Assembly (NCBI GenBank): GCA_017416485.1
Contig: JAFQCH010000006.1
Location: 1 to 64,000, forward strand
Length of the DNA: 64,000 nucleotides
Origin: Clostridia bacterium
Lineage (GTDB): Bacteria; Bacillota; Clostridia; Oscillospirales; Acutalibacteraceae
Direction: 5' to 3'
How positions within the stretch are numbered: the stretch's first letter is position 1; each line of letters starts with the position of its first letter. Positions 1 to 64,000 of the stretch are shown piece by piece. The notes under the pieces were generated by a model that saw only the letters and a list, made by a program, of their open reading frames with translations, had not been told where the DNA came from and did no database searches. The position numbers and the translations under genes were made by a program.

Positions 1-252
1 CTGACTTTGCTATTGTTGCGCTATCGCGCAATGGAAAACCCCCGGCGAGGGTTTTCCACGCAAAACAATACTCAATTGTTTTGCTCCTTTCCTGCGCTTT
101 TTTGCGGCAAAGGGATTTCGCCCGTTGCGACGGGCGACGAAAGGCTCCGCCTCTCGACACCGCAAACTTTTGAAAAAGTTTGATCAAAACTTTTTAATGA
201 CTGACGAAAGACATAAATTAACCCGACAAACCGTAATTTGCATCAAAAACAC
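1..252. repeat. hairpin-rich non-coding region
   Basis: No convincing gene is seen here. The stretch holds several consecutive perfect or near-perfect palindromes: GGAAAACCC/GGGTTTTCC (about 33-57), GCAAAACAAT/ATTGTTTTGC (about 60-85) and TCGCCCGT/ACGGGCGA (about 118-138), then an A/T-rich AAACTTTTT-type palindrome near 165-196. The motif CCCGACAAACCGTAATT at 222-238 recurs near 11430. This looks like intergenic palindromic repeat DNA rather than coding sequence. Confidence 0.5.
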
Positions 253-284
253 AAAAAGGGACTGAAAAAATGCAGTCCCTTTTG
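253..284 (-). terminator. intrinsic terminator of the aspS-gatCAB operon
   Basis: An 11-bp stem, AAAAGGGACTG (254-264) with CAGTCCCTTTT (273-283), lies 10 nt beyond the gatB stop codon. Read on the minus strand it is followed by a T-rich tract, as expected for a rho-independent terminator. Confidence 0.85.
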
Positions 285-293
285 TATCGTTAT

Positions 294-1727
294 TTATCTT
301 TTGCCAAGCTCTGCAAAGATTTTTTCCTTGAGCTGCTGCGGGTCGCAGTTTTTGTTGAGCAGCTTCATGGCCTGGCCGAACAAAGCCATGGCGGCTTTTT
401 CCTTGCCTGCCTTGAAGTCGGCAACGGCTTTCGGATTTTCATCCACAACCTGCTTGACAACTGCATCCACCTTATCGTCATTGCCGCCTGCAAGCAGACC
501 GTTCTGTTCGGCGTATTCCTCGGGCTTTGCACCCTCGGTGAACATGGCGGCAAGGATTCTTGCGGCATTCGGACGGGTGACGGTGCCGTTCTTGACAAGT
601 TCAATCAGTTTTGCAAGGTCGGTGCCGTTGACGGGAAGTTCGTCTGCTGTCTTCTTTTCGCGGTTGCACAATTTCATGCAGTCCGAGAAAATCCAGTTTG
701 CGGCATCCTTGACGGGACAGCCCGCTTTGACGGCATCGTCGAGTACGTCGCAGAGTCTTCTGCTTGCAACAAGTTGCGAAGCGACTTTTTCATCAAGACC
801 TGCTTCCATGTACTGTGCAAGTTTTTCTTCGGGCAGAACGGGCAGCGTGCTCTTTACTTCGTCATACCAAGCATCGTCAATCACGATGGGCATGAGGTTC
901 GGGTCGGGGAAATAGCGGTAATCGCCTGCGGTTTCTTTGTTGCGCATGGCATAGCTCTTGCCCTTGAGGTCATCCCAACGGCGGGTCTCCTGCACAAGTT
1001 CTTCAGTGCCGCTGACAATGGCATCAATATGACGAGCCGATTCGTATTCGATTGCCTTTTCAATAGCGGAAAGCGAGTTCATATTCTTCATTTCCGTGCG
1101 CACACCAAGTTCCTTGGAGCCTTCGGGACGAACGGAGAGGTTGACGTCGCAACGCATGGTGCCCATTTCCCAACGGCAGTCGGAAACACCTGCAAAACGA
1201 AGCAACGAACGCAGTCTTTCGAGATAAGCAATAACTTCCTTTGCACTCGAAAGATCGGGGCGGGAAACGATTTCAATCAGCGGAACAGAAGTACGATTGA
1301 AGTCCACAAGGGTGGTATCCGTCCAATCGTCATGCACGAGTTTGCCTGCATCTTCTTCCATGTGGATCTGCTTGATGCCGATGTATTTTTCGCCGTTGGC
1401 GGTTTCGATTTTCACCTTGCCGTCCACGGCAATGGGAGCAAACCACTGGGTGGTCTGGTAAGAAGCGGGCAGGTCGGGATAATAATAACTCTTTTTGTCA
1501 AAGGTGGTGGTGCGGTTGATCTTACAGTTGAGCATCATGCCTGCGGTCATACCCAATTCCACAACACGGCGGTTCATAACGGGCAGCATGCCCGGCATAC
1601 CGCAACAGGCGGGGCAGACACATTCATTCTGTTCAGAGCCGTATTTTGCACCGCAGGAACAGAAAATTTTGGAGTTTGCGGACATTTCCACATGGACTTC
1701 CAGACCGATGACGGTTTCAAATTTCAT
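294..1727 (-). CDS. gatB: Asp/Glu-tRNA amidotransferase subunit B
   Basis: GatB (477 aa) activates the side-chain carboxylate of misacylated Asp-tRNA(Asn) or Glu-tRNA(Gln) with ATP and amidates it with ammonia supplied by GatA. The N-terminal signature VIGLEVHVEM is present, followed by the cysteine-rich metal site (CSCGAKYG, then CVCPACCGMPGMLPVMN), the kinase-like core and the C-terminal helical/YqeY tRNA-binding tail. The ATG at 1727 is chosen because it starts MKFETVIGLEVH and has a G-rich ribosome site just upstream; an in-frame ATG at 1778 would overlap gatA. Length is normal for the family. It is the last gene of a T-box-controlled aspS-gatC-gatA-gatB operon, 16 nt after gatA. Unlike its partner GatA, it looks intact. 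Confidence 0.96.
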   Translation of the reverse strand: MKFETVIGLEVHVEMSANSKIFCSCGAKYGSEQNECVCPACCGMPGMLPVMNRRVVELGMTAGMMLNCKINRTTTFDKKSYYYPDLPASYQTTQWFAPIAVDGKVKIETANGEKYIGIKQIHMEEDAGKLVHDDWTDTTLVDFNRTSVPLIEIVSRPDLSSAKEVIAYLERLRSLLRFAGVSDCRWEMGTMRCDVNLSVRPEGSKELGVRTEMKNMNSLSAIEKAIEYESARHIDAIVSGTEELVQETRRWDDLKGKSYAMRNKETAGDYRYFPDPNLMPIVIDDAWYDEVKSTLPVLPEEKLAQYMEAGLDEKVASQLVASRRLCDVLDDAVKAGCPVKDAANWIFSDCMKLCNREKKTADELPVNGTDLAKLIELVKNGTVTRPNAARILAAMFTEGAKPEEYAEQNGLLAGGNDDKVDAVVKQVVDENPKAVADFKAGKEKAAMALFGQAMKLLNKNCDPQQLKEKIFAELGKR

Positions 1728-1743
1728 TTTTCCGTTCCCCCTT

Positions 1744-2904
1744 TCACAGTTTTGCGGCAAGTGAGAGCAAAGAAGCATCGCTCAGATAATTGCCGACGAG
1801 TTGTACACCCTTGCAAACCACAGCGGGAAGTCCGCTGACGGATGCGGGGGCGGTGTAAAGGCTTTCGTTATAAGCGGTGTCGGTGTCGGTTGCGCTGTAA
1901 GCGGTCTTGGAGCAGACAGGCAGCAGAACGGCATCGAAATCAACAAAAATTTCTGCAAAGCGTTCACAGATCACACGGCGCATACGCAGTGCCTTGTCAT
2001 AAACGGGCATATAATTTTCGGTGGAGAGCACCTCACTGCCGAGAAGCAACTGCATCTTGGTGAGGATGCCGAAGGCTTCGGTGCGGGAATTGGTGTACAG
2101 ATCTTCGATATTATTATAATTCGGGCTACGGTAGCCGTATTTGACACCGTCAAAACGGTTGATGTTGTTGCACAGTTCAGCGGCAGAAAGGGTATTCCAT
2201 GCAGGCTGAGCGAATCTGAGGATTTCATCTTCGATTTCAACAACTTCCACACCCTGTGCTTTAAGATCGGCAATTGCATTGGCAACAACCGTCTTCATTT
2301 CCTCGGAAAGACCGCTGAGGAAAGACACGGGAACAGCCACTTTTTTGATTTCGGCGGCAGCCTTTGCGGAATCAATTCTTTCCTGCGGCAGGCTGGTACC
2401 ATCCTTGTCATCGTGTCCGGCAACAGCGGAAAGAATCTCACCGCATTTGTCAGCAGTTTCTGCAAGAACGCCGACCGTTTCACCCGAGCAGACAGTGGCA
2501 ACAAGACCGTAACGGGATACGGTTGCATAGGTGGGCTTGATGAAGCAAAGACCGTTCAGTGCGGCGGCTCTGCGAGGCGTACCGTTGGAATCGACACAAA
2601 GGCAGGCTTCGGCTTCCTTGATGCTTTCAGCAAGCGCCGAAACAAGGTTGCCGTCTGCATTTCTGTTTTCGCCGTAAAAGGAAGTTTCGCCGAGCAGGTC
2701 GAGCGAGAATTCACCCACGTTGACCTTGCCTGCGATGTCATAACCCGCTGCCTGAATACGGGTGACAATTTCCGCATCAAACAAGCTCATGTAACCGTCA
2801 AGCATTTTGCTGCCTGCGGCGGTGGGGTAATTTTTTGTTAAAATCAAATCGTCAAGCGCAATTTTCTTTGCACCTGCGGTTTCGTTTTTGGCTGTATAAA
2901 TCAT
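1744..2904 (-). CDS. gatA: divergent GatA, amidase triad lost
   Basis: GatA-family protein (386 aa) between gatC and gatB. GatA normally hydrolyses glutamine and passes ammonia to GatB. Family blocks are clear: a GKVNVGEF block (residues 59-66), IKPTYATVSRYGLVA (122-136), NRFDGVKYGYRS and SVSGLPAVV. However, it is about 100 residues shorter than usual. The first ~60 residues are missing. The catalytic Lys of the IKDN motif is Asp18 (IALDDL). The glycine/serine loop GGSSGGS that carries the cis-Ser is replaced by ADGNLVS (about 83-89, with 8 residues deleted just before). The nucleophile of TGGSIRQPA is Thr109 in SNGTPRRAA. ATG 2904 follows GAGGAGG at 2911-2917. The reading frame is open, so it is not a simple pseudogene. 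A glutaminase-dead scaffold is inferred. Confidence 0.9.
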   Translation of the reverse strand: MIYTAKNETAGAKKIALDDLILTKNYPTAAGSKMLDGYMSLFDAEIVTRIQAAGYDIAGKVNVGEFSLDLLGETSFYGENRNADGNLVSALAESIKEAEACLCVDSNGTPRRAAALNGLCFIKPTYATVSRYGLVATVCSGETVGVLAETADKCGEILSAVAGHDDKDGTSLPQERIDSAKAAAEIKKVAVPVSFLSGLSEEMKTVVANAIADLKAQGVEVVEIEDEILRFAQPAWNTLSAAELCNNINRFDGVKYGYRSPNYNNIEDLYTNSRTEAFGILTKMQLLLGSEVLSTENYMPVYDKALRMRRVICERFAEIFVDFDAVLLPVCSKTAYSATDTDTAYNESLYTAPASVSGLPAVVCKGVQLVGNYLSDASLLSLAAKL

Positions 2905-2915
2905 GTTTATCCTCC

Positions 2916-3197
2916 TCATTCCAACAGACGGGGAACCTGCCAGTAGCCGTCGGTGTGTTCGGGCGCACCTTTGAGCAGGTCCTCGCGGGAGAATAATTTT
3001 TTCTTTTCGTCGGCACGAAGCACGTTTGCAAGGGGCAGAACATGTACCATGCGTTCGGTGTTTTCGGTGTCAACGGCTTCGCAGGTTTTCATATCTGCAA
3101 AGCGTTTTTCAAAAAATGCAAGCGTGTTTGCGCGTTCTTCTTCGGTCAGCGCAACACGGTTGAGCTGTTCAAGACGTTGCATCTGCAAGGCATCCAT
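2916..3197 (-). CDS. gatC: Asp/Glu-tRNA amidotransferase subunit C
   Basis: GatC (93 aa) is the small belt-like subunit that wraps GatA and GatB and stabilises the complex. The fold features are visible: an N-terminal helix with LEQLNRVALTEEE, a central helix FEKRFADMKTCEAVDT, then LPLANVLRADE and a C-terminal VPRLLE strand, as in other GatC proteins. Start ATG 3197 is preceded by AAGGAGG at the correct distance. It lies 15 nt after aspS and 11 nt before the chosen gatA start, so it is translated as part of the same operon. Its preservation shows that the complex is probably still assembled even though GatA is degenerate. Confidence 0.93.
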   Translation of the reverse strand: MDALQMQRLEQLNRVALTEEERANTLAFFEKRFADMKTCEAVDTENTERMVHVLPLANVLRADEKKKLFSREDLLKGAPEHTDGYWQVPRLLE

Positions 3198-3212
3198 TGT
3201 AGAAAAGCCTCC

Positions 3213-4943
3213 TTATTCTCTGATCTGAATATTGGCTTCGCGAAGCTGCTGTTCGGTGACTTCGCCGGGAGCACCCATCATAAGGTCCTGTGCGTTTCTG
3301 TTAAGCGGGAATGCAATGACTTCGCGGATGGTTTCTTCGCCTGCGATGAGCATGAGCATTCTGTCAACGCCGGGTGCCATACCTGCATGAGGCGGTGCGC
3401 CGTAGGAGAATGCGTTGTACATTGCGCCGAATTTTGCCTTGAGCACTTCTTCATCATAGCCGGCAATTTCAAATGCGCGCTTCATGATTTCGGGATTGTG
3501 GTTTCTGACAGCACCCGAGGACAGTTCCACACCGTTGCAGACGATGTCGTACTGATAAGCAAAGATTTCAAGCGGATCCTTGGTGTTGAGGGCTTCTAAG
3601 CCCCCCTGGGGCATGGAGAAAGGATTGTGCGTGAAGTCGATTTTATTGGTTTCGCTGTTGAGCTCATACATCGGGAAATCGACGATATAGCAGAATTCAA
3701 AAGCATCCTTGTTAATCAGATTCAGCTGTTCGCCGAGCCATGCGCGGATACCGCCTGCAAGCTGATTGACAACACTGATCTTATCGCAGATGAAGAACAG
3801 CGTTTCGCCGTCCTTGATGCCGACCATTTCGGTCAGATTGGCTTTCTGTTCGTCGGAAAGGAATTTTTCGATGGGACCTTTGTACATGCCGTCGGTGTAG
3901 GTCAGGTAGCCAAGACCCTTCATGCCGATGGACATGGCATACTGCAGGGAGTCTTCAAAGAACTTTCTGCTCTGACCCTGGCAGGGAGCAACGATACCGC
4001 GCACGGGCTTGCCCTTGAACAGCGGGAATTCAACACCTGCAAAGAAGTCGGTCAGATCCTGAATGAGAAGCGGATTGCGAAGGTCGGGCTTGTCGGAGCC
4101 GTAATGAAGCATCGCATCTGCAAAGGTGATGCGGCGGAAAGGCGGTTTGGAAACTTCCTTGTCCGTGAACTTTTTGAATGTATTGTAAAGTACGGTTTCG
4201 GCAACGGCAAAAACATCTTCCTGCGTTGCAAAAGCCATTTCAAAGTCGAGCTGATAGAATTCGCCGGGGGAACGGTCCTGTCTTGCGTCTTCGTCACGGA
4301 AGCAGGGTGCGATCTGGAAATAACGGTCGAAGCCTGCGGTCATAAGCAGCTGCTTGAACTGCTGGGGAGCCTGCGGCAACGCATAGAACTTGCCCTTGTG
4401 CTTACGGCTGGGAACAAGATAGTCACGGGCGCCTTCGGGGGAAGATGCGGTGAGGATGGGCGTCTGGATTTCCATAAAACCCTGTTCTTCCATCTGTGCA
4501 CGCAGGAAGCTGATGACCTTGGAGCGAAGCACGATATTATTGTGGATTCTGCGGTTGCGCAGATCAAGATAGCGGTATTTAAGCCTTACCTCTTCACCGG
4601 CTGCGGTGTCGTTGCCGATTTCAAAGGGGAGTGCGTTCAGGCAAGGGCCGAGCACGGTGATTTCGCTTGCCTTGACTTCGATAAGGCCCGTTTCAAGACG
4701 GGCATTGACGGTTTCTTCGTCACGTTCGCAAACCGTGCCGACAACGGAAATAACGGTCTGCTTGCCGAGGCCAGCGAGCATAGAGTCGTCATTCACAACG
4801 ACCTGGGTGATGCCGTAGTGGTCGCGAAGATCCACAAACAAAACGCCTCCGTGGTCACGGATGACTTCGATCCAGCCGGCAAGGGTGACGGTCTGACCGA
4901 TGTTTTCTTTTCTGAGTTCATTACAGGTGTGTGTTCTTAACAT
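3213..4943 (-). CDS. aspS: aspartyl-tRNA synthetase
   Basis: AspRS (576 aa) of the bacterial type. An N-terminal OB-fold anticodon domain (GWIEVIRDHGGVLFVDLRD) is followed by the class II core with motif 2 (FRDEDARQDRSPGEFYQLD), the bacterial GAD insertion (about residues 290-420) and motif 3 (GVDRMLMLIAGEETIREVIAF). It charges tRNA(Asp). Because it is co-transcribed with gatCAB, it may be the non-discriminating type that also makes Asp-tRNA(Asn) for amidation; this is inference. Start ATG 4943 follows a GAAGGAAAA site. A T-box leader at 4987-5235 controls the operon. Confidence 0.97.
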   Translation of the reverse strand: MLRTHTCNELRKENIGQTVTLAGWIEVIRDHGGVLFVDLRDHYGITQVVVNDDSMLAGLGKQTVISVVGTVCERDEETVNARLETGLIEVKASEITVLGPCLNALPFEIGNDTAAGEEVRLKYRYLDLRNRRIHNNIVLRSKVISFLRAQMEEQGFMEIQTPILTASSPEGARDYLVPSRKHKGKFYALPQAPQQFKQLLMTAGFDRYFQIAPCFRDEDARQDRSPGEFYQLDFEMAFATQEDVFAVAETVLYNTFKKFTDKEVSKPPFRRITFADAMLHYGSDKPDLRNPLLIQDLTDFFAGVEFPLFKGKPVRGIVAPCQGQSRKFFEDSLQYAMSIGMKGLGYLTYTDGMYKGPIEKFLSDEQKANLTEMVGIKDGETLFFICDKISVVNQLAGGIRAWLGEQLNLINKDAFEFCYIVDFPMYELNSETNKIDFTHNPFSMPQGGLEALNTKDPLEIFAYQYDIVCNGVELSSGAVRNHNPEIMKRAFEIAGYDEEVLKAKFGAMYNAFSYGAPPHAGMAPGVDRMLMLIAGEETIREVIAFPLNRNAQDLMMGAPGEVTEQQLREANIQIRE

Positions 4944-4986
4944 GGGGTTTTCCTTCTTTCATTTGAGGTGATTGGCAGGGCAAAAC

Positions 4987-5235
4987 AAAAAAGCTGTCTT
5001 GTCCCTGAACATGGGACGAAAGACAGCTTCCGCGGTACCACCCAAATTGACCGTTTGCACGGTCCTCTTTTTTCATCATAACGCGATGCCACGGGCGGTT
5101 CTACTGATCCCGTTGGGACGTTCTTCCGCCAACTCCGAAGTGTTTTTCGATTGCTTCGCTTATCGTCTTGCACCGACCGACGACTCTCTGCAAGCGGACA
5201 GGCAACCTACTCTCTTCATCACAGTTTTTAAATGA
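4987..5235 (-). promoter_or_regulatory. T-box riboswitch (Asp family) upstream of aspS-gatCAB
   Basis: The minus strand carries the canonical T-box AATTTGGGTGGTACCGCGG (5027-5048) immediately before a strong terminator, AAGCTGTC...GACAGCTT with a T run (4987-5029). Upstream are Stem I features, including AGAGAG and GGTCGGTG around 5174-5195. Triplets GAC (5165-5167) and GAT (5162-5164) lie side by side on the 3' side of Stem I and are candidate Asp specifiers, though I did not fold the structure. Uncharged tRNA would stabilise the antiterminator and switch on aspartyl-tRNA synthesis and amidation genes together. Confidence 0.93.
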
Positions 5236-5245
5236 TAATAAATAT

Positions 5246-5274
5246 ATTTAACATATAAAGGGACGGTTTGTCAA
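5246..5274 (-). promoter_or_regulatory. promoter of the T-box operon
   Basis: Minus strand TTGACA (5269-5274), 17-nt spacer and TTAAAT (5246-5251), placed just upstream of the T-box leader. Confidence 0.6.
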
Positions 5275-5304
5275 GGATTTTTTTTGATTTTAAAATAAAT
5301 CATA

Positions 5305-5343
5305 AAAGGAGCTGTAAAAAAACTTGGTTTTCACAGCTCCTGT
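5305..5343 (-). terminator. terminator after secreted hydrolase
   Basis: Stem AGGAGCTGT/ACAGCTCCT lies downstream of the stop at 5361, with T-rich sequence on the minus strand. Confidence 0.75.
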
Positions 5344-5360
5344 ATTTACACGGGATCCGC

Positions 5361-7007
5361 TTATGCGGTCATATTGCCGAAAAACTGACGAAGCAGGGCG
5401 ATCAGTTTTTTGAAAAACTGAAGGATGACTTCAAACGGATTGGTGATCCAGATGCCGTTGGTTGGGTCTTCTTCTGCAACGGGTGCAAACTGACCGTCAA
5501 TGTATTCATGGAACTGCGGAAAACGTTCGTCATCAACCGTCAACTGTCCGTCCGAGGTGAAGAATGCGGTTGCAATGGGATCGATCTGTGTCAGCTGGTC
5601 ATGGTAAAGATTCTTGGAGAACCATGTGGTTTCGGGGAACAGGCAGGTGCCGGCATAAATTTTCTTATCGGCGGAAAGGTATTTTTCATCATAATTTTCC
5701 ATTGCCTGCAGGTCGGCAAGTTGTGCATCGGTAAAGGTATCGCCGACGAGAGTACCAATGGCACCCAAAGACAGTTCCGTGACCGTGCCTCTGGCATCGC
5801 CCGTTACATTGCTGTCGTCAAACAGCGGCACGGTTGCATAGCCGTATTTTGCAAAAACAGCGGTCTTCATACCATATTTTTCTTCGCAACGCTTAAGAAG
5901 CGAAGCATACAAAGGCTTGCCGGTTTCGGGTTCAACGGCACCTAAAAGGTTGTAATAATTTTCGAGTTTTTCAATAAATACAGCATATTCACTGCGGCGC
6001 TCTTCGGTGTTAAAAACAGCCTTTTTGGCGGCATCGTAATAGCGCGCACCGATCATGGACCAGTAGGACGGGAACGAGCCGTAGCACACAAGCGCCGCAC
6101 GCGGGATCAGTTCTTCGCCGATGGCATCAAAGAAAGAGTTCATCAAGGATGTGCCGACTCCGAGCAGCTTCAACTGATTGACCATCGACACAAGAATGGT
6201 CAGGAAATCTTCCACCAACGGATCATCAAATACGTCATGATTGTTGGTATAATAGGAAACAAAGCGGTCAATGGTATCGGCATCAAACTCAACCTGACCC
6301 GACATCAGTGCTCCGATGGCAATATAGCCGTCCAGCGGGGTGGTGTTCAGGCAAAGGTTGTTCATGCGGAACGGGGTATCATACAGTCCTGCTTCGCTTT
6401 TTGCAATGTATGCCATGGCAACATTGGAGCCGTAGCAACGGGCATGAATGTTAACCTTTTCCACGCCTTCTTTTTCGCAGACATATTCCACAAATGTGTG
6501 CAGATCATCTGCCGTATCATACGGGGAATAACGCCAGTCGTATTTGAAATAGTAATAATTAAGGCCACCGGCACCCTTGGACGGTTTCTGAACGGAATAA
6601 TCCCAACAGATAGCACCGTCGGGATCTTCGGCATTGCCGTCAAGCACAAGGTCTTCGTAAATGGGAGCAACCGCACCGATGAGTGCATCCAGGTATTCAT
6701 CGTAATTGCCCGTAATGAGTGCCATGGGAAGTTTGGAAAGAACGGGTTCAAGCTGCGACATAATGTAGTCTTCACGGGTCATGCCCATGGGGGTGTTGAC
6801 ATTGTCAACGGCGATCTTGTTGCCGTTTTCGTCCAGTGCATAGTCGCCGTTTTCATCCAGCTTGTAAACAGGTGTGTTCTGCTTGCCCACAATGTAAATA
6901 ACGGGCAGGTTATTTTCTGCAACCGTTGCCGCAGAAGCAGCCAAAACCGGCACAATACCACAGAAAACCATGCAAGCGACCATTAAAAAAGATAATACGC
7001 GTTTCAT
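5361..7007 (-). CDS. secreted alpha/beta-hydrolase-like protein, Cys at nucleophile elbow
   Basis: A 548-aa protein with a signal peptide (about residues 1-24: charged MKR, hydrophobic core, ASA cleavage region). The body resembles lipase/acyltransferase alpha/beta hydrolases: an early strand LPVIYIVG, a YYFKYDWRYSP segment and the nucleophile-elbow context INIHARCYGSNVAMAY-like around 186-200. There the usual GHSMGG serine aligns with Cys191, so activity may be altered or lost. The protein ends in an amphipathic aromatic/basic helix, FFKKLIALLRQFFGN, similar to tails of two other secreted proteins in this window. Start ATG 7007 follows AGAGGAG. It is monocistronic with its own promoter and terminator. 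Substrate is unknown. Confidence 0.65.
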   Translation of the reverse strand: MKRVLSFLMVACMVFCGIVPVLAASAATVAENNLPVIYIVGKQNTPVYKLDENGDYALDENGNKIAVDNVNTPMGMTREDYIMSQLEPVLSKLPMALITGNYDEYLDALIGAVAPIYEDLVLDGNAEDPDGAICWDYSVQKPSKGAGGLNYYYFKYDWRYSPYDTADDLHTFVEYVCEKEGVEKVNIHARCYGSNVAMAYIAKSEAGLYDTPFRMNNLCLNTTPLDGYIAIGALMSGQVEFDADTIDRFVSYYTNNHDVFDDPLVEDFLTILVSMVNQLKLLGVGTSLMNSFFDAIGEELIPRAALVCYGSFPSYWSMIGARYYDAAKKAVFNTEERRSEYAVFIEKLENYYNLLGAVEPETGKPLYASLLKRCEEKYGMKTAVFAKYGYATVPLFDDSNVTGDARGTVTELSLGAIGTLVGDTFTDAQLADLQAMENYDEKYLSADKKIYAGTCLFPETTWFSKNLYHDQLTQIDPIATAFFTSDGQLTVDDERFPQFHEYIDGQFAPVAEEDPTNGIWITNPFEVILQFFKKLIALLRQFFGNMTA

Positions 7008-7040
7008 AGTTGATTCTCCTCTTTTTTAACTTTTATATAC

Positions 7041-7069
7041 ATTATACCCCTGTTATGTAAATTTTTCAA
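7041..7069 (-). promoter_or_regulatory. promoter of the secreted hydrolase gene
   Basis: Minus strand TTGAAA (7064-7069), 17 nt, TATAAT (7041-7046), about 35 nt before the start codon. Confidence 0.7.
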
Positions 7070-7116
7070 GAATTTTACAGAATTTTTCTTCCTTTTTTTA
7101 TTGATGTGAAAAAAAC

Positions 7117-7145
7117 TTGACTATAATCTTATCTTTTGATAAAAT
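7117..7145 (+). promoter_or_regulatory. promoter of the hexuronate operon
   Basis: TTGACT (7117-7122), 17-nt spacer and TAAAAT (7140-7145) upstream of uxuA. No clear operator palindrome was recognised. Confidence 0.65.
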
Positions 7146-7197
7146 TAAAGTATATGTGCCCTTTTAAATTATGAAAATAATCGGGAGGATATTCATT

Positions 7198-8250
7198 ATG
7201 AAAAGCTCATTCCGCTGGTACGGCGACAGCGACCCCGTAACCCTGGAATACATCCGTCAGATCCCCGGCATGCGTTCCATTGTTTCCGCAGTTTATGATG
7301 TCAAACCCGGTGAAGTATGGCCGGAAGAAAGCATCAAACACATTGCCGACCGCTGCAAGGAAAACGGCCTTGTGTTCGATGTGGTTGAATCCATCCCCGT
7401 GACGGAAGAAATCAAGCTCGGCAGACCCGAACGCGAGCGCCACATTGAAAACTACTGCGAATCCATCCGCCGCTGTGCAAAATACGGGGTCAAATGCGTG
7501 ACTTACAACTTCATGCCCGTGTTTGACTGGACAAGAACACAGCTCGACAAAGAAGCCGAAGACGGTTCAACAAGCCTCGTCATGTATTGGGAACAAATGA
7601 AAGGTCTTGATCCCTTAAAAGACGATATCCACCTGCCCGGTTGGGATTCTTCTTACACACAGGATCAGGTTCGTGAACTCATCAATGCCTACGGCGAAAT
7701 CGGTGAAGACGGATTATGGGAAAACATTGAATATTTCCTTAAGAAAGTGATTCCCGTTGCCGAAGAATGCGGCGTCGTGATGGCGATTCACCCAGATGAC
7801 CCTCCGTATCCGATTTTCGGACTGCCCCGCATCATCACCTGCGAAGAAAATCTTGACCGTTTCCTGAAAATCATGGACAGCCCCGCCAACTCCCTTTGCT
7901 TCTGCACGGGTTCACTCGGTTGCCATCCGAAAAACGACATGCCGAGCCTTGTCCGCAAGTATTCTGCCATGAACCGCATCGGATTCATGCACCTGCGCAA
8001 CATCAAAATTCTGCCCGATACCTCGTTTGAAGAATCGGGCCACCTGACGAGCAAAGGCTCGCTGGACATGAACGCCATTATCAAAGCCCTTGTGGAAACA
8101 GGCTTTGAAGGCTATTTCCGTCCCGACCACGGCAGAATGATCTGGGGCGAAACGGGCAAACCCGGCTACGGTCTGTTTGACCGCGCACTCGGCTCCGCCT
8201 ACATCAACGGCCTCGTTGAAGCCAACGGCGGTGTCATCGAATTGAATTAA
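7198..8250 (+). CDS. uxuA: mannonate dehydratase
   Basis: UxuA (350 aa) dehydrates D-mannonate to 2-keto-3-deoxygluconate in glucuronate breakdown. The TIM-barrel family signature is clear: start MKSSFRWYGDSDPVTLEYIRQ, VYNF-like YGVKCVTYNFMPVFDW, MAIHPDDPPYPIFGLPRI (metal-ligand region), CFCTGSLG and the C-terminal RPDHGRMIWGE. ATG 7198 is preferred over an in-frame ATG at 7171 because CGGGAGGA lies just upstream of it and the protein then starts at the family N terminus. It heads the uxuA-uxuB-eda-MIF-kdgK operon; no uronate isomerase (uxaC) is in the window. Confidence 0.95.
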   Translation: MKSSFRWYGDSDPVTLEYIRQIPGMRSIVSAVYDVKPGEVWPEESIKHIADRCKENGLVFDVVESIPVTEEIKLGRPERERHIENYCESIRRCAKYGVKCVTYNFMPVFDWTRTQLDKEAEDGSTSLVMYWEQMKGLDPLKDDIHLPGWDSSYTQDQVRELINAYGEIGEDGLWENIEYFLKKVIPVAEECGVVMAIHPDDPPYPIFGLPRIITCEENLDRFLKIMDSPANSLCFCTGSLGCHPKNDMPSLVRKYSAMNRIGFMHLRNIKILPDTSFEESGHLTSKGSLDMNAIIKALVETGFEGYFRPDHGRMIWGETGKPGYGLFDRALGSAYINGLVEANGGVIELN

Positions 8251-8265
8251 CAGGAGGAAAAAAAC

Positions 8266-9111
8266 ATGATCGATCTCCCTTTGAAAATTGACTATACCGA
8301 TAAAGTTGTTGTAATCACAGGTGCAGGCGGCCTCATCTGCGGTGCCATGGCAAAAGCCTTTGCACAGTGCGGTGCCAAAGTCGCTGCCCTCGACCTCAAC
8401 GAAGAAGCCGTCAAAAATCTTGAAAACGAACTGACCGCAGAAGGCTTTGTCTGCAAGGGTTATAAGGCAAACGTACTTGACCCCGAAGCCCTCAAGGCAG
8501 TGCATGAGCAGGTCGTCGCTGACCTCGGCAAGTGCGACATTCTTGTCAACGGTGCAGGCGGCAACAACCCCAGAGCCACCACCGACAATGAATATCAGCA
8601 CGAGCACAAGGAAGGCGGCAAATCCTTCTTTGACCTGGATGCCGACGGTGTGGACTTCGTGTTCAAACTCAATTTCCAGGGTGCATTGCTGCCCACGCAG
8701 GCATTTGCCGTGGATATGGTCGAAAAGCAGGCAGGCTGCATTCTGAACATTTCGTCCATGAATGCTTATACTCCGCTGACCAAAATCCCCGCCTACTCCG
8801 CCGCAAAGGCAGGTATTTCCAACTTCACCCAGTGGCTTGCCACGCACTTCGCAGGCACGGGCATCCGTTGCAATGCCATTGCCCCCGGTTTCCTTGTGTC
8901 TTCGCAGAACAGAGGACTGCTGTTCAATGCCGACGGCACACCGACCGCCCGTTCGGCAAAGATTCTGAACGGCACACCGACCCACCGCTATGTTGATGCA
9001 AGCGAACTGCTCGGCGCGACGCTGTTCCTGTGCGACGATAAATCCGCTTCTGCCGTTACGGGCGTTGTCATGCCCATCGACGCAGGCTTCTCCGCATATT
9101 GTGGCGTATAA
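8266..9111 (+). CDS. uxuB: SDR-type D-mannonate oxidoreductase (fructuronate reductase)
   Basis: A 281-aa short-chain dehydrogenase. The Rossmann motif is VITGAGGLICGAMAKAF (Gly-rich, about residues 17-33), the NAG motif is NGAGGNNP and the catalytic Ser/Tyr/Lys are in ISSMNAYTPLTKIPAYSAAKAG. It resembles the Bacillus YjmF/UxuB type, which interconverts D-fructuronate and D-mannonate using NAD(P)H, and is unrelated to the long-chain UxuB of E. coli. Its position directly after uxuA (15-nt gap, AGGAGG site) supports the role. The exact substrate is inferred from family and context. Confidence 0.88.
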   Translation: MIDLPLKIDYTDKVVVITGAGGLICGAMAKAFAQCGAKVAALDLNEEAVKNLENELTAEGFVCKGYKANVLDPEALKAVHEQVVADLGKCDILVNGAGGNNPRATTDNEYQHEHKEGGKSFFDLDADGVDFVFKLNFQGALLPTQAFAVDMVEKQAGCILNISSMNAYTPLTKIPAYSAAKAGISNFTQWLATHFAGTGIRCNAIAPGFLVSSQNRGLLFNADGTPTARSAKILNGTPTHRYVDASELLGATLFLCDDKSASAVTGVVMPIDAGFSAYCGV

Positions 9112-9128
9112 TCAGGAGGTAAAAAACT

Positions 9129-9755
9129 ATGACCGTTATTGACAGACTTGCCCGTTCGGGCATTGTGCCCGTTGTTGTATTGGACGACGCAAAGGATGCC
9201 GTTCCCACCGCTGAAGCAATGCTCAAAGGCGGCATTGACGTTATGGAAATTACTTTCCGCACTGCCGCTGCGGCAGATTCCATCAAAGCCGTTGCCGAAA
9301 ACTGCCCCGATATGCTCGTGGGTGCCGGCACGGTGTTGACCATGGAGCAGTGCAAAAAGGCTGTGGAAATGGGGGCAAAGTTCATCGTGTCCCCCGGGTT
9401 CGATGCCGAAATCGTCTCTTGGTGCATTGAAAACAATATTGCCGTCACCCCCGGCTGTGTAACACCAACCGAAATCACCGCCGCTATCAAGCTGGGACTT
9501 AATATCATCAAATTTTTCCCTGCCAACGTATACGGGGGCTTAAATGCCATGAAAAACCTTGCCGCACCCTTTGTCGGCATCAAATTCATGCCCACGGGCG
9601 GCATCAACACGCAGAATCTGCGTGAATACATTGACGCACCGTTCATTCATGCCGTCGGCGGCAGCTGGGTCTGCCCGAAGGCTGACATTGCGGCAGGCAA
9701 TTTTGAAAAAATCACCGCCCTTTGCGCCGAAGCACGCAAGGCAGCATTTGATTGA
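9129..9755 (+). CDS. eda: KDPG/KHG aldolase
   Basis: A 208-aa class I aldolase that cleaves 2-keto-3-deoxy-6-phosphogluconate to pyruvate and glyceraldehyde-3-phosphate. Family signatures are present: GIPVV-like SGIVPVVVLDD, GIDVMEITFRT (Glu general base region), VGAGTVL, FIVSPGFD, TPGCVTPTEI and the Schiff-base lysine in IIKFFPANVYGG, then FMPTGGI. Length is typical. The start has AGGAGG upstream, 17 nt after uxuB. It completes uronate catabolism after KDG kinase. Confidence 0.95.
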   Translation: MTVIDRLARSGIVPVVVLDDAKDAVPTAEAMLKGGIDVMEITFRTAAAADSIKAVAENCPDMLVGAGTVLTMEQCKKAVEMGAKFIVSPGFDAEIVSWCIENNIAVTPGCVTPTEITAAIKLGLNIIKFFPANVYGGLNAMKNLAAPFVGIKFMPTGGINTQNLREYIDAPFIHAVGGSWVCPKADIAAGNFEKITALCAEARKAAFD

Positions 9756-9770
9756 TAGGGAGAGAAAGAC

Positions 9771-10115
9771 ATGCCTTATATTAAAGTAACAACCACCGCA
9801 AAGGTGGCACCGCAGACAGCGGAAAACTTAAAAGCCGATTTCGGCAAAGCGATCGAAAATTTCCCCGGCAAAAGCGAACAGTGGCTGATGGTTGCCGTGC
9901 AGGACAATGTACCGATGTGGATCCGCGGCGACAATTCCGCTGACACCGCCATGGTGGATGTGGAACTGCTCGGCAGTGTCAATGCGGATGCAAGCAACAA
10001 AATGACCGCCGATGTGTGCGATATTCTCGCAAAGCATCTCGGCATTGCCCCCGATCGCGTGTATGTGAAATACACAGGCTATTCCACCTGGGGTTGGAAC
10101 GGCGGAAACTTTTAA
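9771..10115 (+). CDS. MIF-like tautomerase superfamily protein
   Basis: A 114-aa homologue of macrophage migration inhibitory factor. The protein begins MPYIKVTT, so Pro would be exposed as residue 1 after Met removal, the catalytic base of tautomerases. Further MIF-like features are the SEQWLMVAVQDNVPMWIRG strand region, the VELLG segment and a C-terminal DRVYVKYTGYSTWGWNGGNF. It sits between KDPG aldolase and KDG kinase with 15-20 nt gaps, inside the uronate operon. A keto-enol tautomerase or isomerase role on a uronate or 2-keto-3-deoxy sugar acid is inference; such a gene is not a standard part of this pathway. Confidence 0.85.
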   Translation: MPYIKVTTTAKVAPQTAENLKADFGKAIENFPGKSEQWLMVAVQDNVPMWIRGDNSADTAMVDVELLGSVNADASNKMTADVCDILAKHLGIAPDRVYVKYTGYSTWGWNGGNF

Positions 10116-10136
10116 TTTCGGAAAGAGGATATGACA

Positions 10137-11165
10137 ATGGCAAAAGTAATTACCTTCGGTGAGCTTATGCTCCGTTTGCAACCCTATAACTATGAACGCT
10201 TCGTGCAGTGCGATCACGTTGAATTCACATTCGGCGGCGGCGAAGCCAATGTGGCGGTGTCGCTTGCCAACTACGGCATGGATGTCGCTTATGTGACGAA
10301 ACTGCCGACCCATTCCATCGGGCAGGCAGCTGTGAACAGCCTGCGCCGTTACGGTGTGGACACCACCAAAATCGTCCGCGGCGGCGAAAGAGTGGGCATT
10401 TATTTCAACGAAAAAGGTGCTTCGCAGAGAGGATCTGTCTGCATTTATGACAGAGCAGGCTCCGCTATTCAGAAGGCAAGTGCCGAAGATTTTGACTGGG
10501 ATGCAATTTTTGACGGTGCAGAGTGGTTCCATTTTACGGGCATTACCCCCGCACTGGGCGAAAACCTTGTGGAAATCTGCAAACAGGCTTGCGTTGCCGC
10601 AAAAAAGAGAAACATCAAGATTTCCTGCGACCTCAATTACAGAGGCAAACTCTGGACGAGGGATCAGGCAAGAGCCGCTATGACGGAACTTTGTCAGTAT
10701 GTGGACGTTTGCATTTCCAACGAGGAAGATGCAAAAGACGTGTTCGGCATTGAAGCGGAAGCCACCGACATTTATGCAGGCGCAATCAACCGTGATGGCT
10801 ACAAGAGTGTTGCCCGCCAGCTTGCCGACAAGTTCGGTTTTGAAATGGTTGCCATCACACTGCGTGAAAGCCGGTCCGCATTCGACAACGGCTGGAGCGC
10901 CATGCTTTATAATGTAAAAGAAGACGAATACTGCTTCTCAAAAAAATATGAACTGCACATCATCGACCGTGTCGGCGGCGGTGACAGTTTCGGCGGCGGC
11001 CTGATTTATTCGCTGATGAACGGCAAATCCACACAGGCGGCTGTTGAATTCGCGGTTGCAGCAAGCGCACTCAAACATTCCATCGAAGGCGACTACAACA
11101 TGGTCAGCGTTGCGGAAGTTGAAAAGCTTGCCGGCGGCGACGGATCAGGCAGAATTCAGAGATAA
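10137..11165 (+). CDS. kdgK: 2-keto-3-deoxygluconate kinase
   Basis: A 342-aa PfkB/ribokinase-family sugar kinase that phosphorylates KDG to KDPG. Signatures are the N-terminal FGELMLRLQP, the GGGEANVAVSLANYG motif (sugar binding), SCDLNYRGKLW and the C-terminal anion hole/catalytic base motif DRVGGGDSFGGGLIY. An ATG at 10131 overlaps the ribosome site GAAAGAGG too closely, so the ATG at 10137 (8 nt spacing, MAKVITFGE) is preferred. It is the last gene of the operon and is followed by a terminator. Confidence 0.92.
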   Translation: MAKVITFGELMLRLQPYNYERFVQCDHVEFTFGGGEANVAVSLANYGMDVAYVTKLPTHSIGQAAVNSLRRYGVDTTKIVRGGERVGIYFNEKGASQRGSVCIYDRAGSAIQKASAEDFDWDAIFDGAEWFHFTGITPALGENLVEICKQACVAAKKRNIKISCDLNYRGKLWTRDQARAAMTELCQYVDVCISNEEDAKDVFGIEAEATDIYAGAINRDGYKSVARQLADKFGFEMVAITLRESRSAFDNGWSAMLYNVKEDEYCFSKKYELHIIDRVGGGDSFGGGLIYSLMNGKSTQAAVEFAVAASALKHSIEGDYNMVSVAEVEKLAGGDGSGRIQR

Positions 11166-11171
11166 CACAAA

Positions 11172-11193
11172 GCCCCCGCACAGGGGGTTTTTG
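11172..11193 (+). terminator. terminator of the hexuronate operon
   Basis: Short GC-rich stem CCCCC/GGGGG (11173-11187) followed by TTTTTG directly after the kdgK stop. Confidence 0.75.
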
Positions 11194-11194
11194 T

Positions 11195-11420
11195 AAATGC
11201 AAAATGCACGAATGCAAAATGCAAAATTATAGGGTCGCCGGCGCTCCGATTATAGATTAAAAACAACTTTGATGTTAATACAAAGCCATCTTTTTTTAAT
11301 TTATTTGTATAAAGATTATTGCAAAATTACCATTATTCGCACAAAATAAAAATTTACATCTTCTATAAATGCCAACGCAGTTCCGATAATTTTGCATTTT
11401 GCATTTTCCATTTTGCATTC
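11195..11420. repeat. inverted-repeat intergenic element
   Basis: Left arm 11195-11230 (repeats of AATGCAAA ending AAAATTAT) is the imperfect inverse of the right arm 11386-11420 (ATAATTTTGCATTTTGC...). About 155 bp of AT-rich DNA with no gene lies between them. Each arm is itself a tandem of a 9-10 nt unit. The structure resembles a small non-coding repeat; no transposase or clear target duplication is seen. Confidence 0.6.
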
Positions 11421-11472
11421 AGGGCACAGCCCGACAAACCGCAATTTCCCTGTTTCAGAAAGGATGTTTTTT

Positions 11473-13104
11473 ATGAACACTGAAAAAATCAAACCCGCAC
11501 GCGGGTCATCCGTACACCCTGACCACATCATGCTGTCCATCAACGGCGATGCACGCCACACCATGACCGTGACATGGAGAACGAGCACCGATGTGGAAAC
11601 GGGCTATTGTTTATACAAAGAAATCGGCACGAAAGATTTTCTTCGTTGTGATGCCGAAAACCATATTTTTGAAAGCGACATTGACTGCAGCCGCATTTTC
11701 TCGGCACATATTCCGGATTTAAAGCCCGGCACAAAATATGTTTACACCTGCGGCAGTGACGAACACAGAAGCGAGGAATTCACCTTTGAAACCGAACCTG
11801 AAAACTGCACAAAATTCAGTTTTGTCTGCGTGTCCGATCAGCAGTGCGGATGGCCGTTTCTGACCCCCGACTATTCGGGCTTGTGCAAATTTTTAAAAGA
11901 TGTTCTTGCAAAACACCCCGAAGTGCGTTTTATTTACACAGGCGGCGACAACACCGACTGCGGTCAGCACGAACAGCAGTGGAACGGTCTGTTCAGTGGC
12001 ATTGCGGGCATTGCAGAGAGCATTCCCTTTATGATGACCATGGGCAACCATGATAACCGTGGTTTCCGTAACTACCGTGAACACAATTCAGAAGGACGTT
12101 TCTATGCCGAACCTGCCACCTTCTTCAACACGCAGTTCAAGGGTGCTTATGCCTCCAACGGCCCCGAGGGCTGGACACCCGAAAATTACACCTTCGATTA
12201 CGGCAACTGCCATTTCACCGTGTACGGTGTGAATGAACCCGTTCTGGTCAACGAATGGTCTGCAAAGGACCTTGTAAGCTGCGACAAAACATGGAAAATC
12301 GCATCCTATCACTTCCCCATCTGCTATTCCATTCCCGAGGGCAGCAACTACGATGCCTACCCGATGATGATGCAGTGCATGGAAATGAACGACCTGATGT
12401 TCTCGGGGCATGAACATAATTTTGCCCGTTCCTTCCCGCGACGCAACGAACAGCTCTATGACCGTCCGTCACAGGGCACGGTGCACTACACGCTCGGCAA
12501 TGCAAACGGACATCCGCCCGGGTCGCGTTCCATTCCCAAGGTATGGCACTGCGCATTCAACCCGCAGGAAGAATACCGCTATTTCTACACCATCGTGGAA
12601 GTGGACGGTAACAGAATGACACTGACTTCCTACTTCGATGACGGCAGAATCGTCGATCAGTGCACCATCGACAAGGACAAAGACGAAATCCGTCCCTATG
12701 CCGTGGCTCCCGTGTATTCACAGACGAGAATGATGTACAAAGGGGCAGAGCCGGGTCTTGCCGCTTGCCAGACTCCGCCCGAAAACAAGGACGGCACATG
12801 GTTTATCCCCGCTTCGGTGCTCTCGCACTACATCGGTGCAGATGTGCAGACCGACAAGGGAACAATCAGCATTTCGATGTACGGCACCACCGCCGTGTTC
12901 ACCGAAGACAGTGAAAAATATGTTGTCAACGGCGAAGAAAAATCCCTGTGTACCGCTGTTTACAGAGGAAACCGCGGGCAGCTGTATGTACCCGTGGATG
13001 ATTTCTGCAAGGCATTCAACATGAAATGGTGCTACGCAGAGCGTAATAATTTTATTTCCATCGAAAAAGAAAGCGAGGACAAACCTGTCCCCGCACAGCC
13101 GTAA
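11473..13104 (+). CDS. metallophosphoesterase, purple-acid-phosphatase-like
   Basis: A 543-aa protein. Residues about 10-110 form a fibronectin-like N-terminal domain as in purple acid phosphatases (MTVTWRTSTDVETGY). The metallophosphatase core follows with SDQQ, TGGDNTDCG, MGNHDN, ASYHFPICYS and FSGHEHNF, covering the usual metal-binding blocks. The C-terminal ~120 residues (from WFIPASVLSHYIGA) resemble the copper amine oxidase N-terminal-like domain. There is no signal peptide, although homologues with such domains are usually exported. ATG 11473 follows AAAGGATG. Substrate is unknown. Confidence 0.8.
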   Translation: MNTEKIKPARGSSVHPDHIMLSINGDARHTMTVTWRTSTDVETGYCLYKEIGTKDFLRCDAENHIFESDIDCSRIFSAHIPDLKPGTKYVYTCGSDEHRSEEFTFETEPENCTKFSFVCVSDQQCGWPFLTPDYSGLCKFLKDVLAKHPEVRFIYTGGDNTDCGQHEQQWNGLFSGIAGIAESIPFMMTMGNHDNRGFRNYREHNSEGRFYAEPATFFNTQFKGAYASNGPEGWTPENYTFDYGNCHFTVYGVNEPVLVNEWSAKDLVSCDKTWKIASYHFPICYSIPEGSNYDAYPMMMQCMEMNDLMFSGHEHNFARSFPRRNEQLYDRPSQGTVHYTLGNANGHPPGSRSIPKVWHCAFNPQEEYRYFYTIVEVDGNRMTLTSYFDDGRIVDQCTIDKDKDEIRPYAVAPVYSQTRMMYKGAEPGLAACQTPPENKDGTWFIPASVLSHYIGADVQTDKGTISISMYGTTAVFTEDSEKYVVNGEEKSLCTAVYRGNRGQLYVPVDDFCKAFNMKWCYAERNNFISIEKESEDKPVPAQP

Positions 13105-13120
13105 TAAAGCATACAAAAAA

Positions 13121-13147
13121 AGGAGCCGTTCAGTTCGGCTCCTTTTG
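13121..13147. terminator. shared bidirectional terminator
   Basis: Stem AGGAGCCG/CGGCTCCT flanked by A-runs on the left and TTTT on the right. It can terminate both the metallophosphoesterase gene (plus) and the SulP gene (minus). Confidence 0.8.
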
Positions 13148-13153
13148 ATTTCG

Positions 13154-14818
13154 TTATTCCTTTGCGGCAATTGCCAGTGCATCTTCAATGGTTGCAGGCA
13201 GATTTTCTTCGCCGAGTTTGGCAAGGAATCCTGCTTTTTGCATGACCTTTTTCGGATGTGCATTCACATGCGAAAGAATCAGGCGCACATCATTCTGCTT
13301 GCAGGTTGCAAGCAGGTCTTCGAGTGTTTTCATGGCACTCGCGTCGATGGTTGCTACATCACCCATACGGATGATCAGCGTGTGTGTGTCTTCCTCAACA
13401 GCAAAGCTGTTCAGTTTGTCCGTTGCCGCAAAAAACAGCGGCCCGTGAATTTCATAAACAATTGTATTATCGGGAATGTGCAGGGCGTTTACGTCTGCGC
13501 ATTCCTCTGTTGCATTCCAACGGCGGATGTGGGTCACATCGCTCATACGCTTCATGAACAGCACCGTTGCAAGCACAAGACCGACTGCAATGGCAACCAC
13601 AAGGTCAAACACCACCGTCAGCACAAAGGTGAGCACCATAACGATAATATCGCTCTTGGGGGAATGACGGCAGATGTGAATAAAGTGCTTGTATTCGCTC
13701 ATGTTGTATGCCACCATAAACAGAATGGCGGCAATGACGGGCATGGGAATCATCTTGGCAACGGGCATGAGAATGAGCAGGAACAAAAGCAGCACAACCG
13801 CGTGCACGATACCGCTTATGGGGCTTCTGCCGCCGTTTTTCACGTTGGCGGCGGTGCGGGCGATGGCACCCGTGGCGGGGATGCCGCCGAAAAGACCTGA
13901 ACAGATATTGCCGATACCCTGTGCAATCAGCTCGGTGTTGGAGTTGTGACGATCGCCGATCATACCGTCGGACACCACGCAGGACAGCAGTGATTCAATG
14001 GCGGCAAGCACGGCAATGGTGAACGCATCGGGCAACACCGCAACAATGGTGCCAAAGCTGAAAGACGGCAGAGACGGGGTCGGGAACTTGGACGAAAGAT
14101 CGGGATACAAAGTGCCGATGGTATTAACTTCAAGCCCCGTGAACCGCACCAGCACAATCCCAACAATGACCGCAATAATGGAAGGTGGAATTTTGCCGAT
14201 GACGGCACCGACCTTGCCGTTGATTTTTTTACCGAGCATGGGCCACGCAATGAGAATTGCCATGGCAATACCGCCCACAAGCAGAGCCTGCCAGTTGAAT
14301 GTGCCGATGGACCGGATGATGGCTTCCACTTTTTCGGCGGTTTCAATGGCATTGGTGCCGGGCGCAAAGGTAAGGCCGAGAAAATCCTTGACCTGACCGA
14401 CAGCAATGGTGACGGCAATACCCGCAGTAAAGCCCGTGGTGATGGTCATGGGGATGTACTTGATAAGCGAGCCAAGACGGAACACACCAAGCAGAATCAG
14501 GATGATACCTGCCAGAATGGTGGCAAGCACAAGCCCCGAAATGCCCTGTGTGGCAACAACCCCCGCAACAATGGTTGCAAATGCCGCCGTGGGGCCTGAA
14601 ATGTTAACACGGCTGCCACCGAAAAAGGCAATGAAAAAACCCGCAATGATGGCGGTGTACAAGCCCTGCTCGGGGGAAACACCCGAAGCGATGGCAAGCG
14701 CAATGGACAAGGGCAGTGCGATGATGGCAACAATAACACCCGCCACGATGTCATTGACGATCTGCCCCTTGCCGTAGTTTTTAAGGCAGACGAACAGTTT
14801 TGGTTGAAATGTTTTCAT
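13154..14818 (-). CDS. SulP-family anion transporter with STAS domain
   Basis: A 554-aa inner-membrane carrier. The membrane part shows the SulP signature ALPLSIALAIASGVSPEQGLY in TM1-2, then SRVNISGPTAAFATIVAGVV and about 10-12 hydrophobic segments. A C-terminal STAS domain starts near residue 440 (YEIHGPLFFAATDKLNSF, with TIDASAMKTLEDLL at the regulatory loop). Members carry sulfate, bicarbonate or dicarboxylates; the substrate cannot be told here. The start at 14818 has GGGAGA upstream and begins before the conserved TM1; an ATG at 14878 is too far from any ribosome site. Confidence 0.92.
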   Translation of the reverse strand: MKTFQPKLFVCLKNYGKGQIVNDIVAGVIVAIIALPLSIALAIASGVSPEQGLYTAIIAGFFIAFFGGSRVNISGPTAAFATIVAGVVATQGISGLVLATILAGIILILLGVFRLGSLIKYIPMTITTGFTAGIAVTIAVGQVKDFLGLTFAPGTNAIETAEKVEAIIRSIGTFNWQALLVGGIAMAILIAWPMLGKKINGKVGAVIGKIPPSIIAVIVGIVLVRFTGLEVNTIGTLYPDLSSKFPTPSLPSFSFGTIVAVLPDAFTIAVLAAIESLLSCVVSDGMIGDRHNSNTELIAQGIGNICSGLFGGIPATGAIARTAANVKNGGRSPISGIVHAVVLLLFLLILMPVAKMIPMPVIAAILFMVAYNMSEYKHFIHICRHSPKSDIIVMVLTFVLTVVFDLVVAIAVGLVLATVLFMKRMSDVTHIRRWNATEECADVNALHIPDNTIVYEIHGPLFFAATDKLNSFAVEEDTHTLIIRMGDVATIDASAMKTLEDLLATCKQNDVRLILSHVNAHPKKVMQKAGFLAKLGEENLPATIEDALAIAAKE

Positions 14819-14862
14819 ACTATTCTCCCGAAAAATATTTTTTTCGATTTTTTCCGTCGTAC

Positions 14863-14891
14863 AGTATAACGCATGCAAGGTCAGCGGTCAA
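14863..14891 (-). promoter_or_regulatory. promoter of the SulP gene
   Basis: Minus strand TTGACC (14886-14891), 17 nt, TATACT (14863-14868). Confidence 0.65.
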
Positions 14892-14944
14892 GGGAAATTT
14901 GTTCATTTTTAGCGGTTTTTGTTGATGTGAGTCTGCCTTTTTTC

Positions 14945-14973
14945 TTGCCATATTCAATAAATTATGGTATAGT
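14945..14973 (+). promoter_or_regulatory. promoter of the exonuclease-glycosidase gene run
   Basis: TTGCCA (14945-14950), 17 nt, TATAGT (14968-14973), 16 nt before the exonuclease start codon. Confidence 0.65.
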
Positions 14974-14989
14974 AAAATTTGGTGATATT

Positions 14990-15577
14990 ATGAGTATTCA
15001 GAATTATACGGTTTTCGATGTGGAAACGGCAAACCGACAGCGCGAGAGTATTTGTTCCATCGGCATTGTTCGCGTGGAAAACAACAAAATCGTCTTTCAA
15101 AAAGAATATCTGATCGATCCCGAATGTCCGTTTTGTGCCGACAACATTGCCATTCACGGTATTGTGCCGTCGATGGTGAAAAATGCGCCGAGCTTCGGGC
15201 AGTTGTGGAGTGAAATTGAACCGTATTTTACGGATTGCATTCTCGTGGCACACGGTGCCAAGGGGATGGATCTCGGTGCGCTCGTAAAATCACAGATGCG
15301 ATACAATATCCCCACACAGCCGCTTATGTATGTGTGCACACTTGAACTTGCCAAAAAATTGCTGACAAGGGCTGAATATCCGTCCTTCAGGCTCAATAAC
15401 CTGTGCGAGCAGCTCGGGGTAACACTTGAACATCACCACAATGCGCTGGACGATGCACTCGCGTGTCAGGGATTATTAGACTACTTCAACCACGAATATC
15501 CGCAATTCGTGGTACCCGCCATATACGAATTCAAAGAAAAAAAGAAAAAAGTGGTTGCGCAAACTTCATTGTTTTAA
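14990..15577 (+). CDS. DEDDh 3'-5' exonuclease with clamp-binding-like tail
   Basis: A 195-aa exonuclease related to the epsilon subunit of DNA polymerase III. ExoI motif is FDVETANRQRESICSIGIV (Asp, Glu), ExoII is ILVAHGAKGMDLGAL and ExoIII is HHNALDDALACQG (His, Asp). The protein ends KKVVAQTSLF; QTSLF fits the QxxLF pattern of beta sliding clamp-binding peptides, so recruitment to the replisome or a repair site is likely. ATG 14990 gives the family N terminus; the upstream GGTG is only a weak ribosome site and the mRNA leader is very short. It is 25 nt upstream of a glycosidase gene, an unexpected neighbour. Confidence 0.88.
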   Translation: MSIQNYTVFDVETANRQRESICSIGIVRVENNKIVFQKEYLIDPECPFCADNIAIHGIVPSMVKNAPSFGQLWSEIEPYFTDCILVAHGAKGMDLGALVKSQMRYNIPTQPLMYVCTLELAKKLLTRAEYPSFRLNNLCEQLGVTLEHHHNALDDALACQGLLDYFNHEYPQFVVPAIYEFKEKKKKVVAQTSLF

Positions 15578-15602
15578 TTACATATAAAAAGGAGTGTTTT
15601 TC

Positions 15603-17552
15603 ATGCTTGCAAAAAGACAGGTACATCTTGATTTTCACACCAACGGCACACTGCCCGTGGGTACGCACTTTTCGGAAGAGCAATTTCAGAATGCGCTGAA
15701 AGCAGGACACGTCAATTCGATTACCGTTTTTTCAAAATGCCATCACGGATGGTCATATCATCCGACCAAGGTCAATGAAATGCACCCCACACTGACCTTC
15801 GATCTGTTGGGCGCACAGCTCGAAGCCTGCAAAAAAATCGGTGTGCGAGCACCCGTGTATATTTCGGCAGGCTTTGACGAAAAAGAATATGCCAAACGCC
15901 CCGAATGGCGGTGGGCTGTTTCTGCCGACCCCGCCCGTTGCAAGGAATATGAAAACGAGGTGCATTTTCACACCCTTTGCTTCAACACAGGCTACCTTGA
16001 TTTTCTGTGTGAGCAGATTGAAGAAGTCATGCAGATGTATAATCCCTGCGGTATTTTCCTCGATATTGTGAGCGCAAGGGTGTGCTATTGCGAAAAATGC
16101 CGTGCTGACATGAAGGCAAGCGGACTTGACATTGAAAACGAAAATGACCGTTGGACTTTTGCCGACCGCGTTTTTCAGAATTACATTGCAAGAACCAATG
16201 CCGCGGTGCGCAAATACAGCGATACGGCAACCATTTTCCACAACGGCGGCCATATATACAAAGGCAATTACGGCTTTATTGAATGCAATACGCACCTTGA
16301 GCTGGAAAGCCTGCCCACAGGCGGTTGGGGGTATGACCATTTCCCGCTGTCCGCGGCCTATGTCCGTTCTTTGAAAAATACGGAATTTCTCGGCATGACG
16401 GGAAAATTCCACCACAGCTGGGGTGAATTCGGCGGATTCAAACACCCTAATGCACTCATTTATGAAACCGCCTTGAGCGTTGCCAACGGTGCGGGGTGCT
16501 CCATCGGTGACCAGATGCACCCCTCGGGCGAAATGAACATGGCAACATACCGCCTTATCGGCAAGGCATACGAGCAGGTCGAGAAAAAGGAAGCCTGGCT
16601 TGACAATGCCGTGCTTCTTGCAGACATTGCCGTGCTCAGCGAAGAAGCCGTAACGGGCAGCCGCAATGCAAAAGCCGACATCGGTGTAAACAGAATGCTA
16701 CTTGAAAACCATTGTCTGTATAACTTCATTGATACGACCATGGATTTTTCAGCCTACAAAATGCTCATTCTCCCCGATGTGAAGATTGAAAACAAAGAAC
16801 TGATTGCAAAAATCAAGACCTTTGCCGCAAACGGCGGTAAGGTGATTGCAAGTGCCGAAGCGGGATTGGAAGACGGAAAATTCTTCCTCGATTTCGGTGC
16901 AGAGTATACGGGCAAGAGCGAATTTGAACCGACCTACCTTGTGCCGCACTACGAAACCGTGAACGGCGACACACAGTATGTTATGCGTTGTTCCCTGCAC
17001 TCCGCTGTCCCCACCGACGGCACAATCGTTGCATCCTCCCGTAACCCTTATTTCAACCGCACTGCCGAGCATTTCTGCTCACACGCACACGCCCCCGATG
17101 CCCCCGACAGCGAAGCCCCCGCCGTTTTCATCAAAAACAATGTTGCCTACATCGGCTGGAATCTTTTCACCGCCTATGCACAACACGGGCATCTTTGCTT
17201 CAAAGAACTGTTCACCCATGTGCTACACACCCTGCTGGGTGACGAACAGACCGTGTTCACATCACTTCCCGACCGTGCCGTGCTGACTTACACAAGGCAG
17301 CAGCAAGAAAACAGAAACATTCTGCATCTGTTGTTTGCACACACCACGGTGCGCGGTACCAACACGGAAATCATTGAAGACGTGGTGCCGCTGTATAATG
17401 TAAAATGCAGTGTCAAATGCGACAAAAAACCTGCCGCCGTGACCCTGCAGCCCGAAAACACGGCACTCGAATTCACATACGAAAACGGCAGAGCCGAATT
17501 CACCGTCCCGCAAGTGTATATTCATCAGATGGTGGAAATTTGCGACCAATAA
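15603..17552 (+). CDS. GHL6/GH151-like putative glycoside hydrolase
   Basis: A 649-aa cytoplasmic protein without signal peptide. The N-terminal part resembles the hypothetical glycosyl hydrolase 6 type TIM barrel (VHLDFHTNG, then CKKIGVRAPVYISAGFD and CGIFLDIVSARVCYCEKC). The middle (from about residue 340, AVLLADIAVLSEE) resembles a beta-galactosidase trimerisation-like domain, and the C terminus is beta-rich. This architecture occurs in GH151 alpha-L-fucosidase-like proteins, so fucosidase activity is possible but unproven. ATG 15603, 8 nt after GGAG, is preferred over GTG 15594. A second glycosidase-like gene follows 20 nt later. Confidence 0.6.
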   Translation: MLAKRQVHLDFHTNGTLPVGTHFSEEQFQNALKAGHVNSITVFSKCHHGWSYHPTKVNEMHPTLTFDLLGAQLEACKKIGVRAPVYISAGFDEKEYAKRPEWRWAVSADPARCKEYENEVHFHTLCFNTGYLDFLCEQIEEVMQMYNPCGIFLDIVSARVCYCEKCRADMKASGLDIENENDRWTFADRVFQNYIARTNAAVRKYSDTATIFHNGGHIYKGNYGFIECNTHLELESLPTGGWGYDHFPLSAAYVRSLKNTEFLGMTGKFHHSWGEFGGFKHPNALIYETALSVANGAGCSIGDQMHPSGEMNMATYRLIGKAYEQVEKKEAWLDNAVLLADIAVLSEEAVTGSRNAKADIGVNRMLLENHCLYNFIDTTMDFSAYKMLILPDVKIENKELIAKIKTFAANGGKVIASAEAGLEDGKFFLDFGAEYTGKSEFEPTYLVPHYETVNGDTQYVMRCSLHSAVPTDGTIVASSRNPYFNRTAEHFCSHAHAPDAPDSEAPAVFIKNNVAYIGWNLFTAYAQHGHLCFKELFTHVLHTLLGDEQTVFTSLPDRAVLTYTRQQQENRNILHLLFAHTTVRGTNTEIIEDVVPLYNVKCSVKCDKKPAAVTLQPENTALEFTYENGRAEFTVPQVYIHQMVEICDQ

Positions 17553-17572
17553 ACCAACAAAGGGTGATTTTC

Positions 17573-19522
17573 ATGAAAAAGTTACTTTGCGCTGTTTTGT
17601 CTTTTATTCTGCTTGTTTCTTGCTGTGTTCCCGCATTTGCAAGCGTTCTGCCCTCGACATGGGCGGCAACGGACGGGCTCGGCAGAACCCTTTCCGACAA
17701 CACACAAGTCGGAGATGTACGGGAAGATCGCTATGTGGGTATGTTCTATTGGATCTGGCACTATCCGTGGGTCAATGACACCGAACCCATCACCACGGGC
17801 AGCGTACTGGATATTTACCCCGAAGCGGTGAATGACTGGGATCACCCCGCATGGAACAACACCTACTCGGGCAGACCCTATTTCTGGGATGAACCCTTGT
17901 ATGGTTTTTACACCAACACCGACGAATATGTTTTGCGCAAGCATGCGGAACTGCTTGCCGATGCGGGCATTGATGCCGTCTTTTTTGACGCCACCAATGC
18001 AACACAGGTGTTCCCCGACGGCTACGAAGCCCTGCTTCGCGTTTGGACCAAAGCCAAGAACCATGGTGTGGACGTGCCGCAGATCGTGTTTATTCTCAAC
18101 TTCGGCAGTGGGGAAGAGACCCGCACACAGCTGATTGACATTTACACCAACCTGTATTCCACGGGAAGATACGACGATATGTTCTTCCGCTGGGACGGCA
18201 AGCCCCTTGTGATGGCAGATGTGCAGTGCCTGAAACTGACCGAAAAACTTGACCGTGAGATTTACAAATATTTCACCTTCCGCGACAACGAATCTACCTA
18301 TTTTGCCAAAAACACGTCCCCTGCAAAAGACACATGGGGATGGTGCTCGGACTACCCGCAGACCCTGTTCGGCAAGGACATTTTCGGTAATGTGGAACAG
18401 ATTTGTGTTTCGGTTGCGCAGAATGCCAACGAAAACGGACTCAATGCCATGAACTGCCCCGAGGGGACGGTGCAGGGTCGTGCATTTACGGAAGGTTATT
18501 TCTCTTATTCCTATGTGTACGGCGGTGAAGAAATCACCGTAGACAGCAACACGGAAAATGCCCTGCTATATGGACTTAACTTCCAACAGCAATGGGATTA
18601 TGCCATTGAAAAAGACCCCGAACTGATTTTTGTGACGGGCTTCAACGAATGGATCGCAGGCAGATTCGACGAATGGATGGGCACCGAAAATGCGTTCCCC
18701 GATCAGTTCAGCCCTGCCTACAGCCGCGATATTGAGCCCTCTGCCGGGGTGCTTAAGGACCACTACTATTATCAGCTTGTTGAAAACGTACGCCGATTCA
18801 AGGGGGCTGATGCAGCGCCCGCAAACGATGCCGAACAGAGCATCGACATACACGGCGACCTCACACAGTGGGATTCCGTTTTTCCCGAATACAACCATTA
18901 CGAGGGCGGAAAACACCGCGACAGTGCAGGCTGGAAAGGGTATCATTATACCAATGACACCTTCCGCAATGACATTGTGCAGGCAAAAGCAGCATACGAC
19001 AGTGAGAATGTGTATTTTTATGTGCGCACCGCTGACGAACTCACTCCCGAAACCGACCCCGACTGGATGCGTTTGCTGATTGACACCGATACAACGGGCA
19101 TTTCCGCCAACTGGGAAGGCTTTGAATTTGTTCTCAACCGTGAAAATCCGAAGAACGGCAAGGCAACCCTGGAAACCGCTGACGGATTGACATTTACCAA
19201 GGTCTGCGAAGTCGATTACACCGTCAACGGCAATGTGCTGCAGGTGGAGATTCCCCGCAGTGCACTCGGACTGACTGACGAAACGATCCGTTTCAACTTC
19301 AAATGGTCAGACAATCTGCAGGGTGCGGATGCTATGTCGTTCTACACCAACGGCGACTGTGCCCCCGGCGGCAGATTCACCTTTGTTTTTGACAGCACCG
19401 CAACAGAACAGACCACCGAAGATGAACCGCAAAACACAAACACCTTGTGGCAGAAAATCGTGGAAAAATTTGCTGCTTTCCTTGCCGCCTGCCGCCAGTT
19501 CTTCAATTATTTATTCAGATAA
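17573..19522 (+). CDS. secreted GH99/GH71-like glycosidase with CBM9-like domain
   Basis: A 649-aa exported protein. Signal peptide at about 1-25 (MKKLL, hydrophobic core, AFAS). The catalytic-like domain has features of GH99/GH71-type barrels: VGMFYWIWHYPW, EYVLRKHAELLADAGIDAVF, FDATNAT and FVTGFNEWIAGRFDEW. Residues about 440-605 resemble a family 9-type carbohydrate-binding domain (DIHGDLTQWD, YDSENVYFYVRTADE, RLLIDTDTTG, FEFVLNRENP). The C terminus, KFAAFLAACRQFFNYLF, is an amphipathic aromatic/basic helix like those of two other secreted proteins here. ATG 17573 lies after AGGGTGA. Specificity is unknown. Confidence 0.65.
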   Translation: MKKLLCAVLSFILLVSCCVPAFASVLPSTWAATDGLGRTLSDNTQVGDVREDRYVGMFYWIWHYPWVNDTEPITTGSVLDIYPEAVNDWDHPAWNNTYSGRPYFWDEPLYGFYTNTDEYVLRKHAELLADAGIDAVFFDATNATQVFPDGYEALLRVWTKAKNHGVDVPQIVFILNFGSGEETRTQLIDIYTNLYSTGRYDDMFFRWDGKPLVMADVQCLKLTEKLDREIYKYFTFRDNESTYFAKNTSPAKDTWGWCSDYPQTLFGKDIFGNVEQICVSVAQNANENGLNAMNCPEGTVQGRAFTEGYFSYSYVYGGEEITVDSNTENALLYGLNFQQQWDYAIEKDPELIFVTGFNEWIAGRFDEWMGTENAFPDQFSPAYSRDIEPSAGVLKDHYYYQLVENVRRFKGADAAPANDAEQSIDIHGDLTQWDSVFPEYNHYEGGKHRDSAGWKGYHYTNDTFRNDIVQAKAAYDSENVYFYVRTADELTPETDPDWMRLLIDTDTTGISANWEGFEFVLNRENPKNGKATLETADGLTFTKVCEVDYTVNGNVLQVEIPRSALGLTDETIRFNFKWSDNLQGADAMSFYTNGDCAPGGRFTFVFDSTATEQTTEDEPQNTNTLWQKIVEKFAAFLAACRQFFNYLFR

Positions 19523-19525
19523 AAC

Positions 19526-20218
19526 ATGGAATTTTTGAAAAAACATATTAAAAAAATCATCATCGCAATCACAGGCATTTCCATTCTGACAGCGGGCATT
19601 TATTTCAAACAGGAATTTTTTCTGATGATTCCGCTGTTTGTGTCCCTCGTTGTAATGTTCTTTCAGTCGGAAGCAAACCGCCTGGGTCCTTTGCTTGGCG
19701 GCATCAACTCGCTCATTTACACCGCTGCCTATCTTTACCTGGGCATTTATCTTTCGGCAGCAAGTGCCGTACTGTTCAGCTTCCCCTTTCAGATCATAAC
19801 CTTTATCCGCTGGAGCAAAAATGCCTACAAAAAGACCGCCGTTTTCAAAAAAATGACAACCAAAGCACGCGTGCTCGGCGCCATCGGTTTTTTTGCGGCA
19901 TGGGCCGTGCTGATTGTTGTTTTCAATTACCTCGATGCGGCATCCGAACAGTTCAATTATGACTATGTTGTGCTCGACAGTGCGCAGTTTCTTCTGGGTC
20001 TTGCCGTGCAGACGCTGACCATGCTTGCCTACATCGAATACACCTATCTGTGGCTTGTGCAGATTATTGTCGGACTGTTCCTGAATGTGCAGATGATCAT
20101 CATCGACCCTGCGCAGACCACCTATTTCATTTACGGAATCTATGCCACCTATTGCGTGATTCTGGCATTCATCAACGTGCAGAAATTCTACAAAGAACAG
20201 CAGGCCGCTGCCAACTGA
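19526..20218 (+). CDS. PnuC-like membrane transporter
   Basis: A 230-aa integral membrane protein with about seven hydrophobic segments and the general pattern of PnuC-type nicotinamide riboside/mononucleotide transporters: SEANRLGPLLGGINSLIY, FPFQIITFIRWSKN, and near the end EYTYLWLVQIIVGLFLNVQM followed by two more helices. It starts only 3 nt after the previous stop, without an obvious ribosome site, so it may depend on coupling with the upstream glycosidase gene. No NAD biosynthesis gene or riboswitch is nearby, so the substrate stays uncertain. Confidence 0.65.
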   Translation: MEFLKKHIKKIIIAITGISILTAGIYFKQEFFLMIPLFVSLVVMFFQSEANRLGPLLGGINSLIYTAAYLYLGIYLSAASAVLFSFPFQIITFIRWSKNAYKKTAVFKKMTTKARVLGAIGFFAAWAVLIVVFNYLDAASEQFNYDYVVLDSAQFLLGLAVQTLTMLAYIEYTYLWLVQIIVGLFLNVQMIIIDPAQTTYFIYGIYATYCVILAFINVQKFYKEQQAAAN

Positions 20219-20234
20219 ACTGAATTTTTCCATT

Positions 20235-20268
20235 CAAAAAGCCGCTTCCTTAGGAAACGGCTTTTTAA
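20235..20268. terminator. bidirectional terminator
   Basis: AAAAAGCCG ... CGGCTTTTT hairpin with a short loop, between the PnuC-like gene (plus) and the flavoenzyme gene (minus). Confidence 0.85.
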
Positions 20269-20283
20269 TTATTTATGCAGAAC

Positions 20284-22347
20284 TTACAGCTTCATGGCAA
20301 CATCCCATGCGCCCCAGATAACGGTACGCAGGTTGCCGACCTTGTCAGCATCGCCGATAACGTGCACATGCTTTGCCTTGGGAGCCAGCGGTGTGGGAAC
20401 ATAACCGACAGACATAATAACGGAATCTGCTGCGATGTCGAAGGTCTTACCGTCCTTGTCCTTCACAGTGACCTTGCCGTCAGCGATTTCGGTAACACCG
20501 GTTTCAAGGTGTACGGGCACCTTGTTGGTCTTGAAAAAGTCACGCAGGAAGCTGGTGTTGGCAAGGCAGATGCCCTTGGTGACGATGAGGTCATCCATCA
20601 TTTCAACGATGGTGGGCTTTTTGCCCTGCAGATACAGCTCGTATGCGATTTCACAGCCGGTTAAGCCCCCGCCGATGATGGTGACATTTTCACCGACTTC
20701 TTTGTTGCCAAGCAGGAAGTCAACCGCTTCAACAGCCTTGTCAGCGCCCTTGACAGGAATCTTTCTTGCCTTGGAGCCGGTTGCAATGATGACTTCGTCA
20801 GCCTGCAGGTTTTCGATATTCTTGATTTCAGTATTCATGTGAATGCTGATGGAATCGTACTTCTTGATTTCACGGCAGTACCATGCAATCAGGTCGCGGT
20901 CCTTTTCCTTATAGGACGGAGCAGCGGCTGCAATGAAGACACCGCCGAGCTTGTCGGTCTTTTCGTACAGTTCAACCTTATGGCCGCGCTGTGCGCAGAC
21001 GATGGCAGCTTCCATACCGCCGATGCCGCCGCCGACAACAGCAATGCGCTTGGACTTCTTGGCAGGAACGATCTTGTATTTCTTGGACTGCATGGTCTTG
21101 GGGTTGAGTGCACAGCGTGCAAGACCCATGGTGTCAGGCAGATCCTGGGTGTTTGCATGACCCTTGGAGGAGGAGAAGTTAAAGCAACCTGCGTGGCAGC
21201 AGATACAGGGCTTGATTTCTTCGACTCTGTCTTCGATGAGCTTGGTGATCCATTCGGGGTCGGTCAGGAACTGACGGGCAACACCGACACCGTCGATTCT
21301 GCCTTCGGCAATGGCTTCAGCAGCCACATCGGGTTCCATACGGCCTGCACAGACAACAGGAATGTCCACAAACTTTTTGATGTGGGCTACGTCTTCGAGG
21401 TTGCAGTTCTGGGGCATGTACATGGGGGGATGTGCCCAGTACCAGGAGTCGTAGGTGCCGTTATCGGCATTGAGCATATCGTAACCTGCATCCTGCAGAT
21501 ACTTGGCAGCCTTTTCGCTTTCTTCCATGTTTCTGCCGACTTCTTTGTAGTCTTCACCCGGCATTGCGCCTTCGCAGAAGCCCTTCATCTTGGACTCAAC
21601 GGAATAACGCAGCGAAACGGGATACTCTTCGCCGCAGGCTTCCTTGATTGCCTTGACAACTTCCGTTGCAAAGCGGTATCTGTTTTCAAACGATCCGCCG
21701 TATTCGTCGGTACGCTTGTTGAAGAATTCAATGGCAAACTGGTCAAGAAGATAGCCTTCGTGAACGGCATGCACTTCCACACCGTCAACACCTGCATCAC
21801 GGCAGAGCTTTGCGGTCTTGGCAAATGCTTCGATGATTTCGTGGATCTGTTCTTTTGTCATTTCGGGACAGATGATATCGTGTGCCCAACGGGAAGGCTG
21901 CGGGCTGGGAGATGCCAGCTCGTGGGAAGTATCGATGATGGGCTTGATGATCGCACGGGTGAATTTATTCTTGTGCAAAGGAGCAATCAGTTCGGTGATA
22001 GCCCAGCTTCTGCCCATACCGGCGGTGAGCTGAACAAACAGTTTTGCACCTGTCTTATGGATTTCATCCATGAATTCTTTGAGCTCTTCGAACATCTTGG
22101 GGTTCTGCCAGAGCCATTTGCCCCAGAAGGTATCGCGCAGGGGAGCGATGCCGGGGATGATCAGACCGACATTATTGTTTGCTCTTTCGAGGAAGAGTTT
22201 TGCAGCTTCCTTATCGAAGTGACAGCCACCCAGTTCAAACCAACCGAACAGCGAGGTGCCGCCCATGGGGCACATAACGATACGGTTCTTGATCTCTACA
22301 TTACCGATTTTCCACGGTGTGAATAATGCTTCATACTGCTTATCCAT
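20284..22347 (-). CDS. old-yellow-enzyme / 2,4-dienoyl-CoA reductase-like flavoprotein
   Basis: A 687-aa NADH:flavin oxidoreductase. The N-terminal OYE-like TIM barrel binds FMN (LFTPWKIGNVEIKNRIVMCPM, GVDGVEVHAVHEGYLLDQF with downstream RTDEYGGSFENR). It is followed by a cysteine cluster CICCHAGCFN plus a later Cys (ARCAL) for a 4Fe-4S centre, and by a C-terminal FAD/NAD(P) module (IAVVGGGIGGMEAAIV, then VTIIGGGLTGCEIAYEL). The family includes 2,4-dienoyl-CoA reductase and the bile-acid enzymes BaiCD/BaiH; which enone it reduces is unknown. ATG 22347 is chosen as the start of MDKQYEALFTPW; AGAAGGA lies 12 nt upstream. It has its own strong promoter. Confidence 0.9.
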   Translation of the reverse strand: MDKQYEALFTPWKIGNVEIKNRIVMCPMGGTSLFGWFELGGCHFDKEAAKLFLERANNNVGLIIPGIAPLRDTFWGKWLWQNPKMFEELKEFMDEIHKTGAKLFVQLTAGMGRSWAITELIAPLHKNKFTRAIIKPIIDTSHELASPSPQPSRWAHDIICPEMTKEQIHEIIEAFAKTAKLCRDAGVDGVEVHAVHEGYLLDQFAIEFFNKRTDEYGGSFENRYRFATEVVKAIKEACGEEYPVSLRYSVESKMKGFCEGAMPGEDYKEVGRNMEESEKAAKYLQDAGYDMLNADNGTYDSWYWAHPPMYMPQNCNLEDVAHIKKFVDIPVVCAGRMEPDVAAEAIAEGRIDGVGVARQFLTDPEWITKLIEDRVEEIKPCICCHAGCFNFSSSKGHANTQDLPDTMGLARCALNPKTMQSKKYKIVPAKKSKRIAVVGGGIGGMEAAIVCAQRGHKVELYEKTDKLGGVFIAAAAPSYKEKDRDLIAWYCREIKKYDSISIHMNTEIKNIENLQADEVIIATGSKARKIPVKGADKAVEAVDFLLGNKEVGENVTIIGGGLTGCEIAYELYLQGKKPTIVEMMDDLIVTKGICLANTSFLRDFFKTNKVPVHLETGVTEIADGKVTVKDKDGKTFDIAADSVIMSVGYVPTPLAPKAKHVHVIGDADKVGNLRTVIWGAWDVAMKL

Positions 22348-22420
22348 GTTAAACCACATCCTTCTCAATATTTGCGGATTCAGACAGCATAAAAGCCCGC
22401 CTGATTTCCCATTCTACACT

Positions 22421-22449
22421 ATAATAAGATAAAATATAAGAAATGTCAA
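22421..22449 (-). promoter_or_regulatory. promoter of the flavoenzyme gene
   Basis: Minus strand consensus TTGACA (22444-22449), 17 nt, TATTAT (22421-22426). Confidence 0.75.
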
Positions 22450-22467
22450 CCGCCCATTGTTAAAAAT

Positions 22468-23724
22468 TTAACTTTTTAATACTTCCCTTGCACCGAGCAT
22501 AACACCGAGTTTGGCAGAATGGAAGTTAAGTCCGCCCTGCAACCAAACAGCATAGGGTTCGCGAAGCGGTGCATCTGCAGAAAGCTCGATGGACGAACCG
22601 TTTGTGAATGCACCTGCCGCCATGATGACCTGATTGTCGTAACCGGGCATATCCCAAGGTTCGGGAGTAACAAAGGAATCGACGGGTGAACCCGACTGCA
22701 AGCCGCGGCAGAAGGCACACAGCTTTTCGGGGGTTTCCAGACACAGCGACTGAATGATATCGTGCCTTGCTTCCTGCGAAGACGGCGAAGCGGTGTAGCC
22801 CATTTCTTCAAACAGCGCGGCTGTAAAAACAGCGGTTTTGAGAGCTTCACCTGTAACATGCGGTGCGCTGAACATTCCCATGAGCAGTTCACGGTTTGTG
22901 CCGAGCGAAGCGCCGATTTCACGACCCGTGCCGGGTGTGGTCATGCGGTAGGACACCAGTTCCACAAGGTCTGCCCTGCCGCAGATGTAACCACCGCAAC
23001 GGGCAATGCCCGCACCGGGATTCTTGATGAGCGAACCGCCCATGAGGTCGGCATGACGGGCAACAGGCTCGTCCTTTTCGACGAATTCACCGTAGCAATT
23101 GTCCACCAGTACAAGCGTTTCGGGAGAAATCTTCTTGGCAAGCACGGCAATACGGTCAATTTCATCCACCCCAAGGCTTGCACGCAGTGTATAGCCGCGT
23201 GAACGCTGAATGTAAACACATTTCGGTTCAAGTTCTGCAACAGCCTTTGCAATGCCATCCAGATCGGGGGTACCGTCATCAAGCAAAGCGACTTCCTTGT
23301 AGGTTACACCGAAATCCTTGAGAGAGCCTTGTCCGTCGGGGCCCTTGAGCCCGATGACGGGACGGATGGTGTCATACGGTGTACCCGTGACGGAAAGCAT
23401 GATATCCCCGGGACGAAGCACACCAAAGAGCATGGTGGCAAGGGTATGGGTGCCGCTTGCAAAGGACGTGCGGATGAGTGCATCCTCTGCACCGTAGATC
23501 TGTGCACAGACACGGTCGGCGGTTTCGCGGCCGCGGTCACCGTAGCCGTAGCCTGTGGTGGCACCGAAATCGGCTTCGCACACGCGGTTGTCGATGAAAG
23601 CACGAAGCACTTTCTGCTGGTTATATTCGGTTATTTTGTCGATTTCGGAGAACTTGACGGCACATTTTTCCAGTGCCTTGTCTGCAAGATTCATCAGATT
23701 TTCATTGAAATCAAAAAAAGCCAT
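22468..23724 (-). CDS. PLP enzyme of the aluminium-resistance / methionine gamma-lyase-like family
   Basis: A 418-aa fold-type I PLP protein. The family pattern is clear: GYGYGDRGRETADRVCAQIYGAEDALIR, FASGTHTLATMLFGVLRPGD (cofactor phosphate region), VLVDNCYGEF (Asp for the pyridine N) and the PLP lysine in GGSLIKNPGAGIARCGGYICG. Proteins of this family are annotated as aluminium resistance or cysteine/methionine lyase-like; the physiological substrate is not established. Start ATG 23724 follows AAAGGAG. It lies downstream of the rplT terminator, on the same strand as the ribosomal operon. Confidence 0.9.
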   Translation of the reverse strand: MAFFDFNENLMNLADKALEKCAVKFSEIDKITEYNQQKVLRAFIDNRVCEADFGATTGYGYGDRGRETADRVCAQIYGAEDALIRTSFASGTHTLATMLFGVLRPGDIMLSVTGTPYDTIRPVIGLKGPDGQGSLKDFGVTYKEVALLDDGTPDLDGIAKAVAELEPKCVYIQRSRGYTLRASLGVDEIDRIAVLAKKISPETLVLVDNCYGEFVEKDEPVARHADLMGGSLIKNPGAGIARCGGYICGRADLVELVSYRMTTPGTGREIGASLGTNRELLMGMFSAPHVTGEALKTAVFTAALFEEMGYTASPSSQEARHDIIQSLCLETPEKLCAFCRGLQSGSPVDSFVTPEPWDMPGYDNQVIMAAGAFTNGSSIELSADAPLREPYAVWLQGGLNFHSAKLGVMLGAREVLKS

Positions 23725-23747
23725 AAAGGGGTCTCCTTTTTCCCTGA

Positions 23748-23783
23748 TAAAAAATACGGAACACCCGATTGAGTGTTCCGTAG
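23748..23783 (-). terminator. terminator after rplT
   Basis: Stem ACGGAACAC/GTGTTCCGT (23757-23782) with TTTTTT on the minus strand (23748-23755). It partly separates the ribosomal operon from the PLP gene. Confidence 0.85.
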
Positions 23784-23794
23784 AACGAAATTAC

Positions 23795-24151
23795 TTACTG
23801 AAGAGCAGCCTTTGCTTTTTCGGTGAGAGCAGTGAAAGCAGCAGCGTCGGAAATAGCAATTTCAGAGAGCATCTTGCGGTTGAGCGTGATGCCGGCCTTC
23901 TTGAGACCGTTCATGAACGTGGAATAGTTCATGCCGTTTGCCTTGCAGGCAGCGCTGATGCGAGCGATCCAAAGACGGCGGAAGTTTCTCTTCTTCTGCT
24001 TTCTGCCGATATAGGCATAGTTGCCGGACTTCATGACAGCCTGTTTAGCGGTCTTGAAGAGTCTTGCCTTGGAGCCGTAGTAACCCTTAGCGGCCTTGAG
24101 GACTTTATTTCTTCTCTTGCGAGTCATGATTGCGCCTTTAATACGTGCCAT
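23795..24151 (-). CDS. rplT: 50S ribosomal protein L20
   Basis: L20 (118 aa) binds 23S rRNA and is essential for early 50S assembly. In many Firmicutes it also represses its own operon by binding the infC leader. The sequence is the standard one: [46 protein letters not shown] and [13 protein letters not shown]. Length is normal. Start ATG 24151 has AGGTAATT upstream. It is third in infC-rpmI-rplT. Confidence 0.98.
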
Positions 24152-24183
24152 TGATAATTACCTCCAATAATCCTTCGTTCTTC

Positions 24184-24381
24184 TTATTTGTAAGGAATAA
24201 GACGTTTGATCTGCTTAACGTTGGTCTTGTCGGCAACGGCTGTCTTGCGCAGATTTCTTTTTCTCTTGGTGGACTTCTTGTTCAGGATGTGGGACTTGTA
24301 GGCGTGAGCGCGGATGGGCTTGCCGTTCTTGGAAAGCTTAAAACGCTTCTTTGCGCCGGAGTTGGTCTTAAGTTTGGGCAT
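24184..24381 (-). CDS. rpmI: 50S ribosomal protein L35
   Basis: L35 (65 aa), a small basic protein of the large subunit. [38 protein letters not shown] and a C-terminal KRLIPYK are diagnostic. The start has GGAGGAAAATAAAA upstream. It lies between infC and rplT as in most bacteria. Confidence 0.97.
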
Positions 24382-24428
24382 TTTTATTTTCCTCCATTCA
24401 TTATTTACGAGTTTGCAAGGGGGTGTTT

Positions 24429-24950
24429 TTACTTCTTTGCCGGTTTAGCGGCGAGGAACATGAGCATATTGCGTCCTTCCAGCTTTGCTTCCTTTTCGAC
24501 CGTAGCAAGTTCAGCGCACATTTCTGCGAAACGCTGCATAATTTCGATGCCGCGTTCGGGATGCGCCATTTCACGGCCACGGAAACGGATGGACACCTTG
24601 ACCTTATTGCCTGCCTGTAAGAAACGGCGTGCATGGTTGGCCTTGGTTTCAAAGTCATGCGTGTCAATGTTCAGGGAGAGCTGAACCTCTTTGATTTCAA
24701 TGATCTTCTGGTTCTTTCTTGCTTCCTTTTCCCGCTTCTGCTGCTCAAAACGATACTTGCCGTAATCCATGATTTTGCACACGGGCGGCTGTGCCTGGGG
24801 AGCAATTTTGACAAGGTCGAGATTTCTGTAAACAGCGGCATCGAGAGCCTGCTTGGCGCTCATGATTCCGAGTTGTTCGCCGTCGTCTGTGATAACACGG
24901 ACTTCCTTGTCGCGGATTTCTTCATTGATTTGCAGTTCCTTGGTAGCGAT
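24429..24950 (-). CDS. infC: translation initiation factor IF-3, AUC start
   Basis: IF-3 (173 aa) keeps ribosomal subunits apart and checks initiator tRNA/start-codon pairing. The N-terminal domain [13 protein letters not shown], the linker [15 protein letters not shown] and the C-terminal domain ([33 protein letters not shown]) are complete. The first ATG (24863) would cut off 29 conserved residues. The frame extends to an ATC at 24950, seven nt after GGAGGTG, so AUC is the likely start. A non-AUG start is the classical autoregulation feature of infC, where IF-3 discriminates against its own start codon. A leader with terminator precedes the gene. Confidence 0.95.
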
Positions 24951-24976
24951 AAAAAAACACCTCCGAAAGTAAATAC

Positions 24977-25130
24977 AAAAAAAACGGACGCATAAATACG
25001 TCCGCTGCTCTCAGCAAAACAACACGCAAAATACCACAGAAAGACACTGTGATGCGGTTTGTTTTGACTATCTACCCGATGAAACGGAATTCGGCGGGTG
25101 AGAGCGGCTGACGCCGTCTGCTTGTTTTGC
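24977..25130 (-). promoter_or_regulatory. infC-rpmI-rplT leader (L20-type attenuator)
   Basis: About 150 nt of structured 5' leader lie between the promoter and infC. It ends in an intrinsic terminator, CGGACG/CGTCCG with TTTTTTTT on the minus strand (24977-25005). This matches the leader position and plan in Firmicutes where L20 binds and favours termination. I did not fold the upstream part, so the L20-site assignment is from context. Confidence 0.75.
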
Positions 25131-25136
25131 CTGTAC

Positions 25137-25165
25137 AGTATAACAAACCGATTTGCATTTGTCAA
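25137..25165 (-). promoter_or_regulatory. promoter of infC operon
   Basis: Minus strand TTGACA (25160-25165), exactly 17 nt, TATACT (25137-25142): near-consensus vegetative promoter. Confidence 0.85.
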
Positions 25166-25305
25166 GCACTTTTTTCACACTTTTTGTATTTTTTCACATA
25201 TGCGACTTTTCAACAGATTTATACCATAAAAAAGGTAACTTTTCAATATAAATTTCAATCAAAAATTGCCACTTTTCAAATTTTGCAAAAAATTTTCAAA
25301 AATTT

Positions 25306-25335
25306 TGTAACGAATTGCAACTTTGGGCGTATAAT
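25306..25335 (+). promoter_or_regulatory. ECF-type autoregulatory promoter candidate
   Basis: TGTAAC (25306-25311), 16 nt, CGTA (25328-25331) matches the general ECF pattern (as in sigma-W/M type TGAAAC-N16-CGT). An overlapping TATAAT (25330-25335) could serve the vegetative factor. It lies about 30 nt before the sigma gene. Confidence 0.6.
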
Positions 25336-25365
25336 GGGTGAACAGGAAAAAGGCAGGTGAAACCG

Positions 25366-25845
25366 ATGGACGCAGATTTTGAAAGCATTTACAAAGAATA
25401 CTACACGCCCGTGTACCGCTATCTGCTGTCTTTGACGAAAGACAGCCACACGGCTGAAGAACTGGCGCAGGAAACCTTTTTCAAGGCGCTTAAGAATATT
25501 GAAAAGTATGACCCTGCACAGAAAATGCTGACATGGCTTTGTGCCATCGGCAAAAATGCGCTCTTCTCGCAACAACGGAAAGCGGGCAGACAAACCGAGC
25601 TTTCCGATTCAATTGCAGACGATGACGACGGCATTCTTGACCGCATCATCGACAGCGAAACCTCCATGGAGATTCTGCAGATTTTACACAGTCTGCCCGA
25701 GCCGTACAAAGAGGTGTTCACCCTGCGGGTGCTGGGAAATCTGTCCTTTCAGAAGATCGGTGCGGTATTCGGCAAAACCGAATCGTGGGCAAGAGTCACC
25801 TTTTTCCGTTCCAAAACTAAGATTCAGGAGTATTTAGAAAAATGA
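25366..25845 (+). CDS. ECF RNA polymerase sigma factor
   Basis: A 159-aa sigma-70 family, extracytoplasmic-function factor. Region 2 is at about residues 5-70 (YKEYYTPVYRYLLSLTKD, HTAEELAQETFFKALKNI, AQKMLTWLCAIGKN) and region 4 at about 100-155 (LHSLPEPYKEVFTLRVLGNLS, FQKIGAVFGKTESWARV). It directs RNA polymerase to stress or envelope genes. ATG 25366 is preferred over an in-frame GTG at 25357 since that GTG belongs to the ribosome-site region. The stop overlaps the start of the next gene (ATGA), which encodes its anti-sigma factor. Confidence 0.92.
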   Translation: MDADFESIYKEYYTPVYRYLLSLTKDSHTAEELAQETFFKALKNIEKYDPAQKMLTWLCAIGKNALFSQQRKAGRQTELSDSIADDDDGILDRIIDSETSMEILQILHSLPEPYKEVFTLRVLGNLSFQKIGAVFGKTESWARVTFFRSKTKIQEYLEK

Positions 25846-26534
25846 AAAATACCGTTACATGTGAAATTATTCAGGATCTGATTCCGCTGTATGCGGATGA
25901 CGTCTGCTCGGGCAGTTCGAGAGCCTTTGTGCAGGAGCATCTTGCTGTCTGCGAGGATTGCAGAAAGGTTGCCGAAAGCGGCAATCTGCCCGTTGAAATT
26001 CCGTTTTTGGCACAAAAAAAAGCACTGCGCAGGTTCAGAAAGAAGATGACAAGAAAAAATATTCTCATCGCCATCTTTGCATTCCTTGCGAGTGCGTGTG
26101 TGCTTGCGGGGGCCTGCTACGGGCTGTTCGTTCCCGAATTTGTTGTTCCCTACAGCGAAGACCTTTTGTATGCACACATTCCGATTGACAGCGGCATTGA
26201 TGTAAATATCAACATCGGCAATTACAAACAGGTGCATACGTGGTCCATCACGGACGAGGAAAGCGGAAAAACAGACGTGTATCTGACCGTAACGCAGACG
26301 CTGTTTACCCGTCTTTACACCCCCGAAGACAAGTCCGATTATCTGTGGAGAACCAACAACGACGGCTGTGTCGATTTTCATTCGGGGAGCTATCACCCCT
26401 ATTCCTTCGGGGCAACGGACGAGGATGTGCAGAACATTTATTACCTTGAAATGCCGCCCGAAGATATTCTGACCATGACCGACGGCATTTCCTTTGACAA
26501 CTACAAAACCGTGCGCATCTGGACAAAACCTTGA
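25842..26534 (+). CDS. membrane anti-sigma factor with zinc-finger domain
   Basis: A 230-aa cognate anti-sigma candidate. Residues 1-45 form a zf-HC2-type motif (CEIIQDLIPLYADD, then EHLAVCEDCRK, i.e. HxxxCxxC). One transmembrane helix follows at about 67-89 (NILIAIFAFLASACVLAGACYG), and a ~140-residue extracytoplasmic part without a recognised fold. The 4-nt ATGA overlap with the sigma gene implies translational coupling and a 1:1 pair. Release from the membrane would free the sigma factor. Confidence 0.85.
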   Translation: MKNTVTCEIIQDLIPLYADDVCSGSSRAFVQEHLAVCEDCRKVAESGNLPVEIPFLAQKKALRRFRKKMTRKNILIAIFAFLASACVLAGACYGLFVPEFVVPYSEDLLYAHIPIDSGIDVNINIGNYKQVHTWSITDEESGKTDVYLTVTQTLFTRLYTPEDKSDYLWRTNNDGCVDFHSGSYHPYSFGATDEDVQNIYYLEMPPEDILTMTDGISFDNYKTVRIWTKP

Positions 26535-27725
26535 TTACAGCCGTTTGCGCAAAAAGTCACCCGGTTGCAGTTTGTAAGGACAAGCAATGCGAAGGTGCTC
26601 CTGCACGAGGTGTGCTTCTTCGCGGGCATTGCCTTTCATATCGGTAATTTCGGTGACAACAAACTTTTCACCCAGCGAATCGGGTGAAAGAATTTCAAGC
26701 GTATCCCCGACTTTGAAACGGTTGCGCTGTTCAATCAGAATTTCTGTGTCTGTGGCTTCGAGCACGCGGGCGGTGAACTGACAGGTTGAACGGTACAGCC
26801 CGTCATTGTTGGGGTCTTTTGCTACATTGCCGAAGTAGAAGCCCGTGTCAAACGGACGGTGGCTTGCACACAGCAGCTCGTTTTCACAGACTTCAAGCGG
26901 GGCTGTGCCGTCCATGGCATGGCGGTAGGCATTGACCACGGTGGCAACATAGTAGGCGGTTTTCATCCTGCCTTCGATTTTGAACGAAGTGACCCCCGCA
27001 TCGGCAATATCCTGCAGAAAATCAATACATTTCATATCTGCGGAGCTGAGCACCGCCGTTGCCCCTGCATCTTCAATGACAGGCAGATACATATCGGGGC
27101 GTTTTTCTTCCACAAGATAGTAATTCCAACGGCAGGGCTGGGTGCAATCCCCGCGATTGCCCGAGCGATGGGAAATGTAAGAACTCAAAAGGCATCTTCC
27201 CGAATAAGCCATGCACATCGCCCCGTGCACAAAGGCTTCTATTTCAAGAGAATCAGGGGTCTTGTCGCGAAGCACTTTGATGTCATCAAGACGCATTTCG
27301 CGGCCCAACACCACACGCTTTGCTCCTAATTTGTGCCATGTTGCGGCGGATTTCCAATTGACACAGTTTGCCTGCGTGCTGACGTGCAGTTCCAGTTCGG
27401 GAACCTTTTCTTTCAGTTCTGCCAGCACCCCGAGGTCGGACACAATGGCAGCATCCGCACCCGCTACAAGCAGATTTCTGCCGTATTCCGCCAGCGCATC
27501 AATTTCACCGTTTTCGGCAAAGCAGTTCACGGTGACATACATCCGTTTACCTTTTGCGTGCACATCCTGCGCGGCTTGTTGCAGTTGTTCAAAGGTAAAG
27601 CCCGCGCTTTCGGCACGCAGCTGCAACATCGGCCCGCCGAGATACACCGCATCCGCACCGAAGTGCAAGGCAGTCTGCAAGGCCTCAGGTGTACCCGCCG
27701 GTGCAAGCAATTCACAGTTTTTCAT
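26535..27725 (-). CDS. trhP: U32 family protein, TrhP-like tRNA hydroxylation factor
   Basis: A 396-aa U32 'peptidase' family protein. Signatures: ELLAPAGTPEALQTALHFGADAVYLGG, VSTQANCVNW, RVVLGREMRLDDI, EAFVHGAMCMAYSGRCLLSSY, GNRGDCTQPCRW (cysteine cluster) and SFKIEGRMKTAYYVA. Members closest to this type act in 5-hydroxyuridine formation at tRNA position 34 (TrhP, in Bacillus the YrrN/YrrO pair), using prephenate; older annotation as collagenase is doubtful. The gene is 40 nt downstream of the DUF2130 gene and its stop abuts the anti-sigma stop on the other strand. Confidence 0.88.
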   Translation of the reverse strand: MKNCELLAPAGTPEALQTALHFGADAVYLGGPMLQLRAESAGFTFEQLQQAAQDVHAKGKRMYVTVNCFAENGEIDALAEYGRNLLVAGADAAIVSDLGVLAELKEKVPELELHVSTQANCVNWKSAATWHKLGAKRVVLGREMRLDDIKVLRDKTPDSLEIEAFVHGAMCMAYSGRCLLSSYISHRSGNRGDCTQPCRWNYYLVEEKRPDMYLPVIEDAGATAVLSSADMKCIDFLQDIADAGVTSFKIEGRMKTAYYVATVVNAYRHAMDGTAPLEVCENELLCASHRPFDTGFYFGNVAKDPNNDGLYRSTCQFTARVLEATDTEILIEQRNRFKVGDTLEILSPDSLGEKFVVTEITDMKGNAREEAHLVQEHLRIACPYKLQPGDFLRKRL

Positions 27726-27765
27726 ATATCTATCCTCACGGTTCTCAAAAATATTTATTGTATTT

Positions 27766-28995
27766 TTATTCGTCCTTTTTCAGTTCATCGAACATAGCCC
27801 GGACGGACGGTGCATTCCTTGTGAGTTTTTTGATGCTCAGCTCATCTGCCTTATTGTTGGCAAGACGCAGGTTGTTTTCGGATGAAAGCAGCGCCGCCTT
27901 TGTCTTTTGCAAATGGTCGATGGTCTTGTCGATTTCTTCAATTGCCGTAGCGAATTTTTCACTTGCAATACGGTAATTGCGTGCAAAACCCTCTTTGAAC
28001 GCATTCATATTTTCTTCAAAATGCAGAATATCCACCTGCTGATTACGCACGATCTGCAATTCCTGCCGATACTGCAAGGAATTGCGTGCGGCATTGCGAA
28101 GCAAGGCGATTATCGGAATAAAGAACTGCGGACGGATGACATACATTTTGGGATATTTGTAGGACACATCCACGATCCCGTTGTTGTAAAACTCGTTGTC
28201 GATTTCCAGCAAAGAAACGAGAATGGCATATTCGCAACCCTTTTCGCGGCGATCCTTGTCCAGTTCTTTGAAGAAATCTTCATTCTTATGCTTGGTTGCG
28301 GTGGTGTCGGCTTCGTTTTTCATTTCAAACATAATGGAAATAAATTCCGTGCCGTCCTCGGCACATTCGCGATAGATAAAATCACCTTTGCTGCCGGTGC
28401 GGGCATCGTTGTCTTTTTCAAAATACGCATTGGGAAATGCCGTCATGCGCAGTGAATTGAACTGTGCCATGCAGTGCTGTTCCAGACTTTCGCCGATCAT
28501 CTTAGTGGACTGACGCGCCTTGAAGTCCTTGTAATATTCGATCTGTTCGTCCTTCAGGCGCAGTTTGTCTTCGTATTGTTCCTTGAGTGCATTTTCCTGC
28601 AGACGGCTTTCCGTTTCCTTGCTTTTGAGTTCACCTTTGAGGTCGGCAATTTCCGTGGTCTTTTGGGACAGTTCTTCGTTCTTTTTTTCGACCGCCTCTG
28701 CCACAGCAAGTTTCTTCGCCGTTTCACCTGCATCCACTTTGGCTTTCAGTTCGGCAATCAACTGATCTTTGGCGGCAATTTCGGCTTCTTTTTTCGTCAT
28801 GCCCGCCGCATATTCTTTTTCTTCCTGCAAACGGATCAGATCAAGCTCACTTTTTCGCTTTGCTTCCAATTCGCGTTCCCTGCGCTCGATTTCTTTTGCA
28901 AATTCCTGATCGCGCACCTGCCGCGCAATCTGATTATAGCCCGATTCGTCAACCTGAAATACTTCTCCGCAATTCGGGCATCTGATTTCCTGCAT
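27766..28995 (-). CDS. DUF2130 coiled-coil protein
   Basis: A 409-aa cytoplasmic protein. It starts with a zinc-ribbon-like IRCPNCGEVFQVDE, then a long charged coiled coil (about residues 30-170, rich in E, K, A). The conserved DUF2130 core follows from about 180: KMIGESLEQHCMAQFN, SKGDFIYRE, FEMKNEAD and KDRREKGCEYAILVSLLE. The spaced D...E.K pattern resembles a restriction-endonuclease-like fold, but the function is not established. ATG 28995 after AAGGAG is preferred to one at 29037, which lacks a ribosome site. Confidence 0.88.
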   Translation of the reverse strand: MQEIRCPNCGEVFQVDESGYNQIARQVRDQEFAKEIERRERELEAKRKSELDLIRLQEEKEYAAGMTKKEAEIAAKDQLIAELKAKVDAGETAKKLAVAEAVEKKNEELSQKTTEIADLKGELKSKETESRLQENALKEQYEDKLRLKDEQIEYYKDFKARQSTKMIGESLEQHCMAQFNSLRMTAFPNAYFEKDNDARTGSKGDFIYRECAEDGTEFISIMFEMKNEADTTATKHKNEDFFKELDKDRREKGCEYAILVSLLEIDNEFYNNGIVDVSYKYPKMYVIRPQFFIPIIALLRNAARNSLQYRQELQIVRNQQVDILHFEENMNAFKEGFARNYRIASEKFATAIEEIDKTIDHLQKTKAALLSSENNLRLANNKADELSIKKLTRNAPSVRAMFDELKKDE

Positions 28996-29346
28996 ACAAA
29001 TTCTCCTTGCCTTCCCTGCCGTGCCGCAACACGGCAATCCTTATATGCTGCCAAACTAATCGTTTTGTTTTTTACATTTTAATATAAAACCGGCCGGATT
29101 GCAACCGTTTTCGGCATCCTCACCATCCAAATAAATACAAAAACAAAAACACCCCGCAAAGCCTTTGGTATTTGGCATTGCGAGGAATTTGTTCAAATAT
29201 TGTTATGCAATTTTTTCAAACCAATCTTCAGGATCATCCAGCCTGACCGAAGCACGCAGTGCAAAACGTGCATGCTTGTTTTTCTTATGCAGAAAAAAGA
29301 AAAACCGCCGATTTCTGATTTCGAAAAAGACTCATGTGCCTCTTAC
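28996..29346. other. gene-free intergenic stretch
   Basis: About 400 nt between the divergent DUF2130 and GH116-like genes. No credible gene. It contains one hairpin at 29152-29185 (listed separately) that reads like a minus-strand terminator with no gene to terminate, and A/T-rich DNA leading to a promoter at 29347. Confidence 0.6.
29152..29185 (-). terminator. orphan terminator-like hairpin
   Basis: CCCCGCAAAGCC / GGCATTGCGAGG with loop TTTGGTATTT. On the minus strand it is followed by GTGTTTTTGTTTTTG. The loop and upper stem are shared with the guaA terminator at 32029-32062 on the far side of the GH116 gene. Confidence 0.6.
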
Positions 29347-29375
29347 TTGCATTTTTCGGCTGAAAACAGTATAAT
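29347..29375 (+). promoter_or_regulatory. promoter of the GH116-like gene
   Basis: TTGCAT (29347-29352), 17 nt, TATAAT (29370-29375), about 30 nt before the start codon. Confidence 0.65.
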
Positions 29376-29404
29376 ATTCTCAATCAGAATGCGGAGTTGA
29401 TAGT

Positions 29405-31867
29405 ATGGCAAAAATAACGACAACAAAAACACATACAAGCGGTATTGCCTTGGGTGGGATCGGCACGGGCAGTGTCGAGCTTTTGCCGGACGGCGAGTTT
29501 CACTTCTGGCAGATCGCAAATCCGCCGAGGCTTACCAAAGTATGTTTCGAAGATAAGGTGGATGACGGGGAAGGCAGTGCAGGTGCGCTGTCTTTCTGGG
29601 TGCGTGAAAAGAAGGGCAACTGTGCTCCGATCGTTCGCAAGCTCGGAATGAAAACCGATCCCGATGACTTTACATACAGAATGTTCGCATGGAATAAGCC
29701 GGTTGAGCGAATCGATTTTGACGGCAGATTTCCGCTTTGTGGCCTTGACTATATCGACAGTGCTCTTTCCTGCAAGTTGAGCCTGCGGGCGGTTTCACCG
29801 TTTGTTCCGCATAACTCCGATATTGCAGCCACACCGGGGTTTTATATGGATTTTACCGTGGAAAACCCCACGGACAGCGATATTGAAATCAGTCTTTTGG
29901 GTACACTCGTGCCTGACTTTGCCAACAAAAATGAGGGAAACATAAACTCTCTTCATACTGTGGGAGACACAGTTGCTGTGCATATTGAGCCTGCAAAGCA
30001 ATCAGATTCTGCTTGTTGCGGAGATGTATGCCTTTCCGTAAGCGGTGACGGTGATAAGTCTTATATTACGGCTGATTACTATCGCTTTATGAAGGAATTT
30101 ATAGCCGATTCAAAACTGGGCATAACGCAGGAATCCGTTTTGTTCGGCTTCAGAGAAAAAGGCAGTCTTCCCAATACCGAAATCGGCACAAAGCCTGTGG
30201 CATTGCCCGAGGATTTGTCTTTGTTAAGTGATACACAACTGGATGCCTTGTGCGAGGAATATAAAAAGTACCCTTATGCCGCCTCCATGCTCAGCCGACG
30301 CCTGTATTGTAATCCTGGTTTTCTTGCGGCAAGAGAGAACAAGATTCTTTTCCTTGACTGCTGTTACAACCAGAATAAAAGAAAGGGACCGGATTTCGGT
30401 GCCTGTGCGCTTTGCTCTCAGGTAAATCTTAAACCCGGTGAAAAGAAAAACATCCGTTTTATTCTTGCCTGGTATTACCCGAATCTTATGGCGACGGATG
30501 GCGAAAAGATTGGTCATTATTACGAAAATCTTTATAAAAGCTCCTTGGATGCCAACAGATTTCTTGAAGAAGGCTATGACCGCATTTGTAAATCCGCTGT
30601 CGCTTTTTCCGACCTTCTTTACGCAACCGATTTACCGTCAATTTATCCCGATGCCTGGTCATCCAACCTTTCACCCCTGATAAAATGCTCCGTTTATCTC
30701 AAAAACGGAAATTTTGGTCTGTGGGAGGGACTGGGCTACTGCGGACTTCATACTACCGATATAACTTATCACGCATCATTTTCTCTTATCAGCCTTTTCC
30801 CCGACCTGCAGAAAAAGCAGATGAAAATGGGGGCTGCATACCAGAGAGAGGACGGCAGAGTGCATCACTGCTTCAGACCTGATATGAAAAGCACAAACAA
30901 CGGCTTTGCCCGTGTCGATATCAATATGCAGTTTGTTCTGATGGTACTTCGTGATTATCTCTTTACAGGTGATAAGGATTATCTTTTGTCGATTTGGAAT
31001 AACGTAAAAAGAGCAATGGATTCCACACAAACGCTTGACACGGATAAGGACGGTCTTCCCGATTACGATACAAAGCGGAACACCTACGATGCCTGGAATT
31101 TCTCAGGAACACCCGTATATATTTCTCTCCTCTGGCTGGCTGCTCTGAAAGCGGCTGTAATCATGGCTGACAGAGTAGGTGACAAGTCCTGCTCTGACAA
31201 ATGGAGCAATATGCTTCTTAACGGCAAAAAATCTCTTGAGGAAACGCTCTGGAACGGTGCGTATTATAACCTCTGGAGAAATAATGACGAAATCGACGAA
31301 TCACTGATGACAGACCAGCTTGACGGTGAATGGTTTCTGCGAATGCTGGGAATTTCCGGAAATCTTTCTGATGAAAGAGTCCGTTCGGTAGTTGAATTTA
31401 TTTTCCGTAATAATTTTGATGATGAGCAGGGGCTGGTGAATGCTACCGTACCCGAAAACAAAAAAACATGTATAGATACATACAACAACTGTCAGACAAT
31501 TGCTGTGTGGACAGGCATCGGCTATGCGTTCTCTGCCCTTGCACTGTCTGTCGGAAACCACGAAATTGCCGATACTGTCGTCAATTCAATTCACAGCAAT
31601 CAGTTCAGGTTCGGCCACTTCTGGGACCATTGGGAGTGCGGACATCACTATACAAGACCGATGTCGAGCTGGAGCACACTGCTCGCCGTGGCGGGACTGA
31701 AAATCGACTATGAGAACAAAAAACTGAGTTTGCATCCGATCAATAAAAACATGACCTTCCCCCTGATCATCCCGGATGTACTTGCAAAAGTAACATTCAC
31801 CGACGGCAAATGCAGCATCGAATGCTTAAAGGGTGATCTCAGCGATTGGGAAGTAATTGCAGTATAA
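29405..31867 (+). CDS. GH116-like glycosidase (glucosylceramidase/beta-glucosidase family)
   Basis: An 820-aa cytoplasmic protein without signal peptide. The N-terminal beta domain begins GIALGGIGTGSVELLPDG, as in GH116 and bile-acid beta-glucosidase-like proteins. The (alpha/alpha)6 catalytic domain has LWEGLGYCGLHTTDITYHAS, where the Glu aligns with the family nucleophile region, and DTDKDGLPD ... NTYDAW with the acid/base Asp region, then TDQLDGEWFLRMLGI. GH116 enzymes remove beta-linked glucose or xylose; the exact substrate is unknown. The gene is visibly richer in A/T and uses codons such as CTT, TCT and GAT more than neighbours, suggesting transfer. Ribosome site is weak (GCGGAG). Confidence 0.82.
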   Translation: MAKITTTKTHTSGIALGGIGTGSVELLPDGEFHFWQIANPPRLTKVCFEDKVDDGEGSAGALSFWVREKKGNCAPIVRKLGMKTDPDDFTYRMFAWNKPVERIDFDGRFPLCGLDYIDSALSCKLSLRAVSPFVPHNSDIAATPGFYMDFTVENPTDSDIEISLLGTLVPDFANKNEGNINSLHTVGDTVAVHIEPAKQSDSACCGDVCLSVSGDGDKSYITADYYRFMKEFIADSKLGITQESVLFGFREKGSLPNTEIGTKPVALPEDLSLLSDTQLDALCEEYKKYPYAASMLSRRLYCNPGFLAARENKILFLDCCYNQNKRKGPDFGACALCSQVNLKPGEKKNIRFILAWYYPNLMATDGEKIGHYYENLYKSSLDANRFLEEGYDRICKSAVAFSDLLYATDLPSIYPDAWSSNLSPLIKCSVYLKNGNFGLWEGLGYCGLHTTDITYHASFSLISLFPDLQKKQMKMGAAYQREDGRVHHCFRPDMKSTNNGFARVDINMQFVLMVLRDYLFTGDKDYLLSIWNNVKRAMDSTQTLDTDKDGLPDYDTKRNTYDAWNFSGTPVYISLLWLAALKAAVIMADRVGDKSCSDKWSNMLLNGKKSLEETLWNGAYYNLWRNNDEIDESLMTDQLDGEWFLRMLGISGNLSDERVRSVVEFIFRNNFDDEQGLVNATVPENKKTCIDTYNNCQTIAVWTGIGYAFSALALSVGNHEIADTVVNSIHSNQFRFGHFWDHWECGHHYTRPMSSWSTLLAVAGLKIDYENKKLSLHPINKNMTFPLIIPDVLAKVTFTDGKCSIECLKGDLSDWEVIAV

Positions 31868-31880
31868 TCTTAATATGACA

Positions 31881-31920
31881 AAAGAGCTGACTGAAAAAAA
31901 TCAGTTAGCTCTTTCCTTTT
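31881..31920 (+). terminator. terminator of the GH116-like gene
   Basis: Stem AAAGAGCTGACTGA / TCAGTTAGCTCTTT followed by CCTTTT just after the stop codon. Confidence 0.8.
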
Positions 31921-32028
31921 GCATGATGAAATTCTGTTACTGAATCCTTACCAAAAACCCGACCGATTTTCGGACAATGCGGACACAGATATCGTTTTTA
32001 CGGTGCATCGTACAATTGGTAAAGAAAA

Positions 32029-32062
32029 CCCCGGGAAGCCTTTGGTATCGGGCTTCTCGGGG
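32029..32062 (-). terminator. guaA terminator
   Basis: Stem CCCCGGGAAGCC / GGGCTTCTCGGGG with loop TTTGGTAT, 10 nt beyond the guaA stop; on the minus strand it is followed by TTTTCTTT. Confidence 0.8.
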
Positions 32063-32072
32063 GTTATGGTCT

Positions 32073-33074
32073 TTATTCCCACTCAATGGTGCCGGTGGGC
32101 TTGGGGGTGAGGTCGAAGAGGACGCGGTTGATGCCTTCGACTTCTGCGGTGATGCGGGCGGTGATCTTGTGCAGGACTGCGTAGGGTACTTCTTCGACCG
32201 TGGCGGTCATGGCGTCGGTGGTGTTGACGGCACGGATGATTGCCGGCCAACCTTCGTAGCGGCTTTCGTCCTTGACGCCGACGCTCTTGATGTCGGGGAT
32301 AGCGATGAAATACTGCCAGACCTTACCGGCAAGGCCTGCGTTGTCGAATTCTTCACGCAGGATCGCATCTGCCTCACGCAGTGCGTGCAGGCGGTCACGG
32401 GTGATGACGCCCAGGCAACGCACACCGAGGCCGGGGCCGGGGAACGGCTGACGGTAAACCATGGCATGGGGAAGGCCGAGGGCTTCACCGACGACGCGGA
32501 CTTCGTCCTTAAACAGGAGTTTGATGGGCTCAACGAGCTCCATAGCCATTTCTTCGGGCAGACCGCCGACGTTGTGGTGAGACTTGACGGCCTTTTTGCC
32601 TTCTGCCTGTTTGATGCTTTCGAGGATGTCGGGATAAATGGTGCCCTGTGCAAGGAAGCTGATGCCGTCGAGTTTTGCGGCTTCTTCGTCAAACACCTTG
32701 ATGAATTCGGCACCGATAATCTTTCTCTTCTTTTCGGGATCGGCGACACCTGCAAGCAGGTCAAGGAAGCGGTCGGTGGCATCGATGTAAACAAGGTTTG
32801 CATCCAGACCGTTTTTGAAAACTTCGATTACGTTTTCGCTTTCGCCTTTGCGCATGAGACCGTGGTTGACGTGCACGCAGACGAGCTGTTTGCCGATGGC
32901 CTTGATGAGCAGTGCGGCGACAACGGAGCTGTCGACACCGCCGGAGAGTGCAAGAAGCACCTTCTTGTCACCGACCTGCGCACGGACAGCGGCGACCTGT
33001 TCGTCGATAAATTGTGCGGCAAGTTCGGGGGTGGTGATGCGGGCCATGGATTCGGGACGGAGATTGTTGCTCAT
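32073..33074 (-). CDS. guaA: GMP synthase, ATP-pyrophosphatase subunit only
   Basis: A 333-aa protein that converts XMP to GMP using ATP and ammonia. The pyrophosphatase P-loop LLALSGGVDSSVVAALL is near residue 40, followed by HVNHGLMRKGESE, KKRKIIGAEFIKVF, QGTIYPD and the dimerisation domain ending RVLFDLTPKPTGTIEWE. The usual ~190-residue N-terminal glutamine amidotransferase domain is absent: the ATG at 33074 follows AGGAGG directly and no class I GATase motif lies upstream. This is the two-subunit arrangement (GuaAb-like). No partner glutaminase is in this window; ammonia might be used directly. Confidence 0.93.
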   Translation of the reverse strand: MSNNLRPESMARITTPELAAQFIDEQVAAVRAQVGDKKVLLALSGGVDSSVVAALLIKAIGKQLVCVHVNHGLMRKGESENVIEVFKNGLDANLVYIDATDRFLDLLAGVADPEKKRKIIGAEFIKVFDEEAAKLDGISFLAQGTIYPDILESIKQAEGKKAVKSHHNVGGLPEEMAMELVEPIKLLFKDEVRVVGEALGLPHAMVYRQPFPGPGLGVRCLGVITRDRLHALREADAILREEFDNAGLAGKVWQYFIAIPDIKSVGVKDESRYEGWPAIIRAVNTTDAMTATVEEVPYAVLHKITARITAEVEGINRVLFDLTPKPTGTIEWE

Positions 33075-33218
33075 GAAAATTCCTCCTGTATGATGAAAAT
33101 TTTTAAACGAAAGAAATGCGCTGAAAAAGCGCGCGTGCCGACAGACACAGACGGCAATGATTGCCCCTTGCCGCCGACACGGATAGACATAAAATGTATA
33201 TTTCTTTTGAATAGACGT

Positions 33219-33247
33219 ATTATACACCCAAAAAAAACAGAGTGCAA
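33219..33247 (-). promoter_or_regulatory. promoter of guaA
   Basis: Minus strand TTGCAC (33242-33247), 17 nt, TATAAT (33219-33224). The ~145-nt leader to guaA contains a GC-rich palindromic part (GCGCGC...GCGC near 33117-33140) but no purine riboswitch was recognised. The 33248-33373 stretch between the divergent promoters holds nothing clear. Confidence 0.7.
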
Positions 33248-33373
33248 GAAAAAAATAGAGGAATTTGGGGATTTTTTTGGGATGGCAGGTTTCACTCTTC
33301 TCGCCCCCCTCTGTTTTATATGTTATTACAAAAAAAATATAGAATTTTTGGTTATAATTTCCTCTTTTTTTCC

Positions 33374-33402
33374 TTGACAGTAATATTGCAGAGGTGTACC
33401 AT
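33374..33402 (+). promoter_or_regulatory. promoter of the giant surface protein gene
   Basis: TTGACA (33374-33379), 17 nt, TACCAT (33397-33402). Confidence 0.55.
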
Positions 33403-33461
33403 ATTTTATGTAAAAATCATTTTTTACACACCAATTTTATTTTGAAAGGAGTCTCATTATT

Positions 33462-36400
33462 ATGATGGGCACAACCGGTATCGCGAGCGTTGTAGTGTCC
33501 TTTCTGTTGTCCGTTTTAACACTTTTCAACGGACTGCCGATCGGCAACATCAGCAACAACGCCGCACATTGGGACAAAGAACAAATTGCAGAAGAAAGAT
33601 TGCAACAAATGTTTGATTACTTTGATGCGGTCATGCAACAGTCATTTGACGGTCCGGTCTATATCACACAGTCCGGTGATATGACTACGGAACCTGCCGA
33701 TGACACACTTTGTTTTGAAGTGGATTTTTCATCCCTTGACAATTTTCTTCTTTTTACAAGCAAAGTCACTTCGGATGAAAACTTCTACGGCGGCGACTTT
33801 GTAAAGATGGATTACACTGCACTGGAAGGCAAAACCTACAGCGGCATGAAAGCCATTGACCTTGTGTACGATGCCATTCAGTTTGTTGCCGACAATGCAG
33901 AACTGATTTCCACCATTCTGACACAAGGTTTTGATTTCGGTATTCTCGGTCAGGTTATGCCGGATATTTTCAGCAAAAACGGACTGATGGGGAAACTGGA
34001 TGTGAATGCACTGCTCACCGCCGCTTTCTCGAATCTTGCCGGTTACAATCTGGAATTGACACAAAATGAGTACGGCGCAATTGTTCTTGCTCGCTTCAAC
34101 GAAGAACACAAACAAGGCGAATGCCGACACCCCGGCGAAAACACCTTCCACGATAGCTGGGGCTGGACCTATGAAGAATGGAATGAAGAAACGCAGGAAT
34201 GGGAATGGGTTGAATATATCCGTTGCTACACCGCCCTTACCGCCGAAGAAAAAGCAAGTTACAGCCTGGAAAACTCCCTTGTAAAAATATTCCGTGACGC
34301 TCTTTACGAGTTAATAAGAGGGTTCGGTGCAAGTGAAGAAGATGCTTTTGCATTTGCACAAAACATCAACACGGCAAACATGGGTATGTATGCCATTATT
34401 CCTTACGTTGTAAGAGAACTGGTGAACATCGGCTCAGACAACCTGGGCGATGATATTATCCACTTCCTTCGTCAGGCATTTGTGTACATCTACGGTGCTG
34501 CAAATCTTCACGGGGATTTTGATTCGGACGATATCCGCGTAAAGGGAATCAGAGGCACGACGTATGAAGATGAATACGAATACAATGCCTATCTCTCGGA
34601 ATACAATACTCTGTGCGATTACTATTATGCCAATTTTGAAGACGGCGACTACGCGCTGTTTGACTATGAACTGACCATTGACGGTATTGACTTTAAAATG
34701 TTTGAAGCTTCTTATAAGGAAAACGGCGAACTTGTGTTCTATCCTTATGAAGAAACCGTCAGCGGTAAAGAGATTGACAAGGTCATTGAATCCGTTTTCG
34801 ATGTCCGTTTTGCGGTTCCCTCCGACTACACACCCGATTCATCCGTAAGAGGTGAACTTGTGGTAGATCCCGCCACGGACACAAAATATTATGTTGACGA
34901 GGATGGCGCGGTATACGAACTTTATGAAAGTGTATTCCCGGTTGCAGGCGAAGTCGATCATGAAGTGATCCGCACGCTGACCGATGAAGATATTGTTGCC
35001 ATGCGTACACTCGGCATCTATGCCGACGGTTCCTTCACGCAGATTGATATAGACAGAACCTACTGCAAAGACGGTTATTTCTACACGCACAACGACAACG
35101 AGTGGAAAGCATGGACGCTGGAAGAAAACACCACGTTCTATAAGAATCTGAACGCTTCCCTTGCTGATTTGTGTGCATTGGTGAATCCTTACTTTGTTTT
35201 CAACAACAATCAGTATGATTTCATTGACGGTGCAAGACAGGTCGGCAGCGGTTTTGCCGATCAGCTGAACAACATCATTGCAACTCTGCTTGCAAACAGT
35301 TGGACCGAAGAAGGTCTTGCAGAACTCAATTGGATTGCAGGCAGCAACGAACATCTGAATGACAATATCATGAAGTTCATCCGCACCGTCACCGCAAGAC
35401 TTTTCTCCGCAGGAACAAGCACGGATCTCGGCAATCTGTCCATTCTGCTCAGAGAAATGGGTGAATCGGAAGGCGCAGACCTGCTTGACGGCATAAAGCA
35501 GTTCTTCAATGCCGATTACTACAAGACCGTAAACCTTGAACGCATTGTTGTGGACATTGCACTTGCGGTTATTGATACCACGGATATTCTGTTCTCGGAA
35601 ACATTTGAAATGCCCGAAAACATTGATTCGATCGAAAAACTGACCGCATGCCTGGTCATTGCGGCAACAGACGAAGTCTTCCCTGCTCTGCACACATCTT
35701 CCGAATACATCAGAAACGGCAGAATGGTTGACAAAAGCGATGGGCAATGGAAAGAAGTCATTCTGGACAAAGGCTTTGAACTTGTCATGCGTTTGTGGGC
35801 AAAAGAAAACGATGCAAGTGCAGTCATTTTCACAACGGAAGAAATTGACAACTACAAACTGCAGGGCTGGACTTATATGGATTTCCTGGATGAAATCGTG
35901 GACCGTATGTATGTTTACATAGAAGGTCTGGTTGCTGTTTGTGACGACCTGCAGTGCCAACTCGGCATATATGACGGCAACGGCCCGTGGTACAAACTCA
36001 GCAAACTGCTCAATGCACTGCTGCCGACAAGCCTGTTCAGCGGTTGCGACAAGAACTACGGTGACGAATATCTGCCGTTTGATATCGGTGTATTCCTGGA
36101 AGAAGCCATTGCAGGCAATGTGCTCGACTTTGATGTCAGCGGTCTGCTCAATATTGTCACCGAAAATGCAAGCGACTTCAACCCCTTCTACGGCAACAAT
36201 TTCCTCAAAGGCCTGCTCATCTGTGCACAGAATCTCATCAATGCGGTTCTGCCCGGCACAATCAAAGACGAAGACATTGTCACACCCGATCATCTGATTC
36301 AGAACGAAACCCTTGCAAAGGTTTTTGTTCAGTTGTTCGATGGATTCAATGCCCGCAAGACACAACTCGTGCCTGCCATTGTTTCCTGCCTTGAACTTTT

Positions 36401-39400
36401 CGGCATTTTTGAAACACTTCCCTTTGTGGATAAAGAAAGCGGATTCTGCTATTTCATCCGTGAGGACGAAGACGGTCAGTATGTATCCGTAACTGAATAC
36501 TTCAAAAAGATCAACTTGGATTCAATCGTGGAAGTTCCTGCTGAAATCAACGGGTTGCCTGTAAAAGGATACGAGATGGGCTCTTCCGTAGAAGGTGCAA
36601 CCGTTCATCTGCCCGACAGTATCAGATATTTCACAATTGATAGTTACTATTCAGGCATAAGCCGCTTTACGGTCAACGGCAGCAACCCGTTCTTGGAAGT
36701 TGCGGACGATGTTCTTTATAATGAAGACATGACCGAAATTCTGTCCTATCCCAATGATAAGACCGATGAAATTTTCATTGTTCCCTCTACCGTCAAAAAT
36801 ATTTATGCCTCAACATTCAGCAATGCCGTAAATCTCAGCGTGCTGAAAATTAACGAAGGCACACAAGGTATTTACTATTCCCCCAACGAGAACGACACAT
36901 GGAAACGTTTCGGCAACCTTAAAGAAATTTACATTCCCGCTTCCGTAGAATATATCGATCCCGATGTTTTCAACACCTACCAGATGCAGTACGCGGTTAT
37001 TCACGGACAGGTCGGCAGTTATGCACAGCAGTATTATCTTGAAAATGCAAACACGTTCAGCGACAATCTTTCAATCTCCTTCGAAGTCTATATCCCCGAT
37101 GAACTGTTTTTAACTTTCAACACCGAAAAACAGGCTGTCAAATCCAACATTTATGTTTACGGTTACACCATGCCCGGCGCAACCATCAAGGTCTATGACG
37201 GTGATGAACTCATCGGCAAAGACAACAACATTCAGATCAGCAAAAATTCCAAGTGGGAAGCCAATGTTCCGCTTTACAAGCCCGTGGACAGCGGTTCTTA
37301 CCACGACATTACGGTTGTAGCCGAAAAAGACGGCGAAACGGTCACTTCGCAGACCATCACCGTTTATTACGAAAAAGGCGCGGTCGTATTCAAGGAATTC
37401 AAGATGATTCATGCCGGTCATTACACAGTCACCGTGACGGATGACAACATCAACCGTCCGCACAGCATGACATGGATTCCCGGCGATAATTCCGACATCC
37501 GTGTAAGAGTACTCAACAGCAAGAAACTCGTTTCGCTTTACCTTGTCGCCAAGGAAGGCAGAACCGAATACAGAGTTGAATTAGAACGCTGTGAAAATGA
37601 TTACTGGCTCGCCAAGAACTGTTTCCTGGGAGATCCTCCCGGAGTCATCAGACTCGAAGGTGTCATCAAGAACAACAACAAGTTTGAAACCGTGCAGATC
37701 GGCGGTGACATCAAAATTACCTTCCTGATCGACCCGTCGGGTAATGTTTATGAATTCAACACCGCAAATCCCCTTGCAGATGTCACAACAACGGTACAGT
37801 ATTATGATGAAACTGTCGGCGAATGGGTGATCTGGGATGCTGAATACTACAATCAGATCAATCCCTGCGTAACCACAACGGACGGCGCATTCAAGTGGAT
37901 TGTTCCCAAGGGACAGTGGAGAGTTGTCTGCGAAAAAGACGGCTATGAAGAATACATTTCCGAAGCATACGACATTCCTCCCGAAGTAACAGGTCTTCAA
38001 TACTTCATGACCACCAACACGGCCCCCACGGTCAAAGAAAGTTTCTTTGCAGACGGTGTTGTTACCATCACCTTCGATCAGTACATGACCGAAAGCGTAT
38101 TGGATGCTTCCGCTTATACCGTTAACGGTGCTGCTGTTGAGTGTGTTGATTCTATAACTGAGGCCTATGCTTATGATTATTACACAAAGGGCTACAAAAC
38201 CGTTGCGCTCCTTTGCACGAATGCTGATGGCAATCCGCTTGCACAGGCTCCTTCCTGTGTAACGCTGAACAATGTTTACAATTATGCAAACATCGCCATT
38301 GCAACGAACACAACGATTGTTCCCACGGATCTTACAAAATATTACAACTTCACCGTTTCCGCAGATAAAACGGATGCTACAGTCGGTGACGTTGTAACCA
38401 TCACCCTGGCAACCGAAGAAGAAATCACGGATGCGGTCAACGTAACTGTCAGCAATCCTGCCATCTTCGATTCCGAATATTATGTTTTTGACGAATTCGG
38501 CGATATTGCACAAACCATTGATGCCTCCATTCCCGAAAACCTTACATTCGATGAAAACGGCGAAGTTTCCTTTGCACTTGTTGCAGGCTTTGAAGGTAGC
38601 AGCACACTTAAATTCAAGGTCGGCGGTTCTGAAGTAACCTACACCGTTTATATCAATGCAAAAGCACAGAATGATCCGCATGTTCACGTATACGGTGATG
38701 CGATTGTTGTGCAATCCACTTGTCTGCTGGCAGGTTATTCGTATCAGGAATGCGAATGCGGCGATATTCTTTATACCGCATACGAACTTGCAGCACATAC
38801 CCCCGTTGAAATTGTGAACGAAGACACATTGAGAAGCAAGGCTACCTGCCGTGCAAAAGCAACTTACTATTACACTTGTGATGTCTGTGACATGGTACTC
38901 AAAGACGGCGAAGTGTTTGAAGACGGCACCGTCAGCAATGCCGATTACTTCGCAAGCGGCGATCTCCTGAAACATGATTTTGACGAAAACGGCGCTTGCA
39001 AAAACTGCCCTTATATTGAAATGAACCCGACTCCCGCATGCAAGCATGCAAACACAACCACCACCGACATCTCTGCTACCTGTACCGAAGACGGTCTGGA
39101 AGGCAAGATTGTCTGTGACGACTGCGGTGAAACCGTCAATGAAGGTACGGTTGTTGATGCTCTCGACCATGATATCGTTGTTGACAAGGGCTTTGCGCCG
39201 ACCTGCGAAGAAACAGGTCTTACGGACGGTCAGCATTGCTCCCGTTGCAATGATGCCACCGTTGCACAAACCGCAATTCCCGCACTCGGCCACAAGGAAG
39301 AAACCATTCTCGGCAAGGCGGCAACCTGCTCAACAACAGGTTTGACCGACGGCAAAAAGTGCACCGTCTGCGGTGAGATCACGGTTGCACAGGCCGAAAT

Positions 39401-39668
39401 TGCAAAGATTGCCCACAACAAGGTGACAATCAACCAAACACCTGCGACTGCCACGGAAGACGGCTACACGGGCGATGTTGTCTGTTCTGTTTGTGATGAA
39501 CTGCTCGAAGAAGGCAATATCATCCCTGCCACGGGTGAAGAAGACAACAACTGTGATCATCTGTGCCATAAGGACGGCATCATGGGCATTTTCTGGAAGA
39601 TCATCAGATTTTTCTGGAAACTGTTCAAGATGAATCCCGTCTGCAGTTGTGGCGAAGCACACTATTAA
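33462..39668 (+). CDS. giant cell-surface protein with Cys/His modules
   Basis: A 2068-aa exported protein. A hydrophobic N terminus (about residues 4-25) acts as signal or anchor. Residues ~30-1010 show no fold I recognise and are rich in D, Y, N. About 1014-1197 resemble BspA-type leucine-rich repeats (VHLPDSIRYF, IYIPASVEYIDPDVF). About 1205-1310 look Ig-like (GATIKVYDGDELIG), ~1520-1600 SbsA-like Ig (GVVTITFDQYMTESVL). About 1740-2027 hold some six short modules with paired Cys (ATCSTTGLTDGKKCTVCG, IPALGH). The end, ~2030-2068, is CDHLCH, amphipathic helix IFWKIIRFFWKLF, then CSCGEAHY. Adhesion or glycan binding at the surface is plausible. ATG 33462 follows AAAGGAG; an ATG at 33465 is equally possible. 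Confidence 0.8.
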   Translation: MMGTTGIASVVVSFLLSVLTLFNGLPIGNISNNAAHWDKEQIAEERLQQMFDYFDAVMQQSFDGPVYITQSGDMTTEPADDTLCFEVDFSSLDNFLLFTSKVTSDENFYGGDFVKMDYTALEGKTYSGMKAIDLVYDAIQFVADNAELISTILTQGFDFGILGQVMPDIFSKNGLMGKLDVNALLTAAFSNLAGYNLELTQNEYGAIVLARFNEEHKQGECRHPGENTFHDSWGWTYEEWNEETQEWEWVEYIRCYTALTAEEKASYSLENSLVKIFRDALYELIRGFGASEEDAFAFAQNINTANMGMYAIIPYVVRELVNIGSDNLGDDIIHFLRQAFVYIYGAANLHGDFDSDDIRVKGIRGTTYEDEYEYNAYLSEYNTLCDYYYANFEDGDYALFDYELTIDGIDFKMFEASYKENGELVFYPYEETVSGKEIDKVIESVFDVRFAVPSDYTPDSSVRGELVVDPATDTKYYVDEDGAVYELYESVFPVAGEVDHEVIRTLTDEDIVAMRTLGIYADGSFTQIDIDRTYCKDGYFYTHNDNEWKAWTLEENTTFYKNLNASLADLCALVNPYFVFNNNQYDFIDGARQVGSGFADQLNNIIATLLANSWTEEGLAELNWIAGSNEHLNDNIMKFIRTVTARLFSAGTSTDLGNLSILLREMGESEGADLLDGIKQFFNADYYKTVNLERIVVDIALAVIDTTDILFSETFEMPENIDSIEKLTACLVIAATDEVFPALHTSSEYIRNGRMVDKSDGQWKEVILDKGFELVMRLWAKENDASAVIFTTEEIDNYKLQGWTYMDFLDEIVDRMYVYIEGLVAVCDDLQCQLGIYDGNGPWYKLSKLLNALLPTSLFSGCDKNYGDEYLPFDIGVFLEEAIAGNVLDFDVSGLLNIVTENASDFNPFYGNNFLKGLLICAQNLINAVLPGTIKDEDIVTPDHLIQNETLAKVFVQLFDGFNARKTQLVPAIVSCLELFGIFETLPFVDKESGFCYFIREDEDGQYVSVTEYFKKINLDSIVEVPAEINGLPVKGYEMGSSVEGATVHLPDSIRYFTIDSYYSGISRFTVNGSNPFLEVADDVLYNEDMTEILSYPNDKTDEIFIVPSTVKNIYASTFSNAVNLSVLKINEGTQGIYYSPNENDTWKRFGNLKEIYIPASVEYIDPDVFNTYQMQYAVIHGQVGSYAQQYYLENANTFSDNLSISFEVYIPDELFLTFNTEKQAVKSNIYVYGYTMPGATIKVYDGDELIGKDNNIQISKNSKWEANVPLYKPVDSGSYHDITVVAEKDGETVTSQTITVYYEKGAVVFKEFKMIHAGHYTVTVTDDNINRPHSMTWIPGDNSDIRVRVLNSKKLVSLYLVAKEGRTEYRVELERCENDYWLAKNCFLGDPPGVIRLEGVIKNNNKFETVQIGGDIKITFLIDPSGNVYEFNTANPLADVTTTVQYYDETVGEWVIWDAEYYNQINPCVTTTDGAFKWIVPKGQWRVVCEKDGYEEYISEAYDIPPEVTGLQYFMTTNTAPTVKESFFADGVVTITFDQYMTESVLDASAYTVNGAAVECVDSITEAYAYDYYTKGYKTVALLCTNADGNPLAQAPSCVTLNNVYNYANIAIATNTTIVPTDLTKYYNFTVSADKTDATVGDVVTITLATEEEITDAVNVTVSNPAIFDSEYYVFDEFGDIAQTIDASIPENLTFDENGEVSFALVAGFEGSSTLKFKVGGSEVTYTVYINAKAQNDPHVHVYGDAIVVQSTCLLAGYSYQECECGDILYTAYELAAHTPVEIVNEDTLRSKATCRAKATYYYTCDVCDMVLKDGEVFEDGTVSNADYFASGDLLKHDFDENGACKNCPYIEMNPTPACKHANTTTTDISATCTEDGLEGKIVCDDCGETVNEGTVVDALDHDIVVDKGFAPTCEETGLTDGQHCSRCNDATVAQTAIPALGHKEETILGKAATCSTTGLTDGKKCTVCGEITVAQAEIAKIAHNKVTINQTPATATEDGYTGDVVCSVCDELLEEGNIIPATGEEDNNCDHLCHKDGIMGIFWKIIRFFWKLFKMNPVCSCGEAHY

Positions 39669-39679
39669 ACACATCATAA

Positions 39680-39991
39680 AAACAGAGACCTGCTTGGGCG
39701 AACTCACATAGGGATTTACACGGTTTTGAAGGAATCTTTTCTCCCACAGAAACACCCGAAGGCTTTGAAATACACAAAGTATTTCAGCATCCTCCGGTTG
39801 CTCCTGTGAAAAAAATCTAACCTTCAAAACTGCGAAGCACTCCAAAAAGAGAGATTTTTTCGCAGGACAATGAAAAAAGCCATGGTAAGGCTAACGCCTA
39901 CCATGGCTTTTTGAAGTAGTATTGCGGGAAAATATCCGTTTTGGAGCGTATAAATCCCTATGTGAGTCCGCCTTTCGGCAGGTCTTTGTTT
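39680..39991. repeat. 312-bp multi-branched foldback element
   Basis: Outer arms AACAGAGACCTGC (39681-39693) with GCAGGTCTTTGTT (39978-39990), and a perfect 17-bp pair ACTCACATAGGGATTTA (39702-39718) with 39951-39967, form a ~40-bp closing stem. Inside are at least four hairpins: GGTTTTGAAGG/CCTTCAAAAC (39722-39830) enclosing a hairpin at 39757-39797; CTGCGAA/TTCGCAG (39830-39865); AAAAAGCCATGGTA/TACCATGGCTTTTT (39873-39912); and CGGGAAAATATCCG (39925-39938). No ORF is contained. It could be a non-autonomous foldback element or a structured RNA, and the third hairpin could terminate the giant gene. Confidence 0.75.
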
Positions 39992-40045
39992 ATTGGGCAG
40001 GCAAACCGCAAGTTGCACTATTTTTCCCGTGTTGTACAATCCCTG

Positions 40046-40074
40046 TTGCAAAAACAACTTTTGTGTGTTATTAT
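40046..40074 (+). promoter_or_regulatory. promoter of the GPH symporter gene
   Basis: TTGCAA (40046-40051), 17 nt, TATTAT (40069-40074). Confidence 0.6.
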
Positions 40075-40106
40075 ATATTTATATTTATTTAAAAGGGGGA
40101 TTCATT

Positions 40107-41690
40107 TTGGCTGAACAGCAAAACAATGTACAGACCTATACCGATGAACAACTCGGTTACGTGTATCAGAACAGACGCTATGTCGGCAACAAGGAAACCG
40201 CCGGCTTCGTGCTGTGGGATGCCGCACAGAGCCTGAATATCAACACGTATGCCGGTCGATTCATTACCAACATCGTTAAAATCGACCTCGGCTATCAGAC
40301 CATTGCAAGATCCATCAACAGTGTGTGGGATATTATCAACGATATTTTCACTGCCGCCATCGTCGAAAAAACCCGTACCCGTTGGGGTAAATTCCGTCCT
40401 TATCTGCTGGGTCTTGCCATTCCCGGCTGTATTGCAACTTTGCTTTACTGGTTCATGCCCTATCTGTTTGCAGGGCAGAATGCCATGTCTGTCAGCAAAT
40501 TCGCGTTCTACCTTGTGCTCGAAATCCTGCGTGAAGGCGTGGGTACGTTCCAGAGCATTGCAAGAACGGGTATGCTTGCCGTTATCACCCCACACCCCGT
40601 GGACAGAACAAGGCTTATCACCATGGCAAACTTTGCTTCGGGCTTCTTCGGTGAAAAACTGCCCGAACATGCCATGACGATTTTGCTCGACGTCATCGAC
40701 AACAAGGCACTCAAATCCGCCGCCACCATCGAAAAGCAGTTGCGTGGTGCATTCGTCGGCATGGGTGCCGCTACCACCATCATTTCCAGCGCAATGTCCT
40801 TCTGGTTCTTCATGAATTCCAAAGAACGTGTTATGCAGTCGGTCAAGACCCCGAGCATCCTCGACTCCTTGCGTTCCATTGCCAACAACAAGCCTGTTCT
40901 GCTGATGACCCTTTCAGATTTCCTCGCGGGCTTCGGCATTTCGGGCAGTAAGTCTGACTACTACATCGACGTTCTGCACTTTGCATCCATGACCCTTGTG
41001 GCTGGAATTCCCGCCGCACCGCTGTCCCCCGTTTCCTACTCCTTCGTTCCGTGGTTCAGAAGAAGATTTTCCAGCCGTTTCCTGTATATCGTCAGCCGCA
41101 ACATCGGCAACTTCCTGCATGTGTTTGTGTTCCTGTTCGGCTGTATCGGCATGAACCGTAAGACCTACGCAGGTGGTTTCTATCAGAAAAAACTGCCGAT
41201 GTTTTTCGCCATGGCTCTCTGGGAACTCATCTGGACGGTATTCTACGGCCTGATGAGTGTTATCGGTACCGAACTGTACAACGAATCCATGGACTATTGC
41301 GAATGGAAAAACGGTTACCGCACCGAAGCCATGACCAGTGTTGCCAAGGGACTTGCCTACAAGGTTTCGGCATCGGTCAGCGGTGTCGTGACCACAGCCC
41401 TCAAAAAGATCGTCGGCTACGATCAGAACGCATACACGGCAGGCACCGAACAGCCCGACAAGGTCAAGTTCTGGCTGTTTGCGATGTTCACCATCATTCC
41501 CGCCATCACAAGTTCTTTGGGTATCGTTCCCATGCTGTTCTATGATCTGCACGGCAAGAAAAAGGAAATGATGTATGCCGAACTTCTCACCCGCAGAAAA
41601 GAAGCCAGCATTGCCGCTTCCGAAGGTGACCTCGAAGCCATCAAGGAGATGGAATCCAAGCTCAAAGCCATCCGCGACGGCAAAAACTGA
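40107..41690 (+). CDS. GPH-family sugar:cation symporter, TTG start
   Basis: A 527-aa, 12-TM-type carrier of the glycoside-pentoside-hexuronide family (MelB-like). Visible features: SVWDIINDIFTAAIVEKTRTRWGKFRPYLL in the TM2-3 loop region (the family's conserved Asp and RWGKFRP), and DYCEWKNGYRTEAMT before the last helices, both typical. It imports oligosaccharides, glycosides or uronides with Na+ or H+. The only start with a good ribosome site is TTG 40107, seven nt after AAAGGGGG. Galactosidase-like and dehydrogenase genes follow, so a galactoside is a reasonable guess. Confidence 0.88.
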   Translation: MAEQQNNVQTYTDEQLGYVYQNRRYVGNKETAGFVLWDAAQSLNINTYAGRFITNIVKIDLGYQTIARSINSVWDIINDIFTAAIVEKTRTRWGKFRPYLLGLAIPGCIATLLYWFMPYLFAGQNAMSVSKFAFYLVLEILREGVGTFQSIARTGMLAVITPHPVDRTRLITMANFASGFFGEKLPEHAMTILLDVIDNKALKSAATIEKQLRGAFVGMGAATTIISSAMSFWFFMNSKERVMQSVKTPSILDSLRSIANNKPVLLMTLSDFLAGFGISGSKSDYYIDVLHFASMTLVAGIPAAPLSPVSYSFVPWFRRRFSSRFLYIVSRNIGNFLHVFVFLFGCIGMNRKTYAGGFYQKKLPMFFAMALWELIWTVFYGLMSVIGTELYNESMDYCEWKNGYRTEAMTSVAKGLAYKVSASVSGVVTTALKKIVGYDQNAYTAGTEQPDKVKFWLFAMFTIIPAITSSLGIVPMLFYDLHGKKKEMMYAELLTRRKEASIAASEGDLEAIKEMESKLKAIRDGKN

Positions 41691-41844
41691 CCTTATATTA
41701 TATAAATAGTATATAAATATTTAGTTTATTTTAAAATTTTTATAAATGTTTTTATATTTTCTCTTGATTTTTATTTATTTTTAATATATATTAAGAGTTA
41801 AGGGTGGCAGGTTCTGCCGATTATTTCAGAAAGGAGTATACGTC
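41691..41844 (+). promoter_or_regulatory. AT-rich leader with promoter for the PC4-like gene
   Basis: Extremely A/T-rich stretch. TTGATT (41764-41769), 17 nt, TATATT (41787-41792) is a plausible promoter before the PC4-like gene. No clear terminator for the upstream symporter is seen. Confidence 0.5.
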
Positions 41845-42066
41845 ATGCCTGAATTTACTTATGAGATCGTAAAAGAATTCGGTGTCATTTCCGAAGGCTC
41901 CGGCGGTTGGGCAAAAGAACTCAACCTCATCAGCTGGAACGGCAAAGAAGCAAAGTACGACATTCGTGACTGGGGCCCCGAACACGAAAAGATGGGCAAG
42001 GGTATTACCCTCACCGCCGCTGATCTGAAGGCTCTCAAAGCCCTGCTTGACACAATTGAACTTTAA
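41845..42066 (+). CDS. YdbC/PC4-family ssDNA-binding protein
   Basis: A 73-aa protein with the bacterial PC4-like pattern: FTYEIVKEFGVISEG, KELNLISWNGKEAKYDIRDW, PEHEKMGKGITLTAADLKALKALL. Bacterial members bind single-stranded DNA or RNA with little sequence preference as dimers; the cellular role is not settled. Start ATG 41845 follows AAAGGAG. It has its own promoter and a strong terminator, so it is a single-gene unit, perhaps highly expressed. Confidence 0.88.
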   Translation: MPEFTYEIVKEFGVISEGSGGWAKELNLISWNGKEAKYDIRDWGPEHEKMGKGITLTAADLKALKALLDTIEL

Positions 42067-42078
42067 TTTTTGCAAAAG

Positions 42079-42114
42079 CACCGCCGCAGGAACTCCCGCG
42101 GCGGTGTATTTTTT
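42079..42114 (+). terminator. terminator of the PC4-like gene
   Basis: Stem CACCGCCGC / GCGGCGGTG followed by ATTTTTT. Confidence 0.9.
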
Positions 42115-42157
42115 ATTTGCCGCAAAAATCAAACAGTCGGATAATTTACGGTTTATC

Positions 42158-42186
42158 TTGCAAAGCGGTTTTATTTTCGGTATAAT
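42158..42186 (+). promoter_or_regulatory. promoter of the GH-D glycosidase gene
   Basis: TTGCAA (42158-42163), 17 nt, TATAAT (42181-42186), about 30 nt before the start codon. Confidence 0.75.
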
Positions 42187-42217
42187 AAATAAAAGTAAAC
42201 ATCACGGAGGCGGTAAA

Positions 42218-43723
42218 ATGATTTTCGATATAAAGAATTTTAGCTACACCATCATCTGCGAACAAGCCCCGACGGATACACTCGTTGAAACAGTCGTCAA
42301 CGACAACACACTCGATTTGTTCGTGACTGCAACAAAGGACAAACTGAAATTCATTGAACTGCGATGGGATTTTGAAAGCTGCCCGGATCTGTATGTTCTC
42401 GGTGACGTGTGGGAACGCAGTTACGGCGAACTGGAGTTTGCAAAATTAAAAGACTGCACCCGCCATTTTCCGTGGTATTTCATTGCAACGGACAAAGAAA
42501 AATGCCGGTGCTTCGGTGTAAAAACCCAGCCCAATGCCTTTGTCAGCTTCCGCTACACCGAAACGGGCATCACCGCTTTGGTGGACTGCCGCAACGGCGG
42601 CAACGGCGTGCACCTCAACGGCAGAAAACTGCAACTTTGCACCTTTGTGTACGCACAGTTTGATTCTGCAAACCTGACCGAAAGCCTGCACACCTACTGC
42701 AAAATGCTGTGCGACAATCCGATTCTGCCGACCGAACCCGTTTACGGCGGCAACAACTGGTACTATGCCTACGGCAAAAGCAGTTACGAGCAGATTGCAT
42801 CCGATGCACGTTTTCAGGCAGAGCTTGCAAAAGGCATCAACAACCGTCCGTTCCAGGTGATTGACGACGGCTGGCAGATCAATCCCTGCTCGGGGCCGTG
42901 GATCGTGAACGACAAATTCCGCGATATGAAACAGCTTGCCGATGAGATCCGTGCAAGCGGTGCACGTCCCGGCATCTGGATTCGTCTGCTTGAAACCAAA
43001 GACGAAAAAATGACCCCCGACATGCGCATTCACCGCAGCGGCAAGCGACAATACCTTGACCCGACCATCCCCGCCGTGCAGGAATATATCAAAGCCGACA
43101 TTGAAATGATAAAAAACTGGGGTTACGAACTGCTCAAGCACGATTTCACCACCGCCGACCTGTTCGGCAACTACGGCAACAGCCTGAACGAAACCGTGAC
43201 CAAGGTGGACGACTGGCATTTTTATGACCAGACCAAAACCAATGCCGAGATCACCCTTGATTTTTACAGACTCATCAAAGAAACCGCCGGTAATATGTAT
43301 CTCATCGGGTGCAACACCATTTCGCACCTGTGTGCAGGTCTTGTGGAACTCAATCGCATCGGTGATGACACCAGCGGCAGAGAATGGGCAAGAACCCGCA
43401 AAATGGGCATCAACACCCTTGCATTCCGCCTTGCACAGAACGAAGCATTCTATATGTGCGATGCAGACTGCGTGGGCATTCTTGACAACAATATTCCGTG
43501 GGAGCTCAACAAGCAATTCCTGCATCTGCTGTCTTACAGCAACACCCCGCTGTTTGTGTCCTGTACCGATCAGGTAACAGAAGAACAGAAAAAAGACCTC
43601 GCCGAGGCTTACAATGTGTTCCAGCAAAAGCACACCATCCGCCCGTTGGATGTTTTTGAAAACAAAACCCCCTGTGTGTGGGAAATTGACGGCGAAACCG
43701 TTACTTACAATTGGGAAGAATAA
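42218..43723 (+). CDS. clan GH-D (GH36/GH27-like) alpha-galactosidase-type enzyme
   Basis: A 501-aa cytoplasmic protein. After a ~150-residue beta domain, the TIM barrel shows GH-D motifs: GGNNWYYAYG, FQVIDDGWQ, ARPGIWIRLLE, ELLKHDFTTADL (nucleophile Asp as in KxD) and GDDTSGREWARTRK (acid/base Asp region). Such enzymes release alpha-galactose, alpha-N-acetylgalactosamine or isomaltose; the short form here leaves the sugar open. ATG 42218 follows ACGGAGG. A glycerol dehydrogenase gene follows 27 nt later. Confidence 0.78.
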   Translation: MIFDIKNFSYTIICEQAPTDTLVETVVNDNTLDLFVTATKDKLKFIELRWDFESCPDLYVLGDVWERSYGELEFAKLKDCTRHFPWYFIATDKEKCRCFGVKTQPNAFVSFRYTETGITALVDCRNGGNGVHLNGRKLQLCTFVYAQFDSANLTESLHTYCKMLCDNPILPTEPVYGGNNWYYAYGKSSYEQIASDARFQAELAKGINNRPFQVIDDGWQINPCSGPWIVNDKFRDMKQLADEIRASGARPGIWIRLLETKDEKMTPDMRIHRSGKRQYLDPTIPAVQEYIKADIEMIKNWGYELLKHDFTTADLFGNYGNSLNETVTKVDDWHFYDQTKTNAEITLDFYRLIKETAGNMYLIGCNTISHLCAGLVELNRIGDDTSGREWARTRKMGINTLAFRLAQNEAFYMCDADCVGILDNNIPWELNKQFLHLLSYSNTPLFVSCTDQVTEEQKKDLAEAYNVFQQKHTIRPLDVFENKTPCVWEIDGETVTYNWEE

Positions 43724-43750
43724 AAATTAAACATAAAAAGGAGTATTACT

Positions 43751-44848
43751 ATGGCAAAAATTCTGATCAGCCCCTCCAAATATGTGCAGGGTGCAGGCGA
43801 AATGGGCAAACTTGCCGATTACGCAAAAAATTACGGCAAAAAAGCGCTCATCCTCATCACCGCATCGGGCTACAAGAGAATCGGAAACATCATTGAAAAC
43901 AGCTTCGCAGGTACCGATTGTGAAATCGTTTTCGATTATTTCAACGGCGAATGCTCCAAGAATGAAATCAACCGCCTGATCGCAGTGATGAACGAAAAGG
44001 ATTGCGACCTGATCATCGGTATCGGCGGCGGCAAGATTCTTGACACCGCAAAGGCAGTTGCTTTCTATTGCAAGACTGCTGTTCTGATCTGCCCCACCAT
44101 CGCATCCACCGATGCTCCGTGCAGTGCACTTTCCGTTATTTACACCGATGACGGCGTGTTCGAAGAATACCTGTTCCTGCCCGCAAACCCCAACATGGTG
44201 CTCATGGATACCGACATCATCACCAAGTCCCCTGCCCGCCTGACCGTTTCGGGTATGGGCGATGCACTTGCAACCTACTTTGAAGCAAGAGCTGTCAAAG
44301 CAAAGGACGCAGGCACCTGCGCAGGCGGCAAGGTTACCAACGCCGCCATGGCTCTGGCAAAGCTCTGCTTCGACACCCTTATGGAAGAAGGCGTGAAAGC
44401 AAAGATCGCACTGGAAGCCGGCGCTTGCACGGAAGCGGTTGAAAAGGTGATTGAAGCCAACACACTGCTCAGCGGCATCGGTTTTGAAAGCGGCGGCCTT
44501 GCAGGCGCACATGCCATCCACAACGGCCTGACCGTACTTTCCGAATGCCACCACATGTACCACGGCGAAAAGGTTGCATTCGGCACACTCACACAGCTTG
44601 TTCTTGAAAACGTGGACGGCGACGAGCTCGAAAGAATCATTGATTTCTGCATCGAACTCGGCCTGCCCGTCACCTTCAAGGAACTCGGCATCACCGAAGT
44701 GACCGACGAAAAGCTGTTTGCCGTTGCCAATGCCGCCTGCGCAGAAAGCGACACCCTGCACAACATGCCCTTTGAAGTCACCCCCGAAAAGGTCGTTGCA
44801 GCCCTCAAAGCCGCCGACGCCTACGGCAGATACTTCCTCGGAGAATAA
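43751..44848 (+). CDS. gldA: glycerol dehydrogenase-type iron/zinc alcohol dehydrogenase
   Basis: A 365-aa GldA-family enzyme that oxidises glycerol to dihydroxyacetone with NAD+. Motifs: ISPSKYVQGAGEM, IIGIGGGKILDTAKAVAF (NAD-binding), CPTIASTDAPCSALSVIY, SGMGDALATYFEARA (metal Asp), GGLAGAHAIHNGLT (metal His) and MYHGEKVAFGTL (metal His). Length is normal. Start ATG 43751 is preceded by AAAAGGAG. It follows the GH-D gene, so it may act in processing the released aglycone or glycerol of galactosylglycerol; this is inference. Confidence 0.93.
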   Translation: MAKILISPSKYVQGAGEMGKLADYAKNYGKKALILITASGYKRIGNIIENSFAGTDCEIVFDYFNGECSKNEINRLIAVMNEKDCDLIIGIGGGKILDTAKAVAFYCKTAVLICPTIASTDAPCSALSVIYTDDGVFEEYLFLPANPNMVLMDTDIITKSPARLTVSGMGDALATYFEARAVKAKDAGTCAGGKVTNAAMALAKLCFDTLMEEGVKAKIALEAGACTEAVEKVIEANTLLSGIGFESGGLAGAHAIHNGLTVLSECHHMYHGEKVAFGTLTQLVLENVDGDELERIIDFCIELGLPVTFKELGITEVTDEKLFAVANAACAESDTLHNMPFEVTPEKVVAALKAADAYGRYFLGE

Positions 44849-44862
44849 AACAGTAAAATGCA

Positions 44863-44900
44863 CACCGCCGCAGGTTTTAAAGCCCACGGCGGTGATTTTT
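44863..44900 (+). terminator. terminator after gldA
   Basis: Stem CACCGCCG / CGGCGGTG followed by ATTTTTG. Confidence 0.85.
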
Positions 44901-44945
44901 GTGCTGTTCATACAAATTGGTGCTGTGCACCATAATGTATCGTTT

Positions 44946-45383
44946 TCATTTGTTTTTATAATATTTTTCTCTTAAATGCTTTGAAAAAGTATTCATTTCT
45001 TTTATAAAATCTAGCATTTGATCTCTTTTATCTTCATCTAAAACAAAACCTGTGCTTATTTTTATCATTCCATGCCCATAAGGGTCATATTTATAAAAGA
45101 CTTCACCATTTTTGTGAATTTCAAAACCTTGAAAATCTGAAATTACAAATTGCTTTGTTACAACAAATACATCTATCACAACTCTGTAATAATTATCAAG
45201 GTAGATAGCAGCTTCAAAAATTCCCGTATCATTTTTGCATTTAAATTTTTTAGGATAAAGTTCCCTTTCTTTGCTCTTTTCAATCCATTTTTTTTGATCT
45301 TCCGGAATATTCTTCAAAAGATTTTTCATTGAAAAAGGCGTATCATCATCAGCAACGGAAAAAGAAATAAAAAATCGTCTCAT
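44946..45383 (-). CDS. AT-rich ORFan of unknown function
   Basis: A 145-aa protein that I do not recognise. It has no signal peptide or membrane helix. It is rich in Lys, Phe, Asp and Ile, with segments such as FEAAIYLDNYYRVVIDVFVV and KNGEVFYKYDPYGHGMIKIST. Start ATG 45383 is preceded by GGAGGG, which supports translation. Base composition is far more A/T-rich than flanking genes, suggesting recent acquisition. Confidence 0.65.
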   Translation of the reverse strand: MRRFFISFSVADDDTPFSMKNLLKNIPEDQKKWIEKSKERELYPKKFKCKNDTGIFEAAIYLDNYYRVVIDVFVVTKQFVISDFQGFEIHKNGEVFYKYDPYGHGMIKISTGFVLDEDKRDQMLDFIKEMNTFSKHLREKYYKNK

Positions 45384-45429
45384 TATAAGTACCCTCCATT
45401 CTTTGTTTTATGTTTTCACCATTAAAAAT

Positions 45430-45819
45430 TTATTCAATTTTCCTGCACACAAGCACCTGTGATATCAAGGTCAGCGAAATGAGCAAGCCCACCACGGAGA
45501 AATACGAAAGTCCGAACATAAGCGGTCCGAATGAGAGGATACACGCGGCAATCAGAATATAAAAAGACACATTTTTCAGCTTCTGCTTGCCTGTCAGACA
45601 GTAAATCAGCAACAATGCAAACACAACCACCGTCAGCACCGCCGTAATAAACGGAGTAAAATTGGCATAGCCGTAGGGGGTCAGGCTGAAATAGGAGAAT
45701 GTTTCTCGCTTTGTTTCTTCGGGTGACACCGCAAAATTGCAGACCGCACCGTAAGGCAGGATTTCTAAGAGCAGGGTCACAAGCGGCAACAAGAGAAGCA
45801 GGAATCGTTTCTTTTGCAT
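45430..45819 (-). CDS. small membrane protein, unknown function
   Basis: A 129-aa protein with about four hydrophobic helices: FLLLLLPLVTLLLEILPYG near the N terminus, then FITAVLTVVVFALLLIYCL, VSFYILIAACILSFGPLMF and VVGLLISLTLISQVLVC. ATG 45819 has AAGGAGAG seven nt upstream; the frame extends further but without start signals. It is divergent from the EamA exporter gene. No family recognised. Confidence 0.7.
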   Translation of the reverse strand: MQKKRFLLLLLPLVTLLLEILPYGAVCNFAVSPEETKRETFSYFSLTPYGYANFTPFITAVLTVVVFALLLIYCLTGKQKLKNVSFYILIAACILSFGPLMFGLSYFSVVGLLISLTLISQVLVCRKIE

Positions 45820-45885
45820 GAGTTTCTCTCCTTTTTCTTTTAGATTATATGATTTTCCTTTATTTTTCCATAAAAAACTGTGTTC

Positions 45886-45914
45886 TTGCCTTTTGCCTGC
45901 GGCTGTGCTATACT
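45886..45914 (+). promoter_or_regulatory. promoter of the EamA gene
   Basis: TTGCCT (45886-45891), 17 nt, TATACT (45909-45914). Confidence 0.65.
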
Positions 45915-45942
45915 TTTCCCTAACTTCTATTTTGGAGAGAAA

Positions 45943-46842
45943 ATGATGAAATTTCTGAAAGATGCAAGACTGCAACTGACATTGTCCATGGTCGTGTTCG
46001 GAACGATCGGTCTTTTTGTGCGCAACATCGGTCTGCCGTCGGGTGAAATTGCTCTGTACAGGGCGGTCATGGCGACGATTCTGGTCGGTTTTGTACTGCT
46101 GTTCACCAAACAGCGCATTGACTTTGCGAAAATCAAAAAAGAACTCCCCTTGCTGCTGCTGTCGGGTGTGGCAATGGGTTTTAACTGGATTTTGCTGTTT
46201 GAAGCCTACAACTACACCACCGTGTCTGTTGCAACCTTGAGTTATTATTTCGCCCCCGTCATCGTCACTCTTGTGTGCCCGTTGCTGTTCAAAGAAAAAA
46301 TGGGGCTTAAGCAATGGCTGTGCTTCGGTTTTTCAACACTCGGCATCGTGCTCATCACGGGCATCGGGGATTTGAGTGCGGGAACAAACCACATCAAGGG
46401 TATTGCATTCGGCCTGGGTGCCGCGGGACTTTATGCCACAGTCATCCTGCTGAACAAATTCATCAAAGGCGTGCAGGGTCTGCACCGCACCTTTTTGCAG
46501 TTTCTTGCAGCAACGGCGGTGCTGATTCCCTATGTCGGATTCACAGACGGCTGCAACCTCGGCACGCTGAACACAAAGGGATGGATTTTCCTGCTTGCGG
46601 TCGGCATTGTGCACACGGGAATCACCTATTGCCTCTATTTTTCTTCTCTTAAAGAATTACCCGGTCAGAAAGCCGCTATTCTCAGTTATGTGGATCCATT
46701 GGTGGCGGTGCTGTGCTCGGTAACAATTCTGCACGAGAAGATGACAAGCCTGCAAATCATCGGAGGTGCATTGATTTTGGGCTTTACCCTGTGGAATGAG
46801 ATTCCGACAAAAAATTTAAGAAAAAATACAGGAAAAAGGTGA
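45943..46842 (+). CDS. EamA/DMT-family transporter
   Basis: A 299-aa carrier of the drug/metabolite transporter superfamily with ten hydrophobic helices in two EamA repeats: QLTLSMVVFGTIGLFVRNIGL in repeat one and GIAFGLGAAGLYATVILLNK in repeat two, with the typical SYVDPLVAVLCSVTILHEKMT near the end. Members export amino acids, nucleosides or other metabolites; the substrate cannot be told. ATG 45943 is six nt after GGAG; a second ATG directly follows. Confidence 0.88.
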   Translation: MMKFLKDARLQLTLSMVVFGTIGLFVRNIGLPSGEIALYRAVMATILVGFVLLFTKQRIDFAKIKKELPLLLLSGVAMGFNWILLFEAYNYTTVSVATLSYYFAPVIVTLVCPLLFKEKMGLKQWLCFGFSTLGIVLITGIGDLSAGTNHIKGIAFGLGAAGLYATVILLNKFIKGVQGLHRTFLQFLAATAVLIPYVGFTDGCNLGTLNTKGWIFLLAVGIVHTGITYCLYFSSLKELPGQKAAILSYVDPLVAVLCSVTILHEKMTSLQIIGGALILGFTLWNEIPTKNLRKNTGKR

Positions 46843-46850
46843 AAAAAATA

Positions 46851-46879
46851 TTGACACCGGCAAAACGCTGTTGTATAAT
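46851..46879 (+). promoter_or_regulatory. promoter of rpsU
   Basis: TTGACA (46851-46856), 17 nt, TATAAT (46874-46879): full consensus vegetative promoter. Confidence 0.9.
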
Positions 46880-46943
46880 AGCGAAGTGTCAAATGACAAG
46901 AATGTTAATACCCACGCGGTTAAGCGGAGGGAGGGAATAGAGA

Positions 46944-47120
46944 ATGAGTACGATCAAAGTTAAAGAGAACGAATCTCTCGACAGTGCGCTGAGACGTTTT
47001 AAGCGTCAGACATCTCGCGACGGCGTTATCCAGGAAGTTCGCAAGAGAGAGCATTACGAGAAGCCTTCTGTTAAGAGAAAGAAGAAATCGGAAGCGGCTC
47101 GTAAACGTAAGTATAAGTAA
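46944..47120 (+). CDS. rpsU: 30S ribosomal protein S21
   Basis: S21 (58 aa), a small basic protein near the platform of the 30S subunit. Translation gives [20 protein letters not shown], then [20 protein letters not shown] and a Lys/Arg-rich tail ending RKRKYK, all diagnostic. GGAGGGAGGG precedes the start. The gene stands alone between a consensus promoter and a terminator. Confidence 0.97.
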
Positions 47121-47127
47121 AAGAGCA

Positions 47128-47158
47128 AAAACGGGCCTTCTTGTAAGGTCCGTTTTAA
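47128..47158 (+). terminator. terminator of rpsU
   Basis: Imperfect stem AAAACGG-CCTT / AAGG-CCGTTTT followed by a T-rich stretch. Confidence 0.7.
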
Positions 47159-47186
47159 CTTTTTTTGAATTTATGATTATGTTCGA

Positions 47187-47215
47187 TTGAATTTTTACCA
47201 ATAATATGGTATTAT
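47187..47215 (+). promoter_or_regulatory. promoter of yqeG
   Basis: TTGAAT (47187-47192), 17 nt, TATTAT (47210-47215). Confidence 0.65.
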
Positions 47216-47261
47216 ATAATACGTGCCTTGTGCAGAAACAGAAAGAAAGGAGTGTCCGTTC

Positions 47262-47810
47262 ATGCACGATGCTTACCCCGATTATGAATACAAACGCATT
47301 ACGGACATCACCCTGAATGACCTGTACAACATGGGCGCAAAAGCCGTTGCGGTGGACCTTGACAACACCACCGTGCTTGACAGCACCCTGCGTGCCCCGG
47401 GCGGTGTCAAAGAATGGCTGCAAACGGTTCGCGCGGCGGGATTTCCCGTAATCATCATTTCCAACACCTACACCATCCGTGCATGGTGGCTGAGCAAGAA
47501 GTTCGGCAACCTGCCGTGGATTTCCATGGCAGACAAGCCGCACACCGCAGCCTTTTTCAAAGCCGCAAAAATGCTCGGCATCGAAGTCAGCGACATGGTT
47601 ATGATCGGCGACAGACTGTTCACCGATGTCATGGGTGCCAACAAAGCGGGTGCCATTTCCATAAAGGTCGATCCCTTTGAACCTGAAAAACTCTTTGCCG
47701 AAAAATTCCGCAAAGAGCGCAAAAAAGAACGCGAATACCTTGAAAAAAGGAGAAAAGAACGCAATGCAGAAAATCGCCGTTTTAGCAGAAAATCTGAAAA
47801 AATCAAGTGA
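47262..47810 (+). CDS. yqeG: YqeG-family HAD IIIA phosphatase
   Basis: A 182-aa HAD-superfamily phosphatase. Motif I is VAVDLDNTTVLD (two Asp), motif II IIISNTYT, motif III Lys in WISMADKPHT and motif IV MVMIGDRLFTDVMGANKAG. YqeG proteins are widespread in Firmicutes and dephosphorylate phosphatidylglycerophosphate or similar substrates in some lineages; that role is not shown here. ATG 47262 follows AAAGGAG. The highly charged C-terminal helix (KERKKEREYLEKRRKE) encodes the ribosome site and start of the next gene, which overlaps by 47 nt. Confidence 0.9.
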   Translation: MHDAYPDYEYKRITDITLNDLYNMGAKAVAVDLDNTTVLDSTLRAPGGVKEWLQTVRAAGFPVIIISNTYTIRAWWLSKKFGNLPWISMADKPHTAAFFKAAKMLGIEVSDMVMIGDRLFTDVMGANKAGAISIKVDPFEPEKLFAEKFRKERKKEREYLEKRRKERNAENRRFSRKSEKIK

Positions 47811-48834
47811 TGCCGCACTGATTTTCAGCGAGGTCAACCGCCGTTATTATACCGATTTTCCCAGTTCCGACGGTTGTCTGCTTGTGTGTGCAGACGGTTT
47901 TTTCCGTTTTTGGACCGACAGCCGCTATACCGAAGCCGCAGGCAAGGTCATCACCGCCTGTGATGTGTGCGACAGCACCGACCTTGCAAAGCAGCTCAAT
48001 GAAATTTTTAAAGAGAAAAACATAAAAAAGGTCAGTATCGAAGCCGACCGCATGACCGTGGCTGAATACAAAAAGTGGTGCAAAGACCTGCCCGATGTGA
48101 CCCTTGACGACAGCGATGCACTCACAAAGCTCATTGAAGAACAGCGCATGGTCAAATCCGAAGAAGAAATCAGCCTGATTCTTGCCGCACAGAAAATTGC
48201 GGAAGATGCATTTGACTATATTTTAGGCGAAATCAAGGTCGGCAAAACCGAAAAAGAAATTCAGCTCGCCCTTGATTATTATATGCTTTCCCACGGCGCA
48301 GAGGCTTTGTCCTTTGAAACGATTTGCGTCAGCGGTGCGAATTCCTCGATGCCGCACGGTGTTCCGACCGACAAAAAAATCGAATCGGGCGACTTTCTGA
48401 CGATGGACTACGGCGCAGTTGTCAACGGCTATCATTCCGATATGACGAGAACTGTTTTTGTCGGAACGCCGACCGAAGAACAAAAAGAAGTTTACAATAC
48501 CGTGCTTGCCGCACAGCTCGCGTCCCTTGAAGCACTCAAAGACGGTGTGACAGGCAAAGATGCCGACAAAGCAGGCAGAGATATCATCGAAGCCGCCGGT
48601 TACGGCAAAAACTTCGGCCACGGCACGGGTCACGGTGTAGGCATAGAAATTCACGAAGAACCCCGCGTCAGCCCCAAATCCCCGCACACCCTGCACACAG
48701 GTCACGTGGTGACGGTCGAGCCCGGCATTTACCTGCCCGGTAAATTCGGTGTGCGCATTGAAGACATGGCTGTGATCACCGAAAACGGCTGCCGCAACCT
48801 GACCACCTGCCCCAAAGAATTGATTTGTTTATAA
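47764..48834 (+). CDS. Xaa-Pro aminopeptidase/dipeptidase (M24B)
   Basis: A 356-aa M24B metallopeptidase that removes N-terminal residues ahead of proline. The N-terminal creatinase-like domain (about 1-120) precedes the pita-bread catalytic domain. Metal ligands are in FLTMDYGAVVNGYHSDMTRT (two Asp), FGHGTGHGVGIEIHEEPRV (His), VVTVEPGIYL (Glu) and GVRIEDMAVIT (Glu). ATG 47764 follows AAAAGGAG inside the end of yqeG, so translation is probably coupled. Located before efp, a common Clostridia order; PepQ/YqhT-type. Confidence 0.92.
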   Translation: MQKIAVLAENLKKSSDAALIFSEVNRRYYTDFPSSDGCLLVCADGFFRFWTDSRYTEAAGKVITACDVCDSTDLAKQLNEIFKEKNIKKVSIEADRMTVAEYKKWCKDLPDVTLDDSDALTKLIEEQRMVKSEEEISLILAAQKIAEDAFDYILGEIKVGKTEKEIQLALDYYMLSHGAEALSFETICVSGANSSMPHGVPTDKKIESGDFLTMDYGAVVNGYHSDMTRTVFVGTPTEEQKEVYNTVLAAQLASLEALKDGVTGKDADKAGRDIIEAAGYGKNFGHGTGHGVGIEIHEEPRVSPKSPHTLHTGHVVTVEPGIYLPGKFGVRIEDMAVITENGCRNLTTCPKELICL

Positions 48835-48875
48835 ATTTGTTTAAAATTTTAGTTTAAGAATAGAGGTTATCAAAA

Positions 48876-50057
48876 ATGAGAACAACAGGCGTAACTTCCA
48901 GAGGTATCATTTGTCCGATCTTCCAGCAGGGTGACGACCTTGCCGGCGAAATCGTCAAGAGCATTCTGGCTGCCCGTGACAATGAAGGTTTTGAACTCAA
49001 TGACGGCGACATCGTCGGCGTAACGGAAGCCGTTGTCGGCAGAACGCAGGGCAACTATGCCACCACCGAACAGATTGCCGCAGATGTCAAAGCAAAGCTC
49101 GGCGGCAAGGACATGGGTATTGTGTTCCCCATCCTCAGCCGTAACCGTTTCTCGGTGCTGCTGAAGGGGCTGTCCATGGCTTGCGAAAAGCTGTATGTGC
49201 AGCTTTCCTACCCCGGTGACGAAGTCGGTAATCAGCTTGTGAGCATCGACGAAGCAGACGAAAAGGGGGTTAACCCCTATTCCGATTCCTTTGACGAAGC
49301 AGGTTTCCGCGCCGTGTTCGGCAACAACACCGTGCACCGTTTCACGGGTGTGGACTATATTGAGTTTTACAAGAGCTTCGGTGACAACATCGAAATCCTC
49401 TTCTCCAACGACCCCAAATATATCCTCAACTACACCAAGAATGTTCTTTGCTGCGACATCCACAGCCGTTTCCGCACACAGAGAAGAATCAAGGCAGCCG
49501 ACGAAAACGCAAACGTATGGAGAATCGATCAGATCCTTAACGAAAGCGTTGACGGCAGCGGCTGGTCCGAATACGGTCTGCTCGGCTCCAACAAGGCAAC
49601 CGAAAATAAGGTCAAGCTTTTCCCCCGCGATTGTGCCGCTTTTGTTGCTGACCTGCACGCAAAGCTCAAGGAAGCTACCGGCAAAAATATTGAGTGCATG
49701 GTTTACGGCGACGGTTGCTTCAAGGATCCCGTCGGCGGCATCTGGGAACTGGCTGACCCCGTTGTTTCCCCTGCACACACCCCGCGTCTTGTAGGCACTC
49801 CCAACGAACTGAAAATGAAATACTTTGCAGACAACGAATTTGCCGATCTTTCGGGTGAAGAACTTGCAAAGGCAATGCGTGAAAAGATCCGCGCCAAGGA
49901 TGCCGACCTTGTGGGCAACATGCAGAGTGAAGGCACCACCCCCCGCCAGCTGACCGACCTGCTCGGTTCCCTTTGCGACCTGACCAGCGGCAGCGGCGAC
50001 AGAGGCACCCCCGTGGTTCTGATTCAGGGTTATTTCACCAACTACGCAAGCGAATAA
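48876..50057 (+). CDS. CofE-like F420-0:glutamate ligase family protein
   Basis: A 393-aa protein of the coenzyme F420-0:L-glutamate ligase type. N-terminal features fit: GVTSRGIICPIFQQGDDL, LNDGDIVGVTEAVVGRTQGNY and later VYGDGCFKDPVGGIWELADP. Members add glutamate to a phosphorylated acceptor with GTP. No F420 biosynthesis or F420-using gene is in this window, and clostridia generally lack F420, so another acceptor is likely. Start ATG 48876 has AGAGGT upstream. It lies between the Xaa-Pro peptidase and efp genes. Confidence 0.78.
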   Translation: MRTTGVTSRGIICPIFQQGDDLAGEIVKSILAARDNEGFELNDGDIVGVTEAVVGRTQGNYATTEQIAADVKAKLGGKDMGIVFPILSRNRFSVLLKGLSMACEKLYVQLSYPGDEVGNQLVSIDEADEKGVNPYSDSFDEAGFRAVFGNNTVHRFTGVDYIEFYKSFGDNIEILFSNDPKYILNYTKNVLCCDIHSRFRTQRRIKAADENANVWRIDQILNESVDGSGWSEYGLLGSNKATENKVKLFPRDCAAFVADLHAKLKEATGKNIECMVYGDGCFKDPVGGIWELADPVVSPAHTPRLVGTPNELKMKYFADNEFADLSGEELAKAMREKIRAKDADLVGNMQSEGTTPRQLTDLLGSLCDLTSGSGDRGTPVVLIQGYFTNYASE

Positions 50058-50064
50058 TTTGCAC

Positions 50065-50093
50065 TTGCAATTTAAGGAAATTTATATTATAAT
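50065..50093 (+). promoter_or_regulatory. promoter of efp
   Basis: TTGCAA (50065-50070), 17 nt, TATAAT (50088-50093). Confidence 0.8.
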
Positions 50094-50150
50094 ATTTCTG
50101 TTAAAAAACTTTCGGGTGCATGACCCGTATAAGGAAAGGAAAGATAAATT

Positions 50151-50708
50151 ATGGTAGTAGCCGGCGATTTCAGAAACGGCATGACTTTTGAAATGGATGG
50201 TGCGGTCTGGCAGATCGTTGAATTCCAGCACGTTAAACCCGGTAAGGGCGCAGCTTTTGTTCGTACCAAGATCAAAAATGTTATTGCAGGCGGCGTTGTT
50301 GAAAAGACCTTCAGCCCCTCCGACAAATATCCCACCGCATACATTGAAAGAAAAGAAATGGAATATTCCTATTCCGACGGCGGTCTGTATTACTTCATGG
50401 ACAATGAAACTTACGACATGATCCCCGTTTCCGAAGCTGATCTTGACGACAACTTCAAGTTCGTTAAGGAAAACATGGTTTGCCGCATTCTGTCCTACAA
50501 GGGCAAGGTTTTCGGCGTGGAACCCCCCACATTCGTAACCCTGCAGGTCACCGAAACCGAACCCGGCTTCAAGGGCGACACCGCAACCAACACCCTCAAG
50601 CCCGCAACGCTTGAAACCGGTGCTGTTGTCAGAGTTCCGCTGTTCATCGACGAAGGCGAAATGATCAACATCGACACCCGTACGGGCGAATACATGTCCC
50701 GCGCATAA
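50151..50708 (+). CDS. efp: elongation factor P
   Basis: EF-P (185 aa) binds next to the P-site tRNA and relieves stalling at polyproline. Three beta-barrel domains are complete: [20 protein letters not shown], the tip loop [13 protein letters not shown] carrying the modifiable residue, [15 protein letters not shown] and the end [14 protein letters not shown]. Length is standard. A ribosome site AGGAAAGG precedes ATG 50151. No EF-P modification enzyme is in the window. Confidence 0.97.
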
Positions 50709-50748
50709 AATTTTCAATCTCCCCAATTCAACAAGGAGGAATACAATT

Positions 50749-51177
50749 ATGACTACAATCGAAAAAGTTGCATACCTCAAGGGTCTTGCTGACGGTCTGA
50801 ATGTGGACAAGGCTTCCGCAGAAGGCAAGCTTTTCTCCGCTATCATCGATGTGCTTGACGATCTTGCACTCAGCGTGGAAGACCTCACCGATCAGATCGA
50901 TGCCATCGACCTTGATCTGAGCGACCTCGAAGAATACGTTTACGAAGAAGACGAAGACGAATTCTGCGACGGCGATTGCGAAGGTTGCGACGGCTGTGAC
51001 GGCTTTGGCGAATTCGAAGAAGATGCTCTTTATGAGTTCGAATGCCCCGCTTGCCACGAAATCGTTTACTTTGACGAAGAACTGTTCGACGGCGAAGACG
51101 ATGCCATTGAATGCCCAAACTGCGGCACAGTTCTTGAACTCGACGCCATCGGCGAAGACGAAGAAGACGACGACTGA
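50749..51177 (+). CDS. acidic zinc-ribbon protein, CD1247-like
   Basis: A 142-aa, strongly acidic protein. The N-terminal helix IEKVAYLKGLADGLNVD matches the conserved clostridial CD1247-type N-terminal region. A Cys cluster CDGDCEGCDGC lies near residue 70, and two CxxC pairs (FECPACHE and IECPNCGTVLELD) form a likely zinc ribbon near the C terminus. Function is unknown. It is 40 nt after efp with AAGGAGG upstream, an arrangement common in Clostridia. Confidence 0.82.
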   Translation: MTTIEKVAYLKGLADGLNVDKASAEGKLFSAIIDVLDDLALSVEDLTDQIDAIDLDLSDLEEYVYEEDEDEFCDGDCEGCDGCDGFGEFEEDALYEFECPACHEIVYFDEELFDGEDDAIECPNCGTVLELDAIGEDEEDDD

Positions 51178-51192
51178 TTTATATCACTCCCA

Positions 51193-51225
51193 AACTCCCT
51201 GCTAAAGTAAGCAGGGAGTTTTTTT
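51193..51225 (+). terminator. terminator after the CD1247-like gene
   Basis: Perfect 11-bp stem AACTCCCTGCT / AGCAGGGAGTT followed by TTTTT. Confidence 0.92.
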
Positions 51226-51267
51226 GATGCCGAGTGAAAATAAATTATGCTTTAGCGGTGCCTTGCG

Positions 51268-51296
51268 TTGACAAGGAATATAAAATATTTTATAAT
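51268..51296 (+). promoter_or_regulatory. promoter of the GH36 gene
   Basis: TTGACA (51268-51273), 17 nt, TATAAT (51291-51296): full consensus. Confidence 0.9.
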
Positions 51297-51347
51297 AAAA
51301 TAGATTCTGTTTATCCTTTTTGATTCTTTTTTCGGAGGTGTTTTGTT

Positions 51348-53336
51348 TTGAACAAAAATTGTCCGACTGCGCGCGATATGGCTCTGGCAGGAAAACTGCT
51401 TTGCTTTACCGATGCCGCAACACTGCCGCTTGCATTCACCTATGACGGCAACAAGGTGTTCGGCTTGCCCGAGGAATTCAAGGCCGTGGTGCACAAGGAG
51501 CGCATTTCGTCTGAACTTGTGCGCACGACCGTTTCGGGTATCGACAAAAACGGGTTGGAAATCCGCGGTGAATACACCCGCTATCTTGATTACCCCGTAT
51601 GCGAATGGTGCTTCACTTTCACCAACCGTTCCCGCAAAAACAGCCTGCCCATCACAAAACCCATGATTTACGGAAAACTGACGGGCGAGCATCCGACCCT
51701 GCGTCACGGCAACGGCGACGATTGCACCAAAAACGGCTATTCATGGAACACCGATGCTGTTAATGAAAAAATCACCCTCTCTCCGCAGGGCGGCAGAAGC
51801 TGTTTCGGGGCTTTTCCGTACATGACCCTCGATTTCGATACCTACGGTGTGAACCTTGCCATCGGCTGGCCGGGGCAGTGGGAATGCGTTTTTGCGCCCG
51901 ATGACGACGGCGTTGTGTTCCGTGTGTGTCAGCAGGAATTTGATGCCGTGCTGTATCCCGGTGAGAGCATCCGCACACCGCGCCTTACCATGCTTTGCTT
52001 TGAAGGGGACGAAAACCGCGGTTGCAACATCTGGCGAAAATGGTATCTGCGCCACATTCTCCCGCGGGAAAAGGACGGAAACCCCATCCGTCCCAAGCTG
52101 TTTGCGCACACCTTTGCTATCAACGATATGCCGGAATTTACAGGCATCACCGAAGAAAACCAACTGCGCGCCATCAACGAATATGCTCGCCGCGGCATCG
52201 ACCTTGATGCGTGGTGGATCGATGCGGGCTGGTACCCCTGCGACGGCGACTGGCCGACCACAGGCACATGGCAGGCAGACGTGCGCCGTATGCCTGCAGG
52301 TCTTGCCCCCATCGGCAAACTCTGTCGCGAACACGGCATGGAACTGCTTTTGTGGTTTGAACCCGAGCGTTGCCGCAAGGGCACAAAGCTGTTCAACGAA
52401 CACCCCGAATGGATGCTGCATCTGACCTACCCCGACGGCAATACTGACATGAACTACCTTGTGAATTATGCCAACCCCGATTGCCTTGCATACATGACCG
52501 ACCTGCTCGACGGCATTATCAAGAATTACGGTGTGAACATCTACCGTCAGGACTTCAATTTTGCGCCGCTGCCCTATTGGAAACAGCATGATGAACCCAA
52601 TCGCAAAGGCATGCTCGAAAACCTGCACACGCAGGGCATGTTGCAGCTGTGGGACTCGCTTCTGGAACGCAATCCCGGATTGCTTATCGACTCATGCGCT
52701 TCGGGCGGCACAAGAAATGACCTGGATGTGATGCGCCGCAGTGTGCCTTTGCAGTACACAGATGTGGGACTGCGCAACCATGTGCTCAAACAGAAGCAAT
52801 ATCGCCAGATGTTTGAATGGATTCCCTATTTCCGTTCCCATGTGATGAACGGCGACAATGCCGAGGGCGGGTACGAACCAGAAAGCAACAAGCCGATTGA
52901 TGAATTTGCTTATCAGGCCGCCATGACTCCCGCGGTCACGACCATGCTCGAATACAATGACAGCGAAGAAAAATTTGAACTGACCCGCAAGATGATTCCC
53001 ATCTGGCGCAAGGCCGCACAGATTGAACTGTCGGGCGATTACTACCCGCTGACCGAATGCAACAACGACCCGACTGCATGGTATGCTTGTCAGTTTGATG
53101 ATGAAAACTTAAGTGAGGGTTTTGTGCAGATCATCCGCAACACACAGGCGGAGGATGTGCGCTTTACGGTCAATCCCGTGGTGCACCCGAATCGCAAATA
53201 CCGTTTTGTGAATGCCGTTTCGGGCGAAACAATTCTTTTAACATCCACACAACTTGAAAAAGGACTCAATTTCCACCTGCAAAAACGCAGCGGCGAAATC
53301 TGGTTCTACAAACATCGCGCAATCAGTGAGGAATAA
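51348..53336 (+). CDS. GH36 alpha-galactosidase-type enzyme, TTG start
   Basis: A 662-aa cytoplasmic glycosidase of clan GH-D, family 36 type. After a ~250-residue beta-supersandwich domain, the barrel has DAWWIDAGWYPCDGDW, LLLWFEPERCRKGT, GVNIYRQDFNFAPL (nucleophile Asp; KWDMN in classical members) and IDSCASGGTRNDLDVMRRS (acid/base Asp region). It probably removes alpha-galactose or alpha-GalNAc from imported oligosaccharides. TTG 51348, seven nt after GGAGGTG, is the start; there is no ATG between this site and conserved sequence. rsmI begins 2 nt after the stop. Confidence 0.88.
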   Translation: MNKNCPTARDMALAGKLLCFTDAATLPLAFTYDGNKVFGLPEEFKAVVHKERISSELVRTTVSGIDKNGLEIRGEYTRYLDYPVCEWCFTFTNRSRKNSLPITKPMIYGKLTGEHPTLRHGNGDDCTKNGYSWNTDAVNEKITLSPQGGRSCFGAFPYMTLDFDTYGVNLAIGWPGQWECVFAPDDDGVVFRVCQQEFDAVLYPGESIRTPRLTMLCFEGDENRGCNIWRKWYLRHILPREKDGNPIRPKLFAHTFAINDMPEFTGITEENQLRAINEYARRGIDLDAWWIDAGWYPCDGDWPTTGTWQADVRRMPAGLAPIGKLCREHGMELLLWFEPERCRKGTKLFNEHPEWMLHLTYPDGNTDMNYLVNYANPDCLAYMTDLLDGIIKNYGVNIYRQDFNFAPLPYWKQHDEPNRKGMLENLHTQGMLQLWDSLLERNPGLLIDSCASGGTRNDLDVMRRSVPLQYTDVGLRNHVLKQKQYRQMFEWIPYFRSHVMNGDNAEGGYEPESNKPIDEFAYQAAMTPAVTTMLEYNDSEEKFELTRKMIPIWRKAAQIELSGDYYPLTECNNDPTAWYACQFDDENLSEGFVQIIRNTQAEDVRFTVNPVVHPNRKYRFVNAVSGETILLTSTQLEKGLNFHLQKRSGEIWFYKHRAISEE

Positions 53337-53338
53337 CA

Positions 53339-54163
53339 ATGGCAGGAACGTTATATATTGTCGGCACCCCCATCGGGAATCTTTCGGATTTTTCCCCGCG
53401 AGCACTTGAAACACTCAAAACCTGTGATTTCATTGCCGCCGAGGATACGAGAGTGACCCGCAAACTGCTGACCTGTTTTGATTTTAAGAATGAACTTGTG
53501 CCCTATCATGAGCACAACCGCAAGGAAGCGGGTGCGCAGATTCTGCAACGGCTTCTTGCCGGCGAGAATTGCGCACTTGTGACGGATGCGGGCATGCCCG
53601 CCATCTCCGACCCCGGCGAAGACCTTGTCAATTCCTGCCACGAAAGCGGCGTGGCAGTTGCAAGTGTGCCCGGACCGAGCGCGGTGGTTACGGCGCTGGC
53701 TTTGTCGGGATTGCACACGGCAAGATTCACCTTTGAGGGCTTTTTGTCTGTTGCCAAAAAGAGCCGCCGCGAGCACCTTGCAAGCCTTGTCAATGAAACG
53801 CGCACGATGGTTTTTTACGAAGCGCCGCACAAGCTGCCCGCCACGCTCAAAGACATGTATGAAGCCTTCGGCGACCGCAGAATTGCCCTTGTGAAAGAGA
53901 TTACCAAAATCCACGAAACCGTAGAACGCACCACCCTGCAAGAAGCCGCCGAAAAATACGCAACGGTCAAGCCCAAGGGTGAATATGTGCTCATTATTGA
54001 AGCAAAAACCGTCAAGGAAATCGACGAAGAACAGTCTGAAGACCCTGTTGCACTTGCAAAGAGCCTTATGGCGCAAGGCCTTTCTGCCAGCGAAGCCGCA
54101 AAACAGGCGGCAAGGCTGACGGGCACAAAAAAAGGCGACATTTACAAGGCATTGATTTCGTAA
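53339..54163 (+). CDS. rsmI: 16S rRNA 2'-O-ribose C1402 methyltransferase
   Basis: RsmI (274 aa) methylates the 2'-OH of C1402 in 16S rRNA, in the decoding centre, using SAM. Signatures: GTLYIVGTPIGNLSDFSPRAL, IAAEDTRVTRKLL, LVTDAGMPAISDPGEDLV, VPGPSAVVTALALSGL and FYEAPHKLPATLKDM. Length is normal. It starts 2 nt after the GH36 stop with GAGGAAT as ribosome site, so it is translated from the same mRNA as a glycosidase, an odd pairing. Confidence 0.95.
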   Translation: MAGTLYIVGTPIGNLSDFSPRALETLKTCDFIAAEDTRVTRKLLTCFDFKNELVPYHEHNRKEAGAQILQRLLAGENCALVTDAGMPAISDPGEDLVNSCHESGVAVASVPGPSAVVTALALSGLHTARFTFEGFLSVAKKSRREHLASLVNETRTMVFYEAPHKLPATLKDMYEAFGDRRIALVKEITKIHETVERTTLQEAAEKYATVKPKGEYVLIIEAKTVKEIDEEQSEDPVALAKSLMAQGLSASEAAKQAARLTGTKKGDIYKALIS

Positions 54164-54186
54164 TGTCTTTATGAGAAAGGATTCCT

Positions 54187-54615
54187 ATGTCTGAAAAAAA
54201 ATCATTGATTACCGTCCTGCAGGAAAAACAGGAAGAACTGGGGTACCTTCCCATGGACGAGTTATATAAAATTGCCGAAGAAACGGGCAATTCCCCCGCC
54301 CGTGTGCTCGGTGTTGCCACGTTCTACACGCAGTTCCGTCTGCAACCCGTAGGTAAGTATCTTATCATGCTCTGCAAGGGCACTGCTTGCCATGTCAACG
54401 GTGCCGACGGGCTTGAAAAAGCCATCTGCGAAGAACTCGGCATTGCCGACGGCGACACCACCGAAGACGGTCTGTTTTCGCTGAAAACCGTGGCATGCCT
54501 GGGCTGTTGCAGTCTGTCACCCGCCATGATGATCAACGATGACACTTACGGCTCGCTGACCCCCGCCAAAGCGGTGGCAATTCTGCGTGATATCCGAAAG
54601 GGGGAAGTACAATGA
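54187..54615 (+). CDS. NuoE-like 2Fe-2S subunit of a Stn-type transhydrogenase
   Basis: A 142-aa thioredoxin-like ferredoxin subunit (NuoE/HydC type). The N-terminal helical part LQEKQEELGYLPMDELYKIAEETG precedes the [2Fe-2S] ligands in MLCKGTACHV and VACLGCCSLSPAMMIND. It passes electrons to or from the flavin of the NuoF-like partner. The next gene starts within its stop (ATGA). Together with 54612 and 56368 it matches the three-subunit plan described for the Sporomusa-type electron-bifurcating transhydrogenase (StnA-like), by size and domain content. Confidence 0.85.
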   Translation: MSEKKSLITVLQEKQEELGYLPMDELYKIAEETGNSPARVLGVATFYTQFRLQPVGKYLIMLCKGTACHVNGADGLEKAICEELGIADGDTTEDGLFSLKTVACLGCCSLSPAMMINDDTYGSLTPAKAVAILRDIRKGEVQ

Positions 54616-56375
54616 AAGTAGTCATCGGAAAGGGCAGTTGCGGCATTGCCGCAGGTGCTCTGAAAATAGAACATACCCTTAAAACACTGCTTGCCGACAC
54701 CGCTTGTGAACTCGGTATTGCAGGTTGCATCGGCATGTGCTTTCTGGAACCCATTGTTGACATTTATGCCCACGGCGTTCTTCTGCGCCGTCTTGTGCGT
54801 GTTTCGGAATCGGACTGTGCAATCATTGCCGAAGCCGTGAAAACCGAAAACCTGTCTTTGCTCGACCATCTTACCGTCAGCGAAGAAGACAACGCATTCT
54901 TAACAAAACAGACCCGTATTGCATTGCGCAACTGCGGTCTGATTGACCCTGAAAATATTAACGCTTACATTGAAGCCGACGGCTACAAGGCACTCAGAAA
55001 AGTGCTGACCATGACTCCCGAAAACGTGATTGAGGAAATCAAAATTTCGGGTCTTGCGGGCAGAGGCGGCGCAGGCTTCCCGACATGGTTCAAGTGGAAT
55101 GCCGCCCGTCAGAGTGCAGGGGACGAAAAATACCTCATCTGCAATGCCGACGAAGGTGACCCCGGTGCATTCATGGACAGAGCCGTTATTGAAAGCGACC
55201 CGCATGCACTTTTGGAGGGAATGCTCATTGCCGCCTATGCCATCGGTGCAACGGAAGCCTTTGTGTATGTGCGTGCGGAATATCCGCTTGCCATCGTCCG
55301 TTTGCAGAAAGCCATTGAAGATGCAACCGCAAAAGGCTATCTCGGTGAAAATATTCTCGGCTCGTCTTTTTCCTGCCATGTGCGCATCAAGGCGGGTGCA
55401 GGTGCATTCGTCTGCGGTGAAGAAACCGCCCTCATTGAATCTCTTGAAGGTAAACGCGGTATGCCGCGTCTGAAACCGCCCTTCCCCGCACAAAAAGGCT
55501 ATGAAGAAAAGCCCTCCAACATCAACAATGTGGAAACCTTTGCCAATGTGGCATGGATTATCAACCACGGCGGTGCGGCTTTTTCTGCCATGGGCACCGA
55601 AAACAGTAAAGGCACCAAGGTGTTTGCGCTGACAGGTAAAATCAAGCGCGGCGGCCTTGTGGAAATTCCCATGGGACTAACCCTGCGCGAGGTCATTTAC
55701 GACATCGGCGGCGGTATCCGTGATGATAAAGAATTCAAAGCCGTACAGCTCGGCGGCCCGTCGGGCGGTTGCATCCCGGAAGCTTTGCTCGACACCGTCA
55801 TTGACTACAAAGCGCTTTCCGCAACGGGCGCCATCATGGGCTCGGGCGGCATGGTCGTTATGGACGAAGGCACTTGCATGGTCAACATGGCGCGCTTCTT
55901 CCTTGACTTCACCACCAAGGAATCCTGCGGAAAATGCGTGCATTGCCGCATCGGGACCCGCAGAATGTTTGAAATTCTTACCCGCATCACAAACGGAGAT
56001 GGCAAAGACGGCGACATTGAACTGCTTGAAGAACTGTGCGAAGGAATTCGCGGCGGTGCGCTGTGCGGCCTTGGGCAAACAGCTCCCAACCCTGTCTTAA
56101 CCACCATCCGCTATTTCCGCAACGAATATGAAGCCCACATCAACGAAAAGAAATGCCCCGCAGACGAATGTGCCGCCCTGCGCTCGTTTGCCATCAACAA
56201 AGAAAATTGCATCGGTTGCGGCCTGTGCGCCAAAAAATGCCCCGTTTCTGCCATCACGGGTGAACGCAAACAACCGCACACCATTGACAATGAAAAATGT
56301 ATCAAATGCGGTGTCTGCTTCACGGTCTGCCCCGTGAAAGCGGTTACAAAGAACGGAGGCGAATGCAATGGCTGA
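54612..56375 (+). CDS. NuoF-like NADH/FMN/Fe-S subunit of a Stn-type transhydrogenase
   Basis: A 587-aa subunit. An N-terminal thioredoxin-like region (about 1-90) precedes the NuoF core with GLAGRGGAGFPTWFKW (FMN/NADH), NADEGDPGAFMDR, GAGAFVCGEETALIESLEG and the N3-type 4Fe-4S ligands CGKCVHCRIGTRR with a later Cys (CGLGQTAPNP). Two C-terminal 4Fe-4S clusters follow in CIGCGLCAKKCPVSAI and CIKCGVCFTVCPVKAV. It would hold the bifurcating FMN. The start overlaps the upstream stop by 4 nt and its end overlaps the downstream start by 8 nt, so all three subunits are made together. Confidence 0.9.
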   Translation: MKVVIGKGSCGIAAGALKIEHTLKTLLADTACELGIAGCIGMCFLEPIVDIYAHGVLLRRLVRVSESDCAIIAEAVKTENLSLLDHLTVSEEDNAFLTKQTRIALRNCGLIDPENINAYIEADGYKALRKVLTMTPENVIEEIKISGLAGRGGAGFPTWFKWNAARQSAGDEKYLICNADEGDPGAFMDRAVIESDPHALLEGMLIAAYAIGATEAFVYVRAEYPLAIVRLQKAIEDATAKGYLGENILGSSFSCHVRIKAGAGAFVCGEETALIESLEGKRGMPRLKPPFPAQKGYEEKPSNINNVETFANVAWIINHGGAAFSAMGTENSKGTKVFALTGKIKRGGLVEIPMGLTLREVIYDIGGGIRDDKEFKAVQLGGPSGGCIPEALLDTVIDYKALSATGAIMGSGGMVVMDEGTCMVNMARFFLDFTTKESCGKCVHCRIGTRRMFEILTRITNGDGKDGDIELLEELCEGIRGGALCGLGQTAPNPVLTTIRYFRNEYEAHINEKKCPADECAALRSFAINKENCIGCGLCAKKCPVSAITGERKQPHTIDNEKCIKCGVCFTVCPVKAVTKNGGECNG

Positions 56376-58398
56376 AAAAGTGAATCTCATCATTGACGGC
56401 AAGCCTTGCGTTGCCGAACAGGGGCAGACCATCCTCGCCGTTGCAACCGAAAACGGCATCGACATCCCCACCCTTTGCTTTATGAAGGAATATGCCCCCT
56501 ACGGCGCCTGCGGCGTGTGCGTGGTTGAGGCTGAAAATGTGCCGAAACTGCTGCGTGCCTGTTCTGCCACCGTCAGCGAAGGCATGGTCATTCACACAGA
56601 TTCCGAAAAGGTGCGTAAAGTTCGTAATATTGCGTTTGAACTCATCATGAGCGACCATGACGGAGACTGTTTGGGTCCTTGCCGTTTGAACTGTCCTGCC
56701 CACACGGATTGCCAGAAATATGTTAAGCAAATTGCTGATGGCGACTTTGCGGGGGCTGTTTCCACCATCCGCGAAAAGATCCCGCTGCCTGCATCCATCG
56801 GCAGAGTCTGTCCGCATCCCTGCGAAACTGCCTGCCGCAGACAAAAGGTGGAAGAACCCATTTCCATCGCCTTCTTAAAAGCATTTGCCGCAGATGAAAT
56901 CTACAAAAATAATACAAAAGTCATTCCCGAAAAGCAGAATTCCACAGGCAAAACCGTCGGCATCATCGGCGGCGGCCCCGCAGGTCTGACGGCGGCTTAT
57001 TACCTCGCATTGTCGGGTCATGCCGTTACGGTTTATGACAAAATGCCCAAGATGGGCGGTATGCTTCGCTACGGTATTCCCGAATATCGTCTGCCCAAAG
57101 CGATTCTCGACCGCGAGATCGCAGAAATTGAAGCCTTGGGTGTTACCCTTATCAACCATTTCACCGTCGGCAAGGATGCCGCGCTTGCTGAATTGCGTGC
57201 AAAGCACGATGCGCTGTTGATTGCCAACGGTGCATGGAAAAGCAGTGCACTTCGCTGTAAAGGCGAAGACCTTGACGGTGTGTTCGGCGGCATTGACTTT
57301 TTGCGTGCCGTTGCACTCGGTGAAAAGCCTGCCATCGGCAAAAAGACCGCCATTGTCGGCGGCGGCAACACCGCTATGGATGCTTGCCGCACCGCTGTGC
57401 GCATTGGTGCCGAAGAAGTGAGCATCATCTACCGCCGCACCCGCGCCGAAATGCCCGCCGAAGATATTGAAATCAAAGAAGCCGAAGAAGAGGGCGTTGT
57501 GTTCCGTTTCCTCACCAACCCCGCCGAAATTCTCGGTGAAAACGGCAAGGTAACGGGTGTGAAGTTGCAAGTCATGCAGCTCGGCGAACCCGATGAACGC
57601 GGCAGACGCGCTCCCGTTCCCGTGGAAGGAGAATTTGTTACCCTCCACCTTGATTCCGTCATCATTGCCGTCGGACAGAAGAACGACCCCGCAGGCTTTG
57701 AAGACCTTCCCACCACTGCCCGCAGCACCATCGCCACCGAAGAAAAGACGGGACTTACTTCCCTTGACGGCGTGTTTGCCGTGGGGGATGCCACCAACAA
57801 GGGTGCATCCATTGCCATTCAGGCGATTGCGGAAGCCGGCAGAGCCGCCAAGGCCATCGACGCTTATCTGTACGGTTATGAATGGAATTATAAGGAACCT
57901 GTTGTGTCCGAACGCAAGGAATCATCCCTTGATTTCTCCGACCGCGAACAACTTGCCCGTGCAATCATGCCTCACCGCAGTGCCGATGAAAGACGGCATG
58001 ATTTCAAAGAAGTCAACCTGGGATTCACTCCCGAACAAGCGATGGCGGAAGCCAAACGCTGTCTGGAATGCGGTTGCCACGATTACGGCCATTGCAGACT
58101 CATTCATTATGCCGACAAATTCGACATCAACTGCAAAAAATTAGACGGCGAATACCACCCCTGCTTCACCGAAGAACGGCTTGTGGTGATTGAAAGAAAT
58201 CAGAACAAGTGCATTCTGTGCAACAACTGCGTGCGTGCCTGTGCCGCCACGGGCAAAGAATTGCTCGGTCTTGTCGGCAGAGGATTCACCACCGTTATCC
58301 GCCCCGAATGCAGGGGCGAAAACCTACTTGCGCAGTGCGCGGATTGCTTATTGTGCGCCAACGCCTGTCCCACAGGTGCTCTGCGCATCCTCAAATGA
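56368..58398 (+). CDS. 2Fe-2S/GltD-like NADPH oxidoreductase subunit (StnC-like)
   Basis: A 676-aa fusion. Residues ~1-80 form a [2Fe-2S] domain (PTLCFMKEYAPYGACGVCVV, LLRAC). A GltD-type N-terminal Fe-S segment follows (DCLGPCRLNCPAHTDC, IGRVCPHPCETACRR), then FAD (GIIGGGPAGLTAAYYLALSG) and NADPH (AIVGGGNTAMDACRT) Rossmann motifs and GVFAVGDATNKGAS. Two C-terminal 4Fe-4S motifs are CILCNNCVRAC and CADCLLCANACP. There is no H-cluster, so it is not a hydrogenase. With the two preceding genes it fits an NADH/NADPH/ferredoxin transhydrogenase. Confidence 0.87.
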   Translation: MAEKVNLIIDGKPCVAEQGQTILAVATENGIDIPTLCFMKEYAPYGACGVCVVEAENVPKLLRACSATVSEGMVIHTDSEKVRKVRNIAFELIMSDHDGDCLGPCRLNCPAHTDCQKYVKQIADGDFAGAVSTIREKIPLPASIGRVCPHPCETACRRQKVEEPISIAFLKAFAADEIYKNNTKVIPEKQNSTGKTVGIIGGGPAGLTAAYYLALSGHAVTVYDKMPKMGGMLRYGIPEYRLPKAILDREIAEIEALGVTLINHFTVGKDAALAELRAKHDALLIANGAWKSSALRCKGEDLDGVFGGIDFLRAVALGEKPAIGKKTAIVGGGNTAMDACRTAVRIGAEEVSIIYRRTRAEMPAEDIEIKEAEEEGVVFRFLTNPAEILGENGKVTGVKLQVMQLGEPDERGRRAPVPVEGEFVTLHLDSVIIAVGQKNDPAGFEDLPTTARSTIATEEKTGLTSLDGVFAVGDATNKGASIAIQAIAEAGRAAKAIDAYLYGYEWNYKEPVVSERKESSLDFSDREQLARAIMPHRSADERRHDFKEVNLGFTPEQAMAEAKRCLECGCHDYGHCRLIHYADKFDINCKKLDGEYHPCFTEERLVVIERNQNKCILCNNCVRACAATGKELLGLVGRGFTTVIRPECRGENLLAQCADCLLCANACPTGALRILK

Positions 58399-58427
58399 AA
58401 AAAGGGATGTTTCCACATCCCTTTTTT
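58398..58427. terminator. bidirectional terminator
   Basis: AAAAAAGGGATG / CATCCCTTTTTT hairpin between the converging transhydrogenase operon and GH110-type gene. Confidence 0.9.
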
Positions 58428-60019
58428 CATTTTATTATAAACATCGGCGCATCGCTTGCGTTGTCGGCAATGTTCGATTCACGAAGATACGGTAAGCAAA
58501 AAGTGTGCTTGCCCGTATAGGCTTCCTCAAAGCGGTTGCCCGTCAGGGTCAGTTTGCCGTGCACAGGGGCGGTGCTGTTTGGATTCATCACTTTGGGAGA
58601 ATAGCAGATGACCGCACCGTCGGGGTAAATCTGCCCGTAATTGCACCCTGTTACGGTGTTATTGCAGAAAATAATGTGGTTCGTCAGCCCCGATTCAAAC
58701 CAGAAATTGCAGTCATCCTCCACCAGCATGGCAGGTCCCCAAAGGTGGTAAAACCGATTGTTTTCGATGATAACCTCGCCGCGCACCGTGCAAAGGATGC
58801 CCCTGCCTGCGGTGACACCGAACTCGCAGTTGCGCACATACAAAGACGGCGACCAAGTAACATTTTCCACCGCATCCTTGCCCGTAACAATGCCCTCGGG
58901 CAAGGGCTTTTCGAGATGCAGACGGATGTCGGTATCGTTCAGTTTTTCATAGTTTTTCACTGTGTTGTCTGCATAGGGAATCAGCGTATCCCAACGGATG
59001 AACGCAATTTCGTCGCCCTGTTCAAAAACCTGCAAGCCCCATGTTTCGGCATGCTTGAAGCGCACTGTTAAGCTGCACTGCCCTTCGTCCGTTTCCACGA
59101 TTTGCAGGTGTGTACCGTGGGCATTGATGTAGTCATCCTGCGCGCCGTTCGCCTTGCAGGAATCAACCGTAATTTTGCCCTTGCAGCCCGAAAACTGGAA
59201 AAAATCTGCCGTGCTTGCAATGGTGCGCCCCGCGGCGGGGGTGAAATCGCAATTATAAAATGTAATATTTTCGCAGAATTGCGACACCATCCCCAGCCCG
59301 TGCATAAAACAAATCCGTAAGTTTTCAAAATACAAATTTTTACACCGCTGAAACAGACTGCCCGACTGGTCGCGGACGATATTGCGGGTCTGAAAAATGT
59401 GCCCCGGCACAAAATCGGCATTTTTATCCTGTAAGGTCACGCGCAAGATGTGGGGTGCAATCTGCTCTATGTTAGTAAAGGTAAGATCCTCACGCCTGAA
59501 GTCCCTGCAAGTTTGCGCCACAGGGTCATAGACTTTCACATAGCGTTTGGATGCGTTGCAACGGTTTTCCCAATAGGGAGAGCCGTTTTTTGCCGTTTCA
59601 CCGCACCAATACAGGTCGTTGCCATCCACACGGTACAAACACGCGGGGTTGATGGCGATTTCGCACACACCGCCGCAGTTGGAAAGGACGGTGAATTCCG
59701 TCATGGTCGGCACGGCATAGTCCACGGTAAGGTTGCGCACGGTGATGTTTACACAACGGTCAAAAACAAAGGGGGTCATTTTGCCGTGGATGATCACGGT
59801 TGCGCCGTTGCCGTCGATGGTGACATCCTTTTTATTGTGAAGAAACATCGGAGTGTCGCGCTCGCCGTGTGGGTTTTCGTCCTTTTTGGCGGTGTTGGTG
59901 CAAAAATAGCCCGTCAGATGCACACTGTCTTCGGGGTAAACATGATAAATTTTGCCTTTTTCAAGCACAACGGACTGCCCGCTTTGCACTGCGGAAAAAA
60001 TAATACAAAGCTCGTTCAT
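58427..60019 (-). CDS. GH110-like alpha-1,3-galactosidase-type beta-helix enzyme
   Basis: A 530-aa right-handed beta-helix protein. The sequence resembles GH110 alpha-galactosidases: KKDVTIDGNGATVIIHGK, DRCVNITVRNLTVDY, FQFSGCKGKITVDSC followed by ANGAQDDYINAHGTHLQIVE (paired Asp in the active-site region) and late repeats such as VEDDCNFWFES and LTLTGNRFEEAYTG. GH110 enzymes remove alpha-1,3-linked galactose, including the blood-group B and linear B epitopes. Family members are usually exported, but no signal peptide is seen. ATG 60019 (after AAGGGG) is preferred over GTG 60028. It is 14 nt downstream of an alpha/beta hydrolase gene. Confidence 0.8.
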   Translation of the reverse strand: MNELCIIFSAVQSGQSVVLEKGKIYHVYPEDSVHLTGYFCTNTAKKDENPHGERDTPMFLHNKKDVTIDGNGATVIIHGKMTPFVFDRCVNITVRNLTVDYAVPTMTEFTVLSNCGGVCEIAINPACLYRVDGNDLYWCGETAKNGSPYWENRCNASKRYVKVYDPVAQTCRDFRREDLTFTNIEQIAPHILRVTLQDKNADFVPGHIFQTRNIVRDQSGSLFQRCKNLYFENLRICFMHGLGMVSQFCENITFYNCDFTPAAGRTIASTADFFQFSGCKGKITVDSCKANGAQDDYINAHGTHLQIVETDEGQCSLTVRFKHAETWGLQVFEQGDEIAFIRWDTLIPYADNTVKNYEKLNDTDIRLHLEKPLPEGIVTGKDAVENVTWSPSLYVRNCEFGVTAGRGILCTVRGEVIIENNRFYHLWGPAMLVEDDCNFWFESGLTNHIIFCNNTVTGCNYGQIYPDGAVICYSPKVMNPNSTAPVHGKLTLTGNRFEEAYTGKHTFCLPYLRESNIADNASDAPMFIIK

Positions 60020-60033
60020 AAACTCCACCCCTT

Positions 60034-60999
60034 TTATTCCCTGTCCAAAACTTCAAAAATCTTCTCCCATACTGCTTCGTCCTGGTCGGTCATGGCGCGC
60101 CAGTCGTAAGATGCCACAAAGGCTTGCTTTTGATCGGCGGAAGGCTTGGTTTTTGCAAATTTTTTGCGTTCTTTGCCGTATTGGGCGAGATATTTTTCTG
60201 CCGACTGCGTATAATTGGGATTGTGACCCTTCCCGTTGCACAGCATAAGAGAAATATTTTTATTGTCTGCAAGAGTCTTACACAGCGGGTCATAAAAGCC
60301 TTTCTTTGTGCACAGCATGTCCTTTTCGCCGTAAATCAGCAAGCAAGGCACACGGCAATTCTGCAAGGCATCAAAGGCACTGTGGTTGCAATAAGCGGGG
60401 TTGGATTTTGCTTCTTCTTTCAAAAAAACATGGCGCAGGGGTGCAAGCATGCCCTTTGCGGCAGAACGAAACAGCGCTTCCACCGAGGGAAAACCTGCCA
60501 TGGCGACAATGTGGGTCACTTCGGGGTGCAATGCACAGATGTTCATGGTCGAAAATCCGCCCCAGCTGTGCCCCATGATGCTGAACCTTTTGTTTTTGTA
60601 TTTTTCATTCGCTTTCAGCGCACGCAAGCAGTCATCCAAGTCATGCAAAGATTGCGAAAGTCCGTTTGTGCCCGCGCCGCCTGATTCCATACAACCGGTG
60701 TGGTCATAGGCAAACACGGTGAAGCCGTGTCGGCAAAGCAGCTCGATTTCGCGCATGTAGGCACTGTGGCCGCCGCCGAAGCCGTGTTCAAAAACCACAA
60801 GACGGTCAGGATATTTTTCGTTTTCATAAGAATAAAAACAGCCCTGCAAGGTGTGCCCGAGGCTTGAAGCAAAGCGATAAGGTACACGCGAAAGCCCGGG
60901 GAAATCTTCTGTTGTAAAATAATAAGCTGTACCTGTATCATCACAGCGGCTGTAAAGAATACGGCGGTAAACACCGAGAATCTGTTTTTCAAAAAGCAT
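60034..60999 (-). CDS. alpha/beta hydrolase
   Basis: A 321-aa cytoplasmic alpha/beta-hydrolase fold protein. Motifs: oxyanion-side VVFEHGFGGGHSAYMREIE, nucleophile elbow FSIMGHSWGGFSTMN (Ser), CLLIYGEKDMLCTKKGFYD (acid region) and NGKGHNPNYT (His). It resembles serine aminopeptidase/lysophospholipase-type esterases; a sugar esterase acting beside the GH110-type enzyme is possible but unproven. ATG 60999 with GAGGTG upstream is preferred over GTG 61005. Confidence 0.85.
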   Translation of the reverse strand: MLFEKQILGVYRRILYSRCDDTGTAYYFTTEDFPGLSRVPYRFASSLGHTLQGCFYSYENEKYPDRLVVFEHGFGGGHSAYMREIELLCRHGFTVFAYDHTGCMESGGAGTNGLSQSLHDLDDCLRALKANEKYKNKRFSIMGHSWGGFSTMNICALHPEVTHIVAMAGFPSVEALFRSAAKGMLAPLRHVFLKEEAKSNPAYCNHSAFDALQNCRVPCLLIYGEKDMLCTKKGFYDPLCKTLADNKNISLMLCNGKGHNPNYTQSAEKYLAQYGKERKKFAKTKPSADQKQAFVASYDWRAMTDQDEAVWEKIFEVLDRE

Positions 61000-61186
61000 A
61001 AACACACCTCACAATGGTTGTTATTAAATCCATCCTTTTCATATTAACACAATTATATGGTTTTGTCACTATATGAAAAAATTTGCACAGTAATTTATTC
61101 ACCCTTTGCCCACAGTTTCCCATGCACGACTGTGTTTTTTTGCACTTTGTGCAAATTTTGCCCTCCTTTTTTTACACTTATTGCTA

Positions 61187-61215
61187 TTCCATCGCCTGTT
61201 TGTTTGTGATATACT
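61187..61215 (+). promoter_or_regulatory. promoter of nfeD-SPFH pair
   Basis: TTCCAT (61187-61192), 17 nt, TATACT (61210-61215). The remaining DNA 61000-61186 holds no clear feature. Confidence 0.5.
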
Positions 61216-61267
61216 ATAAACAAAGATACAGATGAAAACATCTGAAACCTATGAAAGGGGTGAAAAA

Positions 61268-61705
61268 ATGGGCGAATACATGCTGTATCTGTGGATTGCG
61301 CTGTTTGTTATTTTCCTTGTTGCAGAGGCCGTGACCGCACAGCTTGCAACCATCTGGTTTGCCGCAGGCTCGCTGGTTGCACTGATTCTGGAGCTTGCGG
61401 GTGTGGAAAGCATTGCAATTCAGGTGGTAGCCTTTGTTGCAGTGTCCGCTGTGACGCTCATTGCAACAAGGCCGCTGGTCAAAAAAATGATCAACCGCAA
61501 AACCGTTGCCACCAATGCCGACCGCAATATCGGCTGCGAAGCGGTTGTGACCGAAGCCATCGACAACCTTGCCGCCACGGGTGCGGTAAAAATCAACGGC
61601 AACATCTGGACGGCACGCAGTGCCGATGAAAGCCCCATTGAAGCGGGCGAAATTGTGATCACAGAAAAAATTGACGGCGTCAAAATGATTGTCCGTCGCA
61701 AATAA
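61268..61705 (+). CDS. NfeD-like membrane protein
   Basis: A 145-aa protein with two or three N-terminal helices (YLWIALFVIFLVAEAVTAQLA, IWFAAGSLVALILELAG, VVAFVAVSAVTLIA) and a C-terminal OB-fold-like domain (GCEAVVTEAIDNLAATGAVKINGNIW, ARSADES, IEAGEIVIT), typical of short NfeD proteins without the protease domain. They work with SPFH scaffold proteins in membrane microdomains. ATG 61268 follows AAAGGGG. The SPFH partner follows after 14 nt. Confidence 0.92.
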   Translation: MGEYMLYLWIALFVIFLVAEAVTAQLATIWFAAGSLVALILELAGVESIAIQVVAFVAVSAVTLIATRPLVKKMINRKTVATNADRNIGCEAVVTEAIDNLAATGAVKINGNIWTARSADESPIEAGEIVITEKIDGVKMIVRRK

Positions 61706-61719
61706 AAGGAGGTTATTTT

Positions 61720-62640
61720 ATGTTACCCTTTATCATCGCAATCGTAGTTGTTCTGATTTTTCTTGCAGTTGCAGTTTCCTGCATCAAGATCGTTCCGCAG
61801 TCCAAAGCCTATGTTGTGGAACGTCTCGGCACCTACAGAGAAACATGGACCGCAGGCATCCATTTCAAGGCTCCGTTCATTGACCGCATTGTAAAAATCG
61901 TCAACCTCAAGGAACTTGTGTCTGACTTTGCACCCCAGCCCGTTATCACACGCGATAACGTTACCATGCAGATCGACACGGTCGTGTTCTATCAGATCAC
62001 AGACCCGAAACTGTTTGCCTACGGTGTTGAAAATCCCGTATCCGCCATCGAAAACCTGACCGCAACCACCTTACGTAACATCATCGGTGAAATGGAACTC
62101 GACCATACGCTGACTTCCCGTGACACCATCAATGCAAAGATCCGTGTCATCCTTGACGAAGCGACCGACCCGTGGGGCATCAAGGTCAACCGCGTGGAAC
62201 TGAAAAACATTTTCCCGCCCAAGGAAATTCAGGATGCAATGGAAAAGCAGATGAAGGCAGAGCGTGAACGCCGTGAATCCATTCTTCGTGCCGAAGGTGA
62301 AAAGGCAAGTGCCGTGCTGGTTGCCGAAGGTAACAAAGAAGCCATGATTCTCAATGCCGAAGCTGAAAAACAGGCAGCGATTCTCAAAGCCGAAGCCATC
62401 AAGGAATCCAAGATCCGCGAGGCAGAAGGTGAAGCACAGGCAATTCTGCGTGTGCAGGAAGCCACCGCAAAAGGTATTGAATTGCTCAACGCATCCAACC
62501 CCGGCAAGGCAGTGCTTACCATCAAGAGCCTTGAAGCCTTTGAAAAAGCCGCCGACGGTCAGGCAACCAAAATCATCATTCCCTCGGAAATCCAGTCCAT
62601 TGCAGGCCTCGCCGCAGGACTCAAGGACGTTATTCAGTAA
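61720..62640 (+). CDS. SPFH/band 7 stomatin-like protein
   Basis: A 306-aa membrane scaffold of the QmcA/stomatin type. One N-terminal helix (FIIAIVVVLIFLAVAVSCIKI) is followed by the band 7 domain (VPQSKAYVVERLGTYRETW, PVITRDNVTMQIDTVVFYQI, TLRNIIGEMELDHTLTSRD) and an Ala/Glu-rich coiled coil (about 170-250, RAEGEKASAVLVAEGNKEA). These proteins oligomerise in the membrane and organise microdomains or protease quality control together with NfeD. AAAGGAGG precedes the start. Confidence 0.95.
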   Translation: MLPFIIAIVVVLIFLAVAVSCIKIVPQSKAYVVERLGTYRETWTAGIHFKAPFIDRIVKIVNLKELVSDFAPQPVITRDNVTMQIDTVVFYQITDPKLFAYGVENPVSAIENLTATTLRNIIGEMELDHTLTSRDTINAKIRVILDEATDPWGIKVNRVELKNIFPPKEIQDAMEKQMKAERERRESILRAEGEKASAVLVAEGNKEAMILNAEAEKQAAILKAEAIKESKIREAEGEAQAILRVQEATAKGIELLNASNPGKAVLTIKSLEAFEKAADGQATKIIIPSEIQSIAGLAAGLKDVIQ

Positions 62641-62653
62641 ACAGCATAAAAGG

Positions 62654-62679
62654 AAACGGGTTCGGAAGAGCCCGTTTTT
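62654..62679 (+). terminator. terminator of the SPFH gene
   Basis: Stem AAACGGG / CCCGTTT followed by TTG-rich sequence, 13 nt after the stop. Confidence 0.8.
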
Positions 62680-62722
62680 GTTGCGATAAACCGTAATTAG
62701 TTTTTTTCCGCACAGCCGCAAC

Positions 62723-62751
62723 TTGACGCATGCAAAGAAAAAATGTATAAT
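62723..62751 (+). promoter_or_regulatory. promoter of the last glycosidase gene
   Basis: TTGACG (62723-62728), 17 nt, TATAAT (62746-62751), 18 nt before the start codon. Confidence 0.75.
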
Positions 62752-62769
62752 GTGTAACGGTGATTTGTG

Positions 62770-64000
62770 ATGAATACATATTTTAACAAAATAACCGCCG
62801 CACCCGTGAACACGGTGGATGGCAAAATTCTTTATAAGATTCCCGCGGGCGCGATGTGCGCAAACGGCGATCTCGGCATTGTGTTTGATCAGGATGAAAA
62901 AGGTCTTGTGATTCACATTTCAAAGTGCGACTTCTGGAAATTCACCCCCGGGGCACACGGCGACGGCGGCATCAAAACCGTTGGCGAAATTTGCATCGGC
63001 AATGTGGATTTGCACACCTACAACATAAAGCAATATTTTGACAAGGGTTTGCTGGAGTGCACCTTTGGCAATATGCAGATGGAATTTTTTGTTGCGCCCG
63101 AAAATGTGATCTGCTTTGAAATCAAGCCTACCGAATCCCTGCCGGCAGTCAGCATCCGTCTTCCCGACACCTGCGGCTCGCTCAATACAGAATACGAAAA
63201 TGACGGTCTTTTCTGCTTTGAGCGCAGATTTGAGGGTGAAAACCTTGAACGCTCCTCGGCGGTCTGCGTGTGCATGAAGCAGAACGGCAATCGATTCTGC
63301 ATTTCGGTGGCGACGAATTTTGACGATGAAAACTATGCCGAAAAAGCACGCACCATGGCACTTTCCTGCGATTATGAGGATGCAAAACAGCGAACGGTTC
63401 AGCAGTGGCAGACCTTTTTTGCCGCTTCGTCCGTGACCCTCGAAGACAAGGAAATTGAACTGTTTTACAACGCGAGCCTTTATCACCTTGCAGGTTGCAT
63501 GGGCAACAAGGCATTTCCGCCCGGACTGTTCGGCAATTTCGTGACAGATGACTTTTTCCCGTGGGCGGGCGACTACCACATGAACTACAACTACGAAGCA
63601 CCGTGGTACTGCGTTTTTTCTGCAAACCACCCCGAGCTGTTTGACGGCTACATGACCCCCGTAAATGAAATGCGGAACTATGCCAAAAAGTTTGCAAAAT
63701 TGTTCGGTTGCGGCGGCTACGCTCTGCCTGTCAGTTTCGGTCCCAAGGCACTCGATGTGTTCAGCCAGCCCGACTGCAAGGAGCACGGCATTTTATTTCT
63801 CGGGCAGAAAAGCAATGCCGCGTATGCCTGCGTGATTCCGCTGATGCACTGGTTTTCGACTTACGACAAAGAGTTTGCCAAGGAAAATTACTACGATTTT
63901 ATTCTGAACACCGCCGCTTTCTGGGAAGATTACCTTGTGAAAAAGAACGGCAGATATGAGCTGCACAAGGATGCGGCACATGAAATTCCCTATTACCGCG
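62770..64000 (+). CDS. GH95-like glycosidase, partial (window edge)
   Basis: The reading frame is open from ATG 62770 to the window end (410 residues, no stop), so the gene continues beyond. Residues ~1-190 are a beta-rich domain (AGAMCANGDLGIVFDQDEKG, KCDFWKFTPGAHGDGG). From ~230 an alpha-barrel begins with LFYNASLYHLAGCM, PGLFGNFVTDDFFPWAGDYH, then MNYNYEAPWYCVFSANHPEL, reminiscent of the WxSDYHLNINxQ motif of GH95 alpha-fucosidases and related (alpha/alpha)6 enzymes. No signal peptide. Ribosome site is weak (ACGGTGA). Substrate is not determined. Confidence 0.7.
   Translation, partial: MNTYFNKITAAPVNTVDGKILYKIPAGAMCANGDLGIVFDQDEKGLVIHISKCDFWKFTPGAHGDGGIKTVGEICIGNVDLHTYNIKQYFDKGLLECTFGNMQMEFFVAPENVICFEIKPTESLPAVSIRLPDTCGSLNTEYENDGLFCFERRFEGENLERSSAVCVCMKQNGNRFCISVATNFDDENYAEKARTMALSCDYEDAKQRTVQQWQTFFAASSVTLEDKEIELFYNASLYHLAGCMGNKAFPPGLFGNFVTDDFFPWAGDYHMNYNYEAPWYCVFSANHPELFDGYMTPVNEMRNYAKKFAKLFGCGGYALPVSFGPKALDVFSQPDCKEHGILFLGQKSNAAYACVIPLMHWFSTYDKEFAKENYYDFILNTAAFWEDYLVKKNGRYELHKDAAHEIPYYR

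Follow-up and report, generated by a model that had tools for sequence, protein, structure and literature searches.

Clostridial GatA homologues without the amidase catalytic triad in conserved operons for a putative ammonia-dependent Asp-tRNA(Asn) amidotransferase

The GatA homologue encoded in the window (the whole 64,000-nucleotide stretch of DNA that was analysed) has lost the catalytic triad, and this degenerate state is conserved throughout a clade and is not an oddity of the window genome, G000. We refer to GatA homologues without the triad as pGatA. Our preferred reading, which we consider likely but which rests on no biochemistry, is that the pGatA operon encodes a GatCAB specialised for Asp-tRNA(Asn), whose ammonia does not come from GatA and is most probably free NH3/NH4+, the dead GatA being kept as a scaffold and ammonia port.

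Results

The pGatA operon and its probable substrate

The operon has the order T-box(Asn)-aspS2-gatC-pgatA-gatB (Table 1); this gene set, the Asn type of the T-box and the type of the AspRS, as judged by sequence, are shown. By gene content it qualifies as a GatCAB: gatC, gatB and a homologue of gatA share the operon, and the active site of GatB is intact. The sequence-only reading had described GatB and GatC as normal, and the equivalog scores and our residue table confirmed this: all the GatB residues checked near the Mg, ATP and tunnel sites, together with the zinc cysteines, are kept. The gatB reading frame opens at 1778, with its probable start at 1727. The T-box lies upstream of aspS2, and its specifier loop, GAA-N-AAC-A, is kept in loci L033-L036. 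No T-box reaching the RF00230 gathering score was detected at the loci where AspRS and GatC are fused. The T-box core motif GGTGGWACCGCG is present also near canonical gatA genes in L022, L024 and L101.

Non-discriminating (ND) bacterial AspRS are marked by a His within the anticodon-binding domain, at the x position of its RDx(G) motif, as is known from work on the Pseudomonas enzyme. This His (RDHGG) was observed in all 36 AspRS of operons with a degenerate GatA, and Leu, in the form R(D/N)LG, in all 12 housekeeping AspRS compared. A second aspS-gatC fusion, adjoining a canonical GatA in G177 (L102, 1437-4972), carries RDMGG, with neither His nor Leu. Because of the Asn T-box, the RDHGG-type AspRS, the AspRS–GatC fusions and the presence of GlnRS in 29 of the 30 genomes tested (the sole exception is 71% complete), we infer that the operon serves the conversion of Asp-tRNA(Asn) to Asn-tRNA(Asn). 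A role in Glu-tRNA(Gln) amidation is disfavoured by the same distribution of GlnRS. The proposal made earlier, that Asn- or Gln-tRNA formation is independent of glutaminase, thus gained support from GlnRS, the T-box and the ND-type AspRS in its Asn part and not in its Gln part.

Table 1. Coordinates of the features discussed, in the window and in other loci
Locus	Feature	Position	Strand	Evidence or remark
Window	gatB, transamidase/kinase subunit	294..1727	-	TIGR00133 502 bits, cut-off 314.8
Window	pgatA, GatA homologue without triad or glutamine-binding residues	1744..2904	-	386 aa; PF01425, TIGR00132, alignments
Window	Thr109 codon, replaces nucleophile Ser (S. aureus Ser178)	2578..2580	-	alignment
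Window	Asp18 codon, replaces catalytic Lys (S. aureus Lys79)	2851..2853	-	alignment
Window	gatC	2916..3197	-	TIGR00135 68.5 bits, cut-off 47.1
Window	aspS2, aspartyl-tRNA synthetase, ND type by RDHGG	3213..4943	-	NF001750 781 bits
Window	T-box leader, specifier read as AAC (Asn)	5009..5231	-	Rfam RF00230 127.3 bits, gathering 93
L039	asparaginase/GatD-like gene	4800-5852		beside pGatA operon
L045	asparaginase/GatD-like gene	6294-7343		beside pGatA operon
L038	AlaX-like gene	10527-11681
L041	AlaX-like gene	5445-6632
L044	AlaX-like gene	4705-5862
L050	AlaX-like gene	10627-11778
L051	AlaX-like gene	11666-12823
L093, L094, L096	AlaX-like genes
L103, L106, L120, L125, L116	tRNA(Asn) with G1-C72, in AsnRS-bearing Clostridia and in G340

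Residues lost from the window pGatA

The pgatA frame is uninterrupted and its coordinates are correct. The most likely start is the ATG at 2904, with AGGAGGAT just before it; an in-frame ATG at 2919 would give a protein of 391 aa. A score of 173 bits against PF01425 makes pGatA a clear GatA homologue, and the closest PDB sequences are the GatA chains of 4wj3 and 2df4. The 235 bits obtained against TIGR00132 are far under the 481-bit equivalog cut-off, and the NCBIfam criterion is therefore unmet. With the triad missing, the protein is a GatA by descent and not by catalytic definition.

Alignments of pGatA were made to the GatA proteins of S. aureus, P. aeruginosa and A. aeolicus and, separately, to canonical GatA from clostridia; residue references follow S. 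aureus numbering unless the 386-aa numbering of pGatA is indicated. The sequence-only reading had described an uninterrupted GatA-family frame that lacks the triad and the first ~60 residues, with Lys replaced by Asp18, GGSSGGS by ADGNLVS (about 83-89) and the nucleophile Ser by Thr109. The frame, profiles and alignments upheld the description, and the replacements held exactly against both the structural GatAs and the relatives. The cis-Ser loop GGSSGGS itself is missing, ADGNLVS being the nearest alignment columns. At the glutamine-binding positions Arg358 has become Gln285 and Asp425 has become Ser348, and Tyr309 is replaced by Trp236 (386-aa numbering). In the GatFAB structure Gln is bound by R334 and D418, the yeast counterparts of Arg358 and Asp425, and the residues lost in pGatA are those that bind and cleave Gln there (PMC4027206). 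A stretch of ~10 residues close to the C-terminus (CGFDxxGxPIG in canonical GatA) is also absent. The AlphaFold model of pGatA, built from only five sequences, is weak; its top Foldseek matches are GatA chains, but because its mean pLDDT is 58 no residue geometry was taken from it.

Conservation of the degenerate state across Clostridia

Searches covering 200 genomes from the family and 393 from the class yielded 31 loci, spread over nine families of the class, that share the degenerate state: 19 family genomes (G000 included), three goat-gut MAG contigs and nine genomes from eight other families. Profile scores of these loci were 523-655 bits, against 319 bits for the next-best GatA. The residue losses are shown throughout. 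The catalytic Lys is replaced in every pGatA that covers the site (Asp in 28, Glu in one and Asn in one; one locus is truncated), the cis-Ser loop is deleted throughout the clade in the alignment, and the Gln-binding Arg and Asp are gone in 31/31. The nucleophile position is occupied by Ala in 18 loci, Thr in six, Ser in six and Phe in one. Asn107, Arg112 and Glu142 are invariant in 30/30 pGatA and not in canonical GatA. Every locus has an adjoining GatB with an intact active site, with GatC and an ND-type AspRS wherever the sequence covers them, and a single fused protein combines AspRS and GatC in 18 loci.

Selection on these genes is also shown. Comparison of the window pGatA with its three nearest relatives gave dN/dS values of 0.08-0.16, which indicate purifying selection, and values across all four operon genes were 0.03-0.25. 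Since 30 further loci share the degenerate state and dN/dS is 0.08-0.16 in the closest set, the state is not an assembly artefact; sequencing error, which had been named in advance as a possible refutation, and a pseudogene are likewise ruled out.

One could argue that pGatA is still a hydrolase of glutamine or another amide, with a new site made from Asp18, Asn107, Arg112, Glu142 and Trp236. The clade-only invariance of Asn107, Arg112 and Glu142 and the purifying selection speak for this. However, the nucleophile position is mostly Ala, the Gln-binding Arg and Asp are lost, and a scaffold and tunnel function explains the conserved residues equally well, so that we regard a new hydrolase as very unlikely.

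Two other types of degenerate GatA were observed in aspS-gatA-gatB operons. In L084-L086 the Lys is replaced by Asp or Glu and the Ser by Lys, and the loop is gone; in L087-L090 the protein has 445 aa, the Lys is replaced by Thr or Gly and the loop is gone, with Ser and Arg kept. These types may be intermediates of triad loss, which is no more than a possibility. A conserved acid in place of the catalytic Lys occurs in two separate branches. In a quick GatA tree the pGatA rows were joined with 99% support, in a ladder running from canonical GatA through L087-L090 and L084-L086 to pGatA, and in a quick GatB tree all 38 GatB of degenerate-GatA operons formed one clade (99). The trees are consistent with a single ancient loss within a specialised operon lineage, with the reservation that the branches are long and only quick trees were made.

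Routes to Asn-tRNA in the relatives of the window genome

No AsnRS over the cut-off and no canonical GatA were found in nine genomes, 90-98% complete and from six families (G198, G190, G075, G126, G340, G416, G443, G321 and G314). For the last five of these, only one match in the class-wide search underlies the statement that canonical GatA is absent. With both AsnRS and canonical GatA absent, no route to Asn-tRNA other than the pGatA complex is visible in these genomes. GlnRS was present in all four of them that were tested. In G126 neither AsnA nor AsnB was found over the cut-off, and the sole AspRS is of the ND type. The co-occurrence pattern itself is shown; that it reflects glutaminase-independent use is an inference, for which the gene content of these relatives is the strongest evidence. 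Since most of the genomes are MAGs, any one absence may be wrong in a few per cent of cases. It is conceivable that AsnRS or canonical GatA was missed by chance in one MAG, but hardly in all nine, and we consider this explanation unlikely.

AsnRS is also present in G000 and in about half of the family's pGatA genomes, and a canonical GatCAB in five. AsnA, the ammonia-dependent asparagine synthetase, was found in 0/19 pGatA family genomes and in 10/11 genomes without GatCAB; it therefore seems that Asn is made in one of two alternative ways, depending on the lineage. The presence of AsnRS and canonical GatCAB beside pGatA would fit a decaying duplicate, an operon without current amidation function in cells where AsnRS does the charging. 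This reading is opposed by the low dN/dS of the four genes, the GatB active site, the Asn T-box and the AspRS–GatC fusions, and by the nine genomes in which the pGatA complex is the only visible route, and it is in our view very unlikely.

The U1-A72 pair of tRNA(Asn) is the one read by GatCAB (PMC9976931, PMC4206432). We found tRNA(Asn) with U1-A72 in four AsnRS-lacking genomes (G190, G126, G443 and G321), in G001 and in G245, where it occurs alongside a weak AsnRS-like match. The pair is G1-C72 in the AsnRS-bearing pGatA genomes G145, G133 and G056, where a second tRNA(Asn) was not exhaustively sought. G340 is an exception, with a G1-C72 tRNA(Asn) although no AsnRS was found there. A search for tRNA(Asn) in G000, which was not exhaustive, recovered none. 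As G1-C72 is unused by known GatCABs, it is the main point against the amidation reading for AsnRS-bearing species.

Gene content of the window genome

In a PF01425 search of G000 (97% complete) pgatA was the sole amidase-family gene. The suggestion that a second full-length GatA exists elsewhere therefore failed, and such a gene is excluded as far as this completeness allows. We infer that no GatA-type glutaminase is able to act in G000; other glutaminase families were outside our survey. The search for asnS and glnS that had been proposed with the sequence-only reading detected two AsnRS genes and GlnRS. Since G000 has AsnRS, the pGatA complex is not its only charging route and its necessity there is unshown. 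We infer that in G000 the complex probably provides a tRNA-dependent asparagine supply, induced by uncharged tRNA(Asn).

AsnA was searched for in G000 and not found. AsnB sits on a contig of about 12 kb (C7, locus L136) that carries an asnB-asnS pair; AsnB is missing from the sister genome G187. The GC content of this contig is 0.43, compared with 0.49 for the window, and its tetranucleotide correlation is 0.77, compared with 0.93-0.97 within the window. The contig is likely either foreign to the MAG or recently acquired.

Discussion

Proposed mechanism

Without an enzyme assay, it is an inference that the complex assembles, that it carries out amidation, where its ammonia comes from and that the old site holds an ammonium port. 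In the mechanism that we propose, the non-discriminating AspRS2 would charge tRNA(Asn) with Asp, and GatB would use ATP to activate the side chain of Asp and then amidate it to give Asn-tRNA(Asn). pGatA would be a pseudoenzyme that keeps the GatA fold and its position in the complex and neither binds nor hydrolyses glutamine; if so, ammonia has to originate outside the complex. Free NH3/NH4+ would enter the existing GatA–GatB tunnel via the opened former active site, lined by the Asp that replaces Lys. The conserved Asp, Asn and Arg at the old site may form the ammonium port, for which there is no reliable model.

Free NH3/NH4+ is, by inference, the simplest donor. Of what the sequence-only reading raised, Asn-tRNA formation independent of glutaminase is the best reading left, with strong comparative support from the nine near-complete relatives; the donor itself is inferred. 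Ammonium is present at millimolar concentrations in gut and rumen contents, and three close pGatA relatives are goat-gut MAGs. Yeast GatFAB with GatF truncated near the GatA site loses its glutaminase, and its NH4Cl-dependent transamidation is above that of the full-length enzyme (PMC4027206).

Asparaginase-like neighbours as possible alternative donors

The other option raised was a separate protein as donor: an L-asparaginase/GatD-like protein could dock on GatB or pGatA and give ammonia by hydrolysis of Asn or Gln, as archaeal GatD does for GatE. If the substrate were asparagine, the pathway would draw on both products, Asp and NH3. A PF00710-type gene adjoins the pGatA operon in eight loci (L039, L045, L049, L051, L093, L094, L096 and L098), and for the neighbouring proteins examined the gatD_arch score fell only slightly short of the asnASE_I score. 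PF00710 was found in 9/10 AsnRS-lacking and 1/9 AsnRS-bearing pGatA family genomes (Fisher p 0.001, uncorrected for relatedness), and over 30 genomes, too, the gene tracks the lack of AsnRS. Against this, the scores of the neighbours are far under both cut-offs, and the distribution could also arise if Asn catabolism is harmless where charging does not use free Asn. Moreover, our genome search found no PF00710 protein in eight pGatA genomes (G000, G187, G133, G177, G014, G081, G145 and G056), so that such a protein is not the general donor and plays no part in the window genome. As a universal donor it is rejected for G000, and as an explanation of the clade it is unlikely. Because eight operons have an asparaginase-like neighbour, free ammonia is perhaps not the whole story, and at those loci the neighbour may serve the pathway as a source of NH3 and Asp.

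Comparison with known systems

Free ammonia as donor would set the pGatA complex apart from described GatCABs, which are glutamine-dependent; that it is not is a prediction from sequence alone. It shares with bacterial GatCAB the three subunits, their fold and linkage, a normal GatB and GatC and an ND-AspRS partner as in the asparagine transamidosome, and differs in pGatA, which lacks its first ~60 residues along with the Lys, the cis-Ser, the glutamine-binding Arg and Asp and, in most cases, the Ser. C. acetobutylicum likewise has an extra AspRS and GatCAB under T-box control for tRNA-dependent Asn synthesis (Saad 2012, cited in PMC4206432), and the passages of PMC4206432 that bear on it make no mention of a lost GatA active site. 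Archaeal GatDE also joins a GatB-like subunit to a non-amidase ammonia supplier, a relative of which (GatD/asparaginase) lies near eight pGatA loci; however, GatA and GatC are missing from GatDE, its substrate is Glu-tRNA(Gln), and G000 is without a GatD relative. The truncated yeast GatFAB shares impaired glutaminase and retained or raised NH4Cl transamidation, but it is a laboratory mutant with an intact triad and not a natural enzyme. We infer that the pGatA complex is a GatCAB-like system with a changed nitrogen source. None of the literature searched reports a GatA that lacks the triad, and to our knowledge no pGatA-like clade has been described.

A bolder reading, towards which the evidence leans only slightly, is that one ancient AspRS2–GatCAB lineage in Clostridia is a natural ammonia-dependent Asp-tRNA(Asn) amidotransferase that has given up glutamine as donor. 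In several families it would be the sole proteome-wide source of Asn-tRNA, drawing on ammonia present in the gut or, in lineages that have one, on a neighbouring asparaginase by which imported Asn is split into the Asp and NH3 required. Those tRNA-dependent amidotransferases that have been described possess a glutaminase of their own, and a tunnel that couples glutamine hydrolysis to the tRNA site is the textbook feature of GatCAB. If the proposal is true, the scaffold role of GatA is separable from its chemistry, ammonia entry into the tunnel can be tested in a natural enzyme, and translation of Asn codons is tied to ambient ammonia. The effect would reach beyond one genome to certain gut Clostridia, including some lineages with no other visible route to Asn-tRNA, and predictions of pathways from genomes in which GatABC counts as a single functional unit (e.g. 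PMC9026213) may misassign the nitrogen source in such gut bacteria.

Eight pGatA operons also carry an AlaX-like alanyl-tRNA editing gene immediately 3' of gatB or of the asparaginase gene (Table 1).
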